Positions 1-6,721 of a stretch of 6,721 bases of DNA are shown here, piece after piece (the first letter of the stretch is position 1; every line of letters starts with the position of its first letter). A program made the position numbers and the translations under genes. Below the pieces are notes generated by a model. The model was given only the letters and a program-made list of their open reading frames with translations. It did not search any database and had not been told where the DNA came from. Source of the DNA: Christensenella sp. UBA3700 (GTDB lineage Bacteria > Bacillota > Clostridia > Christensenellales > UBA3700); the NCBI GenBank assembly GCA_002372775.1, contig DFIJ01000034.1:1-6721 (forward strand), given 5' to 3'.

Positions 1-2
1 TA

Positions 3-629
3 ATAGACCATAATTGGCTTAATGGACTTTCAGACCTTTATTGTCTTGAAGATTGTGCGGACGCCTGGAAGAGGCTTCCAGGCTTCGGAGAAAAATCGGT
101 TAATAACATTCTTGCTGCGATTGAAACGAGCAAAGATTGTGAACTGTGGCAATTTATCTCTGCTCTTGGAATTCCACTTATCGGAGTTACCGCGAGCAAA
201 GAACTAGCGAAAGAGTTCAAGACTTGGGCAAACTTTTACAATTCAATAAAGGAAAATTTTAATATATATACACTTCCAAATTTTGGAATTGAAATGGATA
301 AAAGTATTAAAAATTTTGATTATTCTGAAGCTGATTATATTGCTACGCATTATCTCAGATTCAAAGAGCCAAAAGAAGAGAGTGAGAATAAAACTCTTGA
401 TGGTATAACAGTATGTATTACCGGTAAGTTGGTACAATACAAAAACCGTAAGTTGCTTCAAGATGACATTGAGGCGGCTGGAGGTAAAGTAGCTTCTTCG
501 GTTACATCAAAAACAAATTATTTGATTACTAACGACGCAACAAGTGGTTCGTCTAAGAATGTAACAGCTCAAAAGCTTGGAGTAGAGATAATTTCAGAGC
601 AAGATTTCATAAAAAGATTCTTGACTTGA
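3..629 (+). CDS. ligA: NAD-dependent DNA ligase, C-terminal part (HhH + BRCT), 5' truncated by window edge
   Basis: This is the 3' end of a bacterial-type NAD-dependent DNA ligase, which seals nicks in duplex DNA during replication and repair. The frame is open from the first full codon of the window to TGA at 627-629, so the start lies outside. Visible domains are a helix-hairpin-helix region (LPGFGEKSVNNILAAIETSK, then ALGIPLIGVTASKELAKEF), which binds the minor groove across the nick, and a terminal BRCT domain (about 392-626: LDGITVCITGKL, AAGGKVASSVTSKTNYLI, AQKLGVEIISEQDFIKRF). The adenylation and OB domains are not in the window. No TAG occurs in this part; its roughly eight tyrosines are all TAT/TAC. 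The TGA end shows that UGA is still a stop. The gene's 3' end overlaps the -35 box of the next promoter. Family assignment is very secure; activity cannot be judged. Confidence 0.92.
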   Translation: MDHNWLNGLSDLYCLEDCADAWKRLPGFGEKSVNNILAAIETSKDCELWQFISALGIPLIGVTASKELAKEFKTWANFYNSIKENFNIYTLPNFGIEMDKSIKNFDYSEADYIATHYLRFKEPKEESENKTLDGITVCITGKLVQYKNRKLLQDDIEAAGGKVASSVTSKTNYLITNDATSGSSKNVTAQKLGVEIISEQDFIKRFLT

Positions 630-654
630 AATTTCAAAAAATTTTTGATATAAT
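626..654 (+). promoter_or_regulatory. Sigma-A-type promoter for the 676-864 gene
   Basis: TTGAAA at 626-631, a 17-base spacer and TATAAT at 649-654. The -35 box overlaps the ligase stop codon. A transcript would start near 660, about 15 bases before the ATG at 676. The downstream flank (ATATATGAAAAG) resembles those of the promoters at 2928 and 6612. Confidence 0.72.
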
Positions 655-675
655 ATATGAAAAGAAAGGAACAAT

Positions 676-864
676 ATGAAGAAGAAAGAATTGCGAAGAC
701 TCGCAGAGGAAATAGCCTCTAAGGAGCGTATCATACAAACAACCGAAGACTCATTTACTAGGTCTGAAGCACAGAATGAAGTTATTCGATTGACCGAAAA
801 GATTTATGATATGGAAGATATGTTAATTCTTGATAGTTATATACAAGAGTTTCTTTCTAATTAA
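676..864 (+). CDS. Small helical (coiled-coil) phage protein of unknown function
   Basis: A 62-residue, highly charged protein. It begins MKKKELRRLAEEIASKERII and ends with a hydrophobic/acidic helix (MEDMLILDSYIQEFLSN). Heptad-like spacing of Leu, Ile and Met suggests two helices that pair with each other or with another protein. There are no cysteines, no signal peptide and no membrane segment. It looks like the short helical proteins common in early regions of Firmicutes phages, but I cannot name a function. The ATG is supported by AAAGGA at 664-669 and by the promoter just upstream. The stop is TAA. An overlapping out-of-frame ATG at 657 gives only a 21-codon peptide and has no ribosome site. 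The gene itself is likely real; its role is unknown. Confidence 0.75.
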   Translation: MKKKELRRLAEEIASKERIIQTTEDSFTRSEAQNEVIRLTEKIYDMEDMLILDSYIQEFLSN

Positions 865-959
865 TTTAGTTTAAAACAATATTTAGATTGAAGTTATGGG
901 CGATTTATTTATTGTTTTTATATAAAAATATTTTAAACATTTAAAGGAGAAACAAAATT
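865..959 (+). promoter_or_regulatory. AT-rich leader of the 960 gene with a long inverted repeat and strong ribosome site
   Basis: A 9-base perfect inverted repeat, AAAACAATA at 873-881 with TATTGTTTT at 910-918, encloses 28 bases and is followed by an A/T run. It could be a weak terminator for the 676 gene or a structured leader. A good Shine-Dalgarno (AAAGGAG, 943-949) sits 10 bases before the ATG at 960. I see no convincing -35/-10 pair here; TATAAA at 921-926 lacks a partner, so transcription may read through from the promoter at 626. Confidence 0.35.
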
Positions 960-1235
960 ATGGCAATGTCAGAGAACACACAGACAGTATTTAAGTATTT
1001 ACAGGGACACAATGAGGGACTTACAGCACAGGAGATCGCAGACGCTACAGGTCTTGGTGTAAAGCAGGTTAACGGTGCTTTCACAATGGGTATTCAGCGC
1101 AAGGAGTTCGGTTATCGCTCCGAGGAGAAGGTAAAGGTTGAGCTTGAGGATGGTACTACTATCGAGGGCAAGCAGCTTTTCCTTAACGACGCTGGTATGG
1201 CCGCAGACGTAGACGCTCTCGCTTCTGCTGAGTAA
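960..1235 (+). CDS. Small winged-helix DNA-binding protein, probably highly expressed
   Basis: A 91-residue protein with an N-terminal helix-turn-helix/winged-helix fold: TVFKYLQGHNEGLTAQEIAD forms helices 1-2, and ATGLGVKQVNGAF provides the recognition helix, followed by a basic stretch (GIQRKEFGYRSEEK) and a beta wing (VKVELEDGTTIEGKQLFL). The C-terminus is acidic and Ala-rich (DVDALASAE). It should bind duplex DNA in the cytoplasm as a repressor or an abundant architectural protein. Codon use differs from its neighbours (many CGC, CTC, ATC, GCC and GAG codons), which suggests high expression or a different origin. It stands alone, with a strong ribosome site before it and a strong terminator directly after. 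The product at 2996-3355 shares the VxKYLQ and GLxxxxVxGA pattern. A second ATG at 966 is a possible start, but 960 has the better spacing. Confidence 0.8.
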   Translation: MAMSENTQTVFKYLQGHNEGLTAQEIADATGLGVKQVNGAFTMGIQRKEFGYRSEEKVKVELEDGTTIEGKQLFLNDAGMAADVDALASAE

Positions 1236-1252
1236 TATAAAGCATTAACTTA

Positions 1253-1285
1253 TGGGGAGGGCATTTATACCCTCCCCACTTTTTA
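1253..1285 (+). terminator. Strong Rho-independent terminator after the winged-helix gene
   Basis: A perfect 9-bp GC-rich stem, TGGGGAGGG at 1253-1261 with CCCTCCCCA at 1270-1278, has an 8-base loop and is followed by CTTTTT. It lies 17 bases after the TAA of the 960 gene and only 4 bases before the next ATG at 1290. Confidence 0.93.
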
Positions 1286-1289
1286 ATTT

Positions 1290-2294
1290 ATGGTTACGCT
1301 AATATTAGTATTAATAGCGGTCTTTGTTAGCGCGATAACCACTTAGTTAGTGCTTAAACCGAAACTTAAATCGGTACAAACTTTAGACCGCTCGGTGATA
1401 AAGGAGAATGAAGAGAACCAAAAGGTAAAAGCTAGATTAGAGATAGAAATCGCTAATCTAAATGGTTCTAAAACCCAAAAGCAGAAAGATATTGAAGAAG
1501 CTTCAAAAAATTTAACTCAGCTCAACGATATATTAGAAAATAGAAAACGAAATATAGAAGAAGAGCTTAAAAAGTCGGCTAAGGCGGCAGAAATTACTAT
1601 AGGTGAAAGCCTAGAAAAAACTGCTGAGGTAGAGAGAGAAAAATTAGCTGAAGCATTGGAGCAAATCCAACAAGAATATGATTCTTTTGTAACAGAGTGC
1701 GCTCTTAGTTTAAATGAAACTATAGAAGATAAAAAGACGACCATAACCGATCTTGAAACAGCTTTACAAGAACTGCAAAGTAAATATTTTTGTATTATTG
1801 AAGAAAATAAACGAGCAGAAGAAATAAAGGCTAAGGCTGACTTCTATAAACTCCAAATATCTGAAGCAGATTTAAAAGAAGTCCAAAAGTTAAGAGAAAT
1901 TAGTAAGGAATTGCGCGACCCCACCCCACTAAATAAGATGATATGGACTTAGTATTTTAGAAATCCCTGGTCAGAGCTTTCAGGGCGTGTTATAGGCTCC
2001 GGCCGCCATACTGGTATTTATAAAATAACTAATCTGTCTAATGGGATGGCATAGATCGGACAGGCAGTGGATCTGCGAGATAGATGGTCTACACATATTA
2101 AAACAGGCTTAGGTGCTGAGACACCAACTCGCAATAAATTATATCCAGCTATGCTTGCTTTTGGAGTAGAGAATTTCACTTTTGAAGTTTTAGAAGAGTG
2201 TTCTTCGGAGCAACTCAATGAAAGAGAAAAATTTTAGATACAATTCTATGATACAACTAATTATGGTTAGAATGTAACTAGAGGAGGAAGTTAA
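1290..2294 (+). CDS. Membrane-anchored coiled-coil GIY-YIG nuclease (DUF4041/T5orf172-like), five in-frame TAG codons read as Tyr
   Basis: A 334-residue protein if UAG is decoded. Residues 1-22 form one membrane segment (MVTLILVLIAVFVSAITT then Tyr19), residues about 35-205 a long charged coiled coil, and residues about 220-334 a GIY-YIG nuclease domain as in DUF4041/T5orf172-type phage proteins. The domain shows GIY at 242-244, xIGQ at 255-258, DLRDRWSTH with Arg265 and His269, NERE with Glu311/313, and GxN with Asn328. TAG codons at 1344, 1950, 2052, 2235 and 2268 encode residues 19, 221, 255, 316 and 327. Residue 255 is the second catalytic Tyr of GIY-YIG, and 327 is the Tyr of GYN. The gene ends in TAA, overlapping the next ATG by one base. 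The ATG at 1290 follows the terminator with no visible Shine-Dalgarno; GTG at 1350 is an alternative start but would lose the membrane segment. Probable role: DNA nicking or cleavage, as a free-standing homing enzyme or in phage competition. Confidence 0.88.
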
Positions 2295-2938
2295 TGAAGG
2301 TAAAGAACATAGAAACATTTAACTGGACGGCGGCGATGCGCGGTATGAGGAATCCCATGAACAGCTGGCCTAAGAATGACACAGAAATGATGACATTGTC
2401 TGGTAAGCCAGTTTTAGGTCCTAATGATTTGGATTTAGCTAAGCGTCTGTGCGCGGCAGGATCAGAACATCGTAAGTGGATGCGTCAGGTCTTTGTTTCT
2501 ATGGATATTACAGCACCGATGTATTGGTGGAGTGAAATGGACACTTAGAAAGTTGGTACGACAGCGAACAGTACCTCGAAGATGCACAAACTTGCTTCTA
2601 CCCCCATAACTATTAACTGTTTTGAAACAGATGATATGGTAGAAGATATTCTTATAGGTGATGATTTAACGGGCGCTACAGCCTGGGCTAACCTACTGAG
2701 TTATTGTGAGCAGCTCCGCCTCAAATATCTTGAAACTAAAGATATTCGCTATTGGAAAGAGCTTCTCCGCATACTACCTAACAGTTGGTTGCAGACTAGA
2801 ACATGGACAGGAAACTATGAAATATTGCGAAATATCTATCATCAAAGAAAGAGCCATCGTTTAACCGAGTGGCACACCTTTCTTGATACAATAGTAAAAG
2901 AGCTACCATAGGCTCAAGAATTCATAGTTGACAATTAA
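2294..2938 (+). CDS. ThyX-like phage protein with two in-frame TAG codons read as Tyr
   Basis: A 214-residue protein. The block SEHRKWMRQVFVSMDITAP, then MYWWSEMDT, Tyr85 (TAG at 2546), KVGTTANSTSKMHKL, and a later block LPNSWLQTRTWTGNYEILR followed by QRKSHRLTEW, match my memory of a Firmicutes/phage family related to flavin-dependent thymidylate synthases (ThyX), where the first block reads DTYKVGT. I cannot find the full ThyX signature RHRxxSxxxxS, so catalytic activity (dUMP to dTMP) is uncertain and a divergent or structural role is possible. A second TAG at 2909 encodes Tyr206 in LPYAQEF; the true end is TAA at 2936-2938. The start is clear: GAGGAGG at 2281-2287 lies 6 bases before the ATG, which overlaps the stop of the nuclease gene (TAATG). 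The last codons overlap the promoter of the next operon. Read with the standard code, this gene falls apart into two unrelated-looking ORFs. Confidence 0.8.
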
Positions 2939-2956
2939 TAAAAAATTTGTTATAAT
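2928..2956 (+). promoter_or_regulatory. Consensus sigma-A promoter for the 2996-6580 recombination operon
   Basis: TTGACA at 2928-2933, a 17-base spacer and TATAAT at 2951-2956 give a perfect consensus promoter. The -35 box lies inside the last codons of the ThyX-like gene. The predicted start is near 2963, which is also the A of a tiny ATG reading frame (see 2963-2986). It should drive the winged-helix, SSB-like and Sak4 genes, which follow without a terminator. Confidence 0.88.
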
Positions 2957-2962
2957 ATATAT

Positions 2963-2986
2963 ATGAATGATAAAGAAAGTGAGTAA
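2963..2986 (+). other. Possible seven-codon leader peptide at the 5' end of the operon mRNA
   Basis: ATG at 2963 reads MNDKESE and stops at TAA (2984-2986), nine bases before the ATG at 2996 and in the same frame. The ATG falls at the predicted transcription start, so it would be leaderless. The main start at 2996 has only a weak Shine-Dalgarno, so re-initiation is conceivable. This may be chance in AT-rich DNA. Confidence 0.25.
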
Positions 2987-2995
2987 GTTATAAAA

Positions 2996-3355
2996 ATGAA
3001 ACAAGAATTTATGGATTTTTTGGATGCACTTATGAAAGCAGCGCCGCAAGTTGTAGAGGAAAAGGGTAATGAAAAAATTATGGCTTATATTGAAGCCCTA
3101 AGAGAAAATACCAAAAAGCAGACAGGATTAACAGAAAATGGAGCGCTTGTCTTGAAATATTTGCAGACGGCTGACTCACTTACTTTTAAGGCGAGAGATA
3201 TCGGTGAAGGTATTGGGCTGTCCAGCCGCACGGTATCTGGAGCTTTGAGAAAGCTGGTAAACGATGGATTTGTAGAAAAGTTTGGAGAGAACCCCACGAT
3301 TTATTCGATTACCGAAAAAGGAAAAAATTATAACATTGAAGGAGAACAAGAATAA
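2996..3355 (+). CDS. Winged-helix (MarR-like) DNA-binding protein
   Basis: A 119-residue protein. Residues 1-40 form a helical N-terminal part (MKQEFMDFLDALMKAAPQVV). Residues about 47-115 form a winged helix: NGALVLKYLQ (helix 1), TFKARDIGEGIG (helix 2), LSSRTVSGALRKLVNDGFVE (recognition helix and helix after it), then a wing EKFGENPTIYSITEKGKNY. The pattern resembles MarR/GntR-type regulators, and the VLKYLQ...GA segment resembles the 960-1235 protein, so the two may be paralogues. As first gene of the operon next to the SSB-like and Sak4 genes, it may regulate the operon or bind replication DNA. It overlaps the next gene by one base (TAATG) and probably couples translation. There is no strong Shine-Dalgarno before ATG 2996; GTGAG at 2979-2983 is the nearest candidate. 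All four Tyr codons are TAT. Confidence 0.82.
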   Translation: MKQEFMDFLDALMKAAPQVVEEKGNEKIMAYIEALRENTKKQTGLTENGALVLKYLQTADSLTFKARDIGEGIGLSSRTVSGALRKLVNDGFVEKFGENPTIYSITEKGKNYNIEGEQE

Positions 3356-4314
3356 TGAAGAAAGATTTAAAGAATAATGTACATTTGGAAGGTAGACTTT
3401 ATCAGCACAATTTAAGTTTGAAGACTACTGGTCCTAATTCTAAGGCACCTGGCACACAGTTTATTTCCGGTACTTTGGATGTAGCGACTGATGATAATAT
3501 AACCAACATTGTAACAGTACATTATACTTATGTTACAGCTAAGTATGGCTCTTCTGGTAAGGATAATCCTAACTTTAAGGTTCTTAATGACATTATTGAT
3601 GGAAAGTATCTTACTTGTATGGCCGATGGCTCTGATGTAGCAACAAAGGTAAGTATTGATACAAATATTGGTCTTAACGATTTCTATTCTGATAGAGATA
3701 AGGACGAGAATGGAGAGCCTAGACTTGTTTCTGCAAAGAGGAACGAGGGTGGTTTCATTAGAATCGTCAAGGATCTTAAGGCCGCAGACAAGGATCGTAA
3801 CAATTTTACAGCAGATATTGTTATTACAGGTATGACTCGTAGAGAAGCCGATCCTGAGAGAGACCTTCCTGAGAAGGGAATTATTAAGGGGGCAATTTTT
3901 GATTTTAGAAATGCTCTTCTTCCTGTAGAGTTCTCGGTAACAGCACCTCAGGCTATTGATTATTTCGAAGGTCTCGAGCCTTCTGCTAAGAATCCTGTAT
4001 TCACAAGAGTTAAGGGAACTGAAATTTCTGAAGTAGTTAAGAGAACAATCACTCAAGAGGGTGCTTTTGGTGACGAGGTTCGTGAAGTCAACTCTACTCG
4101 TAGAGATTGGGTTATCACTTGGGCCCAGGCTGAACCTTTTGAGTGGGATAGTGAGGAAACCATTACAGCCGCAGAGCTTACAAAGGCTATGCAGGATCGT
4201 CAGATTTATCTTGCTGAAGTCAAGAAGAGATATGATGAGTATAAGGAATCTCAGGGTAACGCAATTGCGGCCGCTCCTGCAAAGAATACAGCAGCAACTA
4301 CTTTTGAATTTTAA
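3355..4314 (+). CDS. SSB-like (OB-fold) phage protein, partner of the Sak4 ATPase
   Basis: A 319-residue protein of a family commonly found directly upstream of Sak4-type ATPases in Firmicutes phages, which I believe acts as a single-stranded DNA-binding protein; this rests on recalled family resemblance, not a catalytic motif. It opens MKKDLKNNVHLEGRLYQHNL, with beta-rich stretches typical of an OB fold (GTQFISGTLDVATDD, ITNIVTVHYTYVTAKYG). A conserved middle includes DFYSDRD, AKRNEGGFIRIVKDL and KGAIFDFRNALLPVEF. A helical segment (AELTKAMQDRQIYLAEVKKR) and an Ala-rich linker lead to the tail TFEF; a short terminal peptide ending in Phe with an acidic residue recalls SSB tails that recruit partners. 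GGAG at 3341-3344 precedes the ATG by 10 bases. There are about ten Tyr codons and no TAG. Codon use (AAG, CTT, GGT) suggests good expression. The stop is TAA, 20 bases before the Sak4 ATG. Confidence 0.78.
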   Translation: MKKDLKNNVHLEGRLYQHNLSLKTTGPNSKAPGTQFISGTLDVATDDNITNIVTVHYTYVTAKYGSSGKDNPNFKVLNDIIDGKYLTCMADGSDVATKVSIDTNIGLNDFYSDRDKDENGEPRLVSAKRNEGGFIRIVKDLKAADKDRNNFTADIVITGMTRREADPERDLPEKGIIKGAIFDFRNALLPVEFSVTAPQAIDYFEGLEPSAKNPVFTRVKGTEISEVVKRTITQEGAFGDEVREVNSTRRDWVITWAQAEPFEWDSEETITAAELTKAMQDRQIYLAEVKKRYDEYKESQGNAIAAAPAKNTAATTFEF

Positions 4315-4334
4315 TTAAAAGGAGGTAAATGTAA

Positions 4335-6580
4335 ATGATTAACTTACTTGCGATAGAACCGCATAAAGTGAGCAGGGATTTGTCAGGTTACATAACTTAC
4401 CTTTATGGAGCGCCTAAGACATTGGGCCTCTAAGTGGCAACGCTTAGAGATAATGTAGTAAAAATCTGGAACTCTGGAATGAGAATCAGAGCGGAAGGCT
4501 GGGTGTAAAAACCCAGCCACGCGCAACGCATAGAATTGTTAAACTTTTTAAGTTAAGGAGGATGTTCAGTGTGAATATCGAAGAAGAAAAAAGTATAATT
4601 AACGATTATACTGTAAATAAAATTTGCATAACTAAATTAGCCAAAAAGTATCACCACAATGCTAGAATGATAACAGCAATTTTAGATAAATATGGTATAA
4701 ATCACAGTAGAGGTCAACTAAGAACAGGAGTTAGCAATTCCGCTTGTAAAAGAGAATTCACCCAAGAAGAAAAAGAATTAGTTCGTTCTATTTATTCTAA
4801 CGGTGGAACGATAAAAGACTGTGAAAAAGCTGTGCATTGTGGACAGGATACGCTTAGAGAATTATTAAAGGAATTAAATATTTACAAGAGTCATGCTGAA
4901 ACAAACATTGCCTTGCCTCAAAACCAAAGAAAATATCCAGTAAATGAAAATTTTTTCTTTAATCAATCTTCTAATTTAGCTTATTTTTTAGGCTTTTTAG
5001 CATCAGATGGATATATTCGTAAAGATAATAATGAAATAGGTATAGGATTAAGCGCAGTCGATAGACAACAATTAGAACAATTTAGAAGTGCTATAGGTGG
5101 AAGAGAAATAAACGCATATACTACAAATGAAGGTTTTTCAGTCGTTAAGTGGGTATTTACTTCACAGAAAGTAAAAGAAGAATTAAAAAAATATTCTATT
5201 ATTCCACAAAAAACTTTTAAACTCTTACCCCCAACAAAACTAGAAAGAAAATATTGGATAGATTATATTCGAGGATATTTTGATGGGGATGGCTCTGTAA
5301 ATTATTTAACTTCCAACAAAGCTCTGAGGTGGCAAATTTGTTCCGCAACACCGGAAATTTTATATTGGATTATTGATTTTTTGTATGAAGAATATAATAT
5401 TCCTAAAGTTAGTGTTTTAACAGCACAAAGAAAAGAAAAACTTTATTATTTTCAGTATAGCACTAATGCTACAAAGGAAATTTATAAAATACTTTATACT
5501 AAAGATAGTTGGTTTTTACAAAGAAAAAAAGATAAATTTGAAGAAATACTTAAAAAGATATAAGATTCCACGAGACTACACATCTCACAAGTTAGAGATG
5601 AAAAGATATGCTGAACTAGTGTGAATAATAAACACTAGAGCTATTGGATAAAAAGCCAGTAGGATAACAAATTGAAAGTCGGTAAGACTACGCTCGTCTC
5701 CAAATTTCCTGGAGTACTGCTTCTTGCAACGGAGAAGGGCTATAACGCATTACCGGGTGTAATGGCTCAAGATATTACTCGTTGGGGTGATATTAAAGAA
5801 GTTGTTAGAGAATTGAAAAAGCCCGAAGTAAAAGAAAGATTCAAAACAGTTGCTATTGATACTATTGATGTAGCAGCTAGTTACTGTGATAAATACATTT
5901 GCAACCAGCTTGGTATCGAGTCATTGGGCGAAGGTGGTTGGACTGTGAATGGATGGGCGAAGTATAAGAAGGAACTTGAGGACACTTTCCGCACTATCAC
6001 AAACCTGGGTTAGGCACTTGTATTTATATCTCATGATTCTGATAAGACATTTAAGCGTAAGGATGGTACAGAATATAACCAAACGGTCCCAACAGTACAG
6101 AAGTCTGCGAATGATATAATTAAAGCTATGGCAGATATTTACTGTTATGCTACTATTGATGAAGCCTCTAAGGAGCGTAAGCTTATTCTTCGTTCCTTGG
6201 ATGGCACAGTAGATGCTGGATGTAGATTCAGGTATATAAAACCTGAAATTTCTCTTGATTATCAAGCTCTTGTAGATGCTATGAATGAAGCTATTGACAA
6301 GGAAGCTAAAGAAAACGATAATAAATATGTTACTGAAAAGCGTGAAGAGGCTCCTGCTACTGCTGTTGAATATGATTATGACGCACTTATGGCAGAGTTC
6401 AATGATTTGGCCGGTAAACTAATGAGTAAAGACTCGACATACTACGGGCCAAGAGTAACACAGATTGTTAGCAAGATTCTTGGTAAGAACAAGAAGGTGA
6501 GCGAAACAACTAGAGACCAGGCAGAGTTTATCTACTTAATTGTAGGTGAAATGAAAGACGAGTTTGGTTCAGTACTTTAA
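4335..6580 (+). CDS. Sak4-type RecA-like phage recombinase ATPase, split by a group I intron; exons 4335-4415 and 5675-6580
   Basis: The spliced product is 328 residues. Exon 1 (4335-4415, 27 codons) begins MINLLAIEPHKVSRDLSGYI and ends YGAP; exon 2 (5675-6580) resumes KVGKTTLVSKF. Joining restores Walker A GAPKVGKTT (residues 25-33). Walker B is TVAIDTID (85-92), followed by LGYALVFISHDSDKT (138-152), a core strand plus sensor-like region of Sak4/RecA-fold ATPases. These proteins act with SSB in single-strand annealing and phage recombination. Residue 140 (Tyr of LGY) is a TAG at 6011; the frame continues to TAA at 6578-6580. The C-terminal third has a charged linker (EAKENDNKYVTEKREEAP) and a helical tail ending EFGSVL. 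The start is set by AAAGGAGGT at 4318-4326. The unspliced message stops at TAA 4431-4433, just inside the intron. Without splicing and UAG decoding no full ATPase is made. I am sure of the family and fairly sure of the junction. Confidence 0.88.
4412..4427 (+). other. 5' splice site and internal guide sequence (P1) of the group I intron
   Basis: Exon 1 ends at T4415. GCCT (4412-4415) pairs with GGGC (4424-4427), placing the expected U.G wobble at the cut. The loop bases 4418-4423 (GACATT) can pair with the first six bases of exon 2 (AAAGTC, 5675-5680) in 5 of 6 positions, forming P10. Confidence 0.78.
4555..4573 (+). promoter_or_regulatory. Ribosome binding site that favours GTG 4571 as the endonuclease start
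   Basis: AAGGAGG (4555-4561) abuts ATG 4562 with no spacer but stands 9 bases before the in-frame GTG at 4571. The site is inside the intron, so the endonuclease can be translated from unspliced RNA. Confidence 0.6.
4571..5563 (+). CDS. Intron-encoded LAGLIDADG homing endonuclease
   Basis: A 330-residue protein from the preferred GTG at 4571 (333 if ATG 4562 is used). AAGGAGG at 4555-4561 directly touches ATG 4562, too close for normal initiation, while GTG 4571 lies 9 bases away. The N-terminal third has two helix-turn-helix-like repeats (NKICITKLAKKYHHNARMI; KDCEKAVHCGQDTLRELLKE), likely DNA-binding. Two LAGLIDADG helices follow: YFLGFLASDGY and IRGYFDGDGSV (about residues 138-148 and 233-243 counted from the GTG), each ending in the acidic catalytic Asp (ASDG, DGDG). 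A single chain can therefore form both halves of the active site. It would cut intronless Sak4 alleles at the conserved P-loop sequence and promote homing. All 22 tyrosines are TAT/TAC; there is no TAG. The stop is TAA, 11 bases before the P3 3' strand. Codon use is more A-rich than in the exons, consistent with separate origin. Confidence 0.92.
   Translation: MNIEEEKSIINDYTVNKICITKLAKKYHHNARMITAILDKYGINHSRGQLRTGVSNSACKREFTQEEKELVRSIYSNGGTIKDCEKAVHCGQDTLRELLKELNIYKSHAETNIALPQNQRKYPVNENFFFNQSSNLAYFLGFLASDGYIRKDNNEIGIGLSAVDRQQLEQFRSAIGGREINAYTTNEGFSVVKWVFTSQKVKEELKKYSIIPQKTFKLLPPTKLERKYWIDYIRGYFDGDGSVNYLTSNKALRWQICSATPEILYWIIDFLYEEYNIPKVSVLTAQRKEKLYYFQYSTNATKEIYKILYTKDSWFLQRKKDKFEEILKKI
5664..5680 (+). 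other. 3' splice site of the group I intron and P10 exon bases
   Basis: The intron ends with G5674 (terminal omega-G of group I introns). Exon 2 begins AAAGTCGGT, which after joining to ...GCGCCT reads Ala-Pro-Lys-Val-Gly. Any shift of the junction by one or two bases breaks the frame or the P-loop spacing GxxxxGK. Confidence 0.75.
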
Positions 6581-6583
6581 TTA

Positions 6584-6620
6584 ATGGGGGGTGGGTAATA
6601 CCACTCCCCATTTGCTTTTT
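6584..6620 (+). terminator. Rho-independent terminator after the Sak4 gene
   Basis: An 11-bp stem, ATGGGG-G-GTGG (6584-6594) with CCAC-T-CCCCAT (6601-6611), including one G.U pair, has a short loop and is followed by TTGCTTTTT. It begins 4 bases after the Sak4 TAA and closes the operon. Its arms resemble the terminator at 1253-1285. Its U tract doubles as the -35 region of the next promoter. Confidence 0.85.
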
Positions 6621-6640
6621 ATAAAATTTTATGATATAAT
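6612..6640 (+). promoter_or_regulatory. Sigma-A-type promoter for the zinc-finger gene at 6678
   Basis: TTGCTT at 6612-6617, a 17-base spacer and TATAAT at 6635-6640. It is embedded in the tail of the terminator. The predicted start is near 6647, followed by AAAAAGGAG and the ATG at 6678. Confidence 0.68.
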
Positions 6641-6677
6641 ATAAGTATGAAATATGTAAAAAGGAGAATAAAGCACG

Positions 6678-6721
6678 ATGGCGCATCCAGTAATATGTTT
6701 GTATTGCGGCCAGCGGTTTGA
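6678..6721 (+). CDS. Start of a small zinc-finger protein, truncated by window edge
   Basis: Only the first 14 complete codons are visible: MAHPVICLYCGQRF. The CxxCGxxF pattern is the first half of a zinc knuckle/zinc ribbon, as in small phage proteins beginning in the same way. The start is supported by AAAAAGGAG (6657-6665) and by the promoter at 6612. A competing ATG at 6647 in another frame reads 24 codons to TGA at 6719 and lacks a ribosome site, so I prefer 6678. Function cannot be inferred beyond probable zinc binding. Confidence 0.68.
   Translation, partial: MAHPVICLYCGQRF

Follow-up and report, generated by a model that had tools for sequence, protein, structure and literature searches.

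The phage lineage represented by the window (the whole 6,721-nt stretch analyzed here, positions 1 to 6,721 of contig DFIJ01000034.1, assembly GCA_002372775.1) and by its closest relative, a large phage of 150 kb (G030), very probably reads UAG as tyrosine, likely through a phage tRNA-Tyr(CUA) charged by the host tyrosyl-tRNA synthetase (TyrRS), with UAA and UGA as stops. For the window, comparison with homologs strongly supports this reading, which the preliminary description had proposed in preference to stop or glutamine: 32 of the 41 homolog residues facing its in-frame TAG codons are Tyr, and none is Gln.

In-frame TAG codons in the window

Three genes, all on the forward strand, contain eight in-frame TAG codons (1344, 1950, 2052, 2235, 2268, 2546, 2909, and 6011), at the positions and in the frames first described, and each is flanked on either side by sequence with homologs. 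TAA and TGA interrupt none of these three frames. The nine visible gene ends of the window are, as had also been noted, exclusively TAA (eight) or TGA (one, at 629). In our column test, each TAG was kept as an unknown residue and the homolog residues facing it were scored for each amino acid, in nats; the method recovered sense codons correctly in 183 of 183 cases.

The gene for a GIY-YIG nuclease (1290..2294; 334 codons, ending in TAA; PF01541, E 5.8e-9) carries five of the TAGs. Residue 19 (1344..1346) faces Tyr in 2/2 homologs; residue 221 (1950..1952) lies in a variable column (Y, V, I, L, S, E), with Tyr 1/6; residue 255 (2052..2054, context MA-x-IGQ), at the Tyr of the YIG motif, faces Tyr in 6/6; and residues 316 (2235..2237) and 327 (2268..2270) face Tyr in 3/5, with Trp in the other two, and in 2/3, with Leu in the third. 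The phrog_6721 gene (2294..2938; 214 codons, ending in TAA) has two TAGs, at residues 85 (2546..2548) and 206 (2909..2911), facing Tyr in 5/5 and 6/6 homologs. The last (6011..6013) is residue 140 of a Sak4-like protein (phrog_124, E 5.1e-43), where seven of eight homologs have Tyr, one has Phe, and the intronless relative L034 has the codon TAT. This gene is split into exons at 4335..4415 and 5675..6580, the second holding the TAG and ending in TAA; their junction was placed from L034 and from G030, and the joined frame encodes 328 aa. TAGs at 5636 and 5660 were left out as intron tail (the start at 5621 in the ORF list would give ten TAGs), and an Rfam scan of the window gave no match at gathering level. 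The family labels originally suggested hold for the GIY-YIG and Sak4-like products; the third, ThyX-like, is weak, PF02511 matching the 2294-2938 product at E 0.05, under its cut-off, and occurring in 3 of the 120 homologs listed for it.

The residue facing TAG

Tabulating homolog columns, as the preliminary description had recommended, gave Tyr as the commonest residue at seven of the eight window TAGs, with the variable column at 1950 tied, and no column dominated by Gln. Summed over the eight sites, Tyr scored above Gln by 22.2 nats and above Phe by 8.7 nats. Among the matches listed from a set of 5.8 billion proteins, Tyr occupies 118 of 120 at the Sak4 column (6011), 116 of 120 at 2546, and 105 of 120 at 2909, where 11 have Gln and four do not reach the column.

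The window is closely matched by an IMG/VR contig (L033; 99.06% identity over 6,191 aligned positions) that keeps all eight TAGs and has a further one at its position 1717, where the window has TAT; TAG and TAT are exchanged between near-identical phages. In L033, 15 of 20 TAGs could be aligned, facing Tyr in 45 of 76 cases, with Tyr over Gln by 29.6 nats. When 34 TAGs of L033 and of contigs from the window's bin were compared with the corresponding codon of G030, this was TAT in 16, TAC in 2, TAG in 3, and another codon in 13. Another contig, L257, offered no TAG that could be aligned, and scans with two proteins of bin contig C30 returned three relatives and one, respectively.

G030 extends the pattern to a whole large phage. 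Of its 156 ORFs, 76 contain TAG in frame, among them those for terminase and portal; these 161 TAGs are not accompanied by a surplus of the other stop codons, and UAA ends 108 of the 156. Genome-wide use of TAG as a normal stop, against which the preliminary description had set its reading, is not seen there: gene models total 43,059 aa with TAG open versus 36,426 aa under code 11, and homology crosses 46 of the 161 TAGs. These 46 sites, in 25 genes, face Tyr in 105 of 186 cases, and Tyr outscored Phe by 37.5 and Gln by 74.1 nats, ranking best in 1000 of 1000 gene bootstraps. Another residue is commonest at 18 of the 46 sites; the Tyr share by column is nonetheless 57% for TAG, compared with 54% for TAT and 57% for TAC, and Tyr-majority sites are about equally frequent for TAG (63%) and TAT (61%). 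At G030 terminase columns, Tyr accounts for 119/120 and 109/120 of the matches listed from the large protein set. The bin contig C174, which covers a terminase and portal region and has G030 as its best match, agrees (seven TAG sites, Tyr 24/36, Tyr over Gln by 21.1 nats). Three other bin contigs were uninformative, C139 with ten TAG sites and C30 and C7 with single sites; at one TAG that C7 shares with G030, the facing residues are R, R, R, and N. As alternative amino acids for UAG, Phe, Gln, and Trp were rejected, Phe being the next best, yet 8.7 to 37.5 nats worse than Tyr.

CUA tRNAs

A CUA tRNA scoring as tyrosine type, of the kind that the preliminary description had suggested seeking, was found in both G030 and contig C30. 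Of the 26 tRNA genes found in G030, a single one has the anticodon CUA; it is of tyrosine type and adjoins tRNA-Cys. C30 is syntenic with that region of G030 and likewise has a tyrosine-type CUA tRNA beside tRNA-Cys. Isotype scoring of 37 CUA-tRNA rows placed Tyr best only in these two. Bacterial tRNA-Tyr has a long variable arm, usually a G1-C72 pair, and A73; C1-G72 is the archaeal Tyr pair, which bacterial TyrRS is reported to disfavor. The C30 tRNA has all three bacterial features, is 75% identical to the tRNA-Tyr of the bin, and does not have Gln among its four best isotype scores. The G030 tRNA has C1-G72, and its lead is narrow (Tyr 21.3, Ser 18.8, Gln 15.1), with mean identity to Ser as high as to Tyr. 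Of the features originally expected (long variable arm, C1-G72, A73), the pair occurs in G030 but not in C30, which has the arm and A73. RNA folding gave neither tRNA a cloverleaf as its minimum.

A long variable arm was rejected as proof of Tyr identity, because the large phages G001, G003, G004, and G005, found with the tRNA pattern, score Gln best (G005 weakly). The first Tyr-like pattern matched 28 IMG/VR contigs, 27 with a CUA tRNA according to ARAGORN; a narrower one, for the C30 and G030 kind, matched two contigs only, G030 and the record of L116. The bin contains a second CUA tRNA, on contig C76, which scores as Glu. It probably belongs to another phage: genes for tRNA-Cys(GCA) and tRNA-Pro(UGG) occur on C76 as well as on C30, suggesting that two phages are present. 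C30 and the window would be parts of one phage genome, a tie that runs through G030 only, as they are on separate contigs.

Judging from these sequences, the phage-encoded tRNA-Tyr(CUA) would be charged with Tyr by the host synthetase and would insert it at UAG, competing there with host release factor 1, while the host presumably keeps UAG as a stop and the phage keeps UAA and UGA. G030 had no match to the Pfam Tyr/Trp synthetase and release-factor families, so that both activities would come from the host.

Alternative explanations

The most familiar alternative is ordinary code 15, in which UAG means Gln; most TAG-recoded phages described so far use it, and it is predicted for relatives within this clade. 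The same column test gives Gln clearly in four related phages and weakly in a fifth, and Gln-type or unclear CUA tRNA bodies occur in relatives that score this way; a related phage contig in the bin (C148) scores Glu/Gln; and in public protein records some of the codons considered here appear as Gln. However, the closest of these Gln records matches the query exactly, which makes it evidence only of how the gene was translated. Given the deficit of Gln in the window, L033, and G030, its absence among the residues facing the window TAGs, and a CUA tRNA in this lineage that is not of Gln type, we regard code 15 as very improbable here. Still less credible is a normal UAG stop, with the three genes decayed or under rare read-through. 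Two relatives, the nearest on a quick helicase tree, have no TAG crossed by homology and appear to stop at UAG, and 14 of 68 code-11 ORFs end in TAG on the sampled bin contigs C104, C155, C102, and C19. But L033 retains every window TAG, the TAGs of G030 extend to its terminase and portal genes, and TAG columns behave like those of Tyr codons. Pseudogenes or chance were rejected as the source of the TAGs, because homology runs through all eight and L033 keeps them.

It is also conceivable, if unlikely, that UAG means Tyr by another agent: a host suppressor tRNA, a near-cognate tRNA-Tyr(GUA), or a CUA tRNA that receives its amino acid in some other way. The C1-G72 pair of the G030 tRNA is unusual in a bacterial tRNA-Tyr, the bin holds the Glu-type CUA tRNA of C76, and C30 is linked to the window only indirectly. 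Against this stand the single CUA tRNA of G030, beside tRNA-Cys as in C30, the bacterial Tyr features of the C30 tRNA, and the tRNA genes common to C76 and C30 that point to two phages. A phage-borne tRNA-Tyr(CUA) is the explanation that we prefer.

Relation to known systems and implications

Traits of TAG-recoded phages are present: TAGs crossed by homology, TAA/TGA stops, and denser genes with TAG open. Code 15 phages (e.g., crAss-like) share with this lineage large size, TAG inside genes, TAA/TGA stops, and a CUA tRNA in a tRNA array; they differ in meaning and tRNA type, both Gln there and both Tyr here by columns and tRNA score. Neither Gln-scoring UAG columns nor a Gln-type CUA tRNA was found in this lineage. 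The E. coli amber suppressor supF also joins a Tyr-type tRNA body to a CUA anticodon and would insert Tyr at UAG, as predicted here, but it is a mutant host gene, whereas in this lineage the phage carries the tRNA gene, and TAG occurs in 76 ORFs of G030. In the nuclear code of Mesodinium (NCBI code 29), UAG is likewise Tyr, UAR being reassigned to tyrosine (PMC11687900); there UAA is also Tyr, whereas here it ends 8/9 window genes as well as most G030 ORFs. A study of phage suppressor tRNAs beside theta ribozymes predicts a Tyr isotype for 1.1% of 180 and assigns code 15 to 96.4% of its phages with such tRNAs (PMC10879173). Those Tyr-isotype suppressor tRNAs resemble ours, but are reported there without genome, columns, or code. 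The literature searched, largely open-access journal papers, showed no phage code with UAG as Tyr.

The chances seem about even that this is a natural phage code (UAG as Tyr, UAA and UGA as stops) that arose apart from UAG as Gln within one phage family, nearest to members in which UAG is a stop; that the family has at least three meanings of UAG (stop, Gln, Tyr, and perhaps Glu); and that phages with conflicting codes (Tyr in the window, Gln/Glu in C148), found in one bacterial bin, may share a host. TAG-recoded phages are annotated with Gln by default, and in this lineage that default leaves public protein sequences with Gln in place of Tyr. The amino acid that a phage inserts at UAG seems to follow which tRNA body bears the CUA anticodon, and because codon meaning differs between related phages, code change becomes testable. 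Since Tyr would do just as well in place of Gln, the finding also touches on the reason for phage recoding itself, and it raises the question of the outcome when a single cell brings together phages that read UAG differently.

UAG as a probable tyrosine codon

Computed alignment columns from the window, from L033 (a near-identical IMG/VR contig) and from G030 (its closest large phage relative) strongly support the claim of the preliminary description that UAG is read as tyrosine, neither stop nor glutamine, in this phage lineage. With TAG kept as X, phmmer was used to align the proteins of each phage with the other phages' proteins, and substitution odds were trained on sense codons from the same alignments. 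As controls, all 183 tested sense codons of G030 and two relatives (G003, G037) were recovered, and eight-site samples returned Tyr for TAT in 498/500 cases and Gln for CAG in 466/500. Tyr makes up 32 of the 41 residues facing the eight TAG sites of the window, 45/76 in L033 (15/20 TAGs aligned) and 105/186 in G030 (46/161 aligned). It leads Gln by 22.2, 29.6 and 74.1 nats, respectively, and the runner-up, Phe, by 8.7, 10.6 and 37.5 nats; gene bootstraps return Tyr in 971/1000 replicates for L033 (Met in 29) and 1000/1000 for G030. Tyr is the commonest facing residue at seven window sites, site 1950 being a six-way tie, and at 28 of the 46 sites in G030 (Phe at 4, Arg at 3, others at the rest), a pattern similar to that of G030's TAT sites. 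To our knowledge, no NCBI table assigns UAG alone to Tyr.

Public proteins offer an external check. Among the matches listed for Sak4 (of 3,127 homologues), 118/120 carry Tyr at the TAG column (6011), including three entries with 98-99% identity to the query; Gln is found in the other two, P0001 (an exact match to the query) and P0005. The G030 terminase (phrog_2) shows Tyr in 119/120 and 109/120 matches listed, and the two TAG columns of the phrog_6721 gene (2294-2938) show, among 120 matches listed, 116 Tyr and 4 Gln in one and 105 Tyr and 11 Gln in the other, where 4 matches do not extend to the column. We take the Gln letters at these columns, most simply, as TAG translated under code 15, entries at 60-88% identity being judged from the protein alone. 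Entries P0121, P0124, P0241 and P0242, like P0001 and P0005, have Gln at near-all-Tyr columns. Codon swaps are also observed: one codon is TAT in the window and TAG in L033, window TAG 6011 is TAT in relative L034, and 34 TAGs of L033 and bin contigs C30, C7, C139 and C174 face TAT 16 times, TAC twice, TAG three times and other codons 13 times in G030.

The phage and its relatives

The window is phage DNA and constitutes the entire contig C20 (6,721 bp) of its metagenome-assembled source bin (1.79 Mb, 179 contigs, completeness 81.8%, contamination 3.3%). The final portion of an NAD-dependent DNA ligase is encoded here, along with a GIY-YIG nuclease, the phrog_6721 protein, small helix-turn-helix proteins, a 319-aa protein that matches no family and an intron-split Sak4-like ATPase. 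The eight in-frame TAG codons reported across three genes hold up, with no TAA or TGA inside those genes, as does the use of TAA or TGA at all nine visible gene ends. The Sak4 intron (4416-5674) lies inside the P-loop codons, carries a LAGLIDADG gene (4562-5563), and is absent from the corresponding site in L034 and G030. The last exon base is T and the last intron base G, the pattern of group I introns; Rfam returned no match for the intron at gathering level.

L033 (11.8 kb) shares 99.06% identity with the window across 6,191 aligned positions and has TAG at all eight sites. It extends into genes for helicase, primase and RecJ, of which the RecJ gene adds five TAGs. A helicase profile found 211 IMG/VR relatives; among the best 80 of these, G030 (IMGVR_UViG_3300028591_000104, 150,486 bp) is the closest after L033, with 71-75% nucleotide identity over most non-intron parts of the window and no match at 1292-1787. 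The 125 helicase matches in the collection of annotated phages all fall below 60% identity, the nearest (37-38%) coming from Bacillus and Geobacillus phages. Bin contigs C30 and C7 align to other parts of G030, which is also the best match among reference phages for C174 and C139; best match and gene order suggest that these four contigs and the window are pieces of one G030-like phage. An element of ~40-55 bp, perhaps a phage promoter, is repeated between genes of C30, C7, contig L116 and G030 (L036 4904-4978; many G030 sites).

Glutamine, stop and other readings

Glutamine is the predicted reading for a number of relatives. Among helicase loci of the best 80 of 211, two score as Tyr (those of L033 and G030), 23 as Gln and two as Trp (one or two sites each), with 53 unsettled. 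Gln leads the next residue by 75.9 nats in G037 (158 sites), 79.2 in G003 (197), 31.3 in G001 (97) and 26.6 in G004 (70), and is weakly favored in G005 (38 sites; bootstrap 708/1000). G003 carries a release-factor gene (PF00472; 133964-134293); in nine further records searched there is none. For phages G041 and G042, stop is the simplest reading of UAG, because none of the TAGs in their TAG-open frames (107 and 127) is crossed by an alignment, no CUA tRNA was found in them, and code-11 gene models are almost as dense as TAG-open ones.

Within the bin, C174 supports Tyr (seven TAG sites, 24/36 facing residues, 21.1 nats over Gln), as do C30, C7, C139 and C174 pooled (19 sites; 6.9 over Phe, 20.8 over Gln); the TAG sites of C139 by itself carry no information on the amino acid. 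The bin holds a second, related TAG-recoded phage, C148 (L237; 26 TAG sites), for which Glu scores best, ahead of Gln by 0.4 nats, with Tyr trailing Gln by 26. Contig C76, which may or may not belong with C148, carries a CUA tRNA that scores as Glu type (L035:1142-1213; score 36.8, next 18.9). UAG = Glu is a possible reading for this second phage.

CUA tRNAs

ARAGORN, run on stretches covering all 51 Rfam tRNA matches of the bin save C155:70641, found two CUA tRNAs. The one on C30 (6422-6507, minus strand) is 75% identical to the bin's tRNA-Tyr(GUA). A CUA tRNA with Tyr identity had been expected; the C30 gene has the long variable arm, A73 and a best score for Tyr, but G1-C72, as is usual for Tyr tRNAs of bacteria, in place of C1-G72, which is present in G030. 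G030 encodes 26 tRNAs and a tmRNA, among them tRNA-Tyr(GUA), two tRNA-Gln and exactly one CUA tRNA (42607-42697), which adjoins tRNA-Cys in a place homologous to that of the C30 gene and is 76% identical to it. With anticodons masked, isotype profiles score C30 as Tyr 28.4 (Ser 21.0) and G030 as Tyr 21.3 (Ser 18.8), and Tyr is best in none of 35 other rows (some being the same gene twice); leave-one-out recovery is 9/10 for Tyr, 25/26 for Ser, 34/35 for Leu and 10/14 for Gln. ARAGORN missed a related CUA tRNA on L116 (3629-3711), which has a poor isotype score and an odd T arm. The tRNA argument is weakest on C1-G72, the archaeal-type Tyr pair, found with A73 in the CUA tRNAs of G030 and L116, phages that carry tmRNA. 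Elsewhere, CUA tRNAs score as Leu type in L075 (54.2), L061/L072 (33.4) and L067/L074 (26.1) and as Ser type in L077 (28.3); one with a Glu-like D arm lies on a 36-kb contig of metagenome 3300021400 (L257:1477-1548), where no alignable TAG site was found.

Origin and mechanism

A quick tree of helicases pairs L033 with G030's locus at full support. The six-row group around this pair (91) includes G041's locus, and the 14-row group (95) contains no Gln-scored row. The grouping of G041's locus with the pair and the lack of Gln-scored rows favor an origin of UAG = Tyr from a stop-using ancestor, in a tree where most rows are without a codon score.

G030 has 10.0 TAGs per 1000 aa across its final 10 kb, which holds the terminase and portal genes; the figure is 1.3-2.1 between 60 and 100 kb and 7.9 between 30 and 40 kb. 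Given this last value, and the TAGs within replication genes of the window, a rule of "late genes only" is unsupported. Searches of G030 for tRNA-synt_1b and RF-1 gave no matches. The predicted tRNA-Tyr(CUA) is likely the agent of UAG = Tyr. Most likely, the phage would make this tRNA after infection, host TyrRS would charge it, and the charged tRNA would compete with release factor 1 at UAG, such that UAG-containing genes would be made whole.
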